Source: an uncultured Acidimicrobiia bacterium (GTDB lineage Bacteria > Actinomycetota > Acidimicrobiia > Spongiisociales > Spongiisociaceae). Taken from it: 64,000 bases of DNA. The notes under the pieces were generated by a model. That model worked only from the letters and a program-made list of their open reading frames with translations, ran no database searches and was not told where the DNA came from. The stretch spans positions 620,001 through 684,000 of the forward strand of contig OY282370.1 of assembly GCA_958295745.1 (NCBI GenBank), given 5' to 3'. Both the position numbers and the translations under genes were made by a program. Positions 1 through 64,000 of the stretch are shown here, piece by piece (positions within the stretch are counted from its first letter, which is position 1; every line of letters begins with the position of its first letter).

Positions 1-529
1 CACGAGACCTCGGCCCCTGGACGGCGAGTATCCCCAGCTCGTCGGTCCGTTCCTCGACCCTCACGTCACAGCCCTCCGCGTTCTGGAGAAACCACTCGCC
101 GGAGGGGTCCCCTGTGAAGAGATAGGAATCCTCGCCGGTGCGGAACACCAACCCGTCCGAGACCACCTTCCCGTCGTGGCTGCACCACGGGGTGTAGAAG
201 ATGCCGCCCGGGGCCAGGTCGTCGATTCGCCTGGGGATCAACCGGTCTACCAACCGCCCGGCGTCCGGCCCTTCTACCAGTATCTTGCACAACGGCGACA
301 TGTCCCCCATCGCGACGTTGGTCCGGATGGCGCCCAGCTCGGCGTGGAAATCGTCGTAGACATCCACCACATGACACAGGTCCCAGTTGAAATACCACGG
401 CGTCTCGCTGCGGGCGGCCGTCCGCTCGTGGAAGGGCGTACCGATCGCCCCGTCCGGCCGGAACCTGCTCGCCCGGGCCGGTTCCCACTCCGGAGGCCCG
501 GACCGCCCTCTCGTTCCCTGCCCGCCCAT
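1..529 (-). CDS. Aminomethyltransferase (GcvT-like) protein, partial
   Basis: The 3' part lies beyond the window edge; 176 N-terminal residues are visible from an ATG at 529. The segment around residues 73-90 (AMGDMSPLCKILVEGPDA) and ILAVQGPRS near 167-175 match the folate-binding aminomethyltransferase fold of GcvT, dimethylglycine-oxidase T domains and DMSP demethylase. These enzymes transfer a methyl or methylene unit from an amine or sulfonium substrate to tetrahydrofolate in the cytoplasm. The gene diverges from the coxM-like gene, with about 110 bp between their starts. The N-terminus, with W-rich stretches such as TPWYFNWD, looks more like the DmdA/dimethylglycine group than a glycine-cleavage T protein, but the substrate cannot be fixed from half a protein. 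Confidence 0.75.
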   Translation of the reverse strand, partial: MGGQGTRGRSGPPEWEPARASRFRPDGAIGTPFHERTAARSETPWYFNWDLCHVVDVYDDFHAELGAIRTNVAMGDMSPLCKILVEGPDAGRLVDRLIPRRIDDLAPGGIFYTPWCSHDGKVVSDGLVFRTGEDSYLFTGDPSGEWFLQNAEGCDVRVEERTDELGILAVQGPRSR

Positions 530-627
530 GCTCGAGTGCTCCTTCCCTCGACCCTCGACGTCTGAAACCGCGGCCCGCCCGCGGATTTGATGACACCAAA
601 CATGCATAATAGACTTCGACCGCCCCA

Positions 628-655
628 TGAAGCCCCCACGGTGAAGCCCCCACGG
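628..655 (+). repeat. 14-bp tandem duplication at the coxM-like start codon
   Basis: The unit TGAAGCCCCCACGG occurs twice back to back (628-641 and 642-655). The ancestral start was probably ATG AAG CCC CCA CGG TTC. After duplication the ATG at 627 opens a five-codon reading frame ending in TGA (642-644), while the copy junction creates GTG at 641 that restores the same N-terminus (V/M-KPPRFRY). Confidence 0.9.
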
Positions 656-1498
656 TTCAGATACGCTCGACCGGAAACCCTCGACGAAGCCCTGCACCTC
701 TTGGCCGAACACGGAGACGAGGCCCGGGTGCTGGCGGGCGGCCAGAGCCTGATCCCGCTCCTCAACTTCCGTCTGGCCCGACCGGAGGTATTGATCGACA
801 TCACGATGGTGGAGGAGCTGCGGCTCATGGCGGTCGAGAACGGAACCCTGCGGATCGGCGCCGCGGTCACCCAGCGCACGGTGGAGCGTTCGGAGGAAGC
901 CGCCCGGGCCTGCCCGTTGCTCACCAAAGCCCTCCCCTTCGTGGGTCACCTCCAGAACCGGACGCGGGGTACGGTGGCCGGAAGCATCGCCCACGCCGAC
1001 CCGGCGGCGGAGCTGCCCGCTGTGGCGGCGGCTCTCGACGCGGTCATGGTGGTGCGGTCCTCCTCCGTCGAGCGTACCGTCCCGGCCGGCGAGTTCTTCT
1101 TCGGGCCGTTCACCACCGCCCTGGAACCAGACGAGATCCTGGTCGAGGTGCGTTTCCCCTCTTCGGGGGGTGCAAGGTCATCGGTGGTCGAGATATCCCC
1201 CCGCTCGGGCGACTTCGCCATAGCCGGCGCGGCGGGCCTGCTCCTCGCTTCCCCGGGCGGCCGGACGGCGGAGTGCGCCTTGGCGCTGTTCGGCGTGGGG
1301 GGCGCCCCCCAGCGGCTGACCGAGGTGGAGGACCACCTGAAAGGCCGCCGGGTCACAAGCGGCCTGCTCGACGAGGCCGAGGAAATGACCGCCCGCACCG
1401 CCCTGGCCGACAGCGAGGACATCCACGCCGACGCCGCCTACCGAGCCCGGGTGGCCGGGGTGCTGGTGCGGCGCGCCGTGGAGGAGATGGCGGCGTGA
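641..1498 (+). CDS. Molybdenum hydroxylase FAD-binding subunit (CoxM/XdhB-like), set 1
   Basis: Medium subunit of a xanthine-dehydrogenase-family hydroxylase. It passes electrons from the [2Fe-2S] clusters to FAD. The 285-residue product has the FAD-binding AGGQS at residues 32-36, a second motif (GTVAGSIAHADP) near 110, and the usual family length. The GTG at 641 is chosen because homologs start at MKPPxFxY; an in-frame ATG at 587 would add 18 unconserved residues. A 14-bp duplication has replaced the original ATG by this GTG. The gene is first of an M-S-L set and overlaps the small-subunit gene by four bases (GTGA), so translation is probably coupled. Confidence 0.9.
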   Translation: MKPPRFRYARPETLDEALHLLAEHGDEARVLAGGQSLIPLLNFRLARPEVLIDITMVEELRLMAVENGTLRIGAAVTQRTVERSEEAARACPLLTKALPFVGHLQNRTRGTVAGSIAHADPAAELPAVAAALDAVMVVRSSSVERTVPAGEFFFGPFTTALEPDEILVEVRFPSSGGARSSVVEISPRSGDFAIAGAAGLLLASPGGRTAECALALFGVGGAPQRLTEVEDHLKGRRVTSGLLDEAEEMTARTALADSEDIHADAAYRARVAGVLVRRAVEEMAA

Positions 1499-2001
1499 GG
1501 CCGGTGCCGCGCCCCGCCGACCGGATCACGGTGTCGATGAGCGTGAACGGAGGCCCGGTGGAGCGCACAGTGGACTCCCGCAGGCTGCTGGCCGATTTCC
1601 TGCGCGAAGACCTCGGCCTTACCGGCACCCACCTGGGCTGCGAGCACGGCGTGTGCGGCGCCTGCACTCTGCTGGTGGACGGCCGGCCCGTCCGTTCCTG
1701 CATCATGCTGGCCGTCCAGGCCGACGGGTGCGAGGTGACCACGGTGGAGGGGATAACCCCCCGAGAAGGCCTCAACCCCATACAGCAGGCCTTCAAGGAC
1801 CATCACGGCCTGCAGTGCGGGTTCTGCACGCCCGGCTTTCTGATGACCCTGACGGGCGCCGAGCCGTCCGAATACCCCGACGACGAGAGCATCCGGGAGC
1901 TGCTGGCCGGCAACCTGTGCCGCTGCACCGGCTACGAGGGAATCGTCGAGGCGGTCAGGGCGGCTTGGGGCCGCGATGAGCGGGAGGGGCGGCGCCCTTG
2001 A
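1495..2001 (+). CDS. Molybdenum hydroxylase [2Fe-2S] subunit (CoxS/XdhC-type small subunit), set 1
   Basis: Small iron-sulfur subunit of 168 residues. The plant-ferredoxin-like N-terminal domain carries CEHGVCGAC at residues 49-57. The C-terminal helical domain carries CGFCTPG near 110 and CRCTGY near 143, which ligate the second cluster close to the molybdopterin. The GTG at 1495 overlaps the preceding stop (GTGA), and the stop overlaps the TTG start of the large-subunit gene (TTGA). This continuous coupling indicates one polycistronic unit making a stoichiometric complex. Confidence 0.92.
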   Translation: MRPVPRPADRITVSMSVNGGPVERTVDSRRLLADFLREDLGLTGTHLGCEHGVCGACTLLVDGRPVRSCIMLAVQADGCEVTTVEGITPREGLNPIQQAFKDHHGLQCGFCTPGFLMTLTGAEPSEYPDDESIRELLAGNLCRCTGYEGIVEAVRAAWGRDEREGRRP

Positions 2002-4370
2002 CCGCCCGGCCCTCCTTCATCGGCGCCCATACCCCCCGGGTGGAGGACGACCGGCTCCTGACCGGCGGGGCGCGGTTCGGGGCCGACGTGTCCCTGCCCG
2101 GAATGCTGGAGGCCGCCTTCTACCGGAGCCCGCTCCCCCACGCCCTGATCGGAGGCGTGGATCCGAGCCGCACGGCCGAGTTGAAGGGAGTGGCCGGGGT
2201 GTTCACCGCCGAGGACATGTCGGATGTCTCCCCCTTCCCGGACTTCGACGAGCACGCCCGCCCAGTCGAGATCTTCCCGCTGGCCAGGGGCCGGGTCCGG
2301 TACGCGGGAGCGCCCATCGCGGCGGTGGTGGCCGCCGACCGTTACGAGGCGGAGGATGCGGTCGACCTGCTGTCCGTCGACCTCGACCCCCTCCCGCCGG
2401 TCGTCTCCGTGGAACAGGCGCTGGCCCCCGACGCCCCCCGCCTGTACCCCGACTGGCCGGACAACGCGGTCATCGAGTGGCCCGTCTCGAACCCGGACGC
2501 CATCGCCGAGTTCGACCGCCTGGAGGACGGGGCCTTCACGGTCGGGGGCCGCTACGAGATCCGGCGCCATACCGGGGCGCCGATCGAGACCCGGGGGGTG
2601 GCGGCCGAGTTCCGCGAGGGCCGGCTGACGGTGTGGACCACCACCCAGTTCCCCCACATAGCCCGCACCATGCTCTCCTACTGCCTCCCGCTCGACGAGT
2701 CGGACATCCGGGTCGTCGTACCCGACGTGGGCGGGGGGTTCGGCGTCAAGGCGGAGTTCTACGTCGAAGAGGTGACCATCCCGTGGCTGGCCATGAAGCT
2801 GGGCCGCCCGGTCCGCTGGATCGAGGACCGCCGGGAGCATCTGATCGCCACCTGCCACGCCCGCGACCTGGTGCTGGATCTGGAGGCGGCGGTCGGCCCG
2901 GACGGGCGGTTCCGGGCGGTGCGGGGCATGGCGATCCAGGACCTCGGAGCGGCGGAGATGTATCCCTACGGCTTCTCCCCCACCTTCACGGCGGTCGGCC
3001 ACATCACCGGCCCCTACCGCATCCCCCACCAGTCGGTCGGGGTGCTGGCGGCGGCCACCAACAAGACCCCAAACGGCGCCTACAGGGGCTTCGGGATTCC
3101 CGAGGCCGCCTTCGGGATCGAGCGGCTCATGGACAAGGCGGCCGACCGGCTGGGGCTGGACCGCAACGAGATACGCCGCCGCAACCTCATAGGCCAGGAG
3201 GACATCCCCTACACCACCTCGGCCGGCGCCGTCGTCGACTCGGGAAGCCACCGCGAGACCTTCGAGGAAACCGTCCGGGTTGCCGCCGAGCGTCGGGAAC
3301 ACTGGCGGGATCGGCTGGCCGGCGACCCCCGCATCCGCGTGGGGTCGGGCGTGGTCAACTACATCGAAGGGGTAACCCCCACCTATTTCATGACCACCGG
3401 GCACTGGACGTCCTTCGACTCCTGTTCGATCAGGGTGAACCCCGACGGAACCGCGGTGGTGTCGGTGGGCGTCTCGACCTCCGGCCAGGGTCTGGAGTCG
3501 ATGCTGACCACCCTCACCGCCGAGGCGCTCGGCGTCCGCCGCGACCAGGTTCGGATCGTCATGGGGGACACCGACCGGACTCCATACGGTCTGGGCAGCT
3601 GGGGAAGCCGGAGCACCAACGTGGCCTCGGGCGCCTTGCGCGAGGCCGCCGACGCCTTGTTGGGCAAGGCCGTCCGGATCGCCGCCCATCTGCTCGAGGC
3701 CTCCCCGGAGGACATCGAGGTCTACGACGGGTCTTTCGAGGTCCGGGGCAGCCCCGGGGCTGCGGTCACCTGGAGGCAGGTGGCCACCGCGGCCAACATC
3801 CGCACCATGGACCTGCCCGAAGGGGTGAAGCCGGGGATGGAAGCCTCCGCCTCCTACGATCCGCCCGGCATCGAGCACACCCCCGACGAGTACGGACGGG
3901 TGAACGCCGCCGCCACCTACACGAACGCCAGCCACGCCGCGGTGGTGTCGGTCGATGTGGGAACCGGCCAGGTCCGGGTGCTCGAGTACATCGTGGCGCA
4001 CGACTGCGGCACGGTGATAAACCCCCAGATCGTCCGGGGGCAGGTGGTGGGCGGGATCGCCCAGGGTATAGGCGGCGCCCTCCTCGAGCAGCTCCATTAC
4101 GACGAATTCGGAAATCCGCTCTCCACCTCTTTCCTCGATTACCACCTGCCGACCGCCGCCGAGATACCGCCCATGGCGGTTCTGCACTTCGAGTCCCCGG
4201 CGCCGGAGATGCCCTGGGGGGCGAAGGGGGCGGGAGAGGCCGGGATCATCGGGCCGGCGCCCGCCATCGCCGCCGGGGTGGAGGATGCGCTGTCCGAGTA
4301 CGGGATAGCCGAGATCACCCTCACCCCCATCACGGCCCCCTACTTGCTCGGCCTGCTCCCCTCCGGTTAG
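1998..4370 (+). CDS. Molybdenum hydroxylase catalytic subunit (CoxL/XdhA-like), set 1
   Basis: Large molybdopterin-binding subunit of 790 residues, the usual size. Visible family motifs are VGGGFGVK, NGAYRGFG (AYRGFG at 361-366) and the C-terminal GAKGAGE with the conserved Glu. Form I aerobic CO dehydrogenases have AYxCSFR in the active-site loop, and this protein does not, so CO oxidation is unlikely. Purines, nicotinate-like rings or aldehydes are more plausible substrates. TTG is the start, overlapping the coxS stop. A deaminase gene follows after 10 bp. The downstream MoxR and VWA genes resemble the CoxD/CoxE factors that install the sulfurated cofactor. Confidence 0.9.
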   Translation: MTARPSFIGAHTPRVEDDRLLTGGARFGADVSLPGMLEAAFYRSPLPHALIGGVDPSRTAELKGVAGVFTAEDMSDVSPFPDFDEHARPVEIFPLARGRVRYAGAPIAAVVAADRYEAEDAVDLLSVDLDPLPPVVSVEQALAPDAPRLYPDWPDNAVIEWPVSNPDAIAEFDRLEDGAFTVGGRYEIRRHTGAPIETRGVAAEFREGRLTVWTTTQFPHIARTMLSYCLPLDESDIRVVVPDVGGGFGVKAEFYVEEVTIPWLAMKLGRPVRWIEDRREHLIATCHARDLVLDLEAAVGPDGRFRAVRGMAIQDLGAAEMYPYGFSPTFTAVGHITGPYRIPHQSVGVLAAATNKTPNGAYRGFGIPEAAFGIERLMDKAADRLGLDRNEIRRRNLIGQEDIPYTTSAGAVVDSGSHRETFEETVRVAAERREHWRDRLAGDPRIRVGSGVVNYIEGVTPTYFMTTGHWTSFDSCSIRVNPDGTAVVSVGVSTSGQGLESMLTTLTAEALGVRRDQVRIVMGDTDRTPYGLGSWGSRSTNVASGALREAADALLGKAVRIAAHLLEASPEDIEVYDGSFEVRGSPGAAVTWRQVATAANIRTMDLPEGVKPGMEASASYDPPGIEHTPDEYGRVNAAATYTNASHAAVVSVDVGTGQVRVLEYIVAHDCGTVINPQIVRGQVVGGIAQGIGGALLEQLHYDEFGNPLSTSFLDYHLPTAAEIPPMAVLHFESPAPEMPWGAKGAGEAGIIGPAPAIAAGVEDALSEYGIAEITLTPITAPYLLGLLPSG

Positions 4371-4380
4371 CATCAGCCGG

Positions 4381-4899
4381 GTGGCGGAGGAACTGAGCGC
4401 CCAGGACAAACGGTTGCTGCGGCAGGCCATCGAGGTCTCCGCCCGGGCGGTGGCCAACGGAAACATGCCGTTCGGCGCGGTGCTCGCCGACCCGGAAGGC
4501 AACGTCCTGATAGAGGCGGAGAACACCACTTTCACCGGGAAGAACCCCCTCAACCACGCCGAGACCAACCTGGTCAACATGGCAGTCACTACCTTGCCGC
4601 CCGAGCAGGTCGCCGCCGCCACCCTCTATACGAGCTGCGAACCCTGCGCCATGTGCAGCGGCGCCATGTACTGGGGCGGCATCAACCGGATGGTGTACGG
4701 GATGTCCGAGCGGGACCTGCTGACCTACACCGGAGACGACCCCAGCAACGCCACGATGTGGGGAGTGGGATGCCGGAACGTGCTCCACAGCGGCCAGCGC
4801 ACCATCGAGGTGATCGGCCCCCACCTGGTAGAGGAGTCATCCGAGGTCCAGCGCGACTACTGGGAGCGTACGGACCGCCAAGCGCACTATTGGAGCTGA
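4381..4899 (+). CDS. Nucleoside/nucleobase deaminase (guanine-deaminase-like, CDA fold)
   Basis: This 172-residue zinc hydrolase has the cytidine-deaminase-fold signature: HAE near residues 59-61 (Zn ligand and proton shuttle) and PCAMCSG at 88-94 (two Zn cysteines). Its length and the GGINRMVYGMS segment resemble GuaD and s-triazine side-chain deaminases more than TadA. The likely reaction is hydrolytic removal of an exocyclic amine from a base such as guanine. It follows the hydroxylase large subunit by 10 bp, so it is probably co-transcribed. A guanine-to-xanthine step feeding a xanthine-type hydroxylase would make sense, but this is inference. The start is GTG. Confidence 0.8.
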   Translation: MAEELSAQDKRLLRQAIEVSARAVANGNMPFGAVLADPEGNVLIEAENTTFTGKNPLNHAETNLVNMAVTTLPPEQVAAATLYTSCEPCAMCSGAMYWGGINRMVYGMSERDLLTYTGDDPSNATMWGVGCRNVLHSGQRTIEVIGPHLVEESSEVQRDYWERTDRQAHYWS

Positions 4900-4998
4900 A
4901 CCCTCGGCTTTCTCGGCTCCAGTCCTCCATCGGCGCCCCGGGAAACGGCTATCTTTGACGGGGACGGACCTCCACGTATCTCCACGGAAGGAATTGAC

Positions 4999-6174
4999 AT
5001 GCCCGATGTAGAACCTGTGGCCATCGTAGGGGCGGCCCGAACCGCCGTCGGAACGTACGGAGGCTCGCTGAGCCGCATCGAAGCCCACGAGCTGGGCGCC
5101 CTCACGATCGAGGAATCACTCCGCCGCGCCGGTGTCGGCGCCGACGAGGTGGACGAGGTGGTGATGGGCCAGATCGGGCAGGTGGGCGGGGACGCCTACA
5201 ACGCCCGGCGCTGCGCACTGGCGGCCGGCCTCCCCCCCACCGCCACCGCCATGAACGTCAACCGCCTCTGCTCGTCGGGCCTGCAGGCCATCATCACCGG
5301 CGCCCAGCAGGTCATGCTGGGAGAGGCGGACATCGTGGTGGCCGGCGGCAACGAGAGCATGAGCCGCCAGCCTTTCCTCGACTACCAGGCCCGCGACGGA
5401 TGGAAGCTGGGTCCCCGCAAGATCATCGACGGCACCCTGTCCCTGGTGACGGATCCTTTCGGCGGCTATCCCATGGGGGTAACGGCGGAGAAGGTGGCGG
5501 AACGCTACGGCGTCAGCCGCCCGGAACAGGACCGGTTCGCCGCCCGGAGCCAACACCTGGCCGCCGTCGCCATCAAGGAAGGCCACTTCGTGGAGGAGAT
5601 CGTCGGGGTGGAGCGCCCCAGGGAGGAACCCTTCCTGGTCGACGAGCACCCCAGGCCCAACGCAACGGAGGAGCGCCTGGCCCGGCTCCGGCCCGTATTC
5701 GTCGAGAACGGCACGGTGACCGCCGGCAACTCGTCGGGAATCAACGACGGGGCCGCCGCAGTGGTGCTGATGAGCGAGAGGATGGTCCGAGCCCGCGGCC
5801 TCACCCCCCGCCTGCGCCTGGCGGCCTGGGCGGTGTCGGGCATCGAACCCGAGGTGATGGGGTACGCCCCGGCCCTCGCCATCCCCGCCGTGCTCGACAA
5901 GGCGGGCCTCACCCTCGACGACATCGACCTGGTCGAGCTCAACGAGGCTTTTGCCGCCCAGGCGGTGGCGGTCATCCGCGACGCCGGACTGGACCCGGAG
6001 AAGACCAACGTGTCGGGCGGGGCCATCGCCCTGGGCCATCCGGTCGGGGCCACCGGGGCGATCCTCGCCATCAAGCTCCTGCACGCCCTCGAGCGGACAG
6101 GCGGGCGGCGCGGCATCGTGACGATGTGCATCGGAGGCGGACAGGGGATGGCCGCCGTCTTCGAGCGTCCTTGA
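4999..6174 (+). CDS. Thiolase family acetyl-CoA C-acyltransferase
   Basis: Thiolase of 391 residues, full length for the family. It has the nucleophilic Cys in NRLCSSG (about residue 91), the GHPVGATGA box with the catalytic His near 348, and the second Cys in CIGGGQG near 376. It either cleaves 3-ketoacyl-CoA or condenses acetyl-CoA units in the cytoplasm. An AAGGA ribosome-binding site sits about 7 bp before the ATG, and the 100-bp gap upstream suggests its own promoter. The stop overlaps a possible TTG start of the MoxR gene. Chain-length preference cannot be read from sequence. Confidence 0.9.
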   Translation: MPDVEPVAIVGAARTAVGTYGGSLSRIEAHELGALTIEESLRRAGVGADEVDEVVMGQIGQVGGDAYNARRCALAAGLPPTATAMNVNRLCSSGLQAIITGAQQVMLGEADIVVAGGNESMSRQPFLDYQARDGWKLGPRKIIDGTLSLVTDPFGGYPMGVTAEKVAERYGVSRPEQDRFAARSQHLAAVAIKEGHFVEEIVGVERPREEPFLVDEHPRPNATEERLARLRPVFVENGTVTAGNSSGINDGAAAVVLMSERMVRARGLTPRLRLAAWAVSGIEPEVMGYAPALAIPAVLDKAGLTLDDIDLVELNEAFAAQAVAVIRDAGLDPEKTNVSGGAIALGHPVGATGAILAIKLLHALERTGGRRGIVTMCIGGGQGMAAVFERP

Positions 6175-7091
6175 CCGGCGCCTCTCGACCCGCCCGCGGC
6201 GGAGGCGTCGGCGGCCGCATCGGGGGAATCGCCGGCATTACCAGGATGCTGGAAGGACAGGCCTATCTGGCCGACCGGGGCCTCTCCACCGCCCTGTACC
6301 TCTCCCTCACCCTGCCCCAGCCGCTCCTCCTGGAAGGCGAGGCCGGAGTCGGCAAGACCGAGGTTGCCAAGGCGCTGGCAGACGGGCTGGGGGTGGAGCT
6401 GGTCAGGCTCCAGTGCTACGAAGGAATCGACGCCAACCAGGCCCTCTACGAGTGGGACTACCCGCGCCAGCTGCTCTACCTGCGCCGGGCGGGCGAAGCA
6501 GACGGAGACGCGGGCGGCGGCGCCGCGGACGAGCTGTTCGCGGAGCGGTTCCTGGTGGAGCGGCCCCTGCTGAAGGCCCTGCGGCTGGGTTCCGGCTGCG
6601 TGCTGCTGATCGACGAGATCGACCGGGCCGACGACGAGTTCGAGGCTTTCCTGCTGGAGATACTCTCCGACTTCCAGATCTCCATCCCCGAGATCGGCAC
6701 CGTGGCGGCGCCCCGCCCTCCGGCGGTGATCGTCACCTCCAACCGCACCCGTGAGCTGCACGACGCCCTGAAGCGCCGCTGCCTGTACCACTGGATCGAC
6801 TTCCCCGGCCTGGAGCGGGAGATCGAGATCGTGGCCGCCCGAGCGCCCGAGGTGCCGGAGCGGCTGGCCCGCAGCACCGGCCGGGTGGTGTCGAACCTGC
6901 GCAGCCGCCTGGAACTGGTGAAGCAACCCGGGGTGGCGGAGACCATCAGCTGGTCCCGCGCCCTCCATCATCTCGGAGAGGAGCAGGTAACCCCGGACAA
7001 CTTCGACCTCGGTCTAGGCGCCGTCATCAAGGACCGCGACGACCTGACCGCTGTCCACCGCCGCATGGATGACATTTTGGATGGCGCCTGA
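6171..7091 (+). CDS. MoxR-family AAA ATPase (CoxD-like)
   Basis: AAA+ ATPase with Walker A GEAGVGKT (about residues 57-64) and Walker B LLIDEID (about 145-151). Segments such as LQCYEGIDANQALYEW are typical of CoxD-type MoxR chaperones that help sulfurate or insert the Mo/Cu cofactor of molybdenum hydroxylases. The start is uncertain. TTG at 6171 would overlap the thiolase stop (TTGA), like the other couplings here. ATG at 6246 would give a shorter protein lacking a few residues usually present before GQAYLAD. Its partner VWA protein lies downstream but is separated by an AT-rich insertion and a broken gene. Confidence 0.85.
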   Translation: MTGASRPARGGGVGGRIGGIAGITRMLEGQAYLADRGLSTALYLSLTLPQPLLLEGEAGVGKTEVAKALADGLGVELVRLQCYEGIDANQALYEWDYPRQLLYLRRAGEADGDAGGGAADELFAERFLVERPLLKALRLGSGCVLLIDEIDRADDEFEAFLLEILSDFQISIPEIGTVAAPRPPAVIVTSNRTRELHDALKRRCLYHWIDFPGLEREIEIVAARAPEVPERLARSTGRVVSNLRSRLELVKQPGVAETISWSRALHHLGEEQVTPDNFDLGLGAVIKDRDDLTAVHRRMDDILDGA

Positions 7092-7199
7092 CCTGGCCCG
7101 GGCCGCCGGGGCACACCGTCCAGGCGGACGAGAACCGGTTTGAAAATCTTTCTTGGAGTAGAAGAGGTAGAAGAAAACTAGCTAACCTACTAAAAGGTA

Positions 7200-7244
7200 A
7201 CCCTACGGCAAAGGGCCATAACAGGTTCGACTCCTGTGTAGGGT
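7200..7244 (+). ncRNA. tRNA-like acceptor/T-arm minihelix (no anticodon arm)
   Basis: ACCCTAC (7200-7206) pairs with GTAGGGT (7238-7244). Directly inside the 3' strand is a perfect T-arm: ACAGG (7221-7225), loop TTCGACT, CCTGT (7233-7237), matching the GGTTCGANTCC consensus of tRNA and tmRNA. The 14 nt between the acceptor 5' strand and the T-arm can form only a 3-bp GGC/GCC hairpin, so D and anticodon arms are absent. No CCA follows. It could be a tRNA-derived attachment site or remnant, or a tRNA-like cap on an RNA of the island. Confidence 0.45.
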
Positions 7245-7291
7245 ACGACTATAAGGATCAACCTTTAGCAAAAAGGAAAGGAAAGACTGCA

Positions 7292-7549
7292 ATGGGAATA
7301 CCAGCTGCAGGAAAACCCAGCCCATCTCCAAGACCGGTAGAAGGTAGGAACATGGTGGTTGGTAGCAATACCACTTGCTGCCCAAGACAGAAAGGAGATA
7401 CCGACCTTATAATATTGACAGTCGATAGCCAAGGCATAGTTAGGGTCGTTGAAAAGGATCCTAAGGGGCCGCAGATAGGAGTCATATATCTGAGGGCTCA
7501 GAAAGTTGACTCTTATGAAGAGGCTCTAGACTATTATACTAGCGACTAA
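7292..7549 (+). CDS. Small protein of AT-rich island, unrecognised
   Basis: An 85-residue reading frame preceded by AGGAAAGGAAAG 6-8 bp before the ATG, a strong ribosome-binding site. The product starts MGIPAAGKPSPSPRP, has a CC pair near residue 30, and ends with a segment that looks like a small beta/alpha fold (DLIILTVDSQGIVRVV, then an acidic helix and DYYTSD). I see no signal peptide or membrane segment and do not recognise the family. Codon use (AAA, ATA, AGG, CTA) is unlike the neighbours, which supports foreign origin. It lies 48 bp after the tRNA-like hairpin and may share its transcript. Confidence 0.5.
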   Translation: MGIPAAGKPSPSPRPVEGRNMVVGSNTTCCPRQKGDTDLIILTVDSQGIVRVVEKDPKGPQIGVIYLRAQKVDSYEEALDYYTSD

Positions 7550-7550
7550 A

Positions 7551-7700
7551 GACCTGGCGCTGCGCAACGGGCAGGTCGGCAGCAGGGTGCGGGGCACGGC
7601 TTACCTGCACCGGTCTCGGACCCCGCTGGAACAGGCCGATCTGTCGGTTCCCGCCCCGGCCGGATTCAGCTCGGAATGTGAAGGAATGTGCGGGATATAG
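7551..7700 (+). pseudogene. 3' remnant of an interrupted gene
   Basis: GC-rich sequence restarts abruptly after the island in an open frame of 49 codons (DLALRNGQVGSRVRG... ending SSECEGMCGI) that stops at TAG 7698-7700. It has native codon use but no start codon or ribosome-binding site. It reads like the C-terminus of a protein whose 5' part was lost when the AT-rich segment arrived. I do not recognise the parent protein. A short frame opening at ATG 7081, overlapping the end of the moxR gene, might be the lost 5' end, but it runs into a stop at the island edge. Confidence 0.5.
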
Positions 7701-7807
7701 ACGGTAGGAAAGAACCAAACCTACCGCATCCATCATGAACATCCCGCCGCAACAACGATCACCTCAGCGCGGGTTGAGGTATTGGATTAGATTTTACACT
7801 CCGGCCG

Positions 7808-8971
7808 ATGAGCTACTACGACACCGCACCTGACCCCCGCCCGGAGGTGGAGCTGGTCCGGTTCGGGCGTCTGCTGCGGGACCGGGGGGTGAACGTGGGG
7901 GCCGGGCAGGTGGTGTCCTACGCGAAGGCGGCGGCCTGCCTGGATCCGGCGGCTGTCGAGGATCTGTATTGGGCGGGGCGCATCACCCTGGTCAACCGCG
8001 CAGCGGATCTGGCCGTCTACGACGCCGCCTTCGACCACTTCTTCATCGGAACGGAGAGCGGCCCTCCCCCGCCCCGGCTGGCGGTGGCCGCCGCCGGCGG
8101 CGACACGAGCGGCTTGGAAGAGGTCTCGCTCGGCGGCGGCTACCAGGAGATCGGGGTGCTGGAGGCGGGGGACGACGATCTCCCGTCCGCCGGAGGCCCC
8201 AGGGCTTCGAGCGCCGAGATCCTGCGCACCAAGAACTTCGACCAATGGACCGAGGACGAGTTCCGGCGGCTGGCGCGGCTCCTCCCCGACCTCCGCCCGC
8301 CGCAGAGGCGAAGCCGCCGCACCCGCCCCTCGTCGAGGGGTCCGGGCATCGACCTGCGGAGCAGCGTCCGCGGCTCCCTGCGGTACGGGGGCGACCTGAT
8401 CCGGCTGCGAAGACGGCGCCGGGTGGAGCGGCCCCGTCCTGTGGTGCTGATCGTGGACGTGTCGGGGTCGATGGCCGGTTTCTCCCGGGCCTTGGTGCAG
8501 TTCTCATACGGGATGAGCCGCGCCTCCCGCCGGGTGGAGGTCTTCTGCTTCGGTACCCGCCTCACCCGCCTCACCGATGCCATGAGGGTGCGGGACCCCG
8601 ACTCGGCCCTCGACGAGGCGGCCGAACGGGTGGTGGACTGGGACGGGGGCACCAGGATCGGTGAATCGCTGGGCGCCTACGTGACCAGGTGGGGCAACTA
8701 CCGCTTCAACCGGGGTGCGGTGGTGATCATCTGCTCCGACGGCCTGGAGCGGGGCGAGCCGAAACAGCTGGCCCGGGCCATGCGGAGATTGTCCCGCCAA
8801 ACCCACGCCGTCGTCTGGGTGAACCCCCTGGCAGGCGATCCCAAGTTCCAACCCCTGGCCCGGGGGCTGGTGGCCGCCCTCCCCTACGTGGACCGGCTGA
8901 TAGCGGGCCACAATGTCATCAGCCTGGAAGAGCTGGCCAAGTCGGTAGCCGCCCTGGATCGACCGCTCTGA
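7808..8971 (+). CDS. VWA-domain protein (CoxE-like)
   Basis: A 387-residue protein. Its C-terminal von Willebrand A domain carries the MIDAS motif DVSGS near residues 217-221 and DGGTRIG near 280. The N-terminal RFGRLLRDRGVNVGAGQ segment is typical of CoxE/YehP-type proteins. CoxE works with the MoxR ATPase CoxD in maturing the active site of Mo hydroxylases. Its position downstream of set 1 and the MoxR gene supports that role here, although an insertion now separates the two. The middle region (about 85-140) is low-complexity and probably a linker. No clear Shine-Dalgarno precedes the ATG. Confidence 0.85.
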   Translation: MSYYDTAPDPRPEVELVRFGRLLRDRGVNVGAGQVVSYAKAAACLDPAAVEDLYWAGRITLVNRAADLAVYDAAFDHFFIGTESGPPPPRLAVAAAGGDTSGLEEVSLGGGYQEIGVLEAGDDDLPSAGGPRASSAEILRTKNFDQWTEDEFRRLARLLPDLRPPQRRSRRTRPSSRGPGIDLRSSVRGSLRYGGDLIRLRRRRRVERPRPVVLIVDVSGSMAGFSRALVQFSYGMSRASRRVEVFCFGTRLTRLTDAMRVRDPDSALDEAAERVVDWDGGTRIGESLGAYVTRWGNYRFNRGAVVIICSDGLERGEPKQLARAMRRLSRQTHAVVWVNPLAGDPKFQPLARGLVAALPYVDRLIAGHNVISLEELAKSVAALDRPL

Positions 8972-9282
8972 GGCAACCACCAACCCACGCCCCTCCCCGA
9001 GCACACCCCTTCCGAGAACGCGAAAAACCTCCCCCCGCAGGCCCCCCCATTCTGGGCCCTTCCCCCACCGCCGCCACTCAGTATCGGAACTTTGCCGGCC
9101 GCAGAGGGCCGGACCCGGCTCAAGGGGTGAGCCGTGCGGGTCCCGATATGATCACCGCCCCTCTCTAGAACCCGGCGGCGATGTTTGTGCTTTGGTATCG
9201 AACACTATACAACGTATAGGTGACAAAGACAATGGTCTTGTTCGGGCGATATCGCGACAACCGACCGCCCGATATCACACGA
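8972..9282. other. Convergent intergenic region with predicted three-way RNA fold
   Basis: No gene is supported in these 311 bp between the convergent coxE-like and aminotransferase genes. The C-rich first part is followed by nested inverted repeats at 9082-9148: outer TATCGG/CCGATA (9082-9087, 9143-9148), hairpin CCGGCC/GGCCGG (9095-9100, 9107-9112) and hairpin ACCC-GGCTCA/TGAGCC-GTGC-GGGT (9113-9141). There is no U tract, so a classical terminator is not obvious. The right part is AT-richer and contains TATACAACGTATA and GGGCG/CGCCC half repeats near the aminotransferase stop. Confidence 0.5.
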
Positions 9283-10575
9283 CTATCCGCCGTCCAGCTC
9301 GGCGGTCAGGTCTTCGACCGCTTCCACCAAGCCGTCCAGATCGGCCTGGGTCATGGCGGTGGACAGACAAGCCATCCCCCGCGACGCCAGGAAGAATCCC
9401 CGGTTCATCAGCCCTAGATGGATCAGTTTCCCCAGCCGGGGGTCGGCGCGCCGGACGGGGCGGCTGTCGGTTATCTCTTCCGCGGTGGCGTGGATGTTGA
9501 ACAGCGACCCGGCGCCGGTCACCCGGGCCGGGGCCTGGTTCTTCTCGAGGACGCCGTTGAGCTGGGCGGCCAGCCATTCCCCTTTTTCGTTCAGGTCGTA
9601 GATCGCGTCCGCGGTGAGGGATTCCAGCGTGACGATTCCCGCGGCGGCGCTGACCGGGTTCCCGTTGAAGGTTCCGCCCCACGAGATGCTCCCCTCCGTC
9701 GGGTGGAGCAAGGCCATCACGTCCTTCCGCCCGCCTACCGCGCCTATCGGAAAACCGCCGCCGATGATCTTCCCGAAGGTGGTCAGATCGGGGCGGATCC
9801 CGTGTACGGCCTGGGCGCCCCCCTGGTGGAGGCGGAAGGTGACGATCTCATCGAAGACCAGCAAGAATCCCATCCGCCCGGCGGCCTCCCTCAGGAAATC
9901 TAGGAAATCCCGGTCGGCGGCCACCACGCCCCCGGCGCCCAGCACCGGCTCGACCATCACCGCCGCCAACGAGCCGGCGTTCTCCGCCAGGACGGCCTCG
10001 CATCCGGAGATGTCGTTGTAGGGGAGGGTCACCACCAGGTCGCCTATCCGGGCCGGCACCCCCGCCGCAGGCGCGGCGCTGTAGTCGTGGGTGCCGTGGT
10101 AGCTCCCCTCGAACCGGGCCGTCAGCGGACGTCCGGTGAAGGCGCGGGCCAGCCGGAGGGCGGCCATGGTCGCTTCCGTCCCGGAGTTCGTGAACCTGAT
10201 CTGCTCGACCGACGCGACCCGGCCGGCCATCATCTCGGCCAGCCGCACCTCCTGCTCGGTGGGAGAGGAGAAGGCGGTGCCGCGGGCGGCCGCCGCCCAG
10301 GCCGCCGCCAGGACATCGGGGTGGGCGTGGCCGAGTATCAGGGAGGTGTAGTTGTTTAGGAAGTCGACCCGGCGGTTGCCGTCGAGGTCCACTATCCCGC
10401 ACCCGGACCCGCTCTCCAGGACCGGGGCGAACGGAGGGAAGAAGGTGGTGGTCCGGGTCGTTCCCCCGGGGAGCACCGCCGCCGCCCGTTCGGACTGCTC
10501 CCTCGATCGGGGGTTGCGGGCCAGATACTCTTCTTCGGCCCGGCGAAGGGCCCGGTCGATTTCGGGTGCGCTCAC
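9283..10575 (-). CDS. Class III PLP aminotransferase (glutamate-1-semialdehyde aminomutase-like)
   Basis: A 430-residue fold-type I PLP enzyme. It shows the NSGTEATMAALRLAR phosphate-site segment, VFDEIVTFR and the Schiff-base Lys269 in TTFGKIIGGG. The sequence resembles HemL-type aminomutases and related class III transaminases. A dedicated heme role is uncertain because no heme genes are nearby. The GTG at 10575 has GGGGAG five bases upstream and gives VSAPEIDRA; an in-frame ATG at 10623 would add 16 residues without homology features. It is convergent with the coxE-like gene and diverges from the solute-binding protein gene, with a shared 150-bp promoter region. Confidence 0.85.
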   Translation of the reverse strand: MSAPEIDRALRRAEEEYLARNPRSREQSERAAAVLPGGTTRTTTFFPPFAPVLESGSGCGIVDLDGNRRVDFLNNYTSLILGHAHPDVLAAAWAAAARGTAFSSPTEQEVRLAEMMAGRVASVEQIRFTNSGTEATMAALRLARAFTGRPLTARFEGSYHGTHDYSAAPAAGVPARIGDLVVTLPYNDISGCEAVLAENAGSLAAVMVEPVLGAGGVVAADRDFLDFLREAAGRMGFLLVFDEIVTFRLHQGGAQAVHGIRPDLTTFGKIIGGGFPIGAVGGRKDVMALLHPTEGSISWGGTFNGNPVSAAAGIVTLESLTADAIYDLNEKGEWLAAQLNGVLEKNQAPARVTGAGSLFNIHATAEEITDSRPVRRADPRLGKLIHLGLMNRGFFLASRGMACLSTAMTQADLDGLVEAVEDLTAELDGG

Positions 10576-10724
10576 CTTGCTCCCCTTTCTTCCGTCGCTC
10601 CGTTGCGGCGCCAACGGTAACAACCCGGCGGCGAAGTTCCCGCTGCGCCCCGCTGCGAAGACGGAGGAGGACGGGGTAGACGGCCCTCGATAATATGATG
10701 AGAGAACACGACGACGGGAAGTTC

Positions 10725-12056
10725 ATGAACGACGCACGGTTGAGAAGGGGGCGGCGCCTGCCTCTGTTGCTGGTCGTGCTTCTGTGGGCGGCCGCCTGCG
10801 GCGGGGACAGGACGGACGAACAACCGGATCCCGCCCCAACCACCGCCGTCCAAACAACCGCCGCACAGACCACCGCCGCCCAAACCGCCCCTGCCGACGC
10901 CGCGGTCCTGGAGGTGCCGGAAGGCGGCGCGATACAGATAGGTTCGCTCCAGGCCATGACCGGCGACATCGGCTATCTGGGGGTTCCCCATCATCGGATT
11001 ACCCTGCTGGCAGTGGAGGACTACGGCCCGATCATGGGGCGTGAGGTGTCGGTGGCCGGCCCGGTGGACACCCTGTGCTCTACGGAGGGGGGATCGGCGG
11101 CCGCAGAAGTGATCTCGGATTCTCCGCAGGTGCTGGGGTGGCTGGGCACTTCCTGTTCATCGGCCGCCTCCGCCGCGGCGCCGGCGGTTTCGGAAGGGCT
11201 GATGGTCATGGTTTCCGCGTCGGCCACCGCCCCCTCCCTGACCTCGGATCTGGCAGGCTCGGCGGGAGCGGATTGGAGCAGGGGTTTCTACCGGACCGCC
11301 CCCAACGACCTGTTCTTCGGCCAGGCCGTAGCCGAGTTCGTCAGCTCCCGGCTGGAGCTGGACACCGCGGCGGTGGTCCACACCGGAGACATCTACTCCA
11401 GGGAGATGGTGCAGGCCTTCACGGATCACTTCACCGAGTTGGGGGGTGCGGTTACCGCATCCGGGCAGGTAGACGACGATCCTGACGTTGCCGACCTGCT
11501 GAGCCTGCTGGCGGAGGGCCGACCGCAGGTTGTGTTCTTGCCCTACTACCCGCCGATGGACGACTACATCGTGCAACAGATCAGGGAAACCGCGGAGCTG
11601 GCGAACGCGGTGGTGGTGGGGTACGGCGCCGCCGTCGGCGCCGAGATGGTGCTTCCCGGAACGGATGACTTCTACCTGGTAGGCCCGGTGATGGATCACA
11701 GCGGCAACCGCAGCGAGATCACCGGCCGCACCGCCGACGAGGTGCTGGCCGAATACCGGTCCCGCTACGGGGAGGAGCCGACCTCGCCGTTCTGGGCGCA
11801 GGCCTACGACGCGGCCGCCATGCTGCTGCAGGCGATCGAGTCGGCGGCGGAAGAACAGGGCGGGCCGCTTCTGATCGACCGAGAAGCGCTGCGGTCGGCT
11901 ATGGACGCGACCGACTTTTCCGGGCTCGGCGGCCGCGTGGTATGCGATGACTTCGGCGACTGCGGGGTGGGGCCGGTGGTGCTGCTGGACGTTTCCGGCG
12001 CCCCTTCGGGCAGCATGATGGACTATCTGGTATTCACCTACAACCCTTCCCTGTGA
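10725..12056 (+). CDS. Lipoprotein solute-binding protein (branched-chain amino acid/amide type)
   Basis: A 443-residue periplasmic-binding-protein type I family member. The first 25 residues form a lipoprotein signal (RRGRRL, hydrophobic stretch, lipobox WAAAC), followed by a Thr/Gln-rich linker with TTAAQ repeats. The receptor domain begins near IQIGSLQAMTGD and resembles LivJ/amide-type substrate receptors of ABC transporters, so it would sit outside the membrane and capture a small amino or amide ligand. No permease or ATPase genes are adjacent, so it may serve a distant transporter or act as a sensor. ATG 10725 is preferred over 10695 because GGGAA precedes it and the signal length is then normal. 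Confidence 0.85.
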   Translation: MNDARLRRGRRLPLLLVVLLWAAACGGDRTDEQPDPAPTTAVQTTAAQTTAAQTAPADAAVLEVPEGGAIQIGSLQAMTGDIGYLGVPHHRITLLAVEDYGPIMGREVSVAGPVDTLCSTEGGSAAAEVISDSPQVLGWLGTSCSSAASAAAPAVSEGLMVMVSASATAPSLTSDLAGSAGADWSRGFYRTAPNDLFFGQAVAEFVSSRLELDTAAVVHTGDIYSREMVQAFTDHFTELGGAVTASGQVDDDPDVADLLSLLAEGRPQVVFLPYYPPMDDYIVQQIRETAELANAVVVGYGAAVGAEMVLPGTDDFYLVGPVMDHSGNRSEITGRTADEVLAEYRSRYGEEPTSPFWAQAYDAAAMLLQAIESAAEEQGGPLLIDREALRSAMDATDFSGLGGRVVCDDFGDCGVGPVVLLDVSGAPSGSMMDYLVFTYNPSL

Positions 12057-12102
12057 TATCGGAATCGGGCCTGCGCAGGCGAGACCCCCGGAGAGGCGAG
12101 CC

Positions 12103-13404
12103 TCAGGGACCGAGCAGGGCGGCGGGCACCACCGCTATCCCGTCGGTGCGGCGGTAGGCGAACCCGCCGGTGGTGACCACCGCGGCATCGAGAAGGCCGT
12201 CGCCGATCTCCCGGCGCAGCCAGTTCAGATGGCGGACGTCGCGGTCATCTACCGTCCGTGACAGCTTCACCTCCACGGCCACGATCCGGCCGTCGCGCCG
12301 CTCCACCGCGAAGTCCACTTCCCTCTGATTGCCCCTCTTTCTCATGTGGTGCACCTCGGCTTCACAGGCTTGGGCGTATACCCGCAGGTCGAGGGCCACC
12401 AGCGACTCGAACAGCGCTCCCAGCAGGGTTCCATCCCGCGGGACCGGCGGCCCGGTTGCTTTGGCTTGGAGCAACGCTTCAGCGCCTATGCCGAGGAGCG
12501 TCACCGCCAGGGCGGGATCGGCCAGGCAATGCTTCGGTCCGCGGGCCAGCTTCGCCAATCGATTCCTGGTGGGTATCCAGGCCGGAACAGGGTCCAGTAT
12601 CCAGAGCCGCTCGAGAGCGTCGATATAGCGGTCTGTGGCCTTGCGGTTGGGTTTGTGTCCATGGCCCGCGGTTGCGGCGTCCCGTATCGTCTCGTAGGAA
12701 GCCGCAGTCGACGAAGCCGCGGCATAGGCCGTCATCCACCGGCGGAGCGCGGCAGGGCGGCGGATGGGTCGGCCGGCTTCGGCGAAGTCGGACTCGATGA
12801 TACGGTTCACATACCCCCTGAGAGCGGCGCGGCGCCCGCGGCCGGACAAACCCGCCAAGCCGGGCAACCCGCCCCCCGTGATCTCGGCCGTGTAGTCCTC
12901 CAATCCGGCGGCCGTTCGTCCGCCGATATCAGGGCGGCCTCCCGCCATCAGCTCCGACAGGCTGACCGTCGGGGACCGCAGCGCCGGGTTGCCCCGCCGT
13001 TCCGAGAGGGCGAGAGGGCGCATACGGATGCTCACGATGCGGCCGGCGCCCGTATGGACGGGCTGATCGGTCGGCGATGCGGAGCCGGTGAGAATGAAGC
13101 GGCCCGGACGGAAGTCGCGGTCGACCGCCCTACGGACGACGTCCCATGAAGGGGGATAACGCTGCCATTCGTCTATGACGATCGGTTCGACCGCTCTCGA
13201 CAGACGCCCCGGATCGGCGGTTACGACTTCGAGCGTCTCCGGATCGTCCAACTCGAACAGGGTTCCGGCTCTTTGCATCGCCGTGGTCGTCTTGCCCACT
13301 CCCCTGGCGCCGTCCAGGCTTACGGCGGGCAGACCCGACAGCAGCTCGTCCAGCTCATCGTCCACGACCCGGCGTCGGTAGGCGGCGCTCATATTCTGCA
13401 TCAT
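12103..13404 (-). CDS. AAA ATPase with DUF4143 C-terminal domain
   Basis: A 433-residue ATPase of the AAA_14/DUF4143 type. It has Walker A GARGVGKT at 32-39, Walker B IVIDEWQ near 75-81 and the sensor segment FILTGSASP. A C-terminal part with a nuclease-like fold contains REVDFAVER and VAVEVKLSR, resembling the core of restriction-type nucleases (D...ExK). The cellular role of this widespread family is unknown; it is often mobile or defence-associated. ATG 13404 or ATG 13392 could be the start. Four 23-bp repeats lie immediately upstream and may control it. Confidence 0.85.
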   Translation of the reverse strand: MMQNMSAAYRRRVVDDELDELLSGLPAVSLDGARGVGKTTTAMQRAGTLFELDDPETLEVVTADPGRLSRAVEPIVIDEWQRYPPSWDVVRRAVDRDFRPGRFILTGSASPTDQPVHTGAGRIVSIRMRPLALSERRGNPALRSPTVSLSELMAGGRPDIGGRTAAGLEDYTAEITGGGLPGLAGLSGRGRRAALRGYVNRIIESDFAEAGRPIRRPAALRRWMTAYAAASSTAASYETIRDAATAGHGHKPNRKATDRYIDALERLWILDPVPAWIPTRNRLAKLARGPKHCLADPALAVTLLGIGAEALLQAKATGPPVPRDGTLLGALFESLVALDLRVYAQACEAEVHHMRKRGNQREVDFAVERRDGRIVAVEVKLSRTVDDRDVRHLNWLRREIGDGLLDAAVVTTGGFAYRRTDGIAVVPAALLGP

Positions 13405-13422
13405 AACCGTTCATGGAGGCCC

Positions 13423-13505
13423 CCAGGGTACAAAACGTCCACCATCCAGGGTACAATTTGCCCCTCACCCAGGGTACAAAACGCCCCATCCCAACGGTAC
13501 AATCC
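13423..13505. repeat. Four 23-bp-spaced repeats upstream of the DUF4143 ATPase
   Basis: GGTAC cores start at 13427, 13450, 13473 and 13496, exactly 23 bp apart. The first three copies share CCAGGGTACAA; on the minus strand this reads TTGTACCCTGG. The last copy is degenerate (AACGGTACAATCC). The array begins about 20 bp before the start of the minus-strand ATPase gene, so it overlaps its promoter. Spacing of about two helical turns suggests cooperative binding of a regulator, or iterons. No spacer variability or cas genes, so not CRISPR. Confidence 0.8.
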
Positions 13506-13544
13506 GTCCGGGTCCCGAGACCGTATCCGAACAGAGCCGAACCT

Positions 13545-15095
13545 TCACTCCTGCCTGCGGGGCAGCGACTCGCAGGCCCGCCCGTCGCCGTTCCCGTCGA
13601 GCTTCGCCACGTCGCCGTAGTGGGGGAAGTAGCGGTCGAACCACTCCTGGGCGTCCTCCCGGGTATCGAAGTCGGAGCAGTTCTTCGTGTTGCCCGGATC
13701 GGGCGGCCGGGCGCCGCCTCCGGGAGTGTCCGCCGGAGGGTCGGCGGGGGCCGCGGGGCCTGCGCCGGACGAGGGCGCAACCGGCGACAGAAGAGTCGGG
13801 AACTCCAGGCCGGGCGTTTCCAACACCGGGAAATCCAGGAAAGGGGTGGCGATGTCGATCGTCAAACCGGCGCAGACGCCGGTCAACAACCCGCTCAGGT
13901 AGTCGGCCTCCCGCCGATCTACCGACAGCCCCCATCTGGCCTTGGTGCCGACCCATCCCGCCACATACGGACAGGTGAAGTCGCGGTTGGAAGGCATCCA
14001 CTCGGCCGGGTCGGAGGCGCTCTTCCTACGGTTCGACCGGGCAGTCACCGCTATCAGGGCCGCCTCGTCGTTGGCGAAGGCCTCCCGGAGGTCCGCGCCC
14101 CATCCCGAAGCCCCGGAATCCCACGCCTCCGCCAAGGGCACCAGATGGTCGATGTCCAATGACGATGCGGCGTCCACCCATACATCGTCGTAATGGGAGT
14201 ACCACCGGCCGGCAATGATCCAGCATGTCCGGTTGGGGTCGTACACGATATCGATCCTCGAATCCCGGATCAGCACCTCCCGGCGGGTGTCGCATCCGTC
14301 CCTGTCCAAGTCGCTCCAATGGGCGAACAGATCCCGGTCGTATCCGGTACGGCGTTCGGAGGCGACGGTCAGACCGGCGAGCACCTCTTCGGCGGCCATG
14401 GCGTCCGGGGATGCTGGGGAGGCCGGGGCGGAACCTCCGGGCAGGGAAACGAGGCCGAGGGCCCTGGCCAGGAAGGTCGCCATCTGCCCGCGGGTAACCG
14501 GTTCGTAAGGGCAGTACCGAACCGGATCGGCGGAGCAGCCTGCGGTGACCTCGGCGGCGGCCAGAGCGTCGATGTTGGCGGCGTGGCGGTTGCCGGCGGT
14601 GTCGGCGAACCCGGCGGTCGGTCCGGCGTCCAGGTCGAAAGCCCGCACCAGGAAGGTCGCCATCTGCCCGCGGGTAACCGGTTCGTAAGGGCAGTACCGA
14701 ACCGGTTCGGCGCTGCATCCGGAGGTGATGCCCAGCTCGGCCAGGCGCTCCACATAGGGCGCCCACCACAGGCCGGCGGACACATCGGCGAATCGGGTCG
14801 GCGCCTGCGACTGAGCATGGCCCGCGGCCCGGATCATCCAAACCCCCATGACCCACCGCCGGAACGGCCTCTCGGGGCAGATGCGTCCGTCGCCGCATTC
14901 CGTCCCCGCCAGGATTCCTTCGGCGGCCAGGACGTCGATGGCCGGTTCATGGGCCCCGCCGTCGTCGTCTCCGAAGGTGTTCTGTGCGGCGGCGTCCAGC
15001 GCCCATACCGACAATGCCGCCGCGGCCAGCACCGCCGCCAAGACGGCGCGGCGCCTCCATACAGGTCCGGCAGGACCCGATTCTACGATGCCCAT
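13545..15095 (-). CDS. Secreted SLH-like / HNH nuclease / Excalibur-domain protein
   Basis: A 516-residue exported protein. Residues 1-40 form a signal peptide (RRRAVLAAVLAAAALS ... DAAAQ). Three S-layer-homology-like segments follow, two of them ending in YCPYEPVTRGQMATFL. Next comes an HNH/DUF1524-type nuclease domain with DIDHLVPLAEAW and SNRRKSASDPAEWMP, then a Pro/Ala linker. At the C-terminus is an Excalibur calcium-binding motif (DGNGDGRACES). SLH segments usually anchor proteins to the cell wall, so this may be a surface-held nuclease. ATG 15095 is chosen because the signal peptide follows at once; the frame stays open upstream to 15263 with no coding character. A 58-bp exact repeat lies inside the SLH part. 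Confidence 0.8.
   Translation of the reverse strand: MGIVESGPAGPVWRRRAVLAAVLAAAALSVWALDAAAQNTFGDDDGGAHEPAIDVLAAEGILAGTECGDGRICPERPFRRWVMGVWMIRAAGHAQSQAPTRFADVSAGLWWAPYVERLAELGITSGCSAEPVRYCPYEPVTRGQMATFLVRAFDLDAGPTAGFADTAGNRHAANIDALAAAEVTAGCSADPVRYCPYEPVTRGQMATFLARALGLVSLPGGSAPASPASPDAMAAEEVLAGLTVASERRTGYDRDLFAHWSDLDRDGCDTRREVLIRDSRIDIVYDPNRTCWIIAGRWYSHYDDVWVDAASSLDIDHLVPLAEAWDSGASGWGADLREAFANDEAALIAVTARSNRRKSASDPAEWMPSNRDFTCPYVAGWVGTKARWGLSVDRREADYLSGLLTGVCAGLTIDIATPFLDFPVLETPGLEFPTLLSPVAPSSGAGPAAPADPPADTPGGGARPPDPGNTKNCSDFDTREDAQEWFDRYFPHYGDVAKLDGNGDGRACESLPRRQE
14468..14705. repeat. Two 58-bp identical segments, 180 bp apart
   Basis: 14468-14525 and 14648-14705 are identical and encode the repeated SLH motif (VRYCPYEPVTRGQMATFL). 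The 180-bp spacing equals 60 codons, one SLH repeat. Exact identity in DNA, including third positions, indicates a recent duplication or gene conversion between repeats. Confidence 0.9.
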
Positions 15096-15223
15096 CGGGA
15101 TGGAATATACCCCGAAGCAGGAGGGCCGCAGACCGGTAGGATGCGGGTGGACTCCGTATCGAGAAATCATCGAGGAACCGGCCGATCCGGACGTACATCT
15201 GTCAGCCGAGAAGCCGCCAGGAA

Positions 15224-15288
15224 GAACATCCGATGACAAAGAACATCCGATGACAAAGAACATCCGATGACGGAGAACATCCGATGAC
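15224..15288 (+). repeat. 17-bp tandem repeat (about four copies) creating coupled mini-ORFs
   Basis: GAACATCCGATGAC plus AAA/AAA/GGA spacers repeats at 15224, 15241, 15258 and 15275. Because 17 is not a multiple of 3, each ATG (15233, 15250, 15267) opens a six-codon frame (M-T-K/E-N-I-R) whose TGA overlaps the next ATG as ATGA. The last ATG, 15284, is the start of the LLM oxidoreductase gene. Confidence 0.9.
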
Positions 15289-16327
15289 TATGGGACGCGT
15301 GGGTATGTGCTTCCTCGACCGGCCCGGCCCCCGCCGCCAGGCAGCCCTCGCCCGTCGGATGGAGGAACTCGGCTACGAATCCGTCTGGGTGTGCGAGACT
15401 CGCACCGCCCGGGACGCCGTATCGGTGCTGGGCGCCGCCGCCTACGCCACCGACCGGATCAAATTGGGAACCGGGGTGGTCAACTCGTGGACCCGGCCTG
15501 CTTCGTTGATGGCTTTGACCTTCGCCACCCTCGACGAGCTGGCGCCGGGCCGGATGCTGCTCGGCGTCGGTGCTTACTGGGATCCCCTGGCCTGGAACCA
15601 GGGCATCCACCGGCGGAAACCCATCAAGCAGATGCGGGAGTACATAGAGGTGGTGCGGCGGCTCCTGGACATGGAGACGGTCACCTTCGAGGGGGAGCTG
15701 GTACAGGTCCGCGACCTGCGCCTGGATCTGGGGGAAGGGGTGGAGCGCATCCCGAAGCGGATACCTATATATATAGGGGCGACCGGGCCGCAGATGCTGG
15801 CCCTGTCCGGCGAGCTGGCCGACGGCGTGATGCTCAACGGTTTCACCTCCCTCACCTACCTGGCCGGCGCCCTGGAACAAATCGAGAAGGGGGCGAGGCG
15901 GGCAGGCAGGCGAATGGCGGACCTCGACCTGCCCCAGACCGTCGTAATCGCCATGGACGAGGACGAGGAGCGGGCGCTGGAGGCGGCCACCCGCATGACC
16001 GCCATGTACCTGGGGCAGCAGCCCCACATCGCCCTGGCGAGCGGCGTCGACCAGGACCTGCTGGACCGGGTGCGGGCGGCCATGGGAGGCTGGCCCCCCG
16101 TCGAGGGCGGCATCGAAGCGGCCATGCCCCTGGTTCCGGTAGAGGTGGTGCGGTCGCTCACCGCGGCCGGCACCCCGGAACAATGCCTGGAACAGGCGGC
16201 CGCCTACTCGATCCGCCCCAACATATACCCGGCGCTGCTCCCCATCACCGAGAACTACGAAGACATCATCGAGGTGTTCGCCCCCCGCCGCCGGCACACC
16301 ACGACCCTGGACTCAACTGCAGATTGA
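15284..16327 (+). CDS. LLM-class (luciferase-like) flavin/F420-dependent oxidoreductase
   Basis: A 347-residue TIM-barrel monooxygenase/oxidoreductase of the bacterial luciferase family. Family features are the N-terminal RVGMCFLDRPGPRRQAALAR strand-helix, LGTGVVNSWTRPASLMA, LGVGAYWDPLAW and IPIYIGATGPQML. Most actinobacterial members use coenzyme F420 and some use FMN; the sequence alone does not decide. The substrate is unknown. The initiation region is a 17-bp tandem array with overlapping leader mini-ORFs. A fragment nearly identical to its C-terminus (ENYEDIIEVFA) recurs at 17410-17445. Confidence 0.88.
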   Translation: MTMGRVGMCFLDRPGPRRQAALARRMEELGYESVWVCETRTARDAVSVLGAAAYATDRIKLGTGVVNSWTRPASLMALTFATLDELAPGRMLLGVGAYWDPLAWNQGIHRRKPIKQMREYIEVVRRLLDMETVTFEGELVQVRDLRLDLGEGVERIPKRIPIYIGATGPQMLALSGELADGVMLNGFTSLTYLAGALEQIEKGARRAGRRMADLDLPQTVVIAMDEDEERALEAATRMTAMYLGQQPHIALASGVDQDLLDRVRAAMGGWPPVEGGIEAAMPLVPVEVVRSLTAAGTPEQCLEQAAAYSIRPNIYPALLPITENYEDIIEVFAPRRRHTTTLDSTAD

Positions 16328-16385
16328 CCGACAGGCCGGACGTGATAGTCGTAGGATTGTCGTACACCGACCGTACCCTGAGGTG

Positions 16386-16784
16386 ATGAGGGAGATATAT
16401 CTCGACTACAACGGGTCGGCTCCGGTCGACCCTCGGGTTGCCGGGGCGGTCGCCGAGGCAATGGCGTGGGGTGTGGGCAACGCTTCTTCTGTTCATCGAT
16501 TCGGACGGCGGCAGGCAGCATCGGTGGATCTGGCTCGTGAGCAGGCGGCGTCACTGGTGGGCGGCCGTCCGGCTGATGTGGTGTTCACGGCGGGGGCGAC
16601 CGAGGCGAACAACCTGGCGTTGTGCGGAGCGGTCTTGGGGGCGGTTCCGCAGCGGTCGAGGATTCTCATCTCTGCCGTGGAACATGCTTCGGTGCGGCAG
16701 GCGGCTTGGTGGCTGAGGGATCATGGATTGGCAAAGGTGGATGTGGTGCCGGTGACGGAGGGCGGGTTCGTAGATCCGGATGAG
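16386..16784 (+). pseudogene. Truncated cysteine desulfurase (5' fragment)
   Basis: An open frame of about 133 codons starts MREIYLDYNGSAPVDPR and matches the N-terminal third of IscS/NifS/DndA-type cysteine desulfurases (GNASSVHRFGRR, FTAGATEANNLAL, SAVEHASV). It stops matching after FVDPDE at about 16784, where AT-rich DNA begins. The PLP lysine and catalytic cysteine are therefore missing and it cannot be active. Codon use has more T-ending codons than the neighbours, hinting that the parent gene was itself acquired. Stand-alone cysteine desulfurases also occur in phosphorothioation (dnd) defence clusters, but nothing else of such a cluster is here. Confidence 0.8.
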
Positions 16785-16786
16785 GG

Positions 16787-17284
16787 GTGGAGATGTGGAG
16801 CGGCGGCTTGACTCCTATAGAAACATCTGAAAAGTTACTGGTAATGGCCATCGGGTTGCCTCAAAAGGATGAAGACCCTGAAATGGTATCCTTCTGGTTC
16901 CCACGTAGTCCTGTTCCGGAAAATGCATACCGTATTTATTCTGAACCACCTACTCAATTCTTGAAAGAGGCGGACCGGTTGTTGTTGTCTGACATTGTAC
17001 TCTTAGATCTACCTTCCGATTTATCAGAAGAAGCCTTTCGATTTGAAATCTGTAATATTCTTGAAGAAATACCTCTTGCTAAAGCAATGCTCGATGCGAA
17101 ATTTGATATCAATCTTACTCATGCAGATGCATTTCCCATTCTTAGGTTATTGGCAACAGAGGAGATTTCAACGAATGATCTTTGGCGTGCCTTCGTCAAC
17201 TGGATGGTGTTTTTCTTTCCTAATCAAGTAATGCGTCAAGAGATTACTGAGATAGCCCTTCGGCGCGCCCAAGTGATAGGATAA
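16787..17284 (+). CDS. Unrecognised protein of second AT-rich island
   Basis: An open frame of 165 codons in DNA much poorer in GC than the rest. The first residues (MEMWSGG) come from the junction with the broken cysteine desulfurase; the original start may be ATG 16844 (MAIGLPQKDEDPEM). The product has a mainly helical acidic C-terminal half with a hydrophobic stretch (FVNWMVFFFPNQ) and no signal peptide. I recognise no domain. The long frame with AT-biased codons argues for a real foreign gene, possibly 5'-truncated. It sits directly beside a remnant gene, as the first island does. Confidence 0.5.
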   Translation: MEMWSGGLTPIETSEKLLVMAIGLPQKDEDPEMVSFWFPRSPVPENAYRIYSEPPTQFLKEADRLLLSDIVLLDLPSDLSEEAFRFEICNILEEIPLAKAMLDAKFDINLTHADAFPILRLLATEEISTNDLWRAFVNWMVFFFPNQVMRQEITEIALRRAQVIG

Positions 17285-17291
17285 GGGGGTT

Positions 17292-17465
17292 ATGGCGGCG
17301 CACCAGGAGCAAGCGCGGGGAACTGCGGAACCCAGCCTGAATCTGAAACGTACCGAGTTCACGGTAGTTCATGGGGGATTCGGTCCAACCCCGGTGTTGC
17401 TCCCGATCGCCGAGAACTACGAAGACATCATCGAGGTGTTCGCCCGTGAGCCCCCTAGTTATTAA
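17292..17465 (+). CDS. Chimeric 57-codon ORF made from neighbouring gene fragments
   Basis: ATG 17292 is preceded by AAGGGGG and opens a 57-codon frame ending TAA 17463-17465. Bases 17364-17387 are identical to 17751-17774 (inside the SDR gene, antisense to it). Bases 17410-17445 are identical to 16248-16283 (the end of the LLM gene) and in the same frame, giving PIAENYEDIIEVFA. The first 24 codons match nothing I can see nearby. It is more likely a product of repair or rearrangement than a functional gene, though it could be expressed. Confidence 0.4.
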   Translation: MAAHQEQARGTAEPSLNLKRTEFTVVHGGFGPTPVLLPIAENYEDIIEVFAREPPSY

Positions 17466-17570
17466 TCGAAAACACCCATAAACGGCATATCTTTTGAGGG
17501 TTTGCACATAACTTCAGCCGATTTGCCGCATAATTATGTGACTAGAGGGGTATTCCGGGGGCGGCGGGGG

Positions 17571-18350
17571 TCAGACGGCCAGCCAGCCGCCGTCTACCAG
17601 GAGGGTCTCGCCGGTGATGTAGCCGGCGGTGGATCCGGCCAGGAACAGCACCGCGTCGGCTATTTCGGAGGGGACGCCGAACCGCTTCAGCAGGGTCTGG
17701 TCCCGTATCTCCTCGAACAGATCCCGGTTGGAGGGGTCGGTGCGCAGCTCGTAGTTCATGGGGGATTCGGTCCAGCCCGGCGCCACGGCATTGGCGCGGA
17801 TGCCGAACTCCGCCCACTCCACCGCCATGACCTTGGTGAGGGCGATCACCCCCGCCTTGGCGGCCGTGTAGGCGCCGATGCGGGCGAAGCCCACCGGACC
17901 GGCTATGGAGGCGACGTTGACGATAGAACTGCGCCCCCGGGCCATCATCCAGGGAACCGCCGCCCTCGACACGTAGAAAACCGACGACAGGTTGGATTCC
18001 ACCGCCCGCCGCCATTCCTCGATGTCCAACCGATCCAGCCGAGCGAAGTTCTGGCGGCCTCCTGCGTTGTTGACCAGAATGTCTATCCGGCCCTTGGAGA
18101 AGTGGATCACGCTCTCCATGGCCGAAGATATCTCATCGGGGTCGGTAACGTCGCAGGGCCGGGCCAGGTGCCGGCCTCGACCGCCTCCTTCCGATTCCAT
18201 CATCTCCACCGTCTGCCGAAGATCCTCCTCGGTTCGGGCCAGGGCGGCCACTCGAGCGCCTTCCCGGGCGAACGCCATGGCGATCTCCCGCCCGATGCCG
18301 CGGCTGGCCCCCGTGACCACCGCCACCTTGTCTTCGAGGCCCAGTTCCAT
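17571..18350 (-). CDS. SDR-family NAD(P)-dependent oxidoreductase
   Basis: A 259-residue classical short-chain dehydrogenase. It has TGASRGIG at 13-20 (cofactor glycine motif), NNAG near 95, the catalytic YxxxK as YTAAK near 162, and the C-terminal GYITGETLLVDGGW. The fold resembles FabG and glucose-1-dehydrogenase-like enzymes. It reduces a carbonyl or oxidises an alcohol on an unknown substrate. It is the last gene of the minus-strand run coxMSL2-hydA-amidase-SDR, 49 bp after the amidase gene, so it may act on a product of the same pathway. Confidence 0.88.
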   Translation of the reverse strand: MELGLEDKVAVVTGASRGIGREIAMAFAREGARVAALARTEEDLRQTVEMMESEGGGRGRHLARPCDVTDPDEISSAMESVIHFSKGRIDILVNNAGGRQNFARLDRLDIEEWRRAVESNLSSVFYVSRAAVPWMMARGRSSIVNVASIAGPVGFARIGAYTAAKAGVIALTKVMAVEWAEFGIRANAVAPGWTESPMNYELRTDPSNRDLFEEIRDQTLLKRFGVPSEIADAVLFLAGSTAGYITGETLLVDGGWLAV

Positions 18351-18399
18351 GGGTTCGCTCCTCCCTTGTAGAGCCGTCTTGGTTTGCCGTCCCGCCGGT

Positions 18400-19236
18400 T
18401 CAGGAACTCAGCGAACCGTACAGGTCGGGCCGCCGGTCCCGGAAGAAACCCCAGTCGTTGCGTATCCGGGGGATGGCCGAGAGGTCCAGATCGGCCACCA
18501 GCACCTCGTCCTCGGCGTCGCCCGCCTGCGAGATGATCTTCCCCTTGGGGTCCACCCACATCGAAGAACCGTAGAAGTGTGACTCCGAACCGCCCTCATC
18601 CACCCCCACGCGGTTCACCCCGCCCACGTAGTAGACGTTGTCGACCGCATGGGCCTGCAGCTCCAGCTCCCATAGGTAGCGGCTCATCCCGGTGGTGGCC
18701 GTGGGTACGTACACGATCTGGGCCCCTTCCAGCGCCAGCACCCGGGCCGCCTCGGGGAAATGCCGGTCGTAGCAGATCAATATCCCGATGGTTGCGCCGA
18801 ACGGCGTCGCAAAGGTGATGAATCCGGTGTCGCCCGGCGTGAAGTAGTACTTCTCCACCCCGGTCAGGCTGGGCACCGAGACGATGGGAATGTGGCTCTT
18901 GCGGTAGACGCCGAGCAGGTTCCCGTCGGGTCCTATCACCGGGGCGCTGTTGTAGAGGAGGCCGTCCAGCGCCTTCTCGTAGATGGGGGCGATCAGCACC
19001 ACGCCCAGCTCGCCGGCCAGCCCCCGCATGTGCTCCATGGTGGGGCCGTCGAGCGGTTCGGCCAGGTCGAGATGGCGGGAGTTCAGCTCGTAGGGGAAAT
19101 AGATCGTGTTGAAGAGCTCCTGCAGGCATATGATCCGGGCGCCTCGGTCGGCCGCCTCCCGCACCAGGCGGTCCGCCCTCGCCGCGTTCTTCGCCGCGTC
19201 GTATTCGGAGCCCATCTGAACAAGGGCCGTCCTCAC
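18400..19236 (-). CDS. Carbon-nitrogen hydrolase (beta-ureidopropionase / N-carbamoyl amidase-like)
   Basis: A 278-residue nitrilase-superfamily enzyme with the Glu-Lys-Cys triad visible: E40 in LQELF, the Lys of YRKSHIP (about 114), and the Cys of LICYDRHFPE (about 153). YRKSHIP and the short length resemble N-carbamoylputrescine amidase and beta-ureidopropionase. It lies 39 bp after a dihydropyrimidinase gene, which makes N-carbamoyl-beta-amino acids, so hydrolysis of that product to beta-amino acid, CO2 and ammonia is the most likely job. It could instead act on N-carbamoyl-D-amino acids if the upstream enzyme is a hydantoinase. Confidence 0.85.
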   Translation of the reverse strand: MRTALVQMGSEYDAAKNAARADRLVREAADRGARIICLQELFNTIYFPYELNSRHLDLAEPLDGPTMEHMRGLAGELGVVLIAPIYEKALDGLLYNSAPVIGPDGNLLGVYRKSHIPIVSVPSLTGVEKYYFTPGDTGFITFATPFGATIGILICYDRHFPEAARVLALEGAQIVYVPTATTGMSRYLWELELQAHAVDNVYYVGGVNRVGVDEGGSESHFYGSSMWVDPKGKIISQAGDAEDEVLVADLDLSAIPRIRNDWGFFRDRRPDLYGSLSS

Positions 19237-19275
19237 GTTTCCGATCTCCTTTCGGTCATCAGGCCGCCCACCGGG

Positions 19276-20676
19276 TCACGATACGAGCTCCGAGCTGCTC
19301 AGGGCGGCGGACTCGGCGCTCCTCACGAAAGCCCCCGCCGGAGAAGGCGCCGTATAACGCCCGTCCCGTGCGATCACCCTCCCCCGCAGCATGACCGTCC
19401 GTATGCGGCCCTCCAGCACCCGGCCCTCGTAAGGGTTGTAATCGCAGTTGGTGACCTGGGTGTCCGCCGACAGCGCGCTGCTGCCTGCCGGGTCGAAGAT
19501 CACCAGGTCGGCGTCGGAACCGGGGGCTATCTCCCCCTTCCGCGGGTAGAGGCCGAACAGCTTGGCCGCATTGGTGGAGGTTATCTCCACGAAACGATTC
19601 AACGAGATGCGGCCTTCCGCCACCCCGTAGTGATAGAGCAGGATCATCCGCCACTCGATGCCGGGGAGGCCGTTGGGGATCTTGCTGAAGTCCTTCCGCC
19701 CGGCCAGACGCTGCTCGAAGAAGAACGGGGCATGGTCGGTGCCGACCGTCTGCAGGCCGCCGACCTTCAGGCCGTTCCAAAGCGGGCCGTGGTGTTCCTC
19801 GGATCGAAGCGGCGGGGAGCAGACGTAGTTGGCGCCCTCGAACCCCGGCCCGGCCAGCAGCTCGTCGGTCAGCAACAGATAGTGGGGGCAGGTCTCGGCG
19901 TAGGCCCGCACCCCCCGATCCCGGGCCTCTGCCATGGCCTGGGCCGCCCCGGCGGAGGACATGTGCACCACGTACAGGGGAACCCCCGCCATCTCCGCCA
20001 GGGCGATCCCCCGCCGGGTGGCCTCGTCCTCGGCGAGGGCCGGGCGGGTGCGGGCGTGGTGGACCGGATCCGTCTCGCCCCTGGCCAGCGCATCCCGGAC
20101 GAGCGCATCGATGGCGTATCCGTTCTCGCAGTGCAGCATGATGAACCCGCCGTTCTCGGCGGTCCTCCGCATCGCCTTGAAGATGGCCCCGTCGTCCAGC
20201 ATCCAGGTGTTCGGGTAGGCCATGAACAGCTTGAAGCTGGTGACGCCCTCATCGATCAGGCCGTCGAGGGAGGGGAGCATACGGTCGGGCAGGTAGGTGA
20301 TTATCTGATGGAAGGCGTAGTCCACCGCCGCCCTGCCGGCCGCCATGCCGTGCCACCGCTCCAGGGACGAGCGCGGATCATCGCCCTTGTCCTGGATGGC
20401 GAAGTCGATGATGGTGGTGGTGCCCCCGATCGCCGCCGCCCGGGTGCCCGAGTCGAAATCGTCGGAGATCACAGTGCCCGCCACAGGGGTGTCGAGATGG
20501 GTGTGGGGGTCGATGCCGCCCGGGAACACCAGAAGACCCGAGGCGTCTATGGCCTCGTCGGCCTCCACCCCCCCGAACGAACCGACGGCGCTTATCCGCC
20601 CGTCCTCGACGAGGATGTCCGCCGGGTAGTCCTGGGCGGCGGTGACGATGCGGCCGCCCTCGACCAGCACCCTCAT
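19276..20676 (-). CDS. hydA: Dihydropyrimidinase / D-hydantoinase
   Basis: A 466-residue amidohydrolase that opens the ring of dihydrouracil, dihydrothymine or hydantoins. It has the metal-binding HTHLD near residues 57-61, the carboxylated lysine in SFKLFMAYP near 153, and later ligands in HCENGYAID and YVVHMSS. Length and motifs fit the hydantoinase/dihydropyrimidinase family. It starts 33 bp after the hydroxylase large subunit and precedes the carbamoyl amidase, giving two consecutive steps of the reductive pyrimidine or hydantoin route in one operon. No dihydropyrimidine dehydrogenase is in the window. Confidence 0.9.
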   Translation of the reverse strand: MRVLVEGGRIVTAAQDYPADILVEDGRISAVGSFGGVEADEAIDASGLLVFPGGIDPHTHLDTPVAGTVISDDFDSGTRAAAIGGTTTIIDFAIQDKGDDPRSSLERWHGMAAGRAAVDYAFHQIITYLPDRMLPSLDGLIDEGVTSFKLFMAYPNTWMLDDGAIFKAMRRTAENGGFIMLHCENGYAIDALVRDALARGETDPVHHARTRPALAEDEATRRGIALAEMAGVPLYVVHMSSAGAAQAMAEARDRGVRAYAETCPHYLLLTDELLAGPGFEGANYVCSPPLRSEEHHGPLWNGLKVGGLQTVGTDHAPFFFEQRLAGRKDFSKIPNGLPGIEWRMILLYHYGVAEGRISLNRFVEITSTNAAKLFGLYPRKGEIAPGSDADLVIFDPAGSSALSADTQVTNCDYNPYEGRVLEGRIRTVMLRGRVIARDGRYTAPSPAGAFVRSAESAALSSSELVS

Positions 20677-20709
20677 CGCGGCCTGCCCGGTGTTACCGGC
20701 CCGCCGGCT

Positions 20710-23085
20710 TCAACCGCCCGCTGCGTTGATCAGCCCCCACAGCCGGGCGGGCGTGACCGGTGTCTCGTCCACTTCGATCCCGAGATCGGAGAGGGCGTCG
20801 GTCACCGCGTTGGCCACCACCGCACCGGCCGGGAAGCATCCCGCCTCGCCCATTCCCTTGAAACCGCCCTCGGTGTGGGGCGAAGGGGTCTCCAGGTGAT
20901 GTATCTCGAAGTCCGGCAGGTCGGTGAAGGACGGAAGCAGGTAGTCCATCAGCGACGACGAGAGCAGCTGACCCGTCTCCTCGTCGTAGACGAACTCCTC
21001 GAGGATCGCCCCGCCCAGGCCTTGGGCCAGAGCGCCGTGGATCTGGCCTTCCACGAGAAGCGGGTTGATGATCGTCCCGGCGTCGTCCACCACCACGTAC
21101 TTGACCCAGTCGATCTTCCCGGTCTGGACGTCCACGTCCACCACCGCCACATGGGTGCCGTAGGCGGTGGTGAAATTGGCCGGGTCGTAGACATAGGTGG
21201 CTTCGAGCCCCGGCTGGTCGCCTTCGGGGATCTTGTGGCCCCAGTAGGCCTGCTGCGCCACCTCGGCCAGGGTCAGCGACCGCATCTCCTCGGCGCCCTT
21301 CACCGATATCCGGCCGTCGCCGTAGGCCACGTCCTCCGGGTCGGCCTCCAGCAGACCGGCCCCGATGCGTACCGCCTTGGCCTTGATCTCCTCGATGGCC
21401 TTGATGACGGCCACCGCCGCCACGTTGGACCGGCTCCCGGCGGAACCGAAGCCCGTGTACGGGGTCTGGTCGGTGTCGCCCCACACCACCCGAACGTTGG
21501 CTATGTCGATTTCGAGATGGTCGGCGGCCACCTGGGCGAGGGTGGTCTCGGTGCCCTGCCCCATAGGGATCATCCCCGTGTACAGGGTGGCCCTTCCGTG
21601 GGGGTCGATCTTGACCGTCGATCCCTCGTATCCGCCGGTGTAGTAGTCGAGCATCCCGAGGATCGCCGAAGGCCCGAACCCGGAGACGTGGATATAGGAG
21701 CCGATTCCGATCCCCCGGCGCACGCCCTGTTCCCGCAGGGCCGCCTGCTCCTCGCGCAGCCGGTCGTACTCCACCGCTTCGAGCGCCTTGGCCAGCGCGG
21801 TGGGATAGTTCCCGCTGTCGTAGACCGCCCCGCCCGGGCTGAAGTAGGGAAACTCGTCCGCTCCGATCATGTTCATCCGGCGGATCTCCGCCGGGTCGAT
21901 ACCCAGCTTCCGGGCCGCCTTGTCCACCATCCGCTCGATGCCGAACATCGCCTCCGGGCCGCCGAACCCGCGAAAGGTGCTGTTAGGGGTCTTGTTGGTG
22001 GCGACGCCCAGCACGTCGCAGTGGTAGTTGGCGATCTTGTACTGGTTGACGGCGGCGGCGCCGGTTACCCAGGCCGGGCCTATGCCCACGCTGTGGAGGT
22101 GGGCGCCCTGGTCGCTGAGCACCCGGCCCTTGAGGCCGAGCAGGGCGCCGTCGGAGCGGACCGCCAGCTGCCATTCCTGGAGCTGCTGGCGCCCGTGCAC
22201 CGTGGCCTGCAGGGACTCCCGGCGGTCCTCGATCCACTTGACGGGGCGCCCGAGCCTCATGGACGCCAGGGAGACGAGGATGTCCTCGGGATACCGGTCC
22301 CACTTGTTGCCGAACGCGCCCCCGATGTTCGGGGTGAGGATGCGGATCGACGTCTCGGGGATGCCGAGGGCCGCCGCCAGCTCCGTGCGGAGAAGGTGCG
22401 CCACCTGGCTCTCCGAATGGAGGGTGAGCGTCTGGCGTAGATCGTCCCAGTCGGCCACCAGACCCCGGGTCTCCAGGGGGACGCCCGAGTAGCGCCCGAT
22501 GCGGAACCGTCCGGTGATCACCTCGTCGGCCTCGGCGAAGGCGCCGTCCAGGTCGCCCGCCACCCCGAGAGCGTTGATGCCGGGGAAGGTGTATTCGATG
22601 ATGACGTTGTCGCCCATGTGCTCGTTGATGACCGGAGCATCCTCCGCCAGGGCCGCCTCCACGTCCACCACGTGGTCGAGCACCTCGTAGTCCACCTCGA
22701 TCAGGTCGAGGGCGTCCTCGGCGATGTAGCGGGAGTCGGCGATCACCGCCGCCACCGGCTCGCCCACGTAGCGGGCTTTGCCGGGCGCCAAGGCCGGGGT
22801 ATGGCATTCCTTCTGCCCCGGCAGCCGCCAGACGGTGGGGAAAGCGCCGATGCCCTCCAGGTCGTCGGCGGTGATCACTCCGTGCACGCCGGGGAGGGAT
22901 TCGGCCGCCGAAGTATCCACCCCGTTTATCCGGGCGTGGGCGAACGGGCTGCGGAGGACGGCCAGGTGGAGGGCGCCGGCCGGGCTCACATCGGCGATGA
23001 ACCGGCCCCGCCCCCGAATGAGGAGCGCGTCTTCCCGGCGCGGCGCCGAGACCCCGATCCAACCTGTCGATTGCGTAGCGGTCAT
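20710..23085 (-). CDS. Molybdenum hydroxylase catalytic subunit (CoxL/XdhA-like), set 2
   Basis: A 791-residue molybdopterin subunit, full length. It carries IGGAFGNKW, the active-site loop NSTFRGFGGPEAMFGIER near residue 370, and the C-terminal GFKGMGEAG with the conserved Glu. The loop lacks the CSFR of form I CO dehydrogenase and differs from set 1 (AYRGFG), so the two enzymes probably have different substrates. ATG 23085 overlaps the small-subunit stop as ATGA; the frame is open further upstream but only as shadow. Its place ahead of dihydropyrimidinase and carbamoyl amidase suggests hydroxylation of a nitrogen heterocycle. Confidence 0.9.
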   Translation of the reverse strand: MTATQSTGWIGVSAPRREDALLIRGRGRFIADVSPAGALHLAVLRSPFAHARINGVDTSAAESLPGVHGVITADDLEGIGAFPTVWRLPGQKECHTPALAPGKARYVGEPVAAVIADSRYIAEDALDLIEVDYEVLDHVVDVEAALAEDAPVINEHMGDNVIIEYTFPGINALGVAGDLDGAFAEADEVITGRFRIGRYSGVPLETRGLVADWDDLRQTLTLHSESQVAHLLRTELAAALGIPETSIRILTPNIGGAFGNKWDRYPEDILVSLASMRLGRPVKWIEDRRESLQATVHGRQQLQEWQLAVRSDGALLGLKGRVLSDQGAHLHSVGIGPAWVTGAAAVNQYKIANYHCDVLGVATNKTPNSTFRGFGGPEAMFGIERMVDKAARKLGIDPAEIRRMNMIGADEFPYFSPGGAVYDSGNYPTALAKALEAVEYDRLREEQAALREQGVRRGIGIGSYIHVSGFGPSAILGMLDYYTGGYEGSTVKIDPHGRATLYTGMIPMGQGTETTLAQVAADHLEIDIANVRVVWGDTDQTPYTGFGSAGSRSNVAAVAVIKAIEEIKAKAVRIGAGLLEADPEDVAYGDGRISVKGAEEMRSLTLAEVAQQAYWGHKIPEGDQPGLEATYVYDPANFTTAYGTHVAVVDVDVQTGKIDWVKYVVVDDAGTIINPLLVEGQIHGALAQGLGGAILEEFVYDEETGQLLSSSLMDYLLPSFTDLPDFEIHHLETPSPHTEGGFKGMGEAGCFPAGAVVANAVTDALSDLGIEVDETPVTPARLWGLINAAGG

Positions 23086-23573
23086 GCGCTCACCCCTTCC
23101 TTGGACATCTCTGCTGCGGCGGCCTGCACCGACTCCACGATCTTCTGGTAGCCGGTGCACCGGCAGATGTTGCCGCCCATTTCTTCCCGTATCTCCTGCG
23201 GGCCGGGGTCCGGGTTGCGCCGAAGCACATCGATGCCCGCCAGGATCATCCCGGGGGTGCAGAACCCGCATTGCAGCCCGTGGTATTCGGAGAACGCCCG
23301 CTGCATGGGATGGAGCTCGCCCCCGTCCCCTATCCCCTCGATGGTGGTGATCTCGGCGCCGGCGCCCTGCACCGCGAAGAGCAGGCATGACCTGACCATC
23401 TCCCCGTCCATCAGGACCGTGCAGGCGCCGCATACGCCGTGCTCGCAGCCGAGATGGGTTCCGGTCAACCCCAGGTCCTCACGGATCGCATCGGCCAGCG
23501 TCTTGCGCGGTTCGACCGAGATCTCCTTGCCGACGCCGTTGACGTCGAGTACCACGGTGATGGTTTCAGCCAT
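23082..23573 (-). CDS. Molybdenum hydroxylase [2Fe-2S] subunit, set 2
   Basis: A 163-residue small subunit with CEHGVCGAC in the ferredoxin-like half, and CGFCTPG and CRCTGY in the helical half, binding two [2Fe-2S] clusters. It shares the LREDLGLTGTHLGCEHG-type core with the set 1 subunit. It overlaps the medium-subunit gene by 8 bp upstream and the large-subunit start by 4 bp downstream, so the complex is translated as a coupled unit in the order M-S-L. Confidence 0.92.
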   Translation of the reverse strand: MAETITVVLDVNGVGKEISVEPRKTLADAIREDLGLTGTHLGCEHGVCGACTVLMDGEMVRSCLLFAVQGAGAEITTIEGIGDGGELHPMQRAFSEYHGLQCGFCTPGMILAGIDVLRRNPDPGPQEIREEMGGNICRCTGYQKIVESVQAAAAEMSKEGVSA

Positions 23574-24438
23574 TTTCTCCTCCTGTATTGCTCGTTGCCT
23601 CCGCCAGGGCCCGGCCCGTCAACACCCCTATGAGATGGCGCCGGTACTCCTCCGATCCGTGAACGTCGGAGGTGGTGGGGAACTCGGCGGCGGCCCGTTC
23701 CCCGGCCGCGGCAAAGGCGGCCTCGCCCGCCTCCGCACCTACCAGGGCGGCCTCTGCCTCCGGCAGGCGGGCGGCATAGGCGCCTCCGAAGGCCCCGAGG
23801 GCGGCCGAGCTGATGGCGCCGCCGTCCATCGTGACGACCGCCGCCACCCCGGCCAGGGCGAAATCACCGTGACGGCGGGACAGCTCTTGAAAACCCCATC
23901 CGCTCGACGCCGCCAGGGCGGGGATCCGTATCTCCGTCAGGAGCTCGTCGTCCCCCAGGGATGTTTCGAAGAAGCGGTCCCCCACCAGCTCCTGCGCCGA
24001 CAGCGTCCGTTCGCCGCCGGCCGACCGCGCCGTTACCTCGGAGTCGAGGGCCAGCAGCAGGGCCGGCGTCTCGGCGGCGGGGTCGTTGTGCGCCAGCGAG
24101 CCGCCGATGGTGCCCCGGTTGCGGATCGCCCGGTGGCCGATGTGAGAGACGGCCCTCGTGATGATGGGGTGGCCGGACGACACATCCCCCGACTCCTCGA
24201 CCGCGGTCAGGCGGGTGAGGGCGCCGAGGCGCAGGGATCCGTTGGACGATATGTAGGACAGCTCGCCGATTCCGTTGATGTCGACGATGTGGGCGGGCCT
24301 CGCCAGCCTGAAGTTCAGCAGGGGTACGAGGCTCTGCCCGCCGGCCAGCACCTTCGCCTCAGACCCGTGTTCCGCCAGAAGCCCGAGCGCCTCCTCGATG
24401 CTCTCCGGCGCCGAATAACTGAATACCGCCGGTTTCAT
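23566..24438 (-). CDS. Molybdenum hydroxylase FAD-binding subunit, set 2
   Basis: A 290-residue FAD subunit with AGGQSLVPLLNFRLARP near residues 31-47 and NRGTIGGSLAHNDPAAETP near 108, the two flavin-binding motifs. The start MKPAVFSYSAP parallels the set 1 protein. A strong GGAGGTG ribosome-binding site lies seven bases before the ATG. It is the first gene of the minus-strand operon, and an inverted repeat with extra half-sites lies 55-80 bp upstream, so regulation probably acts there. Confidence 0.92.
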   Translation of the reverse strand: MKPAVFSYSAPESIEEALGLLAEHGSEAKVLAGGQSLVPLLNFRLARPAHIVDINGIGELSYISSNGSLRLGALTRLTAVEESGDVSSGHPIITRAVSHIGHRAIRNRGTIGGSLAHNDPAAETPALLLALDSEVTARSAGGERTLSAQELVGDRFFETSLGDDELLTEIRIPALAASSGWGFQELSRRHGDFALAGVAAVVTMDGGAISSAALGAFGGAYAARLPEAEAALVGAEAGEAAFAAAGERAAAEFPTTSDVHGSEEYRRHLIGVLTGRALAEATSNTGGENG

Positions 24439-24492
24439 CCGCGGTTCACCTCCCGTGCGGCGGATAGACAGTAGCCCCCGATGGCCCGCCGC

Positions 24493-24516
24493 CGGTTTCG
24501 ATGCTAGACGAAACCG
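24493..24516. promoter_or_regulatory. Inverted repeat operator upstream of set 2 operon
   Basis: CGGTTTCG (24493-24500), an 8-nt spacer and CGAAACCG (24509-24516) form a perfect inverted repeat. Further GCGAAACC half-sites lie within the next 60 bp away from the gene. The element is in the 160-bp gap between the EamA gene and the coxM-like start, the only sizeable promoter space for the six-gene operon. The geometry suits a dimeric repressor or activator; no adjacent regulator gene is present. Confidence 0.55.
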
Positions 24517-24598
24517 CCCGGCGAGAGCGGCGCGAAACCGAAATTATGAGGATGATCGAACCGCGAAACCTCCGAACACACACCCGGCCTCCGCATTG

Positions 24599-25489
24599 TC
24601 AACCGCCGCTGAAGGAGATGGTGATGACCCCCAGCACCGTTAGGGCCACCCCCGCCACCAGCCGCCATGTCAGCTTCTCTATGCCGCGCAGAAAAACCGC
24701 CGACAGCAGCACCACCATCATCGGTTGGGCCATGATGATGGGGCCCACCACCGAGATTTCGCCCCTCTCCAGCGCCATGAACACCAGCAATACGCCGCAC
24801 CCCCCCAACACCCCGGAGAGCAGAAACCAATGCCATCCGGGCTCCAGCCTCACCTGGCTGCGCAACCGGGGAGACGACGACAGCACGACGCCGCCGATCA
24901 CCAGCACCGTACAGGCCCCGATCATGGCGCCGAAAGCCGGATGGGGAACCATCGCCATACCGGTCTTGCGCACCAGGTCGGAAACCGCGAACCCGATCCC
25001 GGCCAATACGGGGAGAAAGTAGACCCAGCGGCGCGACCGCCCGCCGCGGCGGGCCGGGGACCCGACGTCCGGCTTTTCTTCGTCGGAGGCGATAGCCCAT
25101 ATCCCGGCCACGATGGCGGCCGCCCCGGCCGCCCGCCACACTGTAACGGCCTCGGAGAAGAGGATCACCCCTCCGATCAGCGACAGCACCGGATAGGTGG
25201 CGGTCTGGATGGGGGTGGCCCGCGAAGGACCGAGAAAGTGGACGGCCGTCAAGAACGAAATCCGGCCCACCCCTTCACCGGCCACTCCGGCGGCTATGAA
25301 GATCATCACCGCCCCCATGGTCACCCCCTCGGGCACGGACGCCAACGTGAAGAGGGCAGTGACCAACGCGGCGCACGCGAAAGCCACCGTCAACGCCGTG
25401 AAGATGGTGTTCCTCTGCAACCCCCGCTTCACGGTGACGCCGAGGGCTGCGAAACAGAATGCGGCGGTCAGGGCGAACAGTATGGCCAT
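24599..25489 (-). CDS. EamA/DMT-family membrane transporter
   Basis: A 296-residue integral membrane protein with about ten hydrophobic segments in two EamA halves separated by a charged loop (residues about 133-150, DEEKPDVGSPARRGGRSRRW). The first half starts FALTAAFCFAALGVTVKRG. Drug/metabolite transporter family members export amino acids, nucleobases or other metabolites; the ligand is not readable from sequence. It lies upstream of the set 2 hydroxylase operon on the same strand but 160 bp away, so co-transcription is uncertain. A link to nucleobase transport would be speculation. Confidence 0.85.
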   Translation of the reverse strand: MAILFALTAAFCFAALGVTVKRGLQRNTIFTALTVAFACAALVTALFTLASVPEGVTMGAVMIFIAAGVAGEGVGRISFLTAVHFLGPSRATPIQTATYPVLSLIGGVILFSEAVTVWRAAGAAAIVAGIWAIASDEEKPDVGSPARRGGRSRRWVYFLPVLAGIGFAVSDLVRKTGMAMVPHPAFGAMIGACTVLVIGGVVLSSSPRLRSQVRLEPGWHWFLLSGVLGGCGVLLVFMALERGEISVVGPIIMAQPMMVVLLSAVFLRGIEKLTWRLVAGVALTVLGVITISFSGG

Positions 25490-25552
25490 AGGATGTCATC
25501 CAATCTAGACGCGGAGTGCCTGGAGTGGAACCGCCCCCGACCGCGGTCCCGG

Positions 25553-27928
25553 TCAGCGGGTGAGAACGGCCTCCTCCGCGTCCACCCCGGACAGATAGAG
25601 CCAGGTCTCGACGAGAGTGTCCGGATTGAGGGAGATGCTCTCGAGGCCGACCTCGACCAGCCATTCGGCGAAGTCGGGATAGTCGGAAGGTCCCTGGCCG
25701 CAGATGCCGATGTACTTGCCCGCCTCCCGGCACGCCGCCGCCGCGATCTTGATGAGTTCCTTGACCGCCGGGTCCCGCTCGTCGAACAGGTCGGCTACCA
25801 GGGCGGAGTCGCGGTCCAGCGCCAGGGAGAGCTGGGCCAGGTCGTTGGATCCGATCGAAAAGCCGTCGAAGTACCGCAGGAAACGGGGGGCGAGGAGGGC
25901 ATTGGAGGGAATCTCGCACATCATGATGATCCGCAGCCCGTTCTCGCCCCGGCGCAGGCCGTTGCGGTCCAGCACCTCGATCACCCCCGCGGCCTCCTCC
26001 AAAGTGCGGACGAAGGGCACCATCACCTCTATGTTGTCGAGTCCGAGCTGGTTGCGGACGGTGCGGAGGGCCTCGCATTCCAGCGCGAACTCGTCGGCGA
26101 AGCCGGGGGATCGGTAGCGGGACGCCCCGCGGAAACCGAGCATCGGGTTCTCCTCGGCGGGTTCGTACCGTTCGCCGCCGAACAGGTGGGCGTACTCGTT
26201 GGACTTGAAATCGGAGAGCCGCACGATGACCGGTTTGGGATGGAAACCGAGCGCCAGGGTGGCGATCCCCTCCACCAGTTTGGCGATGAAGAACGACCGC
26301 GGGTCCTCGTAGCCGGCGATCCGCTCTTCGATCCCCTTGCGGACCTCGTCCGGAACCTCGGGGTAGTCGAGCAAAGCCTTGGGGTGGACCCCGATGGCGT
26401 TGTTGATGATGAACTCCATCCGGGCCAGCCCCACCCCGTGGTTGGGAATCCGGCTGAAACCGAAGGCCCTAGACGGATTGCCGACGTTCATCATCACCTT
26501 GGTGGGCGGGTCGGGCATCCGGTCCAGCCGGACCACCTCTCGCTCGAAGGGGATGCTCCCGCCGTAGACCAGACCCCGGTCTCCTTCCGCGCACGAGACG
26601 GTGACCTCCGCTCCGTCCTCCAGGAGGCGGGTGGCGCCGCCGGTTCCCACCACCGCCGGGACGCCCAGCTCCCGGGCGATTATGGCCGCGTGGCAGGTGC
26701 GCCCCCCTCGGTCGGTCACGATCGCCGCCGCCCGTTGCATCACCGGCTCCCAATCGGGATCGGTCATGTCGGCTACCAGCACATCCCCCTTCTCCACCCG
26801 GTGCATGTCCCTGGGGGCGTGGACCACCCGCGCCGTTCCGGCGCCGATCCGCTGCCCCACACTGCGGCCCGTCACCAGAACCGGGCCGGACCCTCTCAGC
26901 CGGTAACGCTCCAGGGTTCCTCCGGCGCCGCGGCTCTGCACCGTCTCGGGGCGGGCCTGCAGGATGTAGAAGCGGCCCTCCGCGTCCTTGGCCCATTCGA
27001 TGTCCATGGGGCGTCCGTAGTAGTCCTCGATGGCGACGGCTTGACGGGCCAGCTCCTCCACCTCGGCGTCGACGAGGCAGAAACGCCGCCGTCGGGCCCG
27101 CGAAACTGCCTCCACGGCCATCTCGGTTCCGTCCGGGCCTCCGAACACCATCTGCCGGGCCTTCGATCCCAGGGTCCGCGAGATGACGGCCGGTCGTCCG
27201 GCGGCGAGGTTCCGCTTGGCCGCGTAGAACTCGTCGGGGTTGATGCCCCCCTGCACCAGCAGCTCCCCCAGCCCGTAGACGGCGGTGATGAACACCACCC
27301 CGTCGAACCCGCTCTCGGTGTCGATCGTGAAAGCCACCCCCGAAGCCGCCGCGGACACCATTCTCTGCACCCCCACCGAGATGACCGCTTCCTCTCGGTC
27401 GTAACCCAGCCGCGCCCGGTAGGCGACCGCCCGGTCGCTGTAGAGGGAGGCGAACACGTCCCGCACCGCCCGCACCACCCGGTCCACGCCTTGCACGCCC
27501 AGGTAGGTGTCCTGCATCCCGGCGAACGAAGCATCGGGAAGGTCTTCGGCGGTGGCCGAGGACCTGACGGCCACCATCGGGGCGCCGCCGTCCGACCCCA
27601 GAATCTGGTAGGCGGCCCCCACCTCCTCCACCAACGCATCGGGAAGGAAGGCCCCGGCGATCCACCCTCTGATCTCCTCGCCCGCCGCTCTCAGCGCCGC
27701 CGGGTCGTCCGCGTCCAGACCGTCTAGGCGGGCGGCGGCCCGCTCCCCCAGACCGGACTCGGCCATGAACAACCGATAGGCATCCACGGTGGTGGCGAAA
27801 CCGTCGGGCACCACCACCCCCAGACCACCCAGGTTGGAGAACATCTCCCCCAGCGAGGCGTTCTTGCCCCCCACGACCGGGGCGTCTGCCAGGGAAACCT
27901 CACCGAACCACCGTATCAACCCGGTCAC
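25553..27928 (-). CDS. ppsA: Phosphoenolpyruvate synthase
   Basis: A 791-residue enzyme that makes PEP from pyruvate and ATP via a phosphohistidine, a gluconeogenic entry step. The N-terminal ATP-grasp domain has [10 protein letters not shown] and [20 protein letters not shown]. The central swivelling domain has the phosphorylated His in [15 protein letters not shown]. The C-terminal PEP-binding barrel ends with CGQGPSDYP and the catalytic Cys. Length is normal for PpsA. It stands 58 bp downstream of the UPF0182 gene on the same strand. Confidence 0.95.
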
Positions 27929-27986
27929 CGCACCTCCAAGGGGTCCCGCATGGGGTTCCGCCGTATCGTGAACATCCGGGGAGGGA

Positions 27987-30905
27987 TCAGGATTCCCGTT
28001 GCTCCACCAATCGGCCCAGCCTGTCGACCAGGCGGCCTGCCTCCTCCACTTTGGCCTGGTAACCGCCCAGGTCGCCCGACCGAAGGGCGGCGTCGGCCTC
28101 CCCCAGCAACCGGTCGACCTCGGCCACCATCGAAGTCAGATCGTCGTCCGAGGCGGGAGGTCGGTCCGGAGCGTCCGGCGCATCGGTCGGGTCCGAGTCG
28201 TCCGGCGTTCCGTCGCCGGGGAGGTCGGTTTCTTCGGCGTCGGGCGACTCCCCGAATATCTCGACCAGAGCGGCGTCTAGGGTCTCCCGCATTATGGGCG
28301 GGGCTTCCTCTCCGTACACCACCACCACCCGTTTGAACTCGGGCAGCAACACCCCCTCACCCCGCAGGTAGATGGGCTGTACGAACAGCAAGGACTCCTC
28401 CACGGGCACCACCAACATGTTGCCGCGGATTATCTCCGAACCCTGCTGACCGAGCAGGGTGAACTGCTGGGAGATGACGGGGTCCTGGTCGATCCGGGCG
28501 CTTATCTGCTGAAGTCCGTTGATCAGCTCGCCCCTCGGCAGCCGGTAGTCCACGATCTTGCCGTACTCCCCCGGATCGCTCTTGGCCACCATGAAGGCCG
28601 TCATGTTCTCACGGCTGGCCGGGTTGAAACTCTGGAGGATCAGGTAGGAGAGGTCGGCCTCCCCGGGAAGCTTCATCAGCAGGTAGTAGGGCAGGCTGAG
28701 GCGGGCGTCTTTCCGCACCTGGCCGAACTGGTCGTACCTGTCGCCGCGCACCAGCTCGCGGTCGGAGGAGGCAGGCTCCCGGGGTATCTCCCATTTGTCC
28801 TCGTCCTGGAAGAAGTCCTGCGGATCCAGCTGGTGGTAGGTGGCGTAGATCTCGGACTGGACCCTGAACATGTCCTCGGGGTACCGGATGTGGTTGCGGA
28901 CCTCGTCGCTCATCTCGGCCCCGTCGGTGAACACCCCGGGGAACACCTTGCGGTAGGCCCGGGTGAGCGGATCCGCGCCTTCGAGCACGTAGAGGGTCAT
29001 GGTGCCGTCCTCGGCGTCGACCACCGCCTTCACCGAGTTGCGGATGTAGTTGAAATCGGCCGGCAGGCGGGAGGCCAGGCTGAGCCGGCCGTCAATCACG
29101 GGCAGGGAATAGGGATAGCGGTGGCTGGTGGAATATAGATCCACGATCCATACGGTGCGCCCCCCGATCAAGGCCAGATATGGATCGTTGTCGGCGTGCA
29201 GGAAAGGGGCCACCTGGCGAAGCCGGTCGACCACGTTGCGGACCATCAGGACCTTGGACTCGGAGGTGATCTCCGGAGAGATCAATATGTTCAGGTCGCC
29301 GAACCGAAGCGCCATCGCCGCCCGGACGGCCCAGCTGGAGAGGCGCACCCCGCCTTGTCCGGCGTAGGTGTTGCGCACAACCGTGTCGTCGACGCCCGAT
29401 GGAAAGTCCACCTCGAGCTGGCGGGTTCCGACTATCACATAGTTGCCCGTGCGGGCGGACTCGCCGAAGTATATGCGGGGCTGGTCGGTCTGCAGCTCGG
29501 GGGTGATGGAGCGGGGGGGTACGTCCCGCACCAGGAAATCGGGCTCGCCGGTGGTGGGGTTGACGTCGTTGGCCCTGGAGATGACCTCACCGAACCCGTG
29601 GGTGTAGACGAGCTTCTCGTTGACCCATCCCTCGGCCGGCAGATCGTCGGAGTCCAGCTCCCGGGCGGCGACCATCACCTGGGTGAGCTGCCCATCGATC
29701 ACATAACGGTCCGTGTCGACGTTGGATATCTGGTAGTAGGGTCGGATCGCCTGGAGCTGGGAGTAGGCGGGCGCCAGGACCCCCGGATCCCATAGCCGGA
29801 CGTTGCTGATGGTGGCCTGGTTGCCGGCGATATCCTCGGCCGTCAGGTTGCGGGAGGCCGCGAAGTCGCGCGTCTCGACCCGGCCGCCGCCCATACCGTA
29901 GGCGTTCAGGGTGTAATCGATGTGGTGTTCGATGTACGGACGTTCCAGGTTGAACTGGTTGGGTTGGACCCGGAAGCGTTCGATGGCGGCCGGGATGATG
30001 CCGCCCACCACCACGGAGACCACCAGCCACAACCCGGCCGCCACCGCGGGGAGGGTCCAGCCCTTCCGCCAGATGTTCCACAGCAGCAACGCCGCGCCGA
30101 ACAGGGAGATGGCCATGAGCAGGGTGAGGGCCGGTCGGTGCGCGGTCACATCCGTGTATGAGGCGCCGTACACCGCCCCTCTGGTCGAGTACAACAGCTC
30201 GTAGCTGTCTATGCGGTAGAAGACGGCTTTGAGGATCGCCAGCAAGGCCAGCAGCACGGACAGATGGGACTTGACCCCCGATCCGACCTCCGGTATACCC
30301 CTCGGCCGCCAGCGTATCCCTCCGTACAGATAGTGAAGGGCCGCCGAAACCAGGATCGACAGGATCACGAGCTGCAGAAGCCATCCGAACAGCAGACGGT
30401 AGACAGGCAGCCGGAACACATAGAAGGACAGTTCCACCCCGAAGATCGGATCCGAACGACCGAATTGCACCTCGTTCAACCACAGCAACACGTCGCGCCA
30501 CCAGCCCGAGACGCCCGCCCCGATCAGGAGGCCCAACACCGCGGAAACCCCGAGATGGAAGGAGCGCTGCCGCGTCGCCACCCAGGTGCGGAAACCGGCG
30601 ACGACCTCCTCGCCCGGGCCGGGCATGAAGAACCGGTTGCCCGAAGTGCGGCGGACCACTATCAGGTTGCCCCACATCGCGGCGGCGGCCACACAGAAAC
30701 CCCCTATACCCAGCAGCACCTGTGACAGCAGCATCGTTCTCCAGACGGGGACGGCGTCCACCGAGGAAAACCACAGGTAGTCGGTCCAGGCCGAGGCCAG
30801 ACTCCTCAAGATGACCAGCCCGGCCACGACCAGGGCGGCGGCCAAGACGAGCAGGCGGCGCGGACGGCGCCTGCCTCCGACCGATCCTTGTTCCCTCCTG
30901 ATCAT
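27987..30905 (-). CDS. UPF0182 family membrane protein
   Basis: A 972-residue protein typical of actinobacteria. Residues 20-320 contain about seven transmembrane helices, the first being [17 protein letters not shown] large extracytoplasmic domain follows, with the family signatures [17 protein letters not shown] and [18 protein letters not shown]. The last 90 residues are acidic and then helical ([21 protein letters not shown]), as in other members. Function is not established for this family. It probably shares a transcript with ppsA. Confidence 0.92.
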
Positions 30906-31017
30906 GTGTACCTCATCGTGCGTTCGTCCGACATTCTACGTTCCGGTCCGAACGGAAGGCATCCCGGATATCTTCGGATATCTCGGAGCCCGGCTCGGTG
31001 TCTCGGCGCCCGGCGGG

Positions 31018-32991
31018 TCAGGCCGGGATAACCATACAGCGGCATTCGGAATGGATCGGAACCGTGGGCACCTGGTCCCGCGGCAACACCGCTCCGGCGA
31101 GGGGTCCGCACTCGCCGCACCCTTCGTTCACCTCGATGCGGTACTCCCCCACCCCGGCCTCTCCAAGGCTTCTCATCAACCCGTGGTGATAGGCGCGTCC
31201 GGCCAGAAAGCGCAGCCGCCTCTCGGCCTCCCCGGTGCGCCATGCCCTGTACACGCGGGTTGCCGCTCCGGCCAGTTCCCGCCCGGCCAGACCCGCGCCC
31301 CGAGCATCGAGCACCGCCTGCGACACGTCGTCGAACAGGGCGGTGAGGAACGACTCGCCTCCCTCGGCCGGCGCTTCTCCCCGCATGACGGCCACCCGGG
31401 CGCCCGTCATCTCCGCGGCGGCGGTGAGCCCCTGATCCGCAGCCTCCCGTTCCATGACCGAAATCAGATGAACGAGAGAGGACGACAGGCCGGAACGCGG
31501 CTGCCGACCTTCGGTATCCGCCTCGAGCCCCTCGATCTGCTCTCTCTGGATGTCGATGAGCTGACGCTTGACGGCTCTCAACGTCCGGTTGATGACGGGA
31601 AGGAGCAAACGGTCGTAGCGCTCGGCGGCCGACAGGACGGGATTCGACGCATTCGGCGGGTCGGCCCCGGCGGTTACGGCGTTTTTCATACGGAGCTTCA
31701 GGAACAGATCGCCCAGCTCGTCGGCCTCCCGCCCTTTTCCTATCGACGACGCGGCGGATGCGGCCTCTTCGGGTTCGGGTTCGGGCCGAGAAAAAGACGC
31801 CGGGGGGAGGCGAGATGGGACGGTCGGTTCCGGATACCCTGCGTTCCTCGTAGGCGGCGCCGTGTAGACGACCTTAGGCGCCGGCGGCGGTTCGTATTGC
31901 TTCTGTTCGAGGCGTCTTTCTTGGTGGTGCGTCAGTTCGGGGGGTTTGGTATCCGGTTCTCGACCGCTCTCGGACATCGTCGCGACCCGGGCGCCCGCCT
32001 CACCCAGCCGCGCCACTTCGTCGGCCAGCTCCAGCGCATCCACCTCCACACTGGCCTGTACGGCGGGGGTCTGGACCAGCCGGACGCTGTCGGTGCCGTC
32101 GGCCCATCCGACGTTCTGAGACCTAACCCCGACGGGCCGGTCTTGGGGAGAGATCTGCGCAACCTGAAACGCCCCCCCGCGGGCGGCGGAATCGGTTTCC
32201 TCCGACCCGGGGGATACGGGCGGGCCTTCCGCAGGATGTATCACCTTTACCGTGGTGGAGGACAGATCCGTCTGGGCGGGAGGGGTTGGAGGGCCTTGCA
32301 GTCGGAACTCGAGCGACTCGACCTCTTCGAACAGATCCTCGTACCGCCGTTCCAGCACCGAGGCCCGTTCGTTGGCCGACTCCGCCCGGTCCTCGGCCGC
32401 CCTGAGTATCTCCTGCCCTTTGGCGCGGGCTTGCTCGATCATCCGATCGGACTCCGAGGCGGCGGTCTGCAGGGCGTTTTCGCTGTCCCGACGCGCGGCC
32501 GCCAGCTTGCGGTGGGCGTTGCGTTCGGCGTTGCTGATGATTTCGAGGGCCTTGCGTTCGGACGCGGCGCGTTGCTTCGCGTGCTCAGCCTTTACGGACT
32601 CCAAGAGCTCGGTCGAGGTTTCCCAGGCAGCTTTACGGAGGGCATATGCCTCGGACTCGGCCGACACCAACAGCTTGCGCGCCTGTACGACCGCCGCCGC
32701 CAGGCTGTCCGCCCCCTCGTGCTCGGACCGCTCGCGTATTTTCTGGGCGGCGGCCCTGGCCGCTTCCAGAACATCGGATATATCGCTCACCGCCGAGTCT
32801 ATGGCCACCGCCAAGTCGTTGTCGTCGGGGGCGCCGTTCCCCGTGGGCAGGCGGCCGCCCCGCACACGCAATTGTTCCAGCTGGGCGTTCATGTCGGCGA
32901 TGAACGCACGAACCTCCAAGGGGTCGTACCCTAAAAAAGACCGGCTGAAAGACAGCTCGTCGGACCGATCCGGCAACATCTGCTCGCTCAT
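31018..32991 (-). CDS. DivIVA-like coiled-coil protein with Mu-F/SPP1-gp7-like C-terminal motif
   Basis: A 657-residue protein. The N-terminus (SFSRSFLGYDPLEVRAFIADM) matches the membrane-binding start of DivIVA/Wag31, and residues about 60-230 form a long Ala/Glu/Arg coiled coil. A Pro-rich disordered stretch follows (about 235-420). A helical C-terminal domain ends in CGECGPLAGAVLP...HSECRCMVIP. That C-x2-C...H-x3-CxC pattern is the hallmark of phage head-morphogenesis proteins (Mu F / SPP1 gp7). Such a fusion is unexpected; the domain could be a captured phage fold in a polar-growth scaffold or an effector. Two DnaA boxes lie just upstream of the start. Confidence 0.7.
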   Translation of the reverse strand: MSEQMLPDRSDELSFSRSFLGYDPLEVRAFIADMNAQLEQLRVRGGRLPTGNGAPDDNDLAVAIDSAVSDISDVLEAARAAAQKIRERSEHEGADSLAAAVVQARKLLVSAESEAYALRKAAWETSTELLESVKAEHAKQRAASERKALEIISNAERNAHRKLAAARRDSENALQTAASESDRMIEQARAKGQEILRAAEDRAESANERASVLERRYEDLFEEVESLEFRLQGPPTPPAQTDLSSTTVKVIHPAEGPPVSPGSEETDSAARGGAFQVAQISPQDRPVGVRSQNVGWADGTDSVRLVQTPAVQASVEVDALELADEVARLGEAGARVATMSESGREPDTKPPELTHHQERRLEQKQYEPPPAPKVVYTAPPTRNAGYPEPTVPSRLPPASFSRPEPEPEEAASAASSIGKGREADELGDLFLKLRMKNAVTAGADPPNASNPVLSAAERYDRLLLPVINRTLRAVKRQLIDIQREQIEGLEADTEGRQPRSGLSSSLVHLISVMEREAADQGLTAAAEMTGARVAVMRGEAPAEGGESFLTALFDDVSQAVLDARGAGLAGRELAGAATRVYRAWRTGEAERRLRFLAGRAYHHGLMRSLGEAGVGEYRIEVNEGCGECGPLAGAVLPRDQVPTVPIHSECRCMVIPA

Positions 32992-32992
32992 G

Positions 32993-33043
32993 TGTGGATA
33001 ACTCTACCCTATCGAGGCCTATTTTGGGCAAACCTGTGGATAA
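32993..33043. promoter_or_regulatory. Pair of DnaA boxes
   Basis: TGTGGATAA, the complement of the consensus TTATCCACA, occurs at 32993-33001 and 33035-33043, 42 bp (four turns) apart in the same orientation. The first abuts the ATG of the DivIVA-like gene, so DnaA binding could couple its expression to replication. There are too few boxes and no dnaA/dnaN, so this is not proposed as oriC. Confidence 0.6.
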
Positions 33044-33494
33044 ACTCCAAGGCGGGGCTGTCGGCCTCCCGGACCGGCCGGGTGCAGACTTGGACGAACC
33101 GGCGGGAACTCGATGCGGAACGGATTAGGCCGAGGTTCCGCTCCCCCCGTTTTTCGCGTTCTTCGCCGCCCTCCGCCCGGCTTCGCCGGGTTCCCTCCCC
33201 CGCCTCCACCGCCAGGTTCGCTCGGTGGTACGGGGGGCGCGTTGGCCCGGCCCCGTACCCGGCTTGGTTTTTCGGCCGTTTGGGCTATGTTCCGGCCCTT
33301 CCCTTTTCGGCGCCTCCCTTTGACGGGCGGCGGGCCTGGGACAGGGCTTTCGGTTCGATCACCGCTGCCCGGAACATCGGTGATGTTTGTCGATGTTCTT
33401 TATATCACAAAAGTATGACAAGGCCAACCCCCTTGTTGCTTGTTCGAGGTGTGGAATCGGAGTCGGCCGGTCCGGCCAACGAAGGGGCGGCGGA
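33044..33494. other. Non-coding stretch with strong hairpins
   Basis: No convincing gene lies between the DivIVA-like start and the protease stop; short open frames here are Pro-rich and lack conserved character. Two stable hairpins are visible: CCCGGC/GCCGGG at 33176-33190, and GGTACGGGG/CCCCGTACC with a 15-nt loop at 33227-33259. The right end (33360-33420) is AT-richer with a TATATCACAAAAG segment. The stretch could hold a small RNA, but I recognise no known RNA family. Confidence 0.45.
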
Positions 33495-34631
33495 CTATCG
33501 GGCGGATATGCCTTCCAGTATCCCGACCGCCTCGCTGAGGGAGGAGACGGCGTGGACCTCGACTCCTTCCCGGCGGACGGTTACCGCGTCCTCGTAGTTG
33601 AGTACGGGCACCAGCACGTGCCGGGCGCCGGCGTTCTGCGCCGCCACCACCTTCTGGCGGACCCCGCCGATCGGTCCTACCCGGCCGTCCGCCGAGATGG
33701 TTCCGGTGCCGGCCACCACGTTGCCGCCCACCAGATCCCCTTCGGTGAACAGATCCACCAGGGTGAGCGCGTACATGATCCCCGCCGAAGGTCCTCCCAT
33801 GCCGCCGGTCTCGATCTCGATATCGAAGGGCAGCACCAGCGAAGGTTTGTAGGTATCGGGGACGAACCCCACCATCGGGCGCCCCCGATCCTCCGTGTGT
33901 TCGGTCAAGGTCACCTCGACCTCCACCTCCCGGCCGCCGCGATCTACGATCAGCAGGACGGTCTCGCCGATCTCGTTGGCGCGGATGGCCTCGATTCCGT
34001 CCTCTATCGCCGACACCCCGGTGTCCCCCACCCCCACGATCACGTCCCCGGCCTCCAGCAGACCGTCGGCGGGCGATCCTTCCACCACCGAAACCACCAG
34101 CACGCCCTCGCCGGTGACCCCGTACTCCCAGCCGAGGAAGCCGAAGGCGGCGGCGATGGCCGTGTCCTTGGAGCCGTCCATCATCCGCAGGTTGATTCTC
34201 CGGTGCTGCTCCGGGGTAACGCCCTTCGGTCGGACGGTCCGGCGCTCCACCAGATCCACCTCCGAGTCCAGCCAGCCCTGCGCCATCTCGAAGGCGTTCA
34301 CCTCCTTGAGCGATACGGTGAGCATGTAGAGGTCGCCGTTGAGCTCGTAAACGGAGGGGCCGCCCTCCACCGTCACCATGTCAGACACATCCTCGACCGC
34401 ACCCGGCCACATGGCGTAGTAAGGGAGGGGGACGAACCAGAAGAACACCGCCAAGCCGGCCAGCAGGAACAATCCCGCCGCCGCGGCCAGCGGCCAGCGC
34501 GGCGCCTTGGGCCTCTCGGAGCGAGACTCCCCCTCCGGTCCGGCTTCGAGACCCGGATGATCCCCTGCATCCGGGTCCTCGATGGGGGAGGACGGTTCGG
34601 GAAGCTCGGCGGGGGTTTCTTCTACAGGCAT
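33495..34631 (-). CDS. PDZ-domain Lon-like protease (YlbL type)
   Basis: A 378-residue membrane-anchored serine protease. Residues 1-45 are cytoplasmic and acidic/Pro-rich, followed by one transmembrane helix (WPLAAAAGLFLLAGLAVFF). A PDZ domain spans about 170-245 (VSVVEGSPADGLLEAGDVI). The C-terminal Lon-type (S16) domain has the catalytic Ser in GGPSAG and Lys in GGVRQK. No ATPase domain, as expected for YlbL proteins. It probably cleaves membrane or extracytoplasmic substrates. It is transcribed away from bioY, with a shared upstream gap of about 140 bp. Confidence 0.88.
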   Translation of the reverse strand: MPVEETPAELPEPSSPIEDPDAGDHPGLEAGPEGESRSERPKAPRWPLAAAAGLFLLAGLAVFFWFVPLPYYAMWPGAVEDVSDMVTVEGGPSVYELNGDLYMLTVSLKEVNAFEMAQGWLDSEVDLVERRTVRPKGVTPEQHRRINLRMMDGSKDTAIAAAFGFLGWEYGVTGEGVLVVSVVEGSPADGLLEAGDVIVGVGDTGVSAIEDGIEAIRANEIGETVLLIVDRGGREVEVEVTLTEHTEDRGRPMVGFVPDTYKPSLVLPFDIEIETGGMGGPSAGIMYALTLVDLFTEGDLVGGNVVAGTGTISADGRVGPIGGVRQKVVAAQNAGARHVLVPVLNYEDAVTVRREGVEVHAVSSLSEAVGILEGISAR

Positions 34632-34770
34632 CCGGCTGCCGGTCGGTATATCATCTGGTCATCCGAGGCTAGCCGTCGGCCGACCCTATCGGGGCGGCGG
34701 GGCGGGCATGCGGGCCGGTAACCAGACCCGCCCGGGCTAGTCAAAAAGATGAAGCCGCGAGGAGGACAGA

Positions 34771-35358
34771 TTGACCTACGCACCCCCGGTATTGTCCAAC
34801 CGAATACTGGCGGGGAGGCGGACGGACGCCCGGGTCGCCGGCCTCACCCTCGTGGTGGGCTTCGCCCTGCTGACCGCCCTATGCGCCCAGATCAGAATCC
34901 CCCTGGGTTTTACTCCCGTCCCCATCACCGGGCAGACCTTCGCGGTGCTGCTGTCGGGGGCCGTGCTGGGTTCCAGGGCGGGGGCGGTCAGCCAGCTCCT
35001 CTACGTGCTCCTCGGAGCGGCGGGACTGCCCTTCTACGCAGGAGGAAGCGGAGGCTGGGAACATGCCACCGGCGCCACCGCGGGATATCTGGTCGGGTTC
35101 ATCGCCGCCGCCTTCGCGGTCGGATACCTGGCCGAGAACCGCCAGGACCGCCGGTTCTCCACCTCGGTGGGCGCCTTCCTCACCGGCAACCTGGTCATCT
35201 ACCTGTTCGGCGTACCGTGGCTCATGTACACCTTGTCGTTGGACCTCCCCGCGGGGGTCTTGAGCGGCCTGGCCCCCTTCGTAATCGGCGACACGATAAA
35301 GATCATGCTGGCCGCCGGGGTCATGCCGGCCGCCTGGAAACTGGTCGGCGGCCGCTGA
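34771..35358 (+). CDS. bioY: Biotin transporter substrate-binding subunit BioY
   Basis: A 195-residue membrane protein with about six hydrophobic segments. It has the BioY signatures TPVPITGQTFAVLLSGAVLG and AGLPFYAGGSGG, which line the biotin site of this ECF S-component. The TTG at 34771 has AGGAGG about 6 bp upstream; the nearby ATG 34749 is out of frame. No ECF ATPase or T-component is adjacent, so it uses shared components encoded elsewhere or works alone. Confidence 0.93.
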   Translation: MTYAPPVLSNRILAGRRTDARVAGLTLVVGFALLTALCAQIRIPLGFTPVPITGQTFAVLLSGAVLGSRAGAVSQLLYVLLGAAGLPFYAGGSGGWEHATGATAGYLVGFIAAAFAVGYLAENRQDRRFSTSVGAFLTGNLVIYLFGVPWLMYTLSLDLPAGVLSGLAPFVIGDTIKIMLAAGVMPAAWKLVGGR

Positions 35359-35415
35359 TCCAACCGGCGCGGGCCGTCGGACCGCGCCGGCCGCGCCGGG
35401 TTGCCTGCCGGCGCA

Positions 35416-35871
35416 TCACGAGCCCGGAGACCATTCCTCCCCGCCCGGCCAGACCTCTTTCTTCCATATGGGGGCGCGGGCCTTCAGCTCGTCGATCAGG
35501 TAGCGGGCCGCCTCGAACGCCTCGGCGCGGTGGGCGCACGCCACCGCCACCGCCACCGACGCCTCGCCCGGTTCGACCCGCCCGGTCCGGTGCTCCACCG
35601 CCGCCGCATCCACAGGCCATCGGGAGGCCGCCTCGTCGACGATCTGGTCGATCTTGGCCTCCACCCGACCCTCGTAGGCCTCGTAGTCGAGATGGGTTAT
35701 CCCTTCCCGGCCCGGCGAATGGTCTCGAACCGTCCCGAGGAACAGCACCACGGCCCCGCTGGACGGACCCGACACCTCCGCGGCGAGGGCGCCGGGGTCG
35801 ATGGGCGAGGGGGAGACACGCACCCGGCGCCGCCCGGACCCCGACTCTGTAGATCTGCCGTACGTATCCAC
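35416..35871 (-). CDS. moaE: Molybdopterin synthase catalytic subunit MoaE
   Basis: A 151-residue protein that converts precursor Z (cPMP) to molybdopterin with sulfur from MoaD. It has the family core VLFLGTVRDHSPG, the DYEAYEG loop, HRTG and the active-site lysines in KARAPIWKKE. GTG 35871 gives normal MoaE length; the frame stays open to 36006 but that would add 45 unrelated residues. It supplies the cofactor needed by the two molybdenum hydroxylases. No moaD or other moa genes are next to it. Confidence 0.93.
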   Translation of the reverse strand: MDTYGRSTESGSGRRRVRVSPSPIDPGALAAEVSGPSSGAVVLFLGTVRDHSPGREGITHLDYEAYEGRVEAKIDQIVDEAASRWPVDAAAVEHRTGRVEPGEASVAVAVACAHRAEAFEAARYLIDELKARAPIWKKEVWPGGEEWSPGS

Positions 35872-36041
35872 ACCTGCATTGTACGAACCAAATCGACCCG
35901 GGCAATCGACCCGGGCAAGGGAAAGAAGGAGAAATCCGATCCGCTCGAAGATCGTCACGCCGGCGCTTCCCGAAGTCCGGTCGGCCGCGGAGCAGGATAG
36001 GATCACGGTGGACCCGAAGACGGAACAACCAGAGGACGCCT

Positions 36042-37136
36042 ATGCAGGACCGCAACCTCTTGAACGAGCTGATGAAGCTCCTCCAGGAACCGGGCCCCAT
36101 GAACTGGGCCTTGGCCGGGCAGCTGGCCGGGCACCTTTCCGGACCATCCGAGCCGATCGATCCGTGGCTGGCCGAGGAATATCTCGACCTGACCCGGTTG
36201 GCCCAGATGCGGGTCCCCGAAGCCACCGGCCTAGCCGCCGACCCCATGTCCAAGATCCTCCTGGTGGACCGGGCGGGATGGGCGGAGCACCATCTCCGAT
36301 CCTTCCGGTACATGGTGGATCCCCTGGCGGAAGTGCTGGCCGCCTCCCCGGGTTCGGGCGTCCTGGGGGCGGCGCTCAAGCCGCTGGGCCCCGCCCTGCT
36401 GGGCATACAGATGGGCGGCACGGTGGGCTCGATGAGCGGGGAGGCGCTCGGATCTTTCGACGCCGGCCTCCCCACCGCCGAACCGGTGGGCCTCACCTAC
36501 CAGGTGCCCAACCTGGAGGCTTTCTCATCCGAGCACGGACTCGACCCCCGCTCGGTCCGGTTGTGGGCGGCGTTGCACGAGGTGATCCACGAAACGCTGT
36601 CCGCCCGCCCCTGGGTAAGGCCGCATCTGTTCGGTCTGTTCGAGGATCTGGCCGGCTCGATGGAGATAGACGCCGAAGCATTCAGCGTATGGCAGGGGAA
36701 CCTGACGGAGGCCGCCCCGATGGAAGCCTTGCTCTCCCAGGGCGGGATGGGCGGCCTGTTCGGCGGCATCCAACGAGATGAGCAGGTGGAGGGGATACGA
36801 ACCTTCGCGGAGATGGTGGAGGGATACGGTTCTTACATGACCGAACGGACCGCCGCCGGGCTGCTGCCCGACCTGGCCTCGATACGCGCCGCCGTGTCCT
36901 CGCGCCGGATGGAACGCACCGGTTATACGGGGGTGGCCGGTTCGTTCGAGGTGGAGAGCAACGCCGGCGTATACGGCAGGGGCGCCGCTTTCTGCGCCGA
37001 GGTGGAATCGCGCTGGGGATACGGGGCGGTGCGCCGTATCTGGGAGAGCGCGGACAGCCTGCCGACGGAGCGGGAGCTGAGCGACGCCACCGGATGGGCG
37101 GCCCGTGTGCTGCTGGAAGACCCCTTCGCCGGATAG
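36042..37136 (+). CDS. Zinc-dependent metalloprotease (DUF2342 family)
   Basis: A 364-residue protein with the zinc motif HEVIH at 179-183. Conserved flanks (SVRLWAALHEVIHE, ARPWVRPHLF) resemble the actinobacterial DUF2342/coenzyme-F420-associated metalloprotease family. Family length is matched. There is no signal peptide, so it is probably cytoplasmic; substrates are unknown. ATG 36042 lies about 170 bp from the divergent moaE start. Actinobacterial restriction of this family supports the taxonomic placement. Confidence 0.85.
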   Translation: MQDRNLLNELMKLLQEPGPMNWALAGQLAGHLSGPSEPIDPWLAEEYLDLTRLAQMRVPEATGLAADPMSKILLVDRAGWAEHHLRSFRYMVDPLAEVLAASPGSGVLGAALKPLGPALLGIQMGGTVGSMSGEALGSFDAGLPTAEPVGLTYQVPNLEAFSSEHGLDPRSVRLWAALHEVIHETLSARPWVRPHLFGLFEDLAGSMEIDAEAFSVWQGNLTEAAPMEALLSQGGMGGLFGGIQRDEQVEGIRTFAEMVEGYGSYMTERTAAGLLPDLASIRAAVSSRRMERTGYTGVAGSFEVESNAGVYGRGAAFCAEVESRWGYGAVRRIWESADSLPTERELSDATGWAARVLLEDPFAG

Positions 37137-37318
37137 ACCCTCCTTACACGGGGGACGGTGCTGTTACCCTCCGTCGTCACGGGTGAACCGCGGGCCGGGC
37201 CAAGAAACGGTCGTTCGAAGCGATGATCCCGGGCGGGCGTTTCATCCGCCCCCGACCACCGGCCCCGCCGACGATCGGGGGCGAGAACCGAACCGGAATC
37301 GAACAAAAGGAGGTCCCT

Positions 37319-37780
37319 ATGGCTGCCGAGATCGGCCAACCCGCACCAGACTTCTCACTGCCCGACACCGACCGGAAGAAAGTAACCCTGAAGTCGTTGC
37401 GCGGACACAAGGCGCTGGTGGTGTTCATCCCGTTTCCGTTCACCGGCGTCTGCTCCAAAGAGGTGTGCGAGCTGCAGGACAACATCTCCCATCTGAAGGA
37501 ACTCGACGCCAACGTGGTGGTCATCACCTGCGACACCCCCTTCAGCAACGGACAGTGGGCCAAGCTGGAGGGCTTGGAGTTTCCGGTGCTGAGCGACTAC
37601 TGGCCGCACGGGACCGCCACCAAGGCATACGGAGCGTTCAACGACGACATGGGCGCCGCCAACCGCTGCACCTACGTGTTGGACGAGAACGGCGTCATCA
37701 CCGACATCATCCGGTCGAAGGAAATCCTGGTGGCGCGCCGCTTCGCGGACTACACCGCGGCCCTGATCCCATACGTGTAG
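37319..37780 (+). CDS. Peroxiredoxin (AhpE-like)
   Basis: A 153-residue thiol peroxidase of the AhpC/TSA family. The peroxidatic Cys45 is in FPFTGVCSKE, with a second Cys at 50 and the typical GQPAPDFSLPD N-terminus. It reduces H2O2 or organic hydroperoxides in the cytoplasm. A perfect AGGAGG ribosome-binding site lies 6-7 bp before ATG 37319, deciding the start. Size and the single-domain form resemble mycobacterial AhpE. The stop codon is embedded in the terminator hairpin that follows. Confidence 0.92.
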   Translation: MAAEIGQPAPDFSLPDTDRKKVTLKSLRGHKALVVFIPFPFTGVCSKEVCELQDNISHLKELDANVVVITCDTPFSNGQWAKLEGLEFPVLSDYWPHGTATKAYGAFNDDMGAANRCTYVLDENGVITDIIRSKEILVARRFADYTAALIPYV

Positions 37781-37816
37781 AGAAACAGGATCCGTCGGGC
37801 CTGTTTCTCTACACGT
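37773..37816. terminator. Bidirectional terminator between peroxiredoxin and tatA
   Basis: ACGTGTAGAGAAACAGG (37773-37789) and its exact complement (37800-37816) form a 17-bp perfect stem with a 10-nt loop. It sits between two convergent genes, overlaps the peroxiredoxin TAG stop and ends 17 bp before the tatA stop, so it can stop transcription from both sides. There is no long U tract. Confidence 0.85.
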
Positions 37817-37832
37817 GAAAGAGGATGGTGGG

Positions 37833-38066
37833 TTAGGTCTCCGTGCTGCTGGTGGTAGTGGTGGTCGCCTGGGCGGTGGGTGCCGCCTGGCCGGCCGTGC
37901 CGTCCGCGGCCGCCGCTTCATCGGTCTTGCCGTCCTCGACTCCCTTGCGGAACTCGCGGGCCGAGCTGCCCAGCGAACGGGCTAGCTCGGGAAGCTTCTT
38001 GGCCCCGAACAGCAGGATCACGACCACCACGATGAGGATGATCTCACCGCCGCCGATCTTCGGCAT
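37833..38066 (-). CDS. tatA: Twin-arginine translocase subunit TatA
   Basis: A 77-residue protein with one N-terminal membrane helix (GEIILIVVVVILLFG), the FGxKKLPELARSLG hinge and amphipathic helix, and a Thr/Ser-rich cytoplasmic tail. TatA oligomers form the pore for export of folded proteins. Length fits actinobacterial TatA/E. tatB and tatC are not adjacent. The gene converges on the peroxiredoxin gene, with a shared hairpin between them. Confidence 0.93.
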   Translation of the reverse strand: MPKIGGGEIILIVVVVILLFGAKKLPELARSLGSSAREFRKGVEDGKTDEAAAADGTAGQAAPTAQATTTTTSSTET

Positions 38067-38199
38067 CCGTTGTCCTTCCTTAGTCGCAAGCGTATGATAC
38101 CACCTGCTTCTGTCAACCGGTCGAGAGAACTCGAAACCCGACCCGACCTACTCGCCGACACCGAAACGGACTTCCCCCGACGACCGCAGCCGCCCGGAA

Positions 38200-39591
38200 C
38201 TACTCCCCCGTCCAAGCCTTCCAAACCCGGATCGCCTCCGAGATCCGACCCTCGGTGGAATCCAGATACTGCGCCGCCAGACCGATTACCTCTTCGTCGG
38301 GCGGCACCCCCCCCTCCGGGTCGATAAGACCGGCCCGGTATCTCGTGTACGCCTGATACAGCTCCACCTGGTCCCGGGTGGGAAGGGTCGACCAGTCCTT
38401 CTCGACGGTGCGGTCCACCGACTGGTGGTTGGAATAATCCCCTACCCCCGCTTCGCTGGCCCGGTCCCAAACGCCGTAGGGGGCGTCGGTCCAGGTACCG
38501 AGGGTCGGAGTCGGCTCTTCGGCATAGTGCACGAAGTGCAAGAGGAGCGCCTGGTAATCCCGGGAGAGACGGTATTCGGCGGCCAGCCGATTACCGAGCC
38601 GGGCCAGCTGTTCCTTGGTGGCCCCGGAGTCGACCGACACGGTAAGCCATATACGCTTCGCCCCCGCAGTGCTCTGGTCTTCTTCGCTCAAGACCCGATA
38701 GCCCACCCCGGCCGGCGGGGGAACCGTCGACGGCGGTGCGGTGGTAGTGGTGGCCTCCGCCTCCGTAGTGGTGGTAGTGGCCTCCGCCTCCGTGGTGGTA
38801 GTGGTGGCCTCCGCCTCCGTGGTGGTGGTTGTCGCCGCCGCCTCCGTAGTGGTGGTAGTCGCCGCCGCCGTAGTAGTAGTGGTGGTCGTGGACGCCTCCG
38901 TGGTAGTGGTAGTCGCCGCCGCCGTAGTAGTAGTGGTGGTGGTTATGCCGGACCCCAAGCCGATTATCTCCACCACCCGGCCTACCGCCCCTTCGAAACG
39001 CCCGAACGCCTCTATGAACTCCGCCAGCGCGGCGCGGCGCCGACTGCCGTCGTCGGAGGAGCGCAGTCCGGTCAGCGCGTCCCGGGCGGCGTCCGCCATC
39101 TGGCCTGCCGCCATCCACGCGGTGCGGTGCTCTACCGGCAACCCCCGATCCGCGGGCGGGTCGATGAACCCGACGGTATCGCGCAGGTCCTGCGCCCTCG
39201 ACAGCAAGCCCGACATCTTCTCTTCGGTAGCCCCATAGCTGACCCCGGTAACGGACCGGTTGTCCCAATCGTTGTTGGCCGACCTCATATCCGCCACCAG
39301 GTCGGAGATGGCGGCGTAGGCGGCGCTCAGCTCGTCGTAGTAGGCCAGCACCTCCCGGGTCGGGAAGGTGGTGGTGGTGACCGCCGCGGTGGTGTCGGGG
39401 GCGGCGGCGGCTTCGGTGGTAGGGGTCGACGTTGGGCCGGTAGTCACGGCCGGCGCGGTTACCTCGACAGTCGACTCCGGGGGCGTTTCCTCGGCGTCGC
39501 GCGAGCAGGACGCGGTAAGAAGAACCACCGCCAAGCCCAAGAGAAAAACCCTCTTGAGGCCGGTTCCATGTGAAAGATACTTGCTGATCAC
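38200..39591 (-). CDS. Lipoprotein with long Thr-rich linker, function unknown
   Basis: About 463 residues. A lipoprotein signal (LKRVFLLGLAVVLLTASC) ends in lipobox LTAS-C. A Thr/Ala/Pro linker and a helical domain follow (YYDELSAAYAAISDLVADM). A second linker consists of runs of TTTTT separated by EAEA or AAA (38738-38946), before a C-terminal domain rich in Trp and Tyr that I do not recognise. It would sit on the outer face of the membrane with linkers spanning the wall. GTG 39591 is the best start; it lies in the second copy of a 21-bp duplication, and the first copy would add seven residues. Confidence 0.7.
   Translation of the reverse strand: MISKYLSHGTGLKRVFLLGLAVVLLTASCSRDAEETPPESTVEVTAPAVTTGPTSTPTTEAAAAPDTTAAVTTTTFPTREVLAYYDELSAAYAAISDLVADMRSANNDWDNRSVTGVSYGATEEKMSGLLSRAQDLRDTVGFIDPPADRGLPVEHRTAWMAAGQMADAARDALTGLRSSDDGSRRRAALAEFIEAFGRFEGAVGRVVEIIGLGSGITTTTTTTAAATTTTTEASTTTTTTTAAATTTTTEAAATTTTTEAEATTTTTEAEATTTTTEAEATTTTAPPSTVPPPAGVGYRVLSEEDQSTAGAKRIWLTVSVDSGATKEQLARLGNRLAAEYRLSRDYQALLLHFVHYAEEPTPTLGTWTDAPYGVWDRASEAGVGDYSNHQSVDRTVEKDWSTLPTRDQVELYQAYTRYRAGLIDPEGGVPPDEEVIGLAAQYLDSTEGRISEAIRVWKAWTGE
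38738..38946. repeat. Low-complexity repeat encoding Thr-rich linker
   Basis: Imperfect units of about 27-30 bp (GTGGTGGTAGTGGCCTCC-like on the plus strand) encode TTTTT-EAEA/TTTTT-AAA on the minus strand. In-frame unit number can change by slippage or recombination, altering linker length. Confidence 0.85.
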
Positions 39592-39624
39592 TACCCCATT
39601 GTAGCCGATCACCACCCCATTGTA
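39583..39624. repeat. 21-bp tandem duplication spanning whiB stop and lipoprotein start
   Basis: Units 39583-39603 and 39604-39624 match at 19 of 21 positions. On the minus strand each encodes GYNGVVI in the lipoprotein frame. The upstream copy contains the whiB TGA stop (39609-39611) and the downstream copy contains the GTG start at 39591. Confidence 0.85.
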
Positions 39625-39908
39625 CCCGTCATCGCGGTTCTTGCGGCGGCTTCGACCGCCCGCTGCTTTCGTATCTTCCTGCGCTCCCGTTCGGACAGCC
39701 CGCCCCAGATGCCGAATTTCTCTCCCCTCGACACCGCATATTCGAGGCAATCCACCCGTACCTGGCAGGCCGCACATATCTGTTTGGCGACCCGGGTGGA
39801 AGCCCCCCGGTCGGGAAAGAACAAATCGACATCGGCGCCTAGGCAGTTGGCGTAGTCCTGCCACCCCAGGGACTCCACCGCCAGAGCTTCGATCAGTTTC
39901 CGATGCAA
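39609..39908 (-). CDS. WhiB-family transcriptional regulator
   Basis: A 99-residue iron-sulfur regulator with the four ligating cysteines at 22, 45, 48 and 54 (C-x22-CxxC-x5-C), the GIWGGLSERERR turn and a basic C-terminus for DNA or sigma-factor contact. WhiB proteins are restricted to actinobacteria and their phages and respond to redox or NO. AGGAGG lies 8 bp before the ATG. A 14-bp palindrome 33-46 bp upstream is a likely operator. The subtype (WhiB1/2/4 etc.) cannot be assigned safely. Confidence 0.93.
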   Translation of the reverse strand: MHRKLIEALAVESLGWQDYANCLGADVDLFFPDRGASTRVAKQICAACQVRVDCLEYAVSRGEKFGIWGGLSERERRKIRKQRAVEAAARTAMTGTMGW

Positions 39909-39940
39909 CGCCGCCTCCTGCTTCAGCCCGCCGTTACAAG

Positions 39941-39954
39941 GTTGTAATTACAAC
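39941..39954. promoter_or_regulatory. 14-bp palindrome upstream of whiB
   Basis: GTTGTAATTACAAC is a perfect palindrome in the 190-bp gap between whiB and the divergent sdhC. A further TTACAAG lies on one side. The AT-rich symmetry in GC-rich DNA, 33 bp before the whiB start, fits an operator at or near the -10/-35 region. Confidence 0.55.
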
Positions 39955-40097
39955 GAGCGTAATGTTGGCAGGGTTGATTCGCGCCGTCAAATCGCACACC
40001 CCTCGCAGCCGGATGCCGGGGCCGGGCGGCGGGGATGCCTCCCCTGCCTGCGGGCTTGCCGAGAGGCGGGAACGGGCCGGGGTGCGGCAACGGTAGA

Positions 40098-40841
40098 ATG
40101 GAGGCCATGGCGAGCACCACCCGGGAGCGGACCTCGAAACTGGCGCGGATCGGCGGCGTCTACCGCACCGACACCGGCAAGAAATACGCCATGGCAACAA
40201 GCGGCGTGGTGCTGTTGGCGTTCGTGCTGGGCCACATGATCGGGAACCTCCACGTGTTCGAAGGCGCCCACGACGGGGTGTACCGGATCGACGAATACGG
40301 CGAGGGTCTCCGCAGTCTGGGCGAGCCGCTCTTCCCCCGGACCCTGGTCCTCTGGGTGTTCTTGCGGTTGCCCCTGACCGCCGCCTTCCTGGTGCACATC
40401 CACGCCGCCTGGTCCCTGACCCGCAGCAACAAGGCGGCCCGCGGCGCCAAGTACCAGTCGCCCAGGAACTACCTGGCCGCCAACTACGCCAGCCGGACGA
40501 TGAGGTGGAGCGGCGTCATCGTGGTCTTGTTCCTCCTGTGGCATCTGGCGGACCTGACCATCGGGGTGGAGGCCGTCAACCCGGGCTTCCGCAGGGGCGA
40601 GGTCTACCAAAATCTGGTGTTCAGCCTCGGCCGCTGGCCGGTGTGGATCCTCTACACGGCCGCCCAGGCGGCCCTCGGATTCCACATATGGCACGGCGCT
40701 TGGAGCCTCTTCCAGAGCCTCGGCGTCAACAACCCCCGGTTCAACCGGTTCCGCCGCATCTTCGCCAACGTCTTCTCCACCGCGGTCGTGGTCGGGTTCC
40801 TCTCCGTTCCGCTCGGCGTGGCGCTCGACGTCGTCCGGTAG
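40098..40841 (+). CDS. sdhC: Succinate dehydrogenase cytochrome b subunit
   Basis: A 247-residue membrane anchor with five hydrophobic segments and candidate heme-ligating histidines in [24 protein letters not shown] and GFHIWHGAW. It resembles the single-chain b558-type subunit (two hemes, no SdhD) found with this SdhA class in actinobacteria. It anchors SdhAB and passes electrons to menaquinone. Start may be ATG 40098 or ATG 40107. It is followed by sdhA after 13 bp. Confidence 0.9.
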
Positions 40842-40854
40842 CGGAAGCGTGGAA

Positions 40855-42771
40855 ATGCCCTTGCTGGACGCCAAGACACCGGACGGACCCATCGAGGACC
40901 GTTGGGACGACCGCAAGTTCTCGATGAAGCTGGTCAACCCGGCCAACAAGCGGCGGTTCACGGTCATCGTGGTGGGGACCGGGCTGGCCGGCGCCTCGGC
41001 CGCCGCCTCCCTGGGCGAGCTCGGCTACCGGGTCAAGGCCTTCACCTATCATGATTCGGCCCGCCGGGCGCATTCCATCGCCGCCCAAGGGGGGATCAAC
41101 GCCGCCAAGAACTACCGCAACGACGGCGATTCGGTGTTCCGGCTCTTCTACGACACGGTGAAGGGAGGGGACTACCGGTCCCGGGAGTCGAACGTGTACC
41201 GCTTGGCGCAGCTGTCCTTGAACATCATCGACCAATGCACCGCCCAAGGAGTTCCCTTCGCCCGCGAGTACGGGGGCCTGCTGGCCAACCGCTCCTTCGG
41301 CGGCGCCCAAGTATCCCGCACCTTCTACGCCCGGGGGCAGACCGGCCAGCAGCTCCTGCTCGGGGCTTACCAGGCATTGATGCGCCAGGTGCATCTGGGA
41401 ACCGTGGATCTGTACTGCCACACCGAGATGCTCGACGTGGTGGTCGAGGACGGGAGGGCGGCCGGCATAGTCACCCGGGATCTGACGACCGGGGAGATCG
41501 CCTCCCATGCGGGGCATGCGGTGGTGCTGGCCACGGGCGGATACAGCAACGTCTTCTACCTGTCCACCAACGCCATGAAATCCAACGTGACCGCCGCTTG
41601 GCGCGCCCACCGCCGGGGGGCCTTGTTCGCCAATCCCTGCTACACCCAGATCCACCCCACCTGCATCCCCGCCTCCGACGAGTTCCAGTCCAAGCTCACC
41701 CTCATGTCGGAGTCGCTGCGCAACGACGGGCGGATATGGGTGCCGGCCCGGCCCGGCGACGGACGGGCGCCGGACGAGATCCCCGAAGGCGAGCGGGACT
41801 ACTACTTGGAGCGGCGCTACCCGGCCTTCGGCAACTTGGTGCCCCGCGACGTGGCGTCGAGGGCGGCCAAGCGGGAGGTGGACGGGATGAAGGGGGTGGG
41901 GCCGCTCCGCAACGGCGTCTACCTGGACTTGGCCGACGCCGCGGACCGCCTGGGAGAGGACACGGTCAGGGAACGTTACGGAAACCTCTTCGACATGTAC
42001 GAGAGAATCACCGGGGAGAACCCGTACCGGGCGCCGATGCGCATCTACCCCGCCGTCCACTACACCATGGGCGGGCTGTGGGTGGACTACGACCTGATGA
42101 CCACCATCCCCGGCCTCTACGCCCTCGGGGAGGCCAACTTCTCCGATCACGGCGCCAATCGGCTGGGGGCTTCGGCCCTCATGCAAGGCCTGGCGGACGG
42201 CTATTTCATAGTCCCCTACACGCTGGGCGACTACCTGGCGCCGCAGCTGGGCGAGACGCCGAGGCCCGCCGACGACCCCGTGTTCCGAGACGCCGAAGAG
42301 CGGGCGGCCTCCGAGACGAGGCGCTACCTGTCGATCGGCGGAACCCGTTCGGTGGATTGGTTCCACCGCGAGCTGGGAAAGATCATGTGGGAGCACTGCG
42401 GGATGGAACGGAACGCCGGAGGCCTGCGGGAGGCCATCTCGGATATAGCCGCCCTGAAACAGGAGTTCGACGCGGACCTGCGAGTGCCGGGGGACGCCGA
42501 CTCGCTCAACCAGTCGCTGGAGAAGGCGGGCCGGGTGGAGGATTTCTTCGGGCTGGCCCGGCTCATGTGCTTGGACGCCCTCCGCCGAGAGGAATCGTGC
42601 GGAGGCCACTTCCGGATCGAGCACCAGACCGAAGACGGCGAGGCGCGGCGGGACGACGAGAGATTCGCATTCGTGGCCGCCTGGGGCTGGGCCGACGACG
42701 GGGCCCCGGCCATGCACCGGGAGGATCTGCACTTCGAGTACGCCCGGCCTACCCAACGCAGTTACAAGTAG
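40855..42771 (+). CDS. sdhA: Succinate dehydrogenase flavoprotein subunit
   Basis: A 638-residue catalytic subunit that oxidises succinate to fumarate with covalent FAD. It has the dinucleotide-binding [19 protein letters not shown], the flavin-attachment His in [11 protein letters not shown], and HPTCIP and [10 protein letters not shown] around the dicarboxylate site. ATG 40855 gives the usual [11 protein letters not shown] beginning; GTG 40849 is an alternative two codons earlier. Second gene of sdhCAB. Confidence 0.95.
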
Positions 42772-42783
42772 GGAGGGGCGCCG

Positions 42784-43527
42784 ATGGATCTGACACTGCG
42801 GGTATGGCGGCAGAGAGGCCCCCTCGACGAAGGCGGGTTCGAGACCTACCAGGCGGCCGGGGTCAGCGGAGACATGTCCTTTCTGGAGCTGCTGGACGTG
42901 GTCAACGAACAGCTGGTGACCGAGGGCCGCGAGCCGATCGCCTTCGACCACGACTGCCGGGAGGGTATCTGCGGTTCGTGCGGCCTGATGATCGATGGAC
43001 GGGCCCACGGCCCCCGGGCAAGCACAGCCACCTGCCAGCTGCATATGCGCGAATTCTCCGACGGCGACACCATCGTGGTGGAGCCGTGGCGGGCCGCCGC
43101 CTTTCCGATCATCCGGGATCTGGTGGTGGACCGGACCCCCTTCGACCGCATCATCGAAGCAGGGGGCTACATCAGCGCCCCGACCGGATCGGCGCCGGAA
43201 GCCAACCTCATCCCGGTGCCGAAGGGGACCTCGGACACGGCGATGGACGCCGCCGCCTGCATCGGATGCGCGGCCTGCGTGGCCGCCTGCCCCAACAGCG
43301 CCGCCCATCTGTTCACCGCCGCCAAGGTGGTCCACCTGAACCTGCTCCCCCAAGGACAACCCGAGCGGTGGCGGCGGGTGGAGCGGATGGTGGAGACCAT
43401 GGAGGAATACTTCGGTTCCTGCACCAGCCACGGCGAATGCGAGAAGGCCTGCCCCAAGGACATCTCCCTGGACAACATCGCCGTCATGAACAGGGACTAC
43501 CTCCAGGCCAAGATCCGCAACCGCTAG
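42784..43527 (+). CDS. sdhB: Succinate dehydrogenase iron-sulfur subunit
   Basis: A 247-residue electron-transfer subunit. The ferredoxin-like N-terminal half has [10 protein letters not shown] ([2Fe-2S]). The C-terminal half has [13 protein letters not shown] and a later [12 protein letters not shown], binding [4Fe-4S] and [3Fe-4S] clusters. It carries electrons from SdhA to the cytochrome b subunit. It begins 12 bp after sdhA and completes the operon. Confidence 0.95.
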
Positions 43528-43664
43528 CCGACCAAGCCGGGTTGACCGGGATTGGACGGCGATGTTGGTAACCTAGGGGCCGCCCCGGAGCCCCGACCGT
43601 CCGACCGGATGATCGGAGCTGTCTCGGCCGAGTACATCGGGCCGTATGAGAAGGAGTATCGCCG

Positions 43665-44054
43665 ATGGGTGTCCAGTTTCTCAGCGACGAGTGGGCGCAG
43701 GCCGCCACCAACGCCCTCTCATACCACCCCGGGTTCGCTTCGGCCATCGAAAGGGCGGCGGTGTCGATCCAATTCGAGGTGAAAGACACCCCGCACGGAT
43801 CCGACGTCAGCTACTACGTCAAAGTCGCCGAAGGCGCAGCCGCCGTCAAGATCGGCGCCCTCAGAAAACCAAACGCCTCGATCACAACCGACTACGCCAC
43901 CGCGGCCGCCATCTCCAAGGGGGAACTGCCCCTGCAGACGGCTTTCTTCAGCGGAAGGCTCAAAGCAGCCGGCAACCTCGCCAAGCTGATATCACACCAA
44001 TCGGCCCTAGGGCACCTGGCCGACGCCGTCTCCTCGCTCGAGATCGACTACTGA
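43665..44054 (+). CDS. SCP2 sterol-binding-domain protein
   Basis: A 129-residue single-domain protein of the SCP2/sterol-carrier fold, with ASITTDYATAAAISKGELPLQTAFFSGRLKAAGNLAKL, written here as the family's lipid-cavity region (residues about 70-108). It probably binds acyl-CoA or other lipids in the cytoplasm. AAGGAG lies about 8 bp before ATG 43665. It follows sdhB by about 140 bp and converges on the HU gene. No partner enzyme is adjacent. Confidence 0.82.
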   Translation: MGVQFLSDEWAQAATNALSYHPGFASAIERAAVSIQFEVKDTPHGSDVSYYVKVAEGAAAVKIGALRKPNASITTDYATAAAISKGELPLQTAFFSGRLKAAGNLAKLISHQSALGHLADAVSSLEIDY

Positions 44055-44101
44055 ACCGACGGTTCCCCGAGCCGGGAGCCGCCCCCGTTATAGGAAACGG
44101 G

Positions 44102-44377
44102 CTATGCGTTGAGGGAATCCTTGAGCCCCTTGGCCGCCTTGAAGGCCGGAGCCCGGCTCGCCGGAATGGGGACAGCCTCCCCGGTGCGGGGGTTGCGCCC
44201 CATCCGGGCCTGCCGGTCCTTCACCGAGAAGGTCCCGAATCCGCTGATCTGGACCCGGGCCCCGTCCCTGAGAGCGGCGGCAACGGCCTTGAACAGGGAA
44301 TCGACCGCCGCCGCGGCGTTCGCCCTCGTGATGCTGGTTTCGTAGGCCACGATCTGGGCCAGTTCTCCCTTGTTCAT
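44102..44377 (-). CDS. HU-family DNA-binding protein
   Basis: A 91-residue histone-like protein with the DNA-binding arm signature GFGTFSVKDRQARMGRNP and the N-terminal helix MNKGELAQIVA. As a dimer it bends and compacts DNA. GAGGAG lies 6 bp before ATG 44377. It lacks the Lys/Ala-rich C-terminal extension of mycobacterial HU, resembling the short bacterial form. Confidence 0.95.
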   Translation of the reverse strand: MNKGELAQIVAYETSITRANAAAAVDSLFKAVAAALRDGARVQISGFGTFSVKDRQARMGRNPRTGEAVPIPASRAPAFKAAKGLKDSLNA

Positions 44378-44574
44378 TTTCACTCCTCTCTTCGCCCTGG
44401 GTTGTTGCGCCCTCGGGATAACCACAGGGTTGTAAGCATTTGCCCGCTGGAATATTTGTCTCGTTGTTGAGTATACGGCCGCCGTGTGACAAGGAGAGTC
44501 CGCACGGCGTCCGGCCCGGCGGAAAACTTCTCCCGCACCCGCCGGCCATTGCAAGGCCGCGGGAGGAACGGCCG

Positions 44575-45522
44575 TCAGCGGGCCAGACCGTCCAGCTCGG
44601 ACACCTTGGCCGCCACCGCCTCGGCGGCGTCGTGCAGATCGGCCTGTTCCTGTTCGGTCAACGGCAGCTCGACCACTTCTTCCACTCCTCCGGCGCCGAG
44701 GCGGGCGGGAACGCCGAGGTAGACCCCGGAGATGCCGTACTCACCGGTGAGCCAGGCGCACACCGGCATCACCCGGCGCTGGTCTTCGAGGACGGCCCTG
44801 GCCATGGCCGCCGCCGCCGAGGACGGGGCGTAGTAGGCGCTGCCGGTCTTGAGCAGCCCCACTATCTCCGCCCCTCCCTCCCTGGTGCGCTCCACCAGGG
44901 CTCCTATCTCTTCGGGGGAAAGAAGCTCGGTCAGCGGAGCGCCCGCCACGGAGCATTGCGAAGGCGCCGGCACCATCGTCTCGCCGTGGCTCCCGAGCGT
45001 CAGCGCCTCCACCTCCAGGATGTCGGCCCCTAGACGCTCGGCGATGAAATGGGCGAAGCGGGACGAGTCCAGGATGCCGGCCTGCCCCATCACCCTATGG
45101 CGGGGAAGCCCGCTCACATCCGAGGCGAGCCGAGTCATCTGGTCGAGCGGGTTGGTGACCACGATGATCGTGACGTCGGGAGAGTGTTCGACCAAGGCCT
45201 CCGTAACCTGCCGGACGATGCGGGCGTTGACGGCCAGCAGATCCATACGGGACATGCCGGGCTTTCGGGGCAGACCGGCGGTGATGACCGCCGCGTCGCT
45301 GCCGGCCGTGGCGGCGTAGTCGTTGGCGCCGACCACCCGGGTTCGGTAACCCTCGACCGGGCGGGACTGGTTCATGTCGAGCGCCAGACCCTGGGGCAGA
45401 CCCTCCACGATGTCGGTCATCACCACCTCGTCGGCGATGTCCCAGCCTGCCAACCGCTGCACGGTGGCCGATCCGTACTTGCCGGCCCCCACGACCGTTA
45501 TCTTCTTCCCGGAACCGCCCAT
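44575..45522 (-). CDS. mdh: Malate dehydrogenase (LDH-like type)
   Basis: A 315-residue NAD-dependent enzyme converting malate to oxaloacetate. It has the Rossmann motif VVGAGKYGSA, the substrate loop GLPRKPGMSRMDLL, NPLDQMT, and the catalytic His in LGSHGETMV. The sequence is of the LDH-like MDH class rather than the class usual in Streptomyces and mycobacteria. It lies 37 bp downstream of icd on the same strand, so icd-mdh are probably co-transcribed TCA-cycle genes. Confidence 0.93.
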   Translation of the reverse strand: MGGSGKKITVVGAGKYGSATVQRLAGWDIADEVVMTDIVEGLPQGLALDMNQSRPVEGYRTRVVGANDYAATAGSDAAVITAGLPRKPGMSRMDLLAVNARIVRQVTEALVEHSPDVTIIVVTNPLDQMTRLASDVSGLPRHRVMGQAGILDSSRFAHFIAERLGADILEVEALTLGSHGETMVPAPSQCSVAGAPLTELLSPEEIGALVERTREGGAEIVGLLKTGSAYYAPSSAAAAMARAVLEDQRRVMPVCAWLTGEYGISGVYLGVPARLGAGGVEEVVELPLTEQEQADLHDAAEAVAAKVSELDGLAR

Positions 45523-45559
45523 GCTCCCGCTCCTTCCGCCGGCTCCGACCTACGGCGGC

Positions 45560-46789
<1,230 letters not shown>

Positions 46790-46889
46790 TCATCCTCCAG
46801 TTTCGTGATCTCGGACAGCTCGAGGCTAGTTCCGCTTAGAACCTTACAGGTCTCAGGCCGGACGGGCCGCCTGCGGGTAACCTGGGTGG

Positions 46890-47948
46890 ATGGCGCCGTC
46901 CCTGCGCCTCGTGGATCTGCGCATCCCGTTGCGCCGTCCTTTCGCCAACGCCGCCGGTGGAGCGGTCGCGGAGCGGCGCGTCGTGCTGGTGGGCGTCTCC
47001 GAGGACGGAACGACCGGCTGGGGGGAGGCGGCGCCCTACCCCGGGATCACCGCCGAGGACGCAGACGATGTATGGGAGGCCCTCCGCGAACGGGCTGCTC
47101 AGGTGCTCGGGGGGGACCTCTACGGACTCCCGCCCGCCGCGGCCGCCGCCGTCGATCAGGCCCGGGCCGACCTGTCCGCCCGGCTCGAAGGAACCCCCCT
47201 GTGGGCGTGGACGGGCGGCGACGGGCGTCCGGTCCGGGCCTGTGCGGCCATCGGCCTGGAAAACTCGCCGGACGAGACGGTCCGCCGGGTCGGTCGAGCC
47301 GTCGAAGCGGGGATGCGGGCGGTGAAGATCAAGATCGCACCGGGACGCGACCTCGAACACCTCCGGGCGGTGCGCGGCGCTTTCCCCGATCTGTCGGCGG
47401 CGGCCGACGCCAACGGCGCCTACGAGCGGGGCGACCCTTTCTTCGCGGCGGCCGACCGTCTCGATCTCGCCTACCTGGAACAGCCCCTAGCGGCCGGCGA
47501 CATGGACGGACACGCCGCCTTGAGCGGCCGGCTCCTGACCCCGGTATGCCTGGACGAATCAGCTTCCACGCCGGCCGGGGCCGCCGAGGCGATAGAGCGC
47601 CGGGCGGGCGGGATCGTGAGCCTCAAACCAGGGCTGCTGGGTGTGACCGGAGTGAAGCAGATGATCGCGAAGGCCGAGGCGAACGGCATGGCGGTCAAGA
47701 TCGGCGGCCTGGTGGAAACCTCGGTGGGGCGCGCCCACGCCCTAGCCCTGGCCGCCCGTCCGTCGGCCAGGTTCACCGATCTGACCCCTCCCCGCCTGAT
47801 GCTGACCGCCGACGCGTCCCGCCATCCCTGGGAACTAGCGGACGGTTTCCTGGCCCCGCCGGAAGGCCCCGGCCTGGGCATCGACATCGACCCCGCCGAC
47901 GCCGAAACCGCCGGCTGCGTAACCCGCCGATTGCTCCTCACGGCATAG
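46890..47948 (+). CDS. menC: o-Succinylbenzoate synthase-like enolase-superfamily enzyme
   Basis: A 352-residue enolase-superfamily barrel. It has the second-strand KIKIAPG lysines, metal ligands in ADANGAY (Asp), YLEQPL (Glu) and CLDESAS (Asp), and the opposite-face Lys in SLKPGLLG. This set fits o-succinylbenzoate synthase of menaquinone synthesis or a related N-acylamino-acid racemase. No other men genes are adjacent, so the assignment rests on family likeness; menaquinone need fits the succinate dehydrogenase type. Confidence 0.75.
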   Translation: MAPSLRLVDLRIPLRRPFANAAGGAVAERRVVLVGVSEDGTTGWGEAAPYPGITAEDADDVWEALRERAAQVLGGDLYGLPPAAAAAVDQARADLSARLEGTPLWAWTGGDGRPVRACAAIGLENSPDETVRRVGRAVEAGMRAVKIKIAPGRDLEHLRAVRGAFPDLSAAADANGAYERGDPFFAAADRLDLAYLEQPLAAGDMDGHAALSGRLLTPVCLDESASTPAGAAEAIERRAGGIVSLKPGLLGVTGVKQMIAKAEANGMAVKIGGLVETSVGRAHALALAARPSARFTDLTPPRLMLTADASRHPWELADGFLAPPEGPGLGIDIDPADAETAGCVTRRLLLTA

Positions 47949-47997
47949 GGGAACTGTCAGAGGGCCGGTTTCTCCGGTAACGCAGGAACAGGTCGGG

Positions 47998-48198
47998 TCA
48001 GCTGAGGTACTTGAGAACCGACTGCGGCACCGGCTTTCCCGCCCGGCGAACGTTCTCCCAGTATTCACGTTCCATCTCCGCCTGCAAATCGGCGAACTCG
48101 CCCGCGTCCAACCGGCGGGAGAGCTCTATCAGCTCTTCGTCCGGGGTTTCCCCAGGCCAACGCGGATACTCAATCGGATATTCAGGCCTCACCGTCAT
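47998..48198 (-). CDS. Small tandem paralog 1 (antitoxin-like candidate)
   Basis: A 66-residue acidic protein with the array consensus EYPRWPGETPDEELIELS, AGEFADLQ and YWENVRRAGKPVPQ, ending KYLS. GAGGGA lies just before AATATG. It is the last of four tandem copies that follow a BrnT-like toxin candidate. The conserved WPGETPDEEL and Arg-rich helix are not a domain I know. A role as a toxin-neutralising partner is inferred only from order and size. Confidence 0.6.
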   Translation of the reverse strand: MTVRPEYPIEYPRWPGETPDEELIELSRRLDAGEFADLQAEMEREYWENVRRAGKPVPQSVLKYLS

Positions 48199-48258
48199 AT
48201 TCCCTCGCGCTCAAGGAGATCTGGCACACACACCACCCCGTGATCCCGGCAGATTGGG

Positions 48259-48462
48259 TCAGCTGAGGTACTTGAGAGCCGACTGCGGTACCGGCTCCCC
48301 GGCCCGGCGAACGTTCTCCCAGTATCTACGACTCAACCTTGCTTGCACATCGGCGAATTCGCCTGCGACTATCCTGTCGGAGAGTTCCATCAGCTCCTCA
48401 TCAGGGGTTTCCCCAGGCCAACGCGGATACTCAACCGGATATTCTTCCTGTCTCTCAACCAT
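48259..48462 (-). CDS. Small tandem paralog 2 (antitoxin-like candidate)
   Basis: A 67-residue protein (MVERQEEYPVEYPRWPGE start) with ELMELSDRIVAGEFAD in the middle and VPQSALKYLS at the end. The start at 48462 aligns with the other copies and has AAGGA just upstream; the open frame extends eight codons further. Its 5' third and leader are nearly identical to copy 3, while its middle is nearly identical to copy 4, indicating exchange between copies. Confidence 0.6.
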   Translation of the reverse strand: MVERQEEYPVEYPRWPGETPDEELMELSDRIVAGEFADVQARLSRRYWENVRRAGEPVPQSALKYLS

Positions 48463-48537
48463 ATTCCTTGCCTTCAAGAAGGGCAACGGTGCGAAAACAC
48501 AATCATCCCACGCGTTACCGGCCTAAGGCAGGTCAGG

Positions 48538-48741
48538 TCAGCTGATGAGCTCGAGAGCCCACTGCGGCACCGGCTTCCCCGCCCGGCGAACGTTCTCCCA
48601 GTATTCACGTTCCATCTCCGCCTGGAAATCGGCGAACTCGCCCGCGACAAGCCTACGGGAGAGCTCTATCAGCTCCTCATCCGGAGTCTCCCCAGGCCAA
48701 CGCGGATACTCAACCGGATATTCTTCCTGTCGCTAAGCCAT
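48538..48741 (-). pseudogene. Small tandem paralog 3, nonsense codon at position 3
   Basis: The copy reads ATG GCT TAG CGA CAG GAA GAA; copy 2 has GAG at the position of the TAG. The rest of the frame is intact to the TGA at 48538-48540 and encodes the full conserved protein (EYPRWPGE, ELIELSRRLVAGEFAD, YWENVRRAGKPVPQ). No replacement start lies before the middle of the gene. Its 5' end matches copy 2 and its 3' half matches copy 1. The copy is probably silent but could serve as a recombination donor. Confidence 0.75.
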
Positions 48742-48817
48742 ACTTCCTTGCCTTCAAGGGATATAGATGCGGAAACACATCATCCGTATCCGTGTTTCCG
48801 GCCTACGGCATGTCAGG

Positions 48818-49018
48818 TCAGCTGAGGTACTTGTGAGCCCACGTCGGCAACGGCTCCCCCGCTCTACGGAGGTTCTCGCAGTGTCTACGTCGCGACCTTG
48901 CCTGCCAATCAGCGAATTCGCCTGCGACTATCCTGTCGGAGAGTTCCATCAGCTCTTCGTCCGGGGTTTCCCCAGGCCAACGCGGATAATCTATCGGGTA
49001 TTCGGGCCTCTCGGTCAT
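48818..49018 (-). CDS. Small tandem paralog 4 (antitoxin-like candidate)
   Basis: A 66-residue product (MTERPEYPIDYPRWPGE) with the ELMELSDRIVAGEFAD middle of copy 2 and the most diverged C-terminus (HCENLRRAGEPLPTWAHKYLS). ATG 49018 aligns with the other copies; a GTG three codons earlier is possible. It starts 24 bp after the stop of the BrnT-like gene, so it is its immediate partner if this is a toxin-antitoxin operon. Confidence 0.6.
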   Translation of the reverse strand: MTERPEYPIDYPRWPGETPDEELMELSDRIVAGEFADWQARSRRRHCENLRRAGEPLPTWAHKYLS

Positions 49019-49042
49019 ATTCTTCACGATAGCACATGCTCA

Positions 49043-49351
49043 TCAGTCAGGGAGCGGCCTGGCGTGAAACAGTTTCGCATTCTTGCGCTCGGGTCCCCAT
49101 TCGATTCCGATCTCGTACCACCGCCCTCCAGATCGCCCTGTGATCAGGAAGGTACGGCCCTGCGCCTCCGGAGTGCGGCCAGATGTGAGCTCTGCGGCCC
49201 CCTCGGTGTCGTTCATGGCTTCTATCGCGGTTTGCCAGGACACACCGTGTTTTCCGGCGGACTGCAGCACCATCACCCGCTCGCAGGGTATCCCGTCCGG
49301 CGGGTACTCCCATCTGCCGCCATGCAACAGGTGGCCTGAGAAGGAGTTCAC
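49043..49351 (-). CDS. BrnT-like (RelE-fold) toxin candidate
   Basis: Up to 102 residues. The core KHGVSWQTAIEAMND, then TFLITGRSGGRWYEIGI and a final HARPLPD, follows the pattern of BrnT/DUF4258 RNase toxins (HGVSxEEAxExxxD, GRSxxGR, SARxA). GTG 49351 has no clear ribosome-binding site and the first 25 residues are not typical, so the real start may lie inside (near VMVLQSAGKHG). In brnTA the toxin gene comes first, as here. Catalytic residues cannot be fixed by eye. Confidence 0.5.
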   Translation of the reverse strand: MNSFSGHLLHGGRWEYPPDGIPCERVMVLQSAGKHGVSWQTAIEAMNDTEGAAELTSGRTPEAQGRTFLITGRSGGRWYEIGIEWGPERKNAKLFHARPLPD

Positions 49352-49410
49352 GCCCGCCCGCCGGGTTTCGATCTCGCTGTTCGCGCCAGACCGCCCGCCC
49401 TATCCCGGGG

Positions 49411-50274
49411 TTACGCCTGCTGCGCCCGGCGCTCGGCGGCGAGGGCGGTGTTGCGCATCAGCATGGCCACCGTCATCGGACCCACTCCTCCCGGCACCGG
49501 GGTGATGGCGGAGGCGACCCCGGCGACGTCCTCGAACTTCACGTCCCCTACCAAGCCGCCCGACTCCGTGCGGTTGATGCCCACATCGATGACCACCGCT
49601 CCGGGCCGGACGTATTCGGAGGTGATCATCTCGGGCCTCCCGACCGCCGCCACCAGGATGTCGGCCCGCTTGGCGGCCTCGGCCAGACCCTTGGTCCGGG
49701 AGTGGGCGACGGTCACTGTGGCGTCGGCGCCCCGGGCCATCATCAGCAGGGCCAGGGAGCGCCCCACCAGGAAAGACCTCCCTACTATCACCACCTCGGC
49801 CCCCCGGACGGGGATGTCGTAGTAGTCGAGGAGGCGCATACACCCGCTGGGTGTGCAGGGCGCGAAGACCGGGCGGTCGAGCACGATCATCCCCAGGTTG
49901 GCGGGATGCAGGCCGTCCACGTCCTTCGACGGGTCGATCTCCATCGTGGCGGCCTGGTCGTCCAGACCGGGCGGCAGTGGGAGCTGGAGCAGTATGCCGT
50001 CGACATCGGGGGCCTCGTTGAGCCGCCCGATCAAACCGGCCACCCGCCCCTGGGTCGCGTCCGCCCCAAGTTCATGGTGAACCGAGCGGATACCCACCTC
50101 CGCCGCCCGGTTCCTCTTCGACCTCACGTAGGTGTGGGAAGCCGGGTCCTCCCCCACCAGCACGGTGGCCAGGGTGGCCTCTTTGCCGCGGGCCCCGAGC
50201 GCCTCCACCCGCTCGCGGGTCTCGTCGAGCACCGCGGCGGCCACGGCCTTGCCGTCGATAACAGTCGCCTTCAT
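49411..50274 (-). CDS. folD: Bifunctional methylenetetrahydrofolate dehydrogenase/cyclohydrolase
   Basis: A 287-residue FolD interconverting 5,10-methylene-, methenyl- and 10-formyl-THF. It has YVRSKRNRAAEVGI (the active-site Lys within YxxxK), QLPLPP, PCTPSG and the cofactor loop GRSFLVGRSLA. It lies 60 bp after purH on the same strand; 10-formyl-THF is the co-substrate of the PurH transformylase step, so the linkage is functional. Confidence 0.95.
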   Translation of the reverse strand: MKATVIDGKAVAAAVLDETRERVEALGARGKEATLATVLVGEDPASHTYVRSKRNRAAEVGIRSVHHELGADATQGRVAGLIGRLNEAPDVDGILLQLPLPPGLDDQAATMEIDPSKDVDGLHPANLGMIVLDRPVFAPCTPSGCMRLLDYYDIPVRGAEVVIVGRSFLVGRSLALLMMARGADATVTVAHSRTKGLAEAAKRADILVAAVGRPEMITSEYVRPGAVVIDVGINRTESGGLVGDVKFEDVAGVASAITPVPGGVGPMTVAMLMRNTALAAERRAQQA

Positions 50275-50334
50275 CGATCTCCCCTCATCGGTCCGGGCCT
50301 GCTCACCCGCAGGACCGGGGCCATGTTACGCCCG

Positions 50335-51849
50335 TCAATGGCGGAACCGGCGCTCGCCCGTGAAGATCATCGACAGGCCCAAGCGGTCGGCCGCCTCGAT
50401 CACGGCCCGGTCGTTCACCGATCCGCCCGGTTGTATCACCAGACGGACCCCCGCCGCCGCGGCCGCCTCCACGCCGTCGGGGAACGGAAAGAACCCGTCG
50501 GAGGCGCATACGCCGCCCTCCGCCCGCCCGGCGGCCTTTGCGGCGGCCATCTCGACCGCCCCCACCCGGTCCTGCTGACCGGCGCCGACGCCCCAGGCCG
50601 CTCCGTCTTTCGCCATCACCGCCGCGTTCGACAGGGCGTACCCGCACACCGCCCACGCGAACTCGGCGTCGTCCTCGCAGCCTTCGGGGCCGCGTTCGGT
50701 TACCACCCTCCACCCGCCCCGGCCCGCGCCGGGCACCGGAGCGGACTGGACCAGCCACCCGCCCCCGACCTGGCGAACCGTCCGGAGAGAGGGGGCGGGG
50801 GCCGGCGCCTGCAGGACGCGGGTGCTGGCCCGCCGCGACAGTATCCGCTCGACGACCCCTTCGGCGTACCCGGGGGCGATGACGACATCCGCCTGCGGCG
50901 CCTCCTCCATCAGCGCGGCGGTCTCGGCGTCCACCGTCCGGTTCAGCGCCGCCGCCCCGCCGAAAGCGGCCCTCCGGTCGCACTCGACTGCCCGCAGGTA
51001 GGCGTCGGAGAGCTCCTCCCCTGAGGCCGCCCCGCAGGGGCCGGCGTGCTTGATCACCGCCGCCGCGGGGCCTTCCCCTAGGTCGTGCACGAGCGCCCAC
51101 GCCGCCGCCGCGTCCAATAGGTTCAGGTAGCTGAGCGGCGCGCCGCCGAGCAGGACGGCGCCGTCCCACCACTCCACCGCGCCCGCTAGGCGGTAGCGGG
51201 CCGCCGTCTGATGGGGGTTCTCCCCGTAGCGCAGCGTCTCGGCCCGCTCGAGGGTCAGGCGGAGGGTGGATGGGAGCGCGGCAGGCGCCCCGCCCGGGGC
51301 GTCGAACCAGTCCGCCACCGCCGCCTCGTAGGCCGCCGTCCGGGCGAAGGCGGCGCGGGCCAGCTCCCGGCGGGTGGAGTCGGACAGGCCCCCGGCGGCG
51401 CGTAGCTCGTCGAGGACCCGGACGTAGTCGGCGGGATCGACCACCACCCCCACATGAGCGTGGTTCTTGGCCGCCGCCCGGACCAGGGCGGGGCCTCCTA
51501 TGTCGATCGTCTCGATGTCCGGCGCCGACTCGAACGGGTAGAAGTTCGCCGCCACTAGGTCGATGGGGTCGATCCCGTACCGCTCCATCTCGGCCAGGTG
51601 CCCGGGGTCCGACCGGTCGGCCAGGACGCCGCCGTGGATCTTGGGGTGGAGGGTTACCACCCGATGCCCCAGCATGGGAGGGGCGCCGGTGTGATCGGCC
51701 GCGTCGGTGACCGCCAACCCGGCCCCGGCCAGCACCCGGGCGGTGCCGCCGCTGGCGATCAGCTCCCAGCCCATACCGGCCAGACCGGCGGCCAGCTCGA
51801 CCACCCCGGTCTTGTCGTACACCGACAGGAGCGCCCTGCGGACCGTCAT
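50335..51849 (-). CDS. purH: Bifunctional AICAR transformylase / IMP cyclohydrolase
   Basis: A 504-residue enzyme for the last two steps of IMP synthesis. The N-terminal IMPCH domain starts [16 protein letters not shown] and has TLHPKIHGG. The C-terminal AICARFT domain has [17 protein letters not shown] and [13 protein letters not shown] 51849 overlaps the sucD stop as ATGA, an unusual translational link between TCA-cycle and purine genes. Confidence 0.94.
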
Positions 51850-52736
51850 CCCCTCAGGCGGTTCACGACCTCGACCATCAGCTCGCCGGCCTCGGCGGGG
51901 TTCTCCCCGACCTGCACCCCGGCGGCTCTCAAGGCTTCGATCTTGGCGGCGGCGGTCCCCTTGCCGCCCGAGACTATGGCCCCCGCGTGGCCCATCTTCT
52001 TGCCGGGGGGGGCGGTCAGGCCCGCCACGTACCCCACCACGGGCTTGCTCATGTGTCCGGCGATGAAATCGGCGGCCTCCTCCTCCGCCGAACCGCCGAT
52101 CTCGCCGATCAGCATGACGGCCTCCGTCTCGGGGTCGTCCTCGAAGGCGGCCAGGGCGTCGGTGAACGAGGTGCCCGGCACCGGGTCGCCGCCTATCCCG
52201 ACGCAGGTGGTTACCCCGACGCCGTTCAGCTTGAGCTCGTAGAGGGCCTGGTAGGTGAGGGTCCCCGACCGGCTCACGATGCCCACCGGGCCGCCCGGCA
52301 GGGAGATGTCGTCGGCGATGATTCCTATGTTGGCCTGGCCGGGGCTGATGATCCCAGGGCAGTTGGGGCCGATGACCCGGACCTGCGGATGGTCCCGCCG
52401 CAGCTTGTTGTACAGCCAGGCCTCGTCCTTGGCCGGTACCCCTTCGGTGATGACCACCGCCAGCCCCACCCCGCCCTCGGCCGCCTCCAGCACCGCATCC
52501 TTCACGAAGGGCGCCGGTACGAACACGCACGACACGTCCGCTCCGGTCGCCTCCACGGCGGCGGCAACATCGCGGAAAACAGGGATCCCCTCCACGTCCG
52601 CCCCGGCCTTGGAAGGGTGGGTGCCCGCCACCACATTGGTGCCGTAGCGCCGGTTCCGCAACCCGTGGAAACGGCCCTGCCGCCCGGTCAGACCCTGGTA
52701 GACGACCCGGCTGCGGCGATCCACCCAGATGCTCAC
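51846..52736 (-). CDS. sucD: Succinyl-CoA synthetase alpha subunit
   Basis: A 296-residue subunit with the CoA-binding Rossmann half and [19 protein letters not shown], and the phosphorylated His in [13 protein letters not shown]. With SucC it makes ATP or GTP from succinyl-CoA. GTG 52736 overlaps the sucC stop (GTGA). Family alpha subunits usually begin MSIxVDxxTxVxVQGxTGxxGxFH, matching [17 protein letters not shown] here. Confidence 0.95.
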
Positions 52737-53881
52737 GCCCCACCCCCGGCCAGCTCCACCGCCCGCAGGGCGCCCGCCGGCATCGTTTCGGCCGTCGTGA
52801 ACATCTCCGAGAACACGGGTTCGAGCATGGCCAGGCCCTGCGCCGCGTTGGCGCCGTCGAGCCGCAGGACGATCGGCGACCTCATATCGACCCGCTCCAG
52901 CGCGTCGAGGATGCCCTGCGCAACCACGTCTCCCAGGATGATCCCCCCGAAGATGTTGATGAAGATGGCCTTCACCCCGGGGTCGTCGTTTATCACCTCC
53001 AGCGCGGCGGCCATGGTATCCACGTCGGCGCCGCCCCCGATGTCCAGGAAGTTGGCCGCCGCCCCCCCGGCCTGGGACACGATGTCCACCGTGCTCATCG
53101 CCAGGCCGGCGCCGTTGGCGATCACCCCGACCGTCCCGTCCAGACCCACGTACTGCAGCCCCCGGGCGTGCGCGGCGGCCTCCCGCTCGTCTCTCGGCTG
53201 GGTGGCGTCGTACTCCCGGTATTCGGGATGACGGAACCGCGAGCTTGCGTCCAGGCTTACCTTGGCGTCGAGGGCGAGCACCCGCCCGCCGGGGGTGAGG
53301 ATCAGAGGGTTGACCTCCACCAGGTCGGCGTCCCCTTCCGTGAAGGCCTCGTACAGCCGGAGCAGTATCTCGACCGCCCCCTCGGTCGCGGCGGTATCCA
53401 GCCGGGCGGCCTCCGCCCATGACCGGGCCGCGGCCTCGTCCAGTCCGTCCACGGGATCGATCAGAAGCCTGGCGATGGCGTCCGGATCGGACTCGGCCAC
53501 CTCCTCGATGTCCACTCCCCCCCGGGCGGACAGCATGCCCAGGTACATGCGGGCCGAGCGGTCCAGCGTGAAGCCGGCGTAGTACTCGGCCGCTATCTCC
53601 GAAGCCTCCTCGATCAGCACCCGGCCCACCGTGCGGCCTCGGATGTCCATGCCCAGGATGTCGTCCGCTACGGCCGCCGCCTCCTCCGGGTTCCCCGCCG
53701 GCCTCACCCCGCCCGCCTTGCCCCGGCCGCCGACATGCACCTGCGCCTTGATCACAACGGGGAAACCGATCCGCTCGGCGGCCGCCGCCGCCTCGGAAGG
53801 GTCGGAGGCCGTCTCCCCCGGGGGGACCGGTACGCCGTACTGCGCGAAGTACCGCTTTCCTTGATGTTCGAGAAGATCCAC
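52733..53881 (-). CDS. sucC: ADP-forming succinyl-CoA synthetase beta subunit
   Basis: A 382-residue ATP-grasp subunit: [19 protein letters not shown] at the N-terminus, [36 protein letters not shown] and NIFGGI for the nucleotide and succinate sites. The start is GTG 53881. First gene of the overlapping sucC-sucD-purH run; folD follows after 60 bp. Confidence 0.95.
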
Positions 53882-53927
53882 GGGCGTGATGATATCTATC
53901 TTCGGGCGATGAACCCGGTGCGGTTCA

Positions 53928-54323
53928 TCACAAACGGACCGGAACGTTGGACTCCACCCAACCCGACACCTCAGCCAGCGGGGTCCCCGGAGTGAATATC
54001 TCCGCCATACCCCGCTCCTTCAACACCGCCGCGTCCTCGTCCGGGACGATGCCCCCGCCGAACACCACCACCCCGTCCATCCCCCGGCTGCGCAACAGCT
54101 CCACCACCGCCGGAAACAAAGTCATGTGGGCGCCGGAAAGAACGGACAGACCCACGGCGTCCACATCCTCCTGAACCGCCGCCTCCACGATCTGGGCCGG
54201 GGTCTGATGCAACCCCGAATAGATCACCTCGTTGCCCGCGTCGCGCAATGCCCTAGCCACCACCTTGGCGCCCCGGTCGTGCCCGTCGAGACCGGGTTTG
54301 GCGATGAGGATGCGCCTCGGCAC
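53928..54323 (-). CDS. B12-binding subunit of methylmalonyl-CoA-mutase type
   Basis: A 131-residue cobalamin-binding domain with the base-off signature DxHxxG (D13, H15, G18 in [12 protein letters not shown]), the SVLSGAH loop and [10 protein letters not shown]. It corresponds to the separate small subunit or C-terminal domain of methylmalonyl-, ethylmalonyl- or isobutyryl-CoA mutase. The large subunit is not in the window. Its position one base after the transaldolase stop and next to sucCD suggests succinyl-CoA-linked metabolism. Confidence 0.88.
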
Positions 54324-54324
54324 G

Positions 54325-55452
54325 TCAAACCGGCCCGGCCAGGGCGGCCCGCTTCCGCTCGATATCCCCGACCATCTCGCGGAACGAAGCCAGGAACTTC
54401 TCCACCCCCTCCTGCTCGAGCCGATCGGTAACGTCGGCGTAGTCGACCCCCACCGTCTCCAGGTCCTCCAGAACGGCCGCCGCGTCGTTCATCTGCTCGA
54501 CCCCCAGCACCTCCGGGCGGCGGGGGCCGCGCTCCCGGTAGGCCGCGAGGGTGGACTCCGGCATGGTGTTGACCGTGTTGGGCGCCGCCAGGGTGTCGAC
54601 GTACAGGGTCTCGGAGTAGGCGGGGTTCTTGGTGGAGGTGGAGGCCCACAGAGGCCTCTGCACCCGGGCGCCCTCGCGGTGCAGGCGGACCCACCGCTCC
54701 GACGAGAAGGCCCGCAGGAACTCCAGGTAAGCGGCCCGGGCGTTGGCCACCGCCCCCCGGCCCCGCAGGGCGAGCGCCTCGGTCGAGCCTATCTGCTCGA
54801 GCCGGGCGTCCACCTCCGCGTCGAACCTGGAGACGAAGAACGAAGCCACCGAGGCCACCGTCTCCGGATCGCCGCCCATCTCCTCGAACCTCTCCATCCC
54901 CCTCATGTAGGCCTCGATCACCGACCGGTAGCGGTCGAGGGAGAAGATGAGGGTGACGTTCACCGAGACGCCCTCGGCGGTCAAGGCCTCTATGGCGGGG
55001 ACGCACTCCGGCGTGGCCGGCACCTTGACGAGAAGGTTGGGGCGGTCCACCCGCTTGACCCAGTCGCGGGCATCGTCGATGGTGGGGCCGGGGCGGCGGG
55101 CCAGCTCCGGCGACACCTCGACCGACACGAAACCGTCCCTCCCGTCCGTACGCCGGTAGACGGGCGCCATCACGTCGCAGGCCCGCCGGATGTCGCTGGT
55201 GACCGCCGTGGTGTAGATCTCGTTCACGTCCGCCCGGCGGGCCGACAGCTCGCCGACCTGGGCGTCGTAGGAATCGCCCGACATCATCGCCTGGGCGAAG
55301 ATCGTAGGGTTGGAGGTGACCCCGGTCACCCCGGCGGCCAGGTAGCTGTCGAGCTCCCCCCTGTCCAGCATGTCCCGGGAGATGGAATCGATCCAGATCG
55401 ACTGGCCCAGCCCGGCCAGGCCATGCAGTCTGGAATCGTCGGCGTCAGACAC
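54325..55452 (-). CDS. tal: Transaldolase
   Basis: A 375-residue pentose-phosphate enzyme moving a dihydroxyacetone unit between sugar phosphates. It has [28 protein letters not shown], the Schiff-base Lys in [11 protein letters not shown] (about 141), and [11 protein letters not shown]. The length and SxSRDML start match the actinobacterial/cyanobacterial long form. It is the first gene of the run leading to the B12-binding subunit. Confidence 0.94.
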
Positions 55453-55629
55453 TTTTCGGCTCTCCCTTCGTCATGATGCTGCTCCTGTCGGGCGGTTCCG
55501 CGGAGCGGCCCCGCCGTCTTCCCCCCAGGATACCCGCCGGGAAACCGAAACGAACCTCCCCGCTGTGGACATGGACGTACGCCGCCCGAAGCCCCGGCCC
55601 TACGGCCCAACCGCCTCGGAAACCAGGAA

Positions 55630-55655
55630 GGGGCCTCCACCGAAGTGGAGACCCC
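55630..55655 (-). terminator. Hairpin terminator after the large SLH/FG-GAP gene
   Basis: GGGG-C-CTCCAC / GTGGAG-A-CCCC closes on a 4-nt loop; on the minus strand the loop is TTCG, the stable UUCG tetraloop. It lies about 34 bp downstream of the stop at 55689. There is no U tract, as common in high-GC actinobacteria. Confidence 0.7.
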
Positions 55656-55688
55656 CGCCCTGGCGTGTGGTTGGTTGCGGTAAAGGAT

Positions 55689-58600
55689 CTATCGGTCGAT
55701 GATGTAGACAGGGAGATAGCGCAGGCAGTGCTCGGGTACGCTGACGGTTGTAGTACCTACGGTCACGCTCCCTGACTTGCATTCGCCGGTGTCGATTGCG
55801 TCGGTGGTGGCGCCGGTTCTTTCCTGCCGCAGGGCGGCCAGGATGTCGCCGGTGGCCTTGTTTATGTTGGTTCCCCAGCTGAACCGCTGGCCGGGCGCCG
55901 GCCCCACGTACTGGGTGGATTCGCTGCTGTCTTCCCAGCCGCCGTCGGGTTCGGTGAATACCCGCACCGATCCCCGCCAGTCGCCTTCGCCCTGGTAGTG
56001 ATCCGAAGCGGCGATGGTGTTCCCGTCGGAGCTGATCGCCACGAAGAACCCGAACGTTCCGTAGCTCCCGTCCCGGGCGGCGGTGAGCGTAGCAACGGGA
56101 GCGGTGTTATCCGCCCAAGGGCCACCGTCGGGTTTGGTGAATACGTATACCCTGCCCGGCTGGCTCGCCTCATGCGCCTTGTCCGGATCGTCCTTATCGA
56201 AGACAACCCGATTGTTGCCGCCGCCGAACGCTCCTACGACCACCGTGTCGTTGGCCACGGCCACACCGGCGCCGAAACTTCCGTCCTCGCGGGGTGTGGG
56301 CGCCGTAAGCCTGACCCCGGCACCGGTCGCGGCCGGTACATCGGCCCAGCCGCTGTCGGGCTTGACGAACAGAGTCGCATGACCGGCCGCCTCGGTCGTT
56401 TCGCCGTCTACGGTGACGTTCGCCCAGTTGGTACCGGTGACTATCAGCCCCGAGTCCTCGTCCACATCCAGAACCCTGGCCCCGCCGCCTCGATCCGCCC
56501 AAGTGTCGGTCCGTTCCAAGGTCGCCGTCGGGGTAGCAGGCCACGCAAGGGGAGAGCCGGTCCGTTCGTAGACGGCCACACCACCCGTGCCGGCGACCAC
56601 GATCGTGCCCCCGTCGATGGCCACCTGCTTGCCGACGTTCCCGATATTCGTCGGGGTCAACGTAAGGTCAGGCGTGCTGTCGTCCGCCCAGCCGCCGGTG
56701 GGCTTGACGAACACGTAGGCCGAACCGGTATGAGAGCCCACGACGATGGTGTCGCCGCTGATATCCACCTGATCCCCGAAATAGCTGCTGCCGGCGGTGG
56801 GTCCGGACAATATCGCCGGGTCGTCATCGGCGGCGCCGTCATACACATACACGCGACCGACCCGCCTATTGGCAGAACCCATCCCGGACTGGTAGCGGGG
56901 AGCGCCGACCACGATCACGTTGCCATCCGCCGCGAACGCACTCCCGAACCTCTGCAACAGATTGTCGGCCGTCTCTTGGGCCGCTGTGTATGGGAACAGC
57001 CGGGTCCATTCACCCATGGCTGTGATACTGCTCACGCCCTTGGCGTTGTCGTCATAGCCCGACACGCTCACGTGCTTGGCGTTGTCCTTGAGGTCCGTCT
57101 CGAAACCCGACAGCGTAACCGCACCCGAGGTACCGTTCAGATGATCGTTGGAGTCATAGCCCACGATGAACACCGAATTGTCACCCGCCAGCACCAACTT
57201 GTTGTTATCGGTGTCGGCCACCAGCAAACGACCCTGCAACGAATCGCCGTCCCCGGGTTCCACACCCCAGTAATGGTAGATCCGCTCGGCCATGATGTCA
57301 CCGCTGCGGGCGTCCCACTTGTCCTCATGGAGATGAGCCGCGACCGTGCTCCGGGCCTGCGCCAACGGAACCGCCAGGTCGGCCTTCACCCGGGCGGTGA
57401 TCGTCTCGATCCCGCCGCCGGACGAATCCCGGTTGTAGGTAAGGCTGGCCACCCCCCGCCGGTTGGTAGTCCGCGTCAAACGGGCCGCGCCCTGCAAACC
57501 CCGATTCGGATCCACATCCTCCAAAGACTTCGGCGTCTCGCCGCCGCCCCTGGTCAGCAGAGCCGCGTTGTAGTAGGCCAACGACACCGGAGTGTTACCC
57601 GAAGCCGCCTTGGCGCCGATGCCCTTGGCGTCGTCGGAAGCGAACTCCACCGTCTGACGGGACACCGGATCGCCGTACTGATCGACCAAAGTAGCCGTAA
57701 CCGTATTCGACGCGCCGCTCCCCGTACCCGACGCCTCGTGATACTCAACAGCCTGAGCCAACGTCAAAGTCGTAGCGACAGGCGTGCCGTCGCGCCAGAC
57801 CACCGCCGCGTCCCCCACCATGGCGCCGTCAGCTTCGACGGCCTTCTTCAGGGTGGTCTTGTCCTCCAACATCAAATCCCCGCTGTAGCCGGCTGGGAAG
57901 CTGATATCCAAATCCAGCCAGGCCCTATCACCCCCATGATCGCTGCCCGACGTCCGAGGATCAGCCTGACGGTACGACAGCTCGATCCGCCCCGAGTCGT
58001 CCGTCTTATGACTACCCGAAGCGCCGCTGCCACTCGGATCCGCATCACTAGCGCCGTCGTCAACCCACGTCATCGCCGACACGCTCACCGACACGTCCTT
58101 GGTAGCCACCGGATTCCCGTCGTCGTCCACCACCTGAACAACAAACGTAACCCGATCCCCAAACTGCGCCGCCGTCGCATTCACAGCCATATCATCGGTG
58201 ATCCGCAACTTGGTAGCAGGCTTCGTCACCGTGATCTCCAACGACGCCGACACCGTATCAGCAACATCGAACCGATCACCAACATCACCAGCCCACGCCC
58301 ACACCGTCGCCGAAGCACCAAACTGACCCGTGATCTCCACATCCCCATCCGAGTCCGTCTGCCCATCAGACACCTCGACCTCACACACCCCCGTACCATC
58401 CCCCAACCTCAACACCTCATCCGCAGAGCAACGCCCATCAGACCCGAACGCATCCCCCGCATTCGAGGAACTGAACACATCCACCGACTCATCCGCCACC
58501 GCCATATGAATCGAATCACGCAACGACACCACCAAATCCACATCCCCCAAACTATCAGCGGTCCCCGCAACCGACAACGCGCTCGCCTGCATCGTCAACC

Positions 58601-59372
58601 CAGCCGGACGAGCCACCGTATGCGCCAACATCCGCGTAATGAACGCCGCCATCTGCGCCCGAGTAACCAAACCCCCCGGAGAGAACTGATTATCCGACGT
58701 CCCCCGAGTAACCCCCAACTCGAACATCCGCTCAATCGCCGAATACTGACCACGCGTCACGCTCCCGATGTCAGTAAACCCAGTGGCATCAGGCGAAACA
58801 TCCCCCAACTCATCCACACCCGCCTCGCCGCCGAAAGCTCCCTTACCCGGCCGGGCCTTGACCAAAAACGCGTCCAACATCGAAGCCATCTCCGCCCGAG
58901 ACACCGCCGTATCCGGCGAAAACCGACCGCCGCTCCTACCCGACATGATCCCCAACCCCACCATCTGATTGACCGCCGAACGGATCTCGTCCGAAACACC
59001 CTCCAAGTCCGTGAACACATCGGCAGGGTCCGCCAACAACGACACACCCGCCGGACCCGTAGCCCTCGTCAAGAACAACGCCATCTGCCACCGCAACACC
59101 GGAGCACCCGGATCATACGTAGTCGCCGTACGACCCCTAGTAATCCCATAATGCCCCAAACAATTCACCGCGTCCTCAGCAAACGACCCCACAACATCAA
59201 CCAAACCCAACGACTCCAACGCCGGACCAACACACGCCGAATACACCGCCTCGTTGTCCGCCTTGCCGTCCACCGCCGCCGCCGGTACCACCCCAACAGC
59301 CAACAACGAACCCACCAAACCCAACACAGCACCAACAGCCAACCACGACCGCCGCACACACACCAGAGCCAT
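55689..59372 (-). CDS. Very large secreted SLH / Ig-like / FG-GAP surface protein
   Basis: A 1227-residue exported protein. A signal peptide (WLAVGAVLGLVGSLLAVGV, cleavage near PAAA) precedes three SLH-like repeats at about 55-105, 120-170 and 200-250, each ending in RxQMAxFxTR or RAEMASML. Then come Ig-like/Big-1-type segments (FVVQVVDDDGNPVATKDVSV; ATLVDQYGDPVSRQTVEF). The C-terminal 400 residues are FG-GAP/beta-propeller repeats (DTIVVGSHTGSAYVF, NTIAASDHYQG). SLH anchoring with a propeller head suggests adhesion or an S-layer-associated structure. ATG 59372 starts the signal peptide and has AGGAAAGGGG upstream. The opposite strand has an equally long open frame that is only a shadow. Confidence 0.85.
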   Translation of the reverse strand: MALVCVRRSWLAVGAVLGLVGSLLAVGVVPAAAVDGKADNEAVYSACVGPALESLGLVDVVGSFAEDAVNCLGHYGITRGRTATTYDPGAPVLRWQMALFLTRATGPAGVSLLADPADVFTDLEGVSDEIRSAVNQMVGLGIMSGRSGGRFSPDTAVSRAEMASMLDAFLVKARPGKGAFGGEAGVDELGDVSPDATGFTDIGSVTRGQYSAIERMFELGVTRGTSDNQFSPGGLVTRAQMAAFITRMLAHTVARPAGLTMQASALSVAGTADSLGDVDLVVSLRDSIHMAVADESVDVFSSSNAGDAFGSDGRCSADEVLRLGDGTGVCEVEVSDGQTDSDGDVEITGQFGASATVWAWAGDVGDRFDVADTVSASLEITVTKPATKLRITDDMAVNATAAQFGDRVTFVVQVVDDDGNPVATKDVSVSVSAMTWVDDGASDADPSGSGASGSHKTDDSGRIELSYRQADPRTSGSDHGGDRAWLDLDISFPAGYSGDLMLEDKTTLKKAVEADGAMVGDAAVVWRDGTPVATTLTLAQAVEYHEASGTGSGASNTVTATLVDQYGDPVSRQTVEFASDDAKGIGAKAASGNTPVSLAYYNAALLTRGGGETPKSLEDVDPNRGLQGAARLTRTTNRRGVASLTYNRDSSGGGIETITARVKADLAVPLAQARSTVAAHLHEDKWDARSGDIMAERIYHYWGVEPGDGDSLQGRLLVADTDNNKLVLAGDNSVFIVGYDSNDHLNGTSGAVTLSGFETDLKDNAKHVSVSGYDDNAKGVSSITAMGEWTRLFPYTAAQETADNLLQRFGSAFAADGNVIVVGAPRYQSGMGSANRRVGRVYVYDGAADDDPAILSGPTAGSSYFGDQVDISGDTIVVGSHTGSAYVFVKPTGGWADDSTPDLTLTPTNIGNVGKQVAIDGGTIVVAGTGGVAVYERTGSPLAWPATPTATLERTDTWADRGGGARVLDVDEDSGLIVTGTNWANVTVDGETTEAAGHATLFVKPDSGWADVPAATGAGVRLTAPTPREDGSFGAGVAVANDTVVVGAFGGGNNRVVFDKDDPDKAHEASQPGRVYVFTKPDGGPWADNTAPVATLTAARDGSYGTFGFFVAISSDGNTIAASDHYQGEGDWRGSVRVFTEPDGGWEDSSESTQYVGPAPGQRFSWGTNINKATGDILAALRQERTGATTDAIDTGECKSGSVTVGTTTVSVPEHCLRYLPVYIIDR

Positions 59373-59685
59373 CAGACCGAACCCCTTTCCTTCCTGAACA
59401 AGACCTACAACCCCGGCCGGCACACACATGCCAGCCCGGGAAACCCATTATAACAATAACTCCCCCCCCCCCCGCAACCATACCCTGACCAACACCACCC
59501 GCACACACCAAAACCCCAGGCCAGAACACAAAAACAACCCACCACCCCCCCGAATCAGCCTCAACCAGACACCGAAACCCGACCCGGCAACACCCCCCCC
59601 CGACTTCACAGCATTACTTCACGGCATCAGACGACTGCGGTGACGGCAAGCCGCCGCCCTCCCCCCTTCCCAAGACCTCAAAAGG
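59373..59685. other. G-poor, C/A-rich non-coding tract
   Basis: No gene is supported in these 313 bp between the surface-protein start and the helicase stop. The plus strand is almost only C and A (about 10 G in 59461-59580), with two C homopolymers: one of 13 near 59462-59473 and one of 10 near 59591-59600. The minus strand therefore carries a G/T-rich leader before the surface-protein gene. The C runs are slippage-prone and G-quadruplex-capable on the minus strand. Confidence 0.7.
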
Positions 59686-61926
59686 TCATAACTTTTCCAG
59701 AGGCGCCCAGGTGAGCAACACCCTCCTCTTGCCATCGGCGCCGAAGTCGATGACGGCCTCCGCCCGGTCCCCATCGCCGGTCACCGACAGGACCTCCCCT
59801 TCCCCCCAGGTATCGTGCTCCACCCGGTCGCCGACCCCGACCTCCTCGCCGGACAGGGTGCGGGGCGCAGACCTCGCCGACTCCCGCCGCCGGGTTCTCT
59901 TCCGGCCCCCGTTCAGCTCGACCAGGTCGACCGGTATCTCCTTCAGGAACCGCGAATACAGGTTGGAGGTGGGCGACCCGTAGAGCATGCGCGTCCGGGA
60001 CCAGGATATGTGCAGGCGCTGCCGGGCGCGGGTCATCCCCACGTAGCAGAGCCGCCGCTCCTCTTCGAGCTGCTCGGGGTCGGTCATCGACAGCTGGTGG
60101 GGAAACAGGCCTTCCTCCATACCGACCATGAACACCACCGGGAACTCGAGCCCCTTGGCGCTGTGCAAGGTCATCATGGTCACCGCCCCGCTGCCGTCCT
60201 TCAGCTCGTCGATGTCGCTGACCAGGGTTACCGACTCCAGGAAGAGCTCCAGCCGGCGGAGGCCGTCCATCTCGCCCCAGTCCCCGCCGTCGAAGTACTC
60301 CCCTTCGGACCGCTGCTCGAACTCCTCGGCGCCCGAGACCAGCTCCCGCAGGTTCTCGGCCCGGCCGAGCGCCTCTAAGGTACTTTCCCGCTCCACCCAA
60401 TCCAGATACCCGATATCCTCGAGCACCCCCTTCACCGCCGCCGCCGGACCCTCGGCGGCCCTCTCCCTGAGCCGCCCGACCACCTCCAGGAAGCCCCGGA
60501 CAGCACCCGCCGACCGGGCGGCCAGGGTATGGATCTCGTCGGAACGGTTCAGGGCGGCGAGGAAGGATATCCGCTGCGCTTCGGCGAACCGGTCGACGCG
60601 CCCGACGGTGGTGCTGCCGATGCCGCGCCTGGGGAGGTTGACGACCCGCTTTACCGAGATATCGTCATCGGGATTGCAGAGCAGGCGCAGGTAGGCCAGC
60701 ACGTCTTTGATCTCGCGGCGCTCGTAGAACCTAACGCTGCCGATCACGTTGTGGGGCACGCCGTAACGGGTGAGAACATCCTCCATCACCCGGCTCTGGG
60801 CGTTGACCCGGTACAGCACCGCCATGTCGGAGTGGGCGAATCCCTCCAGCTCCAGGCCGGCGGCCGCGTCGGCGACGAACCCGGCCTCGTCATGCTCGTC
60901 CTCGGCGTTGAAACGGGTGATGGGGCGCCCCCTGCCCAGGTCGCTCCACAGCCGCTTGGGATCGCGTCCGCCGTTGTTGGCGATCACCGCGTTGGCCGCC
61001 GACAGGATGGTCTCCGTGGAACGGTAGTTCTGGTCGAGGACCACTATCCGGGCGTCCGGATAATCCTTCCGGAAGTCGCGGATGTTGCGGATGTCGGCGC
61101 CCCGGAACCGGTAGATGGCCTGGTCGGCGTCGCCCACCGCGCATATGTTGCGGCGGCGGCCGGCCAGCTGCCTCACCAGCGCGTACTGGGCTCGGTTGGT
61201 GTCCTGGAACTCGTCCACATGGAGGTAGCGGAGCCGGTCCTGGTAATACTCCAGCACCTCGGGGAAGGCATCGAACAGCGAAACGGTGACCATCAGCAGG
61301 TCGTCGAAGTCCATCGCCGAGGCGTCCAGCAGCCGCTGCTGATAGAGGCTGTAGATCTCGGCCACGTTGCGGCGGCGGAAGCCCTCGTCCCGGCGGCGGA
61401 AGCTCTCGTAGTCGACCAGCTCGTTCTTGGCCTTGGAGATGGCGGCCCTGATCCGGCGGGGCGGGTAGTACTTGACGTCGAGGTCGAGGTCCTTGATGGC
61501 CGTGGTGACCGCCCGCAGGGAGTCCTGGGCGTCGTAGATGGTGAACGCCGAGCGGTAGCCGAGCCGCGGCGCCTCCCGCCGCAGGATCCGCACGCACGCC
61601 GAGTGGAAGGTGGACACCCACATGCTGCGCACCACTCCCCCGACCAGCCCGCCGACCCGCTCCTTCATCTCTCCCGCCGCCTTGTTGGTGAAGGTGATCG
61701 CCATGACCTCCCACGGAGAAACACCCAGGTTGCGGATCAGGTGGGCGACCCGGTAGGTGAGCACCCTGGTCTTGCCGGAACCTGCCCCGGCCACCACCAG
61801 CACCGGCCCCTCGGTAGCCGCCGCCGCCTCCCGCTGGCGGGGGTTCAGGTCGTCGAATAGGGGGAATCCGTCCGGATCGGCGCCGAGCGCGTCGGGTTCC
61901 ATCAGCTGCACCATGACGGCCATCAT
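59686..61926 (-). CDS. pcrA: UvrD/PcrA-type ATP-dependent DNA helicase
   Basis: A 746-residue superfamily 1A 3'-5' helicase. Walker A AGAGSGKT at 46-53, motif II VDEFQDTN, motif III GDADQAIYRFRGA, motif IV QNYRSTETIL, motif V TLHSAKGLEFPVVF and motif VI YVGMTRARQRL are all present. The C-terminal 50 residues form the small beta domain (GVGDRVEHDTWGEGEVL) typical of PcrA, which binds RNA polymerase. It acts in repair and in removing protein blocks from DNA. The start among clustered Met codons (MMAVMVQLMEP) is uncertain by a few residues. Confidence 0.94.
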   Translation of the reverse strand: MMAVMVQLMEPDALGADPDGFPLFDDLNPRQREAAAATEGPVLVVAGAGSGKTRVLTYRVAHLIRNLGVSPWEVMAITFTNKAAGEMKERVGGLVGGVVRSMWVSTFHSACVRILRREAPRLGYRSAFTIYDAQDSLRAVTTAIKDLDLDVKYYPPRRIRAAISKAKNELVDYESFRRRDEGFRRRNVAEIYSLYQQRLLDASAMDFDDLLMVTVSLFDAFPEVLEYYQDRLRYLHVDEFQDTNRAQYALVRQLAGRRRNICAVGDADQAIYRFRGADIRNIRDFRKDYPDARIVVLDQNYRSTETILSAANAVIANNGGRDPKRLWSDLGRGRPITRFNAEDEHDEAGFVADAAAGLELEGFAHSDMAVLYRVNAQSRVMEDVLTRYGVPHNVIGSVRFYERREIKDVLAYLRLLCNPDDDISVKRVVNLPRRGIGSTTVGRVDRFAEAQRISFLAALNRSDEIHTLAARSAGAVRGFLEVVGRLRERAAEGPAAAVKGVLEDIGYLDWVERESTLEALGRAENLRELVSGAEEFEQRSEGEYFDGGDWGEMDGLRRLELFLESVTLVSDIDELKDGSGAVTMMTLHSAKGLEFPVVFMVGMEEGLFPHQLSMTDPEQLEEERRLCYVGMTRARQRLHISWSRTRMLYGSPTSNLYSRFLKEIPVDLVELNGGRKRTRRRESARSAPRTLSGEEVGVGDRVEHDTWGEGEVLSVTGDGDRAEAVIDFGADGKRRVLLTWAPLEKL

Positions 61927-62010
61927 ACCGAAGGACGGTGACTCGAATCACACCCCTGTGATTATTGCCCCGGGTTGGCATTGGGTCTCTCGCCCTGTTA
62001 TCCTTGGCGC

Positions 62011-62451
62011 ATGCCCGAGCTCGACTTTGCAATGCTTGCCGAACATGTTCGGTTGGAGCCATCGGGTCTCGCACATGTCATCTCGGGCGGCACGGGCGTG
62101 ATCGAGACACCCGAGATGCCGATGCCTCTCGACATTGGTCTCCTACTCAGAGTCAGCTTCGAGAGGGCCGAGTGTGGACGACCACACCGAGTTGAGGTGA
62201 TCATCCAAGACCTAGACGGCGAAAGGCTCGTCCATCTGACCGCAACCGGAACACCCGACTGGCCTGATGGAGCTCCTGTCACTTGGAAGTCGAACCAGCC
62301 CTTCGCGTTCAACTTTTCCGTACCTCTGAAGAACTACGGCTTGTACGAGTTTGTTATTCTGGTGAATGACAGCCAGGTCAAGGCGCTTCCCTACCTGGTT
62401 GTCCAAAGCCAAGGAAGCGACTCACCCAACAACCAACCACACACGGAGTAG
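62011..62451 (+). CDS. DUF6941-like protein
   Basis: A 146-residue protein: PELDFAMLAEHVRLEPSGLAHVISGG, then GLLLRVSFERAECGRPHRVEVIIQDLDGE, the layout of the DUF6941 family of uncharacterised proteins. It looks like an all-beta domain without signal peptide. ATG 62011 is chosen because conservation begins there. It stands 4 bp before the DUF4258-type gene and may share its transcript. Composition is somewhat lower in GC than the helicase gene, suggesting an accessory cassette. Confidence 0.65.
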   Translation: MPELDFAMLAEHVRLEPSGLAHVISGGTGVIETPEMPMPLDIGLLLRVSFERAECGRPHRVEVIIQDLDGERLVHLTATGTPDWPDGAPVTWKSNQPFAFNFSVPLKNYGLYEFVILVNDSQVKALPYLVVQSQGSDSPNNQPHTE

Positions 62452-62455
62452 GCGT

Positions 62456-62698
62456 GTGGATGTGTTCTACACGGAACATGCACTGGCGCAGATGAAGCGA
62501 CGCGGCATTACACGTACAGACGTGGAAGCCGCCCTGAACCGTCCGTACGGAGATCCGGAACCTGGGTTGCCCGGTACGATCTGGATCTCGGGCTGGGCGG
62601 CGGCTAGTCACATACTCCGAGTATGCGTACCGGTCGAAAACCGTTACCATGTGATCACGGCGGCTTGGCCAAGCCGGAGAGGAGGCTTCACCAGGTGA
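62456..62698 (+). CDS. DUF4258-type toxin-like protein
   Basis: An 80-residue protein whose core FYTEHALAQMKRRGITRTDVEAALNRP and C-terminal RYHVITAAWPSR fit DUF4258, a RelE/BrnT-like fold found in toxin-antitoxin pairs. GTG 62456 or GTG 62462 is the start; the frame is open further upstream inside the preceding gene. Its stop overlaps the GTG of the DUF2283-type gene (GTGA), so the two are translated as a unit. Confidence 0.7.
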   Translation: MDVFYTEHALAQMKRRGITRTDVEAALNRPYGDPEPGLPGTIWISGWAAASHILRVCVPVENRYHVITAAWPSRRGGFTR

Positions 62699-62982
62699 GG
62701 TATTCATATGACTACGATGCCGATGCTCTCTACATAGAGCTCGCGGATTCCCCTGTGGACGAAACACATCAGATGGACACAGGCACGATGGTGGACCTCG
62801 CCGAGTCGGGTGAGGTGGTGGGGATCGAAGTACTGCGGCCCGGGCGCCCTTGGCCCCTGGAAGAGATCATGACCAGGTTCCCACTCGCCAAGGATGACAG
62901 GACCATGCTCAACGCCATGTGGGACTCCTCCACGAACAAACGCTGGCTCTTCGCCAAGCCCTTGGGCGATCTAGCCGTGTAG
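62695..62982 (+). CDS. DUF2283-type antitoxin-like protein
   Basis: A 95-residue protein with the DUF2283 core YDYDADALYIELADSPVDET, MVDLAESGEVVGIEVL. DUF2283 proteins are commonly paired with DUF4258/RelE-like toxins. The last 30 residues (KDDRTMLNAMWDSSTNKRW...) extend beyond the domain and may bind the toxin. The GTG start overlaps the toxin-like stop by four bases. Confidence 0.72.
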   Translation: MRYSYDYDADALYIELADSPVDETHQMDTGTMVDLAESGEVVGIEVLRPGRPWPLEEIMTRFPLAKDDRTMLNAMWDSSTNKRWLFAKPLGDLAV

Positions 62983-63053
62983 TTGAACCGGGGCCGTAAC
63001 AACCACACCCCTGGAGGACAACGAATCACCTGCCGATCGTCGCCCGTCTGCGG

Positions 63054-64000
63054 TCATTCCCACTCGATGGTGGCGGGGGGTTTGGACGAGACGTCGTAGG
63101 CCACTCGGTTAATGCCGGGGACCTCGTTGATCACCCGGCTCGATATCCGTTCCAAGACCGGGTAGGGGATGCGGGCGAAGTCGGCCGTCATGGCGTCGTC
63201 GGAGGTGACCGCCCTCACCACCAGTGCGTTGGCATACGTGCGGCTGTCTCCCTGGACGCCCACCGTCTTGATATCGGGCAGCACCGCGAACGACTGCCAT
63301 ATCTCCCGGTACAGGCCGGCCCGCCGGATCTCCTCCGTCACCACGGCGTCCGCCGCCCGCAGGATGCGGAGCCGCTCCCTGGTCACCTCACCGATCACCC
63401 GCACCGCCAGCCCCGGGCCGGGGAACGGCTGGCGCCAGACGATCTCCTCGGGCAGGCCCAGCTCCTCCCCCACCGCCCGCACCTCGTCCTTGAAGAGGTC
63501 GCGGAGCGGCTCTATCAGCTCGAAGGAGAGGTCGTCGGGAAGCCCCCCCACGTTGTGGTGGGTCTTGATGGTGGCGGTCATCCCCCCGCCGGACTCGATC
63601 ACGTCCGGATACAGGGTGCCCTGCACCAGGAACCGGTCGTCGGGAATGCCCGAGGCGGCCTCCTCGAAGACGCGGATGAACAGCTCCCCGATGACGGTGC
63701 GCTTCCGCTCCGGGTCCGTCACACCCGCCAGGGCCTCCAAGAACCGTTCCGCCGCTTCGACGTGGATCAGATCCATCTCGAAGTGCCGCCGGAAGGTCTC
63801 GGTCACCTGGGTGGCCTCCCCCGCCCTCAGCAGGCCGTGGTCGACGAAGATGCAGGTGAGGCGGTCCCCCACCGCCCGGTGCACGAGGGCGGCCGCCACC
63901 GCCGAGTCCACCCCGCCCGACAGGCCGCAGATCACCCGGGCGCCTCCGACCCTCGACCTGACCTCCTCGACCTGATCGGCGATGATGGAACCGCTGTTCC
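63054..64000 (-). CDS. guaA: GMP synthase (glutamine-hydrolysing), partial
   Basis: The C-terminal 314 residues are visible; the N-terminal glutaminase domain lies beyond 64000. The ATP-pyrophosphatase loop SGGVDSAV is near the visible start, followed by [34 protein letters not shown] and the terminal motif [18 protein letters not shown]. The enzyme aminates XMP to GMP. It converges on the DUF2283-type gene, with 71 bp between. Confidence 0.95.

Follow-up and report, generated by a model that had tools for sequence, protein, structure and literature searches.

In the 64,000-nt stretch of DNA that was analysed (the window; 66.9% GC), a coxD-type and a coxE-type gene are separated by a patchwork insertion of about 0.74 kb, which probably brought in a horizontally acquired AT-rich core by illegitimate end joining and whose tRNA-like minihelix and small open reading frame (ORF) have no known role. 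The best reading of this island is that it represents ordinary horizontally acquired debris, with the tRNA-like hairpin as an eye-catching, unsupported feature. The island with its hairpin and its small ORF had been described in a sequence-only reading, and both its coordinates and the pairing were confirmed (Table 1). A literature search retrieved nothing directly bearing on this coxD/coxE locus.

Table 1. Features of the coxD/coxE locus (positions in the window).
Feature	Position	Strand	Basis and remarks
coxD-type AAA (MoxR-like) ATPase gene, native	5400..7091	+	Pfam AAA_5, E 7.7e-14
Direct repeat, left copy, GCGCCTGACC, 10 bp	7084..7093	+	Within the old coxE start (ATG at 7081)
Inserted sequence, in no relative	7094..7825	.	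Flank comparison; single copy in own genome
AT-rich core, 413 bp, 44.8% GC	7137..7549	+	Between the coxD-type and coxE-type genes
tRNA-like minihelix	7200..7244	+	Predicted minimum free energy (MFE) fold; dominates the ensemble
Orphan 85-codon ORF	7292..7549	+	ORF call; plausible ribosome-binding site at about 7274-7285
coxE-type VWA protein gene, native	7808..8971	+	Pfam VWA_CoxE, E 6.7e-57
Direct repeat, right copy, GCACCTGACC	7826..7835	+	Within the present coxE frame

Eleven other loci from the same family have a coxD stop that overlaps or abuts the coxE start; the segment is therefore a lineage-specific insertion, which makes the distance between the two genes 742 bp greater than in the family relatives. 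It had been proposed that the island splits the CoxD/CoxE-type gene pair, and the 11 related loci bear this out; the AT-rich part is present as described, but the insertion comprises 742 bp and not 410. For the flanking genes themselves, identity is about 66-76% for coxD in relatives that also carry coxE and 74-77% for coxE in relatives. At one relative locus, L009 (G010:C45, positions 1-1505), coxD matched in one frame with residues 83-458 and in another with residues 437-563, a sign of a possible frameshift or assembly error in that genome.

The empty site allowed the arrangement before the insertion to be reconstructed, in which the coxD stop overlapped the coxE start. When the flanks were joined at the repeat, the coxE start MAPDPRPEVELVRF was obtained, which is equal in length to MGPEPGPTTELVRF at the relative locus L012 and to MESEPGPTTELVRF in relatives. 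Restoration of a start of identical length by excision at the repeat argues for an end-joined scrap of DNA, and it places the limits of the insertion within the repeat. The initial six codons of the present coxE (MSYYDT) are derived from the insert. The two copies of the 10-bp repeat differ by one mismatch, and a 9-of-10 match was found between random stretches of 35-40 bp in about 6% of trials, so that the repeat alone is a weak sign of a duplication. The case is strengthened by the register of the repeat with the empty site, and as a duplication the repeat is suggestive only.

The composition of the insert is foreign and mosaic, with 79% GC at 7094-7136, 45% at 7137-7549, 68% at 7550-7690 and 52% at 7691-7825. 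No second copy was found elsewhere in the genome, no DNA related to the island in 59 relatives, and no copy of the insert in the class genomes, viral contigs, phages or plasmids that were searched; the region 7137-7300 gave only two matches of 20-27 bases in 395 genomes of the class, which is chance level. The segment was thus recovered at no other locus and in no related genome of any collection searched. Terminal inverted repeats were not found in the insert, the ends of which share 7 of 30 identities, and neither was a transposase or an integrase. Together with the empty site in relatives and the foreign composition, the following course is proposed. The AT-rich core would have come from a donor of lower GC content by horizontal transfer, and illegitimate end joining at a staggered break, located where coxD and coxE overlapped, would have admitted it. 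Repair of the stagger by fill-in would have generated the 10-bp direct repeat and left the insert directly behind the initial coxE codons.

The sequence-only reading had offered another course, namely that the tRNA-like hairpin serves as an attachment or processing signal for the island, which would be a minimal mobile element. The flanking 10-bp direct repeat and the clean empty site in relatives would fit such an element. However, the segment exists as a single copy that lacks terminal inverted repeats and a recombinase, a second site was absent from the searched genomes, and the hairpin is internal, starting 106 bp from the left end of the insert and lying at no boundary, and a mobile element is thus very unlikely.

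The genome that harbours this insertion contains many more AT-rich islands. They were counted in an even sample of this genome amounting to 400 kb (G000:C1, stretches L060-L079), and about 20 were found. Five of the 10 proteins scanned from larger islands matched families of the restriction or abortive-infection type. The island proteins included a Thoeris ThsB-like TIR protein (L060), an Eco57I-type methylase together with HEPN_AbiU2 (L063), a ResIII helicase (L067) and an AbiEii-type AAA protein (L068). Because islands are common and several carry defence-type genes, the uptake of AT-rich DNA is routine in this genome, and the coxD/coxE island is a small, undistinguished example. It resembles AT-rich islands of GC-rich bacteria, of which this genome holds many others, in its low GC content, foreign codon use, absence from relatives and position at a gene border; unlike the usual islands, it is very short, has no recognisable gene and is a mosaic of AT-rich and GC-rich parts.

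A second AT-rich island lies within the window at 16383-17465. It contains a truncated cysteine-desulfurase-like gene (N-terminus of Aminotran_5), which runs into an orphan AT-rich ORF of 165 codons (16787-17284) and behind which short duplicates of the two flanking genes are found: the segment 17390-17445 copies 16228-16283 at 93%, and a stretch at about 17364-17395 is similar to 17752-17783. This arrangement suggests a tandem duplication with inserted foreign DNA. Further repeats in the window comprise a direct repeat of about 216 bp that is present four times at 47987-49022, with 77-82% identity to a reference copy and a spacing of 261-280 bp, three copies of a short tandem repeat with the motif CCAGGGTACAA spaced 23 bp at 13422-13503, three copies of AAGAACATCCGATGAC spaced 17 bp at 15222-15288, and a repeat with a 27-bp period and seven overlapping GTGGTGGTAGTGGCC-like copies at 38714-38967.

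The ORF begins 48 bp past the minihelix. Its GC content at third codon positions (GC3) is 0.41, compared with 0.81 for three neighbouring genes, in agreement with the foreign codon use that had been noted earlier. A very strong ribosome-binding site had also been attributed to it; the ORF is indeed there, with the upstream sequence AGGAAAGGAAAG as a plausible site. What had been overlooked is that its frame is uninterrupted back to a stop at 7070, in total 158 codons, and that this one frame is open throughout the AT-rich core (136 codons from 7139, with no ATG, GTG or TTG before 7292). An open run of at least 135 codons in any of the six frames occurred in two of 3000 dinucleotide shuffles of the island; given the 85-codon ORF, it is only slightly unexpected that 51 more codons are open, with an estimated chance of about 0.07-0.1. 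The rarity of the 136-codon run and the plausible ribosome-binding site, which a scrap of DNA does not need, count against the end-joined scrap.

The open frame raises the possibility that the AT-rich core in its entirety encodes the C-terminal part of a foreign protein whose gene was cut near 7137, and that the minihelix is coding sequence which folds by chance. Beside the open frame through the entire core, a period-3 signal at the 5% margin over the whole island would agree with this, but the signal was absent from the upstream 51 codons. In a codon model for which AT-rich genes of this genome (6799 codons) served as training data, these codons scored -0.112, like shuffled sequence (median -0.115 at that length, as against 0.031 for true genes), while the 85-codon ORF was borderline, between genes and shuffled sequence, with a score of -0.021. 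Neither the upstream 51 codons nor the minihelix looks coding. Homologues of the product were also lacking. The protein search that had been suggested for the 85-residue product gave no match in Pfam, PHROGs, NCBIfam or PADLOC, the 136-codon frame gave none in the PDB, and both frames yielded only chance-level matches against phages, plasmids, viral contigs, genome contigs and the 395 class genomes. Matches in tblastn with E values of about 0.003-0.01 were spurious, being antisense, interrupted by stops or of native composition, and the best protein match, on a Halorubrum plasmid (E 3e-3), lay nearly in full on the antisense strand of an annotated hydrolase gene. A single-sequence structure model of the 136-residue frame reached a pLDDT of 36.7 and was unusable. 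A truncated gene is thus a tentative reading, which we hold to be doubtful, and it is compatible with the favoured patchwork insertion, under which the 85-codon ORF may be an orphan ORF or a fragment and perhaps non-functional.

The minihelix consists of an acceptor-like outer stem of 7 bp, in which ACCCTAC (7200-7206) pairs with GTAGGGT (7238-7244), and a T-arm-like inner stem of 5 bp, in which ACAGG (7221-7225) pairs with CCTGT (7233-7237) and closes the loop TTCGACT. A 3-bp GGC/GCC mini-arm is found where the D and anticodon arms would be. The predicted MFE is -19.6 kcal/mol, with two of 200 shuffles equal or better (z -2.9), and the pair probabilities in the ensemble are 0.93-0.999; the z-score drops to -1.4 with 81 nt of context. 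An alternative D-armless tRNA fold was far less stable (-12.8 versus -19.6 to -22.8 kcal/mol). Because the open frame of the 85-codon ORF extends upstream as far as the stop at 7070, it encloses the minihelix.

The rarity of the fold was estimated analytically for 64 kb and both strands. The strict pattern was an all-Watson-Crick helix of 7+5 bp with a loop that reads TTCRANY and a gap no longer than 20-40 nt. Its expected number is 1e-4 to 4e-4, or 0.008-0.04 when G-U pairs are allowed, and both figures are uncorrected for the many other patterns that might have been noticed. A pattern scan of the window and the 400 kb from the same genome revealed one further case, which has G-U pairs, and the all-Watson-Crick case was unique in 464 kb. 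Such a low chance expectation per window counts against the reading as a scrap, in which the hairpin may have arisen by chance or may derive from a tRNA gene that has decayed, and in which both the hairpin and the ORF would be without function.

The latter option can be worded more specifically: the minihelix would be what is left of a real tRNA gene, e.g., from a phage, after loss of the D and anticodon arms, and the ORF would be a small gene of the same donor. The T-arm has a TTCRANY loop that fits the consensus exactly and is stacked on a perfect 7-bp acceptor stem, and in phage DNA tRNA genes are often found beside small ORFs. In addition, the permissive metazoan mitochondrial mode of ARAGORN drew a complete cloverleaf for Ala (GGC) at 7176-7246, in which the D and anticodon stems have 4 bp. 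However, this mode also made a tRNA call for 16 of 400 shuffled islands, and the cloverleaf lacks T33 and the D-loop GG and fails in two acceptor pairs. The default mode of ARAGORN gave no tRNA or tmRNA call in the window, -ps80 gave no tRNA call on the island, and -m detected no tmRNA. The comparison with RNA models that had been proposed as a check of the fold was negative as well, with no tRNA or tmRNA match from Rfam in the window and no match to any RNA family around the island even at E 10. Neither the 25-base 3' half ACAGGTTCGACTCCTGTGTAGGGTA nor the strict minihelix occurred in any viral contig, and the T-arm/acceptor part had no other site within two mismatches in the genome. Matches to T5-like phage DNA (E 2-6) covered the T-arm region only. 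A decayed tRNA is a possible source of the hairpin, which one chosen pattern among many does not establish; as a full account of minihelix and ORF it appears rather unlikely. It is a more specific version of the favoured explanation and compatible with the insertion of a scrap.

The minihelix resembles the top half of a tRNA in its stacked 7-bp and 5-bp stems and its TTCRANY loop, but unlike a tRNA it lacks D and anticodon arms as well as an encoded CCA, is embedded in an open frame and has no conserved relatives. Bacterial Y RNA (YrlA) contains a tRNA-like module and is thus an example of a tRNA-like fold in a non-tRNA context, to which the minihelix can be likened; it differs in being a single hairpin without an Rfam match, in a genome (97% complete) in which no gene for TROVE/Ro60 (Rsr, PF05731) was found. 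The earlier suggestion of an RNA with a tRNA-like cap and a protein partner, the RNA being, e.g., a tRNA mimic of the Y-RNA kind, draws on the shape of the hairpin; no homologue pairs the two parts, and with neither an RNA family match nor a Ro60/Rsr gene we consider it highly improbable. A stand-alone RNA resembling a tRNA top half, which would be transcribed and processed, with RNase P and the CCA-adding enzyme as examples of the enzymes involved, and would act with or regulate the 85-residue protein, is barely credible.

A functional pair of a tRNA-half RNA and a protein would be important if it were true, but no support for it was found here. As debris of horizontal transfer, the island matters little beyond the observation that small foreign pieces of DNA can separate a tightly coupled gene pair.

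Follow-up and report, generated by a model that had tools for sequence, protein, structure and literature searches.

A tandem array of one small gene family lies directly downstream of a toxin-like gene in the window, the whole 64,000-nucleotide stretch of DNA analyzed here. We lean towards reading this locus as a type II toxin–antitoxin module whose antitoxin gene was amplified by unequal crossing-over, with the extra copies kept for dosage. Toxin–antitoxin loci normally contain one antitoxin per toxin. Together with a single-copy pair in the same genome, the amplified array allows a natural comparison of whether additional antitoxin genes contribute to dosage, to specificity, or to neither.

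All genes of the array are on the minus strand. The first (49043–49351) is an open reading frame of 102 aa with a GTG start and resembles a divergent toxin of the BrnT/RelE superfamily; its stop codon is separated from the start of the next gene by 24 nt. Four genes of 201–204 bp follow in tandem on the same strand, namely c1 (48818–49018, 66 aa), c2 (48538–48741), c3 (48259–48462, 67 aa), and c4 (47998–48198, 66 aa). They are carried by a 216-nt direct repeat that occurs four times in register and was assigned to one family by the repeat finder. The repeat copies are 77–82% identical to the reference copy at the nucleotide level and spaced 261, 279, and 280 bp apart, a tandem array far beyond chance. 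The first-pass annotation had described four tandem paralogs at intervals of about 270 bp, and the layout, common strand, and spacing are as it stated; however, c2 is interrupted. This copy begins ATG GCT TAG and is otherwise intact to its stop codon, and the next ATG, GTG, or TTG is only the internal Met codon at 48615. Because the TAG occurs early in c2 and no usable start follows it, the array holds three intact small genes and one interrupted gene. Unless the TAG reflects a sequencing error or undergoes readthrough, c2, which is absent from the program-made list of open reading frames, is most likely dead. The protein identity to c4 is 86% for c2, 77% for c3, and 70% for c1. The ENVRRAG motif attributed to the whole family is present in c2–c4, but c1, the most diverged copy, reads ENLRRAG (RHCENLRRAG).

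The sequences between the genes were compared as well. Based on the alignment, the leaders before c2 and c3 (CTTGAAGGCAAGGAA) were repeated along with the genes, and the leaders of c3 and c4 are purine-rich and resemble ribosome-binding sites (AAGGCAAGGAAT-ATG and GCGAGGGAAT-ATG). In the array, no promoter-like site was found, and the one terminator-like site was not above chance. The gap between c1 and c2 (48742–48817, minus strand) contains GGAAACAC...GTGTTTCC, which may form a hairpin and has no conserved counterpart in the other gaps.

The 102-aa protein has a single homologue in its own genome, a 109-aa protein (G000:C1:149734-150063) that is 50% identical to it. K34-H35-G36-V37, R66, G75-G76-R77, and H96-A97 are invariant between the two. 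In Pfam, the 102-aa protein has no match to PF04365, and the 109-aa homologue reaches BrnT at a subthreshold 12.1 bits (E 0.26; cut-off 34.5). To compare profiles, PF04365 was used to gather BrnT sequences from the same phylum, which were extracted automatically. Aligned against them with hhalign, the profile of the two homologues gave a Prob of 89.8% and a score of 35.9 over 47 columns. None of 200 column shuffles scored as high (maximum score, 19.6), and the reversed profile gave 0.18%. The aligned part includes KHGVS, and K34-H35, invariant in both homologues, aligns with the KH motif of BrnT. A Lys-His pair is required for toxicity in BrnT (K16/H17) and RelS (K9/H10) (PMC13284704). BrnT also has a C-terminal Arg (R72); R98 is present in the 102-aa protein and missing in the 109-aa homologue, and the hhalign alignment stops short of this region. 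H96 is located in the last strand of the model, as is H64 of RelS, a likeness of strand position between residues that are not aligned.

The AF2 model of the 102-aa protein, built on two sequences (pLDDT 78, pTM 0.68), consists of helices followed by four long strands. Foldseek returned no match below E 0.16 for this model, and its ranking, headed by monellin, is uninformative. After re-alignment with VIA-align, the best chain is 7vd7, a BrnT homologue by sequence (Z 7.5, 79 residues, 2.7 Å). Two CdiA toxin entries come next, followed at rank 4 by BrnT 3u97 (Z 6.0 over 72 residues); RelE 1wmi has a Z of 5.1, and the ParE, RelE, and HigB toxins lie below 1wmi. BrnT leads only after this re-alignment and all Z values are below 8, a level that is weak by itself as evidence of the RelE/BrnT (BECR) fold; nevertheless, the sequence profile and the predicted fold agree on BrnT. 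Both results bear out, with moderate strength, the initial designation of this gene as BrnT-like.

The small family was described in the first-pass annotation as not recognized, and it indeed has no relative in any library searched (Pfam, NCBIfam, PADLOC, and PDB). In Pfam, NCBIfam, and PADLOC, neither the toxin-like protein nor the small protein obtained a real match; those to VbhA, SHOCT, and DUF1104 are subthreshold and were rejected. BrnA antitoxins have a ribbon-helix-helix DNA-binding fold. Neither Pfam nor NCBIfam gave a BrnA match, even at E values as high as 10, and the libraries, PDB, and fold search revealed neither a recognizable DNA-binding domain nor a known antitoxin relative, which speaks against the module reading. 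The AF2 model of c4, built on five sequences, comprises three helices (residues 21–31, 36–52, and 59–65) and no strand after a proline-rich N-terminus, with pLDDT 77 (below 60 at the N-terminus) and pTM only 0.46. This model has no fold match, a negative result that carries little weight for a helical protein this small. T-P-D-E is invariant at the start of the first predicted helix. It would suit covering a Lys-His site in the way that acidic residues of the first helix of RelI cover K9, H10, H64, and R69 of RelS (PMC13284704). Collectively, the small protein appears to represent a family without known relatives.

To assess whether the two genes belong together, their other homologues were located. 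The genome carries five small-family copies and two toxin-like genes, and apart from the array, homologues of either gene occur in it only as one adjacent pair, toxin first, 0.52 Mb away. The better start of the second-locus antitoxin (AGGAGG, ATG at L005:1456) yields a protein of 66 aa, the size of the array members. The gap from the toxin stop to the antitoxin is 26 nt from this start and 8–26 nt depending on the start chosen. Thus, type II adjacency, with both genes on the same strand, short spacing, and the toxin first, is found at 2/2 loci. Because the gene order is the same at both loci, there is good evidence that the 102-aa protein and the small family form a functional pair; this independent 1:1 pair therefore points to the small family as the partner of the toxin, as had been proposed. 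The second pair adjoins a phage-defence island with SspD-like, PDC-M33C/B/A, and PsyrT genes. The island spans L013:10488-18128 (G000:C1:150488-158128); its PDC-M33C, B, and A genes have about 42% G+C, and its PsyrT-like gene is a helicase-phosphoribosyltransferase.

These observations bear on the reading that no toxin–antitoxin system is present, with the 102-aa protein having a RelE-like fold and another function and the small proteins being unrelated accessory proteins. No protein of the locus matches a curated family, the fold evidence is moderate, and toxicity is only predicted, all of which would suit this reading. However, the BrnT profile match stands well above the shuffles, the toxin-first adjacency recurs at two loci, and there is sporadic insertion beside housekeeping and defence genes, as is typical of toxin–antitoxin modules. 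We therefore regard this reading as very improbable.

The genomic setting of the array was compared with that in relatives. The array-bearing stretch (47949–49410, 1462 bp) lies between a convergent epimerase gene, which ends at 47948, and folD, which ends at 49411. In 13/13 relatives checked, folD and the epimerase gene adjoin each other in convergent orientation without the array, and hence the array is an insertion. As it is located where two genes end, neither gene is broken. The folD–epimerase gap measures −4 to 220 bp in 11 relatives, 451 bp in one, and 1962 bp, with other content, in one. The junction is flanked in relatives by sucC on one side and by icd, plus mdh and hup where present, on the other. 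The G+C content of the array is 59.5%, compared with 66.9% for the window, and its third-position G+C is 0.62–0.74, compared with 0.84–0.90 for the neighbors; this lower G+C would fit a foreign origin. At the same junction, relative G002, of the same family, has about 2 kb of different sequence (L051:8616-10577), and relative G004 has the 451-bp gap without a clear gene (L050:9266-9716). The folD–epimerase junction may have served repeatedly as a landing site.

Relatives were also sought more widely. Single-protein searches covered the 198 nearest genomes, toxin-profile searches covered 395 genomes from the class and 236 from the phylum, and small-family-profile searches covered 396 genomes from the phylum and 138 from the order. 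Pattern scans covered GTDB genome contigs and viral contigs, and plasmids and phages were also searched. Regarding the occurrence of the layout elsewhere, a single 1:1 pair was found in the array's own genome, but none of the genome, viral, plasmid, and phage searches yielded a convincing relative of either protein outside it. The apparent restriction to this genome is provisional because pattern scans would miss distant relatives and most genomes were covered by sampling rather than in full. Several candidates were rejected: the G122 match (E 2.7e-4) proved to be GrpE-like and neighbors a DnaJ-like protein, the G176 match (E 9.4e-4) lies in a locus without such a gene pair, the plasmid matches are TraI, and the other weak matches lie in long unrelated frames or in frames with stops. 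An exact-phrase literature search for tandem antitoxin arrays found none. That one genome in all those searched carries the family, leaving no broad co-occurrence of the two genes, counts against the amplified-module reading.

To reveal how the copies have evolved, we compared them with each other. The dN/dS is 0.23–0.46 across all six copy pairs (0.34 for c3 vs c4), indicating that the copies, including c2 until recently, have evolved under protein constraint for most of their history. This constraint is relevant to a neutral explanation, in which an antitoxin gene of a normal two-gene module was duplicated by chance and is decaying, the extra copies being without a role. Such an explanation accords with the nonsense codon in c2, with the absence of the array from all 13 relatives, and with the other locus managing with one antitoxin. 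However, c3 and c4 are intact, have kept their ribosome-binding-site-like leaders, and show the low dN/dS given above, and we consider purely neutral duplication quite unlikely.

Among 18 informative sites, 14 pair c1 with c3 and c2 with c4; of the remainder, three sites close to the 5′ end support a c1–c4 grouping, and a single site close to the 3′ end supports c1–c2. These sites are arranged in blocks, with three runs, fewer than in shuffled order (permutation p 0.0006), although the test is based on few sites (n = 18). Since the leaders were repeated along with the genes and the c1/c3 and c2/c4 groupings occur in blocks, the pattern would fit a two-gene unit having been duplicated, with later exchange (conversion) between copies. 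Collectively, mosaic, partly homogenized copies under purifying selection would speak for redundancy or dosage no less than for diversification.

The main rival is a cross-neutralizing bank, that is, a real toxin–antitoxin system in which divergence has given the additional copies other toxins as binding partners. These would be the homologous toxin of the second locus or toxins of incoming plasmids or phages (anti-addiction). The copy beside the toxin, c1, is the most diverged, which lends a specificity bank some plausibility; c2–c4 keep the YWENVRRAGxPVP stretch of the second-locus antitoxin, from which c1 differs. Moreover, the genome encodes a further member of the toxin family, and anti-addiction by chromosomal antitoxins has precedent (PMC7354431). 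In contrast, the copies are mosaic in blocks, selection on them is purifying rather than diversifying, and c2 is interrupted; in addition, such a toxin turned up on none of the plasmids, phages, or viral contigs searched. On balance, a bank of this kind seems rather unlikely. A more elaborate proposal, which we rate as quite unlikely, is that a BrnT-superfamily toxin and a new antitoxin family make up a recombining tandem bank that generates variants against several toxins, including incoming ones; its variants would arise by unequal crossing-over and gene conversion at the chromosomal locus. Because the copies are under purifying constraint and have exchanged sequence, we prefer dosage combined with turnover to a specificity bank. 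The loss of c2 counts against dosage, as it points to fewer than four doses being sufficient.

According to the preferred reading of an antitoxin amplified for dosage, the first gene would encode an RNase-type toxin, a divergent member of the RelE/BrnT superfamily, with K34-H35 as its likely active site, and the small helical protein would be its cognate antitoxin, with an acidic helix laid over K34-H35. The antitoxin gene alone would have been amplified in tandem within a module that sits inserted between folD and the epimerase gene. The additional copies would most likely raise and buffer the supply of antitoxin for the same toxin, with turnover through gene conversion and through decay, which has already affected c2.

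Among known systems, BrnT/BrnA of Brucella abortus (PF04365; 3u97, homologue 7vd7) likewise has the toxin first and a small antitoxin directly downstream. The toxin profile, the probable fold, and the KHGVS(F/W) motif are common to BrnT and the array's toxin-like protein. However, the latter falls below the Pfam cut-off and has an extra N-terminal stretch, and the small protein matches no BrnA model, is predicted to contain helices only, and is encoded by three intact genes rather than one. By its features, the array also resembles RelS-RelI of Mycobacterium tuberculosis (Rv2663-Rv2664), with a BrnT-like toxin first, a Lys-His active-site pair, and in RelI an unusual three-helix antitoxin without known relatives, like the model of the small family (PMC13284704). 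RelS-RelI differs in having a single antitoxin, and RelI is partly similar to the HTH region of ClpC2. SpoIISABC of Bacillus (PMC4526809, PMC4926146), like the array, has more than one antitoxin gene per toxin in a locus, but its toxin is membrane-bound and its two antitoxins do not form a four-copy tandem array. The toxSAS modules differ from the array in that their toxins are alarmone synthetases. Their antitoxins are not known to form a tandem array of one family. Like the array, some toxSAS modules have more than one antitoxin per toxin (PMC11782079, PMC7354431).
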